From Treponema sp. (lineage in GTDB: Bacteria > Spirochaetota > Spirochaetia > Treponematales > Treponemataceae), in NCBI GenBank assembly GCA_017613485.1, contig JAGADS010000041.1:1-10693 (forward strand): DNA of 10,693 bases, read 5' to 3'. This document shows, one piece after another, positions 1 through 10,693 of this stretch. The stretch's first letter is position 1. Every line of letters starts with the position of its first letter. Below the pieces are notes generated by a model, which was given only the letters and a program-made list of their open reading frames with translations, did no database searches and was not told the origin of the DNA. The position numbers and the translations under genes are program-made.

Positions 1-804
1 AGTAATCTCGCTCATCTGATCAAGCATACTCTGCATGGACATCGTACGCACAGCCGTATCACTGCCAGCCACCTGGGCACAATAAGTCTCAACATCGTTC
101 AATACATCTGTAGCCTTGTCGTTTGAAACCGCCTGAACCATGACAGTCGCCGCATTTGCATTCGGGACAATCTTCTTGGTATAGAAGCCTCTTGTGATAT
201 AACATCCGTTGGAAGCATCCTCCATGCCGGAAGTCTGGGATTTAAGCACGCCGATTACCTCAAAATTGAACGACACGGAGCTTATCACCATGATTACGTT
301 CTTGCCCACAGCATTTCCGTTTGGAAAAAGTGAGGATGCTATCTCGCTTCCTAAAATTATTTTCTGTGTTCCCATCACATTGTCTGTTACATCAAAGAAA
401 CGGCCGCTTTCAAGCTGAAGCCCGTACGCTTTCATGTAATCTGTCTCAACCGCTGTGGCAGATGTCGATGAAGAAATTTCCCCGGCAGAGATTGTGCCTG
501 ACACTGAATTCTTGAACCAGACAGTCTTGATGTTTGGAACTGATGCAAAGAGCTTTTCCCTGAAACTTTCATTAAAGGTAATTGATGAGGAGCTTCCCCT
601 CCACATAAAACCGCCTGCCGAAACGGAAACCATATCCAGACCGTTTGATCCGAATGTCTGCTCAATCTGAGAGGTAGAGCTTTGTCCCATGCTCATGATC
701 ACGATAACCGAGGCAACACCGATGATGATTCCCAAAAGAGAAAGGAACGTACGCATCTTGTTGCGTCTGAAATTCTGAAGCGAGTTAAGAAAATCTTCAA
801 GCAT
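1..804 (-). CDS. MacB/FtsX-type ABC transporter permease (partial, 3' end beyond window)
   Basis: The first 268 residues of an inner-membrane permease are present, and the frame is open to the window edge. Residues 1-17 are a short basic cytoplasmic segment (NFRRNKMR) and about 18-38 form a transmembrane helix with the typical GIIIGVASVIVIMSMG sequence of MacB/LolC/FtsX permeases. From about 45 onward comes a Ser/Thr-rich periplasmic MacB_PCD-type domain, including FEVIGVLKSQ near 181-190. The three C-terminal helices of the family would lie outside the window. The start ATG at 804 follows GGAGGAGG with good spacing and overlaps the end of the ATPase gene by 8 nt, so the two are translationally coupled. 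Together with the ATPase, adaptor and TolC-type channel it should form a mechanotransmission exporter. The substrate cannot be told: such systems export antibiotics, peptides or lipids. Confidence 0.93.
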   Translation of the reverse strand, partial: MLEDFLNSLQNFRRNKMRTFLSLLGIIIGVASVIVIMSMGQSSTSQIEQTFGSNGLDMVSVSAGGFMWRGSSSSITFNESFREKLFASVPNIKTVWFKNSVSGTISAGEISSSTSATAVETDYMKAYGLQLESGRFFDVTDNVMGTQKIILGSEIASSLFPNGNAVGKNVIMVISSVSFNFEVIGVLKSQTSGMEDASNGCYITRGFYTKKIVPNANAATVMVQAVSNDKATDVLNDVETYCAQVAGSDTAVRTMSMQSMLDQMSEIT

Positions 805-1522
805 TCTTTTCCTCCTCCTTTTCAAAGCCAGCCGGTATCTGCTCGGAATCCGATTGAATCAAGCCGTCAAATATCCTGATGCAGCGTTTTGATGATGCTC
901 CTACACGAGGGTCATGGGTTACGATTACAACCGTCGTTCCCTTTTCGTTTATCTCCCAGAACAGGTCCATTACGTTCTTGGATGTCTTACTGTCCAAGGC
1001 ACCAGTCGGTTCGTCTGCAAGTATTATCTTTGGCTCGGTGACTGTGGCACGTGCAATCGCGACACGCTGTTTCTGTCCACCGGAAAGCTCATGGGGCCTG
1101 TGGTTCATGCGGTCTGCAAGTCCAACTTTCTCCAGCGCTATGATTGCCTTTTCCTTGCGGTCTCTTTTTTCAAGTCCTGCATATCTAAGCGGAAGCATTA
1201 CGTTTTCCAGCACGGTCATCGAAGAAAGAAGAAAATACTGCTGGAACACAAATCCTACTGTCTGGTTCCTCAGCACTGCAAGCTCTTTCTCGCTCATCTG
1301 TGCGGTTTCCTTGCCGTTGATTTTTACTATGCCGCCACTGGGACGATCAAGACATCCAATCATGTTCATGCAGGTTGACTTACCGGATCCGGACGGTCCC
1401 ATTATCGTAACAAATTCACCCTGCTTTATATCAAAGGAAACACCCCGCAAAGCCTGTACCTCATTTTCACCAACTGAATAGATACGCTTTACGTTTTCCA
1501 TAGTAATAACTGATTCAGCCAT
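797..1522 (-). CDS. MacB/LolD-type ABC transporter ATP-binding protein
   Basis: A 241-residue cytoplasmic ATPase that powers the adjacent permease. All nucleotide-binding motifs are intact: Walker A GPSGSGKST (42-50), Q-loop FVFQQ (Q94/Q95), signature LSGGQ (146-150), Walker B IILADE (166-171), D-loop ALDS (175-178) and H-loop His203. Length and the CLDRPSGG stretch after Walker A are typical of the MacB/LolD/YknY subfamily. The frame stays open upstream, but ATG 1522 is chosen because AAGGAG sits 6 nt before it and the protein aligns from there. Longer starts would only read the antisense of the adaptor's Gly-rich tail. It lies 10 bp after the adaptor and overlaps the permease start by 8 nt. 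ATPase and permease are separate genes, unlike E. coli MacB, where they are fused. Confidence 0.96.
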   Translation of the reverse strand: MAESVITMENVKRIYSVGENEVQALRGVSFDIKQGEFVTIMGPSGSGKSTCMNMIGCLDRPSGGIVKINGKETAQMSEKELAVLRNQTVGFVFQQYFLLSSMTVLENVMLPLRYAGLEKRDRKEKAIIALEKVGLADRMNHRPHELSGGQKQRVAIARATVTEPKIILADEPTGALDSKTSKNVMDLFWEINEKGTTVVIVTHDPRVGASSKRCIRIFDGLIQSDSEQIPAGFEKEEEKNA

Positions 1523-1532
1523 AGAGAACTCC

Positions 1533-2660
1533 TTAACGTGATGGAGGACCACTGAAACCACCGCTCGGCATACCTCCACTTGGCATACCGCCACCGCTGC
1601 CGGATCTTGAGCCGCTGGAACTACCTCCTGGCATACCGCCTCCCATTCCACCACGCTGGAATCCAGAAGACTGAGGTGTCGTAAGCTGCTTTAATATCTC
1701 TCCGCCTTCAAGTCCGCTTTCTACCTTTACATATTCACGGTCATACGGAGTTACAACAACATTGATTTTTTCTCCTGTAAGTGCTGACTCAACATAGGCC
1801 TGTCCGTCTTCCCTTCCGACTGCATAACGTGACACAATCAGATAGGTCTCTGTAGGTGATATCTCAATTTTTCCAGAGAATGAAAAGTTCGGTAATATTT
1901 CCTCAGGATATTCATCAATCCTTACCTTTGCCTTTACGACAGTTGCACCGCGGTTTGTCACAGATCCTATTGCTGGCCATGACACTACAGTTCCATAAAC
2001 TTTATCCTCAACAGCCGAGAATGTAAATTCAACTTTCTGACCGACTTCAAGTTTACTTACATCGGTCTCCGCAATCTCAACATCAGCCGTAAGATAAGAG
2101 ACATCAACCAGAGTACCTACAGTGTTCTTTGTCTCAAGGGCATCACCGACGGCAACATTTATGTCTGCAATGATTCCGTCAAACTGTGCAGTGATTTTTC
2201 TGTCAGAGATTTTCTGGACAAGTGCATCACGCTGGGTCTTCATAAGCTCATACTGACGTGCAGACCCTGTAATCCTTGTTGTCTCCATGTCATACTCATG
2301 GCGTGCAAGATTATATTTCTCCGTTGAGTCATCAAGCTGAAGAATCACATCGCCTTTCTTTACGTGATCTCCCTGACTTACATAGACACCGACAACTGTT
2401 CCGCTGGAAAGTGCCTGCAGACTCTGGGATTTTGCCGCAGATACAACACCCGATATTTCAATTACATTCTCGTATGTTTCCTTGTTGACAGTATATGTCA
2501 CGTTCTCTGCATTTGCCTTTGACCTGATGCGTCGTGTAATTACAAGACCCGCAACAATAACGGCAATCACGATTATAAAAATCAAGAACCGCTTAAGATA
2601 TTTATTCATCTTTTTCTTGGGTGCTTTCTCTTTCTTTTCCTTGTTCTCTTTATTCTTCAT
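1533..2660 (-). CDS. MacA/HlyD-type periplasmic adaptor (membrane fusion) protein
   Basis: A 375-residue adaptor that bridges the inner-membrane ABC pump and the outer-membrane channel. A Lys-rich cytoplasmic tail (1-23) precedes one transmembrane helix (about 25-42), followed by a periplasmic body. The split lipoyl (biotinyl-like) domain is visible as GTVVGVYVSQGDHVKKGDVI (88-107) and ITAQFDGIIADINVAVGDAL (155-174). The hairpin between them is short, about 40 residues. A beta-barrel domain (about 190-270) and a membrane-proximal domain follow. From about 332 to 375 the protein ends in a low-complexity Gly/Ser/Met/Pro tail with repeated GGMPSGG-like units. The start ATG follows GGAGG at a normal distance and overlaps the tolC-type stop by 11 nt. 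MacA-like adaptors also stimulate the partner ATPase; the tail is not part of the usual domain and its role is unknown. Confidence 0.94.
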   Translation of the reverse strand: MKNKENKEKKEKAPKKKMNKYLKRFLIFIIVIAVIVAGLVITRRIRSKANAENVTYTVNKETYENVIEISGVVSAAKSQSLQALSSGTVVGVYVSQGDHVKKGDVILQLDDSTEKYNLARHEYDMETTRITGSARQYELMKTQRDALVQKISDRKITAQFDGIIADINVAVGDALETKNTVGTLVDVSYLTADVEIAETDVSKLEVGQKVEFTFSAVEDKVYGTVVSWPAIGSVTNRGATVVKAKVRIDEYPEEILPNFSFSGKIEISPTETYLIVSRYAVGREDGQAYVESALTGEKINVVVTPYDREYVKVESGLEGGEILKQLTTPQSSGFQRGGMGGGMPGGSSSGSRSGSGGGMPSGGMPSGGFSGPPSR

Positions 2661-4113
2661 TTTTTCCTCCTATCGCATCGACATCCAGATCTTCAATTTC
2701 CGGGCAGAACAAAAGTTTTGTCGTGTCGTTGTATATAATCAAGTCCAGTGCATTGGTCAGCTTTTTTATCTCATAGCTGTCCCTGCTAGAGACATTTTTC
2801 TTATATTCACTTTCGGTAATCAAGCCTTGCCTGTAATAGCTTGCCATATCACTTGCGAGTTTCTTATACATCTCATAGAATTCCTCTGCACTCTGTTTTT
2901 CCCACAGAATGTTCTGCAGCGAGGCCTCCTGGGAAACAACAGAAGTATAATAGTTTTCCTGGGCATTTATAACCTCAATCGTGTCCTGCTCCTCATTGAT
3001 GGTATCAATCTGAGAATTGATTTTTGCCTTGCGGAAAGCGTTGGGGTCAATCGAAACTCCCATTGTAAGGACAGGTGTTTTTGTATCGGTTCCAATAGGA
3101 ATGCTTGCACCTGCATTCAGTTTAAGTCCTGTGTTGTTCCATGTAAAATCAGTTCCCACATTGACTGTGTTGTAATCCTGATCATTGTAGTTGAACGTCA
3201 TGCCTGCGTTTGCACTGAGTGTTATGGCAGAGTCAGCATTGCGCTCAAGATTGTTTATATATTGATTCCATTTTGCACTCTCAAGCTTGGTATATGTCTC
3301 CTGATCAAATGACTTTACATCAAGAGCCTCTACCTCTGGAATAGAAGTTGGAAGGAAATCAGCGGGATCTGTGTAATTGTATTCAACTCCGCATTTTGCC
3401 GCAAAGATTTTTACCTCACGCTCAAAATCACGGCTTTTTGATTCCGTTGTATTCTGTGCGGACATGACCTTTAACTGGGCCGTCCTGTATTTTGTTGAGC
3501 TTGTTGAATAGCCCTGAACACGAACCTGCTCAAAAGAAAGCTGTGCATCATAGACATCCTGTTCAGCAGACAAAAGCTGGGATTTCTGATTATAGAGGTT
3601 TTTCAATTCAGTGTAAAAAGTTTTTTCCGCAGTGATAAAACCGTTCTGCAAATTACGCTTAGCAGTCAGGACATTGCGCTCTGACTTTAACAGTGCAATC
3701 TCACGCTTCTTTGAATTATTGGAAATGATGTCGGCGCTCAATGAAAGAGAGGTATTTGAAACGGCACTTGTCGAATCATTTGAATCAAAATTCAGTCTGG
3801 TAGAAGCACTCAGCGAAAGATTGTTCAACTGGGGAACAGAAGCCTGAGCCTTTGGAGTAAACTGAACAGAACCGTTATCACCTGTTGTAAATGTAATTGT
3901 ACCCGTGGAAATATCAAAGCTGAACCCATAGGAGATATCGGTAAGCTGGCTTTCCAAGATAGTCTTCTGAGTCTTTCCTACAAGGCCTTTAAGGTCGAGA
4001 CTGTTCTGAAGATAACCTGTCAATAAGTCTTCAACTTTCTCCGCTCCGAAAAACTGAGTAAACACACAAAGAGAAAGTATCATGCTTAAGAATATGTATT
4101 TTGCTCTTTTCAT
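2650..4113 (-). CDS. TolC-family outer membrane efflux protein
   Basis: A 487-residue protein with an N-terminal signal peptide (basic MKRAK, hydrophobic 7-22, probable cleavage near FFGA at 21-24). After it come two halves, each with beta-rich Ser/Thr/Asn segments (about 55-135 and 280-345) and long charged helices (about 145-235 and 365-460). That is the organisation of TolC trimers, with outer-membrane barrel strands plus a periplasmic alpha-barrel. Sequence identity to classical TolC is probably low, so the call rests on architecture and operon position. It is first in the export operon and its 3' end overlaps the adaptor start by 11 nt. No well-spaced Shine-Dalgarno precedes ATG 4113: the GAGG is only 2 nt away. 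A TATACT -10 would place the transcript start on the ATG itself. A downstream Met11 start is possible but would shorten the signal peptide. Confidence 0.9.
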   Translation of the reverse strand: MKRAKYIFLSMILSLCVFTQFFGAEKVEDLLTGYLQNSLDLKGLVGKTQKTILESQLTDISYGFSFDISTGTITFTTGDNGSVQFTPKAQASVPQLNNLSLSASTRLNFDSNDSTSAVSNTSLSLSADIISNNSKKREIALLKSERNVLTAKRNLQNGFITAEKTFYTELKNLYNQKSQLLSAEQDVYDAQLSFEQVRVQGYSTSSTKYRTAQLKVMSAQNTTESKSRDFEREVKIFAAKCGVEYNYTDPADFLPTSIPEVEALDVKSFDQETYTKLESAKWNQYINNLERNADSAITLSANAGMTFNYNDQDYNTVNVGTDFTWNNTGLKLNAGASIPIGTDTKTPVLTMGVSIDPNAFRKAKINSQIDTINEEQDTIEVINAQENYYTSVVSQEASLQNILWEKQSAEEFYEMYKKLASDMASYYRQGLITESEYKKNVSSRDSYEIKKLTNALDLIIYNDTTKLLFCPEIEDLDVDAIGGKNEE

Positions 4114-4119
4114 GCCTCA

Positions 4120-4149
4120 AGTATAAAATGGAACTAACTTATAACGCAA
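4120..4149 (-). promoter_or_regulatory. Candidate promoter of the efflux operon
   Basis: Read on the minus strand, TTGCGT (4149-4144), an 18-nt spacer and TATACT (4125-4120). The predicted start of transcription, 7 nt after the hexamer, is position 4113, the A of the start codon. The -10 is good, the -35 matches only in TTG. The upstream nnr gene ends only 65 bp away, so read-through is also possible. Confidence 0.5.
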
Positions 4150-4158
4150 TATAAACGC

Positions 4159-4170
4159 TGTTATATAACA
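4159..4170. promoter_or_regulatory. 12-bp perfect palindrome upstream of the efflux promoter
   Basis: TGTTATATAACA is a perfect palindrome 10 bp upstream of the proposed -35 of the tolC-type gene. Its position suits an operator or activator site for the export operon. No regulator gene is adjacent, and in AT-rich DNA a 12-bp palindrome can occur by chance. Confidence 0.3.
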
Positions 4171-4178
4171 AATTATTA

Positions 4179-5657
4179 TCAAGATGTTATGTTTATAGAA
4201 GAAAGCAAAATTGAAGGGGTCATGGTAAAGTCAGGCTTTATTTTTGCTGAGGCTGTTGCATGAACAAGACTGGCAGTGACTGCGGCATCCAGGGCACTGT
4301 ATTTCTGTGCAAGGAGGCCTGCTATCAATCCGGCAAGTATATCTCCGCTTCCACCTTTTGCCAAAGCAGAACTTCCAAGCGGATTAAAATACATTCGTGT
4401 CTTTCCATTTGAATCATTCACGCAGATTAGCACCGTGGCTCCCTTTAAAAGAAGGACGACTCCGGGAAACATTGAGCAAAACTTTTGTGACAGTTCCAAG
4501 CGGTTTTTGATGACCTGTGAAAGCTCGTGTTTTCCAAGGCCTGTGTTTTCCAGCAATGCAGCAAACTCTTTTGGATGAGGCGTTATGACAGTCGCTGCCC
4601 CTGACCTGGATCTTGAGTCAAGCAGATCCTTTATCTCACTGTAATAGCATAGATCCGCATCAAGCACGCAGCCGGCATCACTTTTATTCTTGAGGTAATC
4701 GAACAAATCATCAAGCTTACGTTCACGGCCAAGACCCATTCCAACCGCCACTGCACTTGTATTCTGAGGAAACTCATTTGAGCACATCAGGTCACAGGGC
4801 ACACTGCATCCTCCGACAGTATCCACAACAGTTGCAAGGCCTGCCCCAATCCTGAGTGTTGCACAGGAAGCCATGACCGCCGCCCCGCTTTTTTCTCCTG
4901 CAACACTCACCGCATGACCGAAAGTTCCCTTGTTTACATTCTGCTTATTACGGTAGGGTAAACGCATATCTTCTTTTTCCAGAAGCCAATATTCAGTCTG
5001 GTTTTCTTCTTCAAGCGATTCCTCAAACAGCTTACGAGGCACTCCCAGATTTTCAACTTGAATTTTACCGCATGAATCCTTTGCAAAATCAGAATAAAGG
5101 CATAATTTCCGGGCACCCATCGTCACAGTCATATCAGCAGCAAGAACACTTTTTCCGCAGTTACCGTATTGATCAAGACCTGTAGGAACATCACATGCAA
5201 GCCTGAAAAGATCCATGCCGTTGACACAATCAATTACCGCACAAATATCCTCCGGCAATTCTCCGTGGAAACCGCTTCCAAAAATGCAGTCCACAACAAT
5301 CCCCGCTTCTTTTCCCTCACATGAAAGATAGCTCATAATAGACTCAGAGGAAACAGTCTTTACACCGGCTTTTTTTGCCCTCTCTGCCTGAATCACGCAT
5401 AAGGGAGACTTTGGCGGAATACATTCAAGGACAACGATATTTTCTATAATCCTTCGTGCAAGGGCATAACCGTCCGCACCATTGTTTCCCGCACCGCACA
5501 GAACAAGGATCTGTTTTTTTTCTGTTTCATTCAGCTTTTCTGTTACCGCTTTCTCCAATCCGGCCGCTGCATTCTCCATCATCAGTTCTTCTGTCAAACC
5601 ATAGCGCTCACGGACTGCGGCATCCTGTTTTCTTGTGTCAAAAAAAATTTTCTGCAT
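4179..5657 (-). CDS. nnr: Bifunctional NAD(P)H-hydrate epimerase / ADP-dependent NAD(P)H-hydrate dehydratase
   Basis: A 492-residue cytoplasmic repair enzyme, close to E. coli Nnr (YjeF) in length. The N-terminal YjeF_N domain (about 1-215) interconverts R- and S-NAD(P)HX. It shows LCGAGNNGADG (53-63), VDCIFGSGFHGEL (122-134) and CDVPTGLD (155-162). The C-terminal ribokinase-fold domain (about 235-488) dehydrates S-NAD(P)HX using ADP. It shows ATLRIGAGLATV (266-277), VLDADL (331-336), VITPHPKEF (357-365), LLLKGA (402-407) and GGSGDILAG (435-443, Asp439 the expected catalytic residue). The usual NNGGDG reads NNGADG here. The start at 5657 has no Shine-Dalgarno but a TATAAT hexamer 7 nt upstream of the ATG. 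The gene ends in three in-frame stops (TGA TAA TAA, 4181-4173). It is a metabolite-repair housekeeping gene with no evident link to the efflux operon. Confidence 0.96.
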   Translation of the reverse strand: MQKIFFDTRKQDAAVRERYGLTEELMMENAAAGLEKAVTEKLNETEKKQILVLCGAGNNGADGYALARRIIENIVVLECIPPKSPLCVIQAERAKKAGVKTVSSESIMSYLSCEGKEAGIVVDCIFGSGFHGELPEDICAVIDCVNGMDLFRLACDVPTGLDQYGNCGKSVLAADMTVTMGARKLCLYSDFAKDSCGKIQVENLGVPRKLFEESLEEENQTEYWLLEKEDMRLPYRNKQNVNKGTFGHAVSVAGEKSGAAVMASCATLRIGAGLATVVDTVGGCSVPCDLMCSNEFPQNTSAVAVGMGLGRERKLDDLFDYLKNKSDAGCVLDADLCYYSEIKDLLDSRSRSGAATVITPHPKEFAALLENTGLGKHELSQVIKNRLELSQKFCSMFPGVVLLLKGATVLICVNDSNGKTRMYFNPLGSSALAKGGSGDILAGLIAGLLAQKYSALDAAVTASLVHATASAKIKPDFTMTPSILLSSINITS

Positions 5658-5662
5658 AGGGT

Positions 5663-5674
5663 CAATTATAATTG
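5663..5674. promoter_or_regulatory. 12-bp perfect palindrome shared by divergent promoters
   Basis: CAATTATAATTG is a perfect palindrome. It contains the minus-strand TATAAT of nnr and overlaps the first bases of the plus-strand -35 for the 5709 gene. It could be an operator for both, or simply the result of packing AT-rich promoter elements into 51 bp. Confidence 0.3.
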
Positions 5675-5693
5675 TATTTTACATGAATTTGAA
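5665..5693 (-). promoter_or_regulatory. Promoter of nnr, leaderless geometry
   Basis: On the minus strand TTCAAA (5693-5688), a 17-nt spacer and a consensus TATAAT (5670-5665). The predicted transcription start is 5658/5657, at the A of the nnr ATG. No Shine-Dalgarno could fit in such a transcript. Confidence 0.65.
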
Positions 5694-5700
5694 GTATTAT
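5672..5700 (+). promoter_or_regulatory. Promoter of the coiled-coil membrane protein gene
   Basis: TTGTAT (5672-5677), a 17-nt spacer and TATTAT (5695-5700). The predicted start near 5707 leaves a leader of about 2 nt before ATG 5709. The -35 is weak, the -10 good. It is divergent from and overlapping with the nnr promoter. Confidence 0.5.
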
Positions 5701-5708
5701 CCATAAAT

Positions 5709-6728
5709 ATGGGCAAGAATAATTTTTTTAAGCGTTTAAGGAAACCGTGGAAAATCATCAAGTCTGTTTTAGGCTCACTTTTGATTTTACTCTGCATGAG
5801 TCTTGTGATAATTCTTTCATGTACTCTTTTCTCAAGATTCACAAGCAGATTCGGAATCATTTTTTCTTCGATTGTTTGTGCCGTACTTGCAATCCCGCTT
5901 ACTTTAATCTGGTTCCCCTATGTTTATCAGGCAGCACGCTCCACAGAGACAGTAAAGGACGAGACAATCCGTAAACAAAAAGAAGAAATTGACGAGCTTC
6001 AGAGCCAGAACGAAAAATACAAGACCGAGCAGAAATCATTCAAGGAGAAAATTCATCTGCTGGAAAACCTTACGTTCAACATGGAGACATATCAGGATGT
6101 ATTTAAAATGTGTTTCCGCGAATACAGCCAGACTTCAACATTAAAGAACCGCGAGCAGTTCAACGAAAGCGATTACACCAATGTTATAAAAAAACTTCTG
6201 GATTCTCCCTCGAAAAATTATGACGAGATTCTTTCGGTAATGGATTGCTGCGTTCAATATCAGAGGGGCGTTGACTTACAGAACATAAAGATTGCCAAGG
6301 TAAACGACACGACCGTAGTTATTTCCGGCATCAAGCCTGAGTACACAACAGAACCGAGCTTTAAGTACAAGGATTTCTTCTCCGAGGTCCGCCACGTCAA
6401 GCTGGATAAAAATTCAAACATACGTGACATTCATGTAGAAAACGAAAACGACTACCGCACGCTACTTGATCAGAAAAAAGAGCAGTACAAGACAGAGTTT
6501 GAGCAGTCATTCATCAACGGCAAAACAATCGAAGAGGATGCAGATGAAATAATAAAGAGGGCAAAGGATTTTGTACGCATAATTCTTGAGCCGATTTATC
6601 CCAATGTTGAATTTGAGGACGGCAAGGTTGCAAAGGAGGCCCTTCCCCTGCTTGAATATCTTAAGAATGAAACTGATTTTTACAAAAGCAAGCTTTCGCC
6701 CGAGCTTCCATCACCGGACAAGGAATAA
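5709..6728 (+). CDS. Two-TM membrane protein with coiled coil; DUF4230-like C-terminal region
   Basis: A 339-residue protein of unproven function. A basic N-terminus (KRLRKPWKIIK) precedes two hydrophobic helices (about 17-41 and 49-74). A charged heptad-like coiled coil (about 79-120) and a soluble domain (about 125-330) follow. The segment RGVDLQNIKIAKVNDTTVVI (186-205), with a later amphipathic helix EEDADEIIKRAKDFVRIIL (275-293), resembles the layout of DUF4230 proteins. I make this link by eye and hold it loosely. No enzyme motif is visible. The basic N-terminus suggests the N-end and the coiled-coil domain are both cytoplasmic, but topology is a guess. ATG 5709 is the first in-frame start after the promoter and has no Shine-Dalgarno. 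The YkgJ-family gene begins 11 bp downstream, so the two are probably co-transcribed. Confidence 0.85.
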   Translation: MGKNNFFKRLRKPWKIIKSVLGSLLILLCMSLVIILSCTLFSRFTSRFGIIFSSIVCAVLAIPLTLIWFPYVYQAARSTETVKDETIRKQKEEIDELQSQNEKYKTEQKSFKEKIHLLENLTFNMETYQDVFKMCFREYSQTSTLKNREQFNESDYTNVIKKLLDSPSKNYDEILSVMDCCVQYQRGVDLQNIKIAKVNDTTVVISGIKPEYTTEPSFKYKDFFSEVRHVKLDKNSNIRDIHVENENDYRTLLDQKKEQYKTEFEQSFINGKTIEEDADEIIKRAKDFVRIILEPIYPNVEFEDGKVAKEALPLLEYLKNETDFYKSKLSPELPSPDKE

Positions 6729-6739
6729 CAGCAAACGTA

Positions 6740-7177
6740 ATGGATGAAGTTTTTTATTCCGATGGACTTGATTTCTCATGCAAACAATGCTCTTTCTGTT
6801 GCTGCGGATTTTCAGGGGTTGTCCTTCTTTCCGAGCTTGACCTTGAGCGCCTTGCAAAATGGGCTGATGTCACAAAAGAACAGTTCATCGCAATGTACTG
6901 CCGCTGGGTTGAAGATGATGAGGGAAAACAGTTTTTGTCCCTCCGCGAGAAACGTGGCAACCAATGCATTTTCTGGGATAAAGGTTGTTCTGCCTACGAA
7001 GCGCGTCCCATCCAATGCCGTACATATCCTTTCTGGACCTCTGTTCTAAAAGACAAGGACTCCTGGCAAAAAGAAAGCCTCGACTGCCCCGGCATCAACT
7101 CAGGTGCCCACCACACCCCGGAAGAAATAACCCGCCAGCTTGAACTGTATGAATCCAGAATACCTATGGTTAAGTGA
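6740..7177 (+). CDS. YkgJ-family cysteine cluster protein (putative zinc/iron-chelating)
   Basis: A 145-residue protein with ten cysteines in the pattern of the YkgJ/CxxCxxCC family. CKQCSFCCC (C14, C17, C20-C22) comes near the N-terminus, then QCIFWDKGCSAYEARPIQCR (C76, C83, C93), and DCPGIN with C116. C54 lies outside the core. The family is predicted to bind Zn or an Fe-S cluster; its biochemical role is unsettled. The motif RPIQCRTYPFW is especially characteristic. Length is usual for the family, and no signal peptide or membrane helix is seen. It starts 11 bp after the coiled-coil gene with only a poor, distant AGGA, so it may rely on translational coupling. Whether it works with the upstream membrane protein is unknown. 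Confidence 0.93.
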   Translation: MDEVFYSDGLDFSCKQCSFCCCGFSGVVLLSELDLERLAKWADVTKEQFIAMYCRWVEDDEGKQFLSLREKRGNQCIFWDKGCSAYEARPIQCRTYPFWTSVLKDKDSWQKESLDCPGINSGAHHTPEEITRQLELYESRIPMVK

Positions 7178-7201
7178 ATCCTAGCCTTTTATTCAAAAAT
7201 G

Positions 7202-7210
7202 TGATATATT
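7202..7210 (+). promoter_or_regulatory. Extended -10 promoter of the toxin-antitoxin pair
   Basis: TGATATATT fits an extended -10 (TG-n-TATATT) between the ykgJ-type stop and the antitoxin. No convincing -35 lies 16-18 nt upstream, as is common for extended -10 promoters. A transcript would start near 7217, very close to the AAGGAGG (7216-7222), so the leader would be short. Confidence 0.4.
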
Positions 7211-7229
7211 TAATTAAGGAGGCATGAGA

Positions 7230-7436
7230 ATGGCACGACCAATAAAAGAGACTCCAATTTTATTTGGTGAAGATGGCAAACGGTTTGAAGAAAACATGCG
7301 TAATGCTAAATGCACAGTAACACCGGAACAGTATAAAGTCATGTATTCTCATTATAAAACCGTCCTTGCATGTCTAGAAAGAGGTGAAGCAGCAAGAAAA
7401 GAACGACTTGCAAAGAGGATAGAATCACAAAAATGA
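7230..7436 (+). CDS. Putative antitoxin of a GNAT toxin-antitoxin pair
   Basis: A 68-residue, strongly charged protein (MARPIKETPILFGEDGKRFE...). Small proteins with this MARPIK-tP-I start are, from general knowledge, common partners of toxin-like genes. It lacks the ribbon-helix-helix (DUF1778) signature of TacA-type antitoxins usually paired with GNAT toxins. A helical, Lys/Glu-rich C-terminus (about 48-68) could wrap the toxin. ATG 7230 is chosen because AAGGAGG (7216-7222) lies 7 nt before it; the in-frame ATG at 7224 is only 1 nt from that site and too close. The stop overlaps the GNAT start as ATGA, the standard antitoxin-first, coupled layout. Function is inferred from context. Confidence 0.75.
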   Translation: MARPIKETPILFGEDGKRFEENMRNAKCTVTPEQYKVMYSHYKTVLACLERGEAARKERLAKRIESQK

Positions 7437-8008
7437 TTTCTGAAGAAGAATTTCTAGAACGATATGACATTCAAAAACTTGAAGATGATGTAGATATAAA
7501 ATCATTTGATTGTGGGGATGATGATTTGAATGATTTTATTATTTCGGAAGTTGCCTTTTATAAAAAACAGCTAATTGCAATGCCTTATGTTATCATCGAA
7601 AAAAATAACCCTGAAATTCTCCTCGCATATTTCACTCTTTCTAATGATAAGATTGCAGTTACAGATTTTTCTTCAAACAGCCAGTTTAATAAGTTTAAGA
7701 GAAAAAACTTTAACAGAGAAAAGTTTTTACGAAGTTATCCATCAGTAAAAATTGGAAGACTGGGTATTTCGAAGCAATTACAAGGGAAGGGGATTGGAAC
7801 TCATGTAATTGATTTTATAAAACTGTATTTCTTAGAGGACAACAAGACTGGTTGTAGATTCATAACAGTCGATGCTTATAATGCCGCAGTTCCATTTTAT
7901 GAAAAGAATGGGTTTAGATTTCTCCAGAAAAAAGACGACAGTCCTACCCAATTGATGTATTTTGATTTAATGAATGTAATTGATACAAAGATGTTTCTTT
8001 CTAACTGA
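7433..8008 (+). CDS. GNAT-family N-acetyltransferase, probable toxin (TacT-like)
   Basis: A 191-residue acetyltransferase. The N-terminal SFDCGDDDLNDFI (24-36) is the hallmark opening of TacT/AtaT-type GNAT toxins. The acetyl-CoA loop follows as RLGISKQLQGKGIGTHV (109-125, with QGKGIG at 117-122), then ITVDAYNAAVPFYEKNGF (144-161), in which Tyr156 is the expected catalytic tyrosine. Known members acetylate the aminoacyl group of charged tRNAs and stop translation; that target is family knowledge, not visible here. Translation couples to the antitoxin through the ATGA overlap. Length is slightly above the usual 160-180, mainly from a Lys/Arg/Phe-rich insert (about 84-100). It converges with the XRE gene, leaving 11 bp between stops and no visible terminator. 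A housekeeping GNAT is possible but unlikely given the neighbour. Confidence 0.88.
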   Translation: MISEEEFLERYDIQKLEDDVDIKSFDCGDDDLNDFIISEVAFYKKQLIAMPYVIIEKNNPEILLAYFTLSNDKIAVTDFSSNSQFNKFKRKNFNREKFLRSYPSVKIGRLGISKQLQGKGIGTHVIDFIKLYFLEDNKTGCRFITVDAYNAAVPFYEKNGFRFLQKKDDSPTQLMYFDLMNVIDTKMFLSN

Positions 8009-8019
8009 ATTGAAAATCA

Positions 8020-8355
8020 TTAATGAAGACCTGTAAAATTCCTCTTTATGGCCTGAGATATATCTACCAAAAGCTGCTTTTGCTCAAACGTCAATTCCTG
8101 GCAGATTCTCGTAATTGTTTTTAACTGTTTATCTGAATTCATGGAATAAGAGCTATCCTCGCCTGTCACAAGATATTCAACTGAAACTTGAAGTGCCTTG
8201 GCTATTTTAACCGCTGCATCAACAGACGGTTTTGAATTATGGGTGCTGAGGTAATTATCCAGGGTCTGCTTTTTTATGCCCGACAAATCTGCAAGTTCTT
8301 TTACGGTCATATCGCGATACTGTAACTCTGACTTTAGGTTCTCTTTAAATCCCAT
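8020..8355 (-). CDS. XRE-family helix-turn-helix transcriptional regulator
   Basis: A 111-residue DNA-binding protein. The HTH_3 domain spans about 6-64: MTVKELADLSGIKKQTLDNYL (16-36) carries the helix-turn-helix, and PSVDAAVKIAKALQVSVEYLVTGE (43-66) is the typical closing helix pair of Cro/C1-type repressors. The remaining 45 residues form a short helical tail, probably for dimerisation. It is divergent from the small-protein operon, and the shared intergenic region holds inverted-repeat half-sites, so autorepression and control of the operon are likely. No Shine-Dalgarno precedes ATG 8355, and the extended -10 predicts transcription starting at the ATG. It could instead be an orphan regulator left from a prophage or another addiction module. 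Confidence 0.92.
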   Translation of the reverse strand: MGFKENLKSELQYRDMTVKELADLSGIKKQTLDNYLSTHNSKPSVDAAVKIAKALQVSVEYLVTGEDSSYSMNSDKQLKTITRICQELTFEQKQLLVDISQAIKRNFTGLH

Positions 8356-8361
8356 GATTTT

Positions 8362-8370
8362 ATGATACCA
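8362..8370 (-). promoter_or_regulatory. Extended -10 promoter of the XRE gene, leaderless geometry
   Basis: On the minus strand TGGTATCAT (8370-8362) is an extended -10. Seven nt downstream is 8355, the A of the XRE start codon. The region at the -35 distance (ATCAAA, 8390-8385) is weak. An inverted half-site (8376-8381) lies in the spacer, suited to autorepression. Confidence 0.5.
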
Positions 8371-8389
8371 AAAATTACATACTTTTTGA

Positions 8390-8418
8390 TTGACAATATG
8401 TAGATATTAAAGTAAACT
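8390..8418 (+). promoter_or_regulatory. Promoter of the small-protein operon
   Basis: Consensus -35 TTGACA (8390-8395), a 17-nt spacer and TAAACT (8413-8418, 4 of 6). The predicted start is near 8425, immediately before the 20-bp inverted repeat. One ATATGTA half-site lies in the spacer. The leader to ATG 8572 would be about 147 nt. Confidence 0.65.
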
Positions 8419-8426
8419 TATATTGG

Positions 8427-8446
8427 GATATGTAATAATACATATC
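8427..8446. promoter_or_regulatory. 20-bp inverted repeat operator
   Basis: GATATGTA and TACATATC flank a 4-bp ATAA centre: perfect 8-bp arms. It sits at the predicted transcription start of the small-protein operon, where a bound repressor would block initiation or escape. The best candidate binder is the adjacent XRE protein. Confidence 0.65.
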
Positions 8447-8486
8447 ATTAATTGTTTTAATATGTAAATAGCTAAGAAGATTCTGT

Positions 8487-8532
8487 TAGATTGACTGGTT
8501 TCGTACCTGCTTGTCGTTGACAAGGAAATCTA
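8487..8532 (+). promoter_or_regulatory. Possible three-way-junction structure in the mRNA leader
   Basis: An outer stem TAGATT (8487-8492)/AATCTA (8527-8532) encloses two hairpins. The first is GGT-TTCGT-ACC (8497-8507), the second CTTGTC-GTT-GACAAG (8510-8524). ACTGGT (8494-8499) could instead pair with ACCGGT (8532-8537), giving an alternative fold. It lies in the leader of the 8572 gene, about 25 nt before the Shine-Dalgarno. The role is unknown; it does not match a riboswitch class I know. Confidence 0.35.
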
Positions 8533-8571
8533 CCGGTATTTTTGAGAAAAATAAACAAGGAGGAATCATTT

Positions 8572-8754
8572 ATGAATAATTGCAAATATTTTAACGGCGA
8601 GATTACTGGTATAACTGAACATGAATATTGCGAAAATGAAGAATTAATAAAACAAAACAAGCTCCATGACAAAAATGAACATTTAAAATGCATAGGAATA
8701 CAATGTGGTAGATATGAAGAAAATTACACTACACAAAGCGAGGAAGATAAATGA
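8572..8754 (+). CDS. Small four-cysteine hypothetical protein
   Basis: A 60-residue acidic, hydrophilic protein with cysteines at 4, 20, 40 and 45. It is not recognised. Four cysteines in so short a cytoplasmic-looking protein (no signal peptide, no hydrophobic stretch) suggest metal binding, probably zinc, but the spacing is not a classical zinc-ribbon CxxC. ATG 8572 is chosen over the in-frame ATG at 8542 because AAGGAGGA (8557-8564) sits 7 nt before it, the best ribosome site in the region. The stop overlaps the next start as ATGA, so the two proteins are made together. The operon is divergent from and probably repressed by the XRE regulator. It could be an immunity-like or regulatory partner of the secreted protein; there is no direct evidence. 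Confidence 0.75.
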   Translation: MNNCKYFNGEITGITEHEYCENEELIKQNKLHDKNEHLKCIGIQCGRYEENYTTQSEEDK

Positions 8755-9191
8755 AAAAGAAAATCGCTCTATTAACAATTTTATTCTTGATCACTTCATA
8801 TCTCTTTGCAGGGGATTATGATTCCAGAGAACTCCATAAAACTTCTAATGGTCATACTGTCCATGCTAAAGTTTTTTTCCCTAAAAACTTGAGTAGCAAG
8901 ATGAATGATGATCCTGTCAAATTTTTAATTGATTTATATTTAAAAGAAGGAGAAAGTCCTATAACATGGAATGTCACCGAAATCTGGTTACCAAACGGAA
9001 TTTATTACAGAATAAATTTTGGTTATCATTCTTATCCAAACGTGGGCTTGGTTGAAGTAATGAAAGGACACCTTTCAATTGATGGCCCCATGGAACTGAT
9101 TTATCAATTTGAAGGTACCCGTTATTCAACATATAACACTTACTATGATGTTTATCAGTCGCAATGCAACAAGTATCTGAATATGTATTAG
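8751..9191 (+). CDS. Secreted hypothetical protein
   Basis: A 146-residue protein with a clear Sec signal peptide: MKKK, hydrophobic 5-18, and probable cleavage after SYLFA (17-21), leaving a mature part of about 125 residues that begins GDYD. The mature part is rich in Tyr and beta-forming residues (for example WNVTEIWLPNGIYYRINFGY, 74-93) and has one cysteine near the C-terminus (Cys139). There is no lipobox, so it should be periplasmic or released rather than lipidated. The family is not recognised. It overlaps the four-cysteine gene by 4 nt and has GAGGA upstream. Control by the XRE regulator hints at a conditionally made product, such as a bacteriocin-like or stress protein, but this is guesswork. 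Confidence 0.8.
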   Translation: MKKKIALLTILFLITSYLFAGDYDSRELHKTSNGHTVHAKVFFPKNLSSKMNDDPVKFLIDLYLKEGESPITWNVTEIWLPNGIYYRINFGYHSYPNVGLVEVMKGHLSIDGPMELIYQFEGTRYSTYNTYYDVYQSQCNKYLNMY

Positions 9192-9259
9192 CCAGATACC
9201 ATGGCAGAAATGTAGGGTGATTTTGCTCAAGATAAAAATGTTGCATTAAAAGATTTCGA

Positions 9260-9288
9260 TTGACTTTAATCCTGTTTTGGGATATAGT
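9260..9288 (+). promoter_or_regulatory. Strong promoter of the tandem-repeat RNA
   Basis: TTGACT (9260-9265), exactly 17 nt, then TATAGT (9283-9288): 5 of 6 in both boxes, the best promoter in the window. The predicted start at 9295/9296 coincides with the first base of the first RNA repeat. Confidence 0.75.
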
Positions 9289-9295
9289 TTAATTA

Positions 9296-9391
9296 GATTG
9301 AGGACATAGGGCTTGTCCTGGCTAAATAAATAAGATCCGATAGATGATTGGGGTCGGAGAGCCTGACCCGGCTAAAAAAATAAAGCTCGAT
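9296..9391 (+). repeat. Two 46-nt direct repeats, 50-bp period, structured
   Basis: Copies at 9296-9341 and 9346-9391 align over 46 columns without gaps, with 33 identical. Stems are AGGACA/TGTCCT (9301-9306/9314-9319) and GGGTCG/TGACCC (9351-9356/9364-9369). Loops are TAGGGCT and GAGAGCC. Both continue with GGCTAAA-n-AAATAA and end in CGAT. Pseudoknot pairing is GAGC (9359-9362) with GCTC (9385-9388) in copy 2 and GGG (9309-9311) with TCC (9336-9338) in copy 1. Confidence 0.85.
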
Positions 9392-9397
9392 TGAGGA

Positions 9398-9427
9398 AGC
9401 TCTGTAGGCAACTACAGGGCTTTTTTT
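9398..9427 (+). terminator. Rho-independent terminator of the tandem-repeat RNA
   Basis: AGCTCTGTAG (9398-9407), loop GCAA (a GNRA tetraloop, 9408-9411) and CTACAGGGCT (9412-9421) form a 10-bp stem with one G-U pair. A run of seven T (9421-9427) follows, its first T being also the last base of the stem. This is a strong terminator. The AGCTC in its 5' arm repeats the tail of the second RNA repeat. Confidence 0.9.
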
Positions 9428-9445
9428 ATCGATCATGGTATAAAA

Positions 9446-9527
9446 CATCATAAAACTTGTAAATTTCACTTGAAAAAACATTATAAAACTTGTAAATTTC
9501 ACTTGAAAAAACATTATAAAACTTGTA
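9446..9527 (+). repeat. 33-bp tandem repeats upstream of the ATPase gene
   Basis: Two full units (9446-9478 and 9479-9511) differ at one base (CATC or CATT at the start). A third partial unit (9512-9527, CATTATAAAACTTGTA) follows, and a degenerate start (CATGGTATAAAA, 9434-9445) precedes them. Each unit holds TATAAA and TTGTAA. The near-identity suggests recent tandem duplication and possible copy-number variation. It is not CRISPR: there are no spacers. Confidence 0.9.
9491..9520 (+). promoter_or_regulatory. Repeat-derived promoter of the ATPase gene
   Basis: TTGTAA (9491-9496), an 18-nt spacer and TATAAA (9515-9520), predicted start near 9527, 22 nt before the ATG. The same pair occurs one repeat earlier (9458-9463 and 9482-9487), so each added repeat adds a promoter-like unit. 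TTGAAA (9504-9509) with TATCAT (9526-9531) is a further option. Confidence 0.4.
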
Positions 9528-9548
9528 TCATTGAAACTGAGACGAGTT

Positions 9549-10693
9549 ATGGAGCGTACAAAAACCAAGGAATTAGAAAACTGGCTGAAATCTCCGCGTA
9601 GAAAGCCTCTCATAGTCTGGGGGGCAAGGCAGGTCGGAAAGACTTACCTTGTAAGGAATATTTTTGCCAAACAGTACTTTAAAGATTACATTTACATCGA
9701 CTTAAAAAAAGATGATCAAGCCAGGACTTTTTTTGCTACAACCTCCGATTCTGACAAATATATCAATTACATCGAAGCACGATTTGGAAAAAAACTCACT
9801 CCAGAAGTTCTCTTGATTTTTGATGAAGTTCAGCAATGCCATCAGGTCATATCCTCTCTAAAATATTTCTGCCAGGACCACCGTGAGCTTCCCGTAATCG
9901 CCACTGGTTCTCTTGTCCGTCTTTCCATAAAACAGCAGGATCAGAAAAACAAGGATGATGATTTTCTTTTTCCGGTAGGTAAGATTGACTCTCTAAACAT
10001 TTATCCTGTAACTTTTGAAGAATACCTTATGAATGTGAGTCGTCCCCTCCTGGAAATGATTAAAAGCTCATATTCAAATAGACAGGCTCTTGATCAAGTT
10101 TATCATGAGATGGCGATGGACTTTCTTTACCAATACCTGACGATTGGAGGACTGCCAGAGCCTCTGGATATTTTTATACAGGACAAGTCTTATGTTGATG
10201 CTACAAAGGTTTTAAAAGAAGTCTATTCAAATTATCTTGGCGACATGGATACATATAATGTTTCAAATGAAACGATTTTGAAAACACGAAATGTCTACAA
10301 GAATATTTTTTCACAGCTGAACAAGGAAAATAAAAATTTCAAGATTTCTCTTTTGGAAAAGGGAAAGTCAAACCGTGATTATTTCAGTGCATACGAGTGG
10401 CTTGAACTTGCCCATGTAATCTACCGCTGCCATAATGTAAAAGCCCACGTACCACTTCCGCTGCAGGAAGAAAACTCAGGACTGTTCCGGCTTTATCTTG
10501 CGGATGAAGGAATCTTTACATGTCAGAGTCAGGTGAATCAGGCCGATTTTTTTGTAAAGGACAGGAGGAATACTTTGTCCGGAATATTTTATGAAAACTA
10601 TACTGCATGTGAATTTGCGGCAAAGGGAATTCCTCTTTTTTATTGGACAGGAAAGCAGACCCATGAGTTTGAGTTTGTAGTTTATTCAGGAGG
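9549..10693 (+). CDS. AAA+ ATPase with DUF4143 region (partial, 3' end beyond window)
   Basis: The first 381 residues of a COG1373-type ATPase are present, with the frame open at the window edge. Walker A is WGARQVGKT (24-32), Walker B LLIFDE (88-93), and sensor 1 is IATGSLV (117-123). The family-typical FPVGKIDSLNIYPVTFEEYL stretch (about 140-159) and the YLTIGGLPEP motif (about 197-206) follow. The region after about 215, with LYLADEGIFTC (about 322-332), matches DUF4143, a domain related in fold to PD-(D/E)XK nucleases. Its usual last strand with a VEVK-like motif would lie just past the window, so perhaps 30-60 residues are missing. ATG 9549 has only a weak GACGAG before it. Family function is unknown; members are scattered, often single and mobile. 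Here the gene sits directly behind the tandem-repeat RNA and its terminator. Confidence 0.92.
   Translation, partial: MERTKTKELENWLKSPRRKPLIVWGARQVGKTYLVRNIFAKQYFKDYIYIDLKKDDQARTFFATTSDSDKYINYIEARFGKKLTPEVLLIFDEVQQCHQVISSLKYFCQDHRELPVIATGSLVRLSIKQQDQKNKDDDFLFPVGKIDSLNIYPVTFEEYLMNVSRPLLEMIKSSYSNRQALDQVYHEMAMDFLYQYLTIGGLPEPLDIFIQDKSYVDATKVLKEVYSNYLGDMDTYNVSNETILKTRNVYKNIFSQLNKENKNFKISLLEKGKSNRDYFSAYEWLELAHVIYRCHNVKAHVPLPLQEENSGLFRLYLADEGIFTCQSQVNQADFFVKDRRNTLSGIFYENYTACEFAAKGIPLFYWTGKQTHEFEFVVYSG

Follow-up and report, generated by a model that had tools for sequence, protein, structure and literature searches.

The DNA considered here is a stretch of 10,693 nucleotides from Treponema sp. (contig JAGADS010000041.1 of assembly GCA_017613485.1), hereafter the window, in which an initial annotation, made from the letters alone, had described an undescribed small RNA built of two covarying pseudoknot repeats. 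The locus raises two questions, namely to what kind of RNA the repeats belong, and why such an RNA should stand there with no toxin gene behind it. The first can be answered with high confidence: the element is the TenpI antitoxin half of a TenpIN type III toxin-antitoxin cassette, with the toxin gene tenpN missing at this place. A structured RNA of pseudoknot repeats was upheld, with further covariation in its homologues, but it can no longer be called undescribed, its kind being the known TenpIN antitoxin RNA according to relatives that carry the toxin. It is only from such relatives that the kind of antitoxin is recognisable. A seemingly unknown RNA thereby becomes a named one, and TenpI gains a pseudoknot supported by covariation; the solved type III RNA-toxin complexes met in this analysis are those of ToxIN and CptIN.

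Architecture of the RNA element

The features of the element and of its downstream neighbourhood are compiled in Table 1. Both copies start where they had been placed and differ, over 46 nt, at 13 columns (6, 9, 11, 12, 15, 18, 21, 24, 32 and 39-42), nine of which lie inside proposed pairs when counted on the unit alignment. At an offset of 50 bases the repeats share 33 of 46 letters, and elsewhere in the window this offset gives at most 24 identities. The compensatory pairs 9301:9319, 9304:9316 and 9310:9337, together with their partners in copy 2, are as claimed, and the near-consensus promoter ahead of copy 1 and the terminator closing the unit were both found. From the promoter-like site a transcription start is predicted near 9294-9296, so that one promoter would give a transcript of about 130 nt that holds two units of 50 nt and the beginning of a third before the terminator. 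The short stretch GATTGAGG, which repeats the start of unit 1, is kept across 13 aligned loci with a few substitutions. The region 9296-9430 folds with -44.4 kcal/mol (z -3.6; none of 200 shuffles as good), a large share of this energy being contributed by the terminator. A simple terminator scanner reported none in 9180-9560, perhaps because part of the T run pairs inside a longer stem. In agreement with the lack of an Rfam match on which the initial annotation had counted, no Rfam family reached its gathering score anywhere in the window, and a search of the window for tRNA and tmRNA returned none.

Table 1. Features of the TenpI element and of the sequence that follows it in the window
Feature	Position	Strand	Details
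Promoter-like site	9260..9288	+	TTGACT-17-TATAGT; 10/12 consensus letters
TenpI unit 1	9296..9345	+	P1 9301-9306/9314-9319, loop 9307-9313; A-rich linker 9320-9334; P2 9309-9312/9335-9338, one C-A mismatch
TenpI unit 2	9346..9395	+	P1 9351-9356/9364-9369, loop 9357-9363; A-rich linker 9370-9384; P2 9359-9362/9385-9388
GATTGAGG	9389..9396	+	Start of partial third repeat
Intrinsic terminator	9397..9427	+	Hairpin 9397-9407/9412-9422, then T run
Start site of tenpN in relatives	9428..9548	+	Here the junction to an unrelated module; no toxin or remnant
33-bp iterons, 2.6 copies	9442..9527	+	Belong to the AAA module, not to the RNA
AAA_14/DUF4143 ATPase gene	9549..10693 (runs off the window)	+	PF13173 79 bits, PF13635 52.9 bits

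A pseudoknot kept by compensatory change

In each unit P1 comprises 6 bp and closes a loop of 7 nt; positions 3-6 of this loop pair with a tail that follows an A-rich linker of some 15 nt. The general plan, read along the sequence, is P1, a loop starting U-A, four P2 letters, a single letter, P1', an A-rich linker of 14-16 nt and P2', except that the loop starts with G-A in the second units of the close clade; the units compared here are spaced 49-51 nt apart. Among the close units (n = 25, 17 distinct), P1 is paired in 99% of cells and P2 in 88%. Three measures, namely the percentage paired, the covariation score and the number of cells with changes on both sides, exceeded 500 of 500 shuffles and all slid versions; two others were not above shuffles, namely pairs changed on both sides (equalled or exceeded in 168 of 500 shuffles) and further pair types (in 455 of 500). 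With the divergent units added (40 units, 17 distinct cores, parsed by hand), 98 of 102 P1 cells and 63 of 68 P2 cells are paired, the P2 arms including GAGC/GCTC, AAGC/GCTT, AGTC/GACT and GATT/AATC. The paired count observed in this joint set was reached by none of 10,000 shuffles, which take no account of relatedness. For the hand parse, two spurious parses of L059 were discarded and L025 was omitted as a near-copy of L024; the first unit of L035 was included by hand, and for first units of the close clade the count followed the register of the initial annotation rather than that of the parser. The five failing P2 cells all concern the fourth pair, in first units of the window's clade; the weak loop-tail position that had been noted is thus real, failing in 5 of the 17 distinct cores.

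Since compensatory changes preserve both helices in the divergent TenpI units, the sequences support an antitoxin repeat that would fold as an H-type pseudoknot, a feature of type III antitoxins for which the covariation of P1 and P2 is the evidence here. The plan with its A-rich linker resembles that of CptI as presented in passages of PMC4627078, in which the second loop, rich in A, occupies the minor groove of the first stem; the CptIN system of Eubacterium rectale (4RMO) is described there with two repeats, a 45-nt unit, a long A-rich second loop and an H-type pseudoknot. At the TenpN loci L083 and L085 (E. coli and Staphylococcus plasmids), a strict scan for the Treponema-type pseudoknot detected no unit, which means that TenpI RNAs do not all share the motif as defined; the same scan misses the window's own units, which break its rules. 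The antitoxin RNA of one divergent TenpIN locus (L059, in genome G069) seems to have a single pseudoknot unit.

Relatives of the cassette and their toxin

Relatives were sought by an exact scan of genome contigs with a 22-letter degenerate pattern, which yielded 26 stretches. Half of them (13/26) belong to Treponema, Treponemataceae or Spirochaetaceae records, and 12 of these 13 carry the complete promoter, two-unit RNA and terminator; in the last, L026, the cassette is present as far as the contig reaches and then runs off it. The other 13 stretches showed no repeat unit in the eight inspected, and a fourteenth relative, L053, came from a genome search. Homologues with compensatory changes, for which the initial annotation had called, occur in Treponema-family genomes. 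In the alignment of the window with 12 relatives, conservation extends from the -35 hexamer, which forms its upstream edge, through the terminator. When the flanks of 14 cassettes were compared (up to 3 kb per side, in some 0.3-0.7 kb), only those of L024 and L025 matched each other; the cassette therefore sits in many different places. A transposon end or palindrome family was rejected on account of these differing flanks and of a conserved block that consists of promoter, RNA and terminator. A riboswitch or cis-acting leader, considered because of the pseudoknot, was likewise set aside, given the RNA's own promoter-like site and terminator and a conserved neighbour that, in the relatives, is a toxin.

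An intact gene of about 148 aa follows directly after the terminator in 8 of the 13 close relatives that could be judged (L004, L006, L013, L015, L022, L023, L024 and L025), the terminator lying between antitoxin RNA and toxin gene. The three toxins checked score above the NCBIfam cut-off of the TenpIN toxin (NF047358), and no CptN-named family is among the matches. A Pfam search of the relatives' toxin gave nothing, and a sequence search of the PDB no relevant match. With Foldseek alone the toxin model found no significant PDB match (4ato ranked second, E 0.068); the best alignments of the predicted fold are with five solved type III toxins, and the predicted model of the L006 toxin has the ToxN/CptN/AbiQ fold. 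Because the gene behind the terminator in relatives is placed in TenpIN by NCBIfam and has a predicted fold closest to type III toxins, the RNA is assigned as a TenpI antitoxin. The TenpIN family, named after the Photorhabdus luminescens system, shares with the relatives a tandem-repeat RNA, a terminator and a toxin of about 148 aa. The window has the tandem antitoxin repeats and the intrinsic terminator but not the TenpN directly downstream, and it was likened to TenpIN through the toxin of its relatives.

In a census, 274 genomes of the family of G002 were scanned with an RNA model (R1) whose second hairpin was 7 columns off; a corrected model (R2) exists, and the scan used R1 only. R1 matched in 19 of the 274 genomes, and TenpN exceeded its cut-off in 14. 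All 14 of these toxins have a TenpI-like RNA just upstream, of the close type in eight cases and divergent in six (G069, G142, G186, G100, G235 and G004 contig 20, each with intact toxin). TenpN homologues also occur on small plasmids of E. coli, Salmonella and Klebsiella (NZ_CP073975.1 and relatives), where they are annotated as hypothetical and reach 38-39% identity in the best rows. Altogether 246 of 72,556 plasmid records match TenpN, 182 of them from Staphylococcus, and phage records gave one TenpN-like match (26% identity), in a Vibrio phage.

In type III systems, according to passages of PMC5086642, the repeats are processed by the toxin and hold it in turn, and the terminator restricts how much toxin is made. 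By analogy to ToxIN and CptIN, TenpN would act as an endoribonuclease that cleaves the transcript into single units and is kept inactive on binding them; in the relatives, tenpN would presumably be expressed by read-through of the terminator, and the window RNA would neutralise close TenpN toxins in trans. Passages of PMC8040213, which mentions both type III toxin-antitoxin systems and Treponema, showed no link.

Relation to the 6A RNA

One Rfam family, the 6A RNA (RF02925), resembles TenpI in having a hairpin with a UAGAGC loop and the tail AAAGCUC, but differs from the model proposed here in that its Rfam structure line is a hairpin without P2. The window scores 16.0 bits against it, well short of the gathering value of 41.2, and five divergent Treponema TenpI loci reach 30.3-37.9 bits, also below gathering. 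In the 274 family genomes, 13 match RF02925 at E ≤ 0.01, none over gathering, and five of these matches lie at TenpI loci. Among the eight outside known TenpI loci, the one at G004:C62 consists of a single hairpin and an A run, on a contig that gives no TenpN match. The search was also made in 398 genomes from the phylum to which G275 belongs (G275 being the Oscillospiraceae genome that carries L003), a phylum that we take to be Bacillota. Here two genomes matched at E 0.001, G639 and G622, with G639 alone over gathering. Its contig 61 (L086, 267-419) carries three tandem 51-nt copies of RF02925 at 67.7-68.3 bits, followed by a terminator-like hairpin (judged by eye) and a TenpN at 150.7 bits; the array is also matched by the Treponema model R2 (48.5 bits). 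In G622 the match (32.4 bits) has no TenpN beside it, and a weak TenpIN match lies on another contig. Six further genomes gave no RF02925 match, but no positive control matched there either, and L083 and L084 gave none at E 0.1. A search of the literature library found no paper naming RF02925 and none joining '6A RNA' with a pseudoknot. The 6A RNA is very probably a TenpI antitoxin repeat, as judged from one genome over the cut-off. An RNA listed in Rfam simply as sRNA is thereby linked to a type III toxin-antitoxin locus.

Persistence of the RNA without its toxin

The window is not alone in lacking the toxin: counting it, 6 of 14 judged close loci keep the RNA without an intact gene. The window and L053 have none, L009 retains a 43-residue C-terminal remnant, L017 the first codons only, and L008 and L012 hold broken copies; the frameshifts of the last two, in draft genomes, may be sequencing errors, an explanation that does not apply to the other four. 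No TenpN match at E 0.001 was found in the genome of either L053 or L017. Behind an intact TenpI RNA, L017 (oriented 575-840) has the opening codons of tenpN continuing in frame into a short stretch that reads like a membrane protein and resembles a TM2 domain. Among the divergent loci a seventh, in G091, has only a partial toxin match, and the difference in toxin loss between close and divergent loci (6/14 vs 1/7) is not significant (P 0.34).

An RNA kept with no toxin behind it would be either a recent relic or an antidote acting in trans against TenpN met elsewhere, and we think a relic somewhat likelier than active retention. To the first reading, a functionless RNA that has not yet decayed because its toxin was lost recently, we give an even chance. 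The RNA scores of toxin-less loci are indistinguishable from those of toxin-bearing ones (mean 132.5 vs 135.1 bits, P 0.40), which is what a recent loss predicts, and the toxin-less RNA of L053 (genome G143) looks like the start of decay, with a P1 mismatch in unit 2 and a terminator altered by eye. Such a mismatch is by itself no sign of decay, since it also occurs in toxin-bearing L004. The window promoter, both units and the terminator, on the other hand, appear intact, and in L009 a P1 pair of unit 2 is fully compensated despite the reduction of the toxin to a remnant, though this change may predate the loss.

It is less likely that the RNA serves as an anti-addiction or decoy RNA, retained to neutralise TenpN from plasmids, other loci or phage-exclusion systems. 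Loci without intact toxin do recur, as the counts above illustrate, and genome G004 combines an orphan TenpI with a divergent TenpIN of intact toxin on another contig. Passages of PMC3475682 describe a use of the same kind in the pseudo-ToxI of phage PhiTE, where type III antitoxin repeats likewise occur without toxin; that case differs in belonging to the ToxIN family, in being phage-borne and in having been shown experimentally, while the window RNA is a TenpI known from its sequence. Against this role, toxin loss is not significantly commoner than in divergent loci, and any selection for retention is hypothetical. Passages of PMC5086642 report that the ToxI antitoxins of two systems do not cross-inhibit, so that a divergent TenpN may escape neutralisation. 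More doubtful still is the wider proposal that toxin-free TenpI loci are a standing Treponema strategy, in which tenpN is shed and the antidote RNA kept as a genomic vaccine. If it were true, RNA antitoxins would persist as stand-alone anti-addiction genes against TenpN of mobile elements or neighbouring loci; since the toxin has gone repeatedly while the RNA stayed, the idea of anti-addiction can be put to the test for RNA antitoxins. In G004 the orphan RNA with its 43-residue remnant (L009) lies on contig 6, and in the divergent locus on contig 20 (L035) the first RNA unit has a damaged P1, the toxin being intact.

The junction behind the terminator

A local tblastn search of the window with three intact TenpN gave nothing at the expected place of the gene and chance-level matches only elsewhere. 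With no tenpN downstream, the locus is an orphan TenpI and not a TenpIN system, the absence of toxin being established for the window stretch; a TenpN may lie elsewhere in the cell. Homology to TenpI cassettes stops at or before 9433, and that of the AAA_14/DUF4143 module starts at 9441-9451, so that two independent modules meet where tenpN should start. That the toxin seems missing only because a chimeric assembly joined two multi-copy modules is very unlikely: each of the two is well represented by relatives in the family and the gap between the homologies is only about 8-12 bp, but the two do not overlap and thus offer no shared sequence for a false join, G+C is steady at 32-37% across the junction (800-base steps), and other toxin-less loci have different sequence past the terminator. 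About as improbable is that the AAA_14/DUF4143 gene replaced the toxin gene and now owes its expression to read-through from the antitoxin promoter, since, for all that it lies on the same strand as the RNA with its start codon about 120 nt past the terminator, it has its own iterons and promoter-like sites, and iteron-bearing homologues elsewhere in the family show no TenpI in the 200 bp displayed upstream.

The meeting of an orphan TenpI with an unrelated module is in keeping with these homologues: 5 of the 8 AAA-module matches inspected have similar ATAAAACTTGTA iterons before the gene, with no TenpI in the upstream 200 bp shown. Iterons with this core and a spacing of about 33 bp were seen upstream of AAA_14/DUF4143-like genes in the window, L092, L093, L094, L106 and L107, and in L111 without an AAA start in the stretch shown; they are possibly an operator or recombination site of this gene family. 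From about 7200 onwards the G+C content of the window drops to 32-37%, against 39-48% before. Genes for a CI-type repressor and for a GNAT protein preceded by a small partner also lie in this low-G+C stretch, which has the look of an accessory island carrying addiction-type genes. At 7224-8008 a 70-aa open reading frame overlaps the GNAT acetyltransferase gene by 4 bases, the two being arranged like a type II toxin-antitoxin pair.
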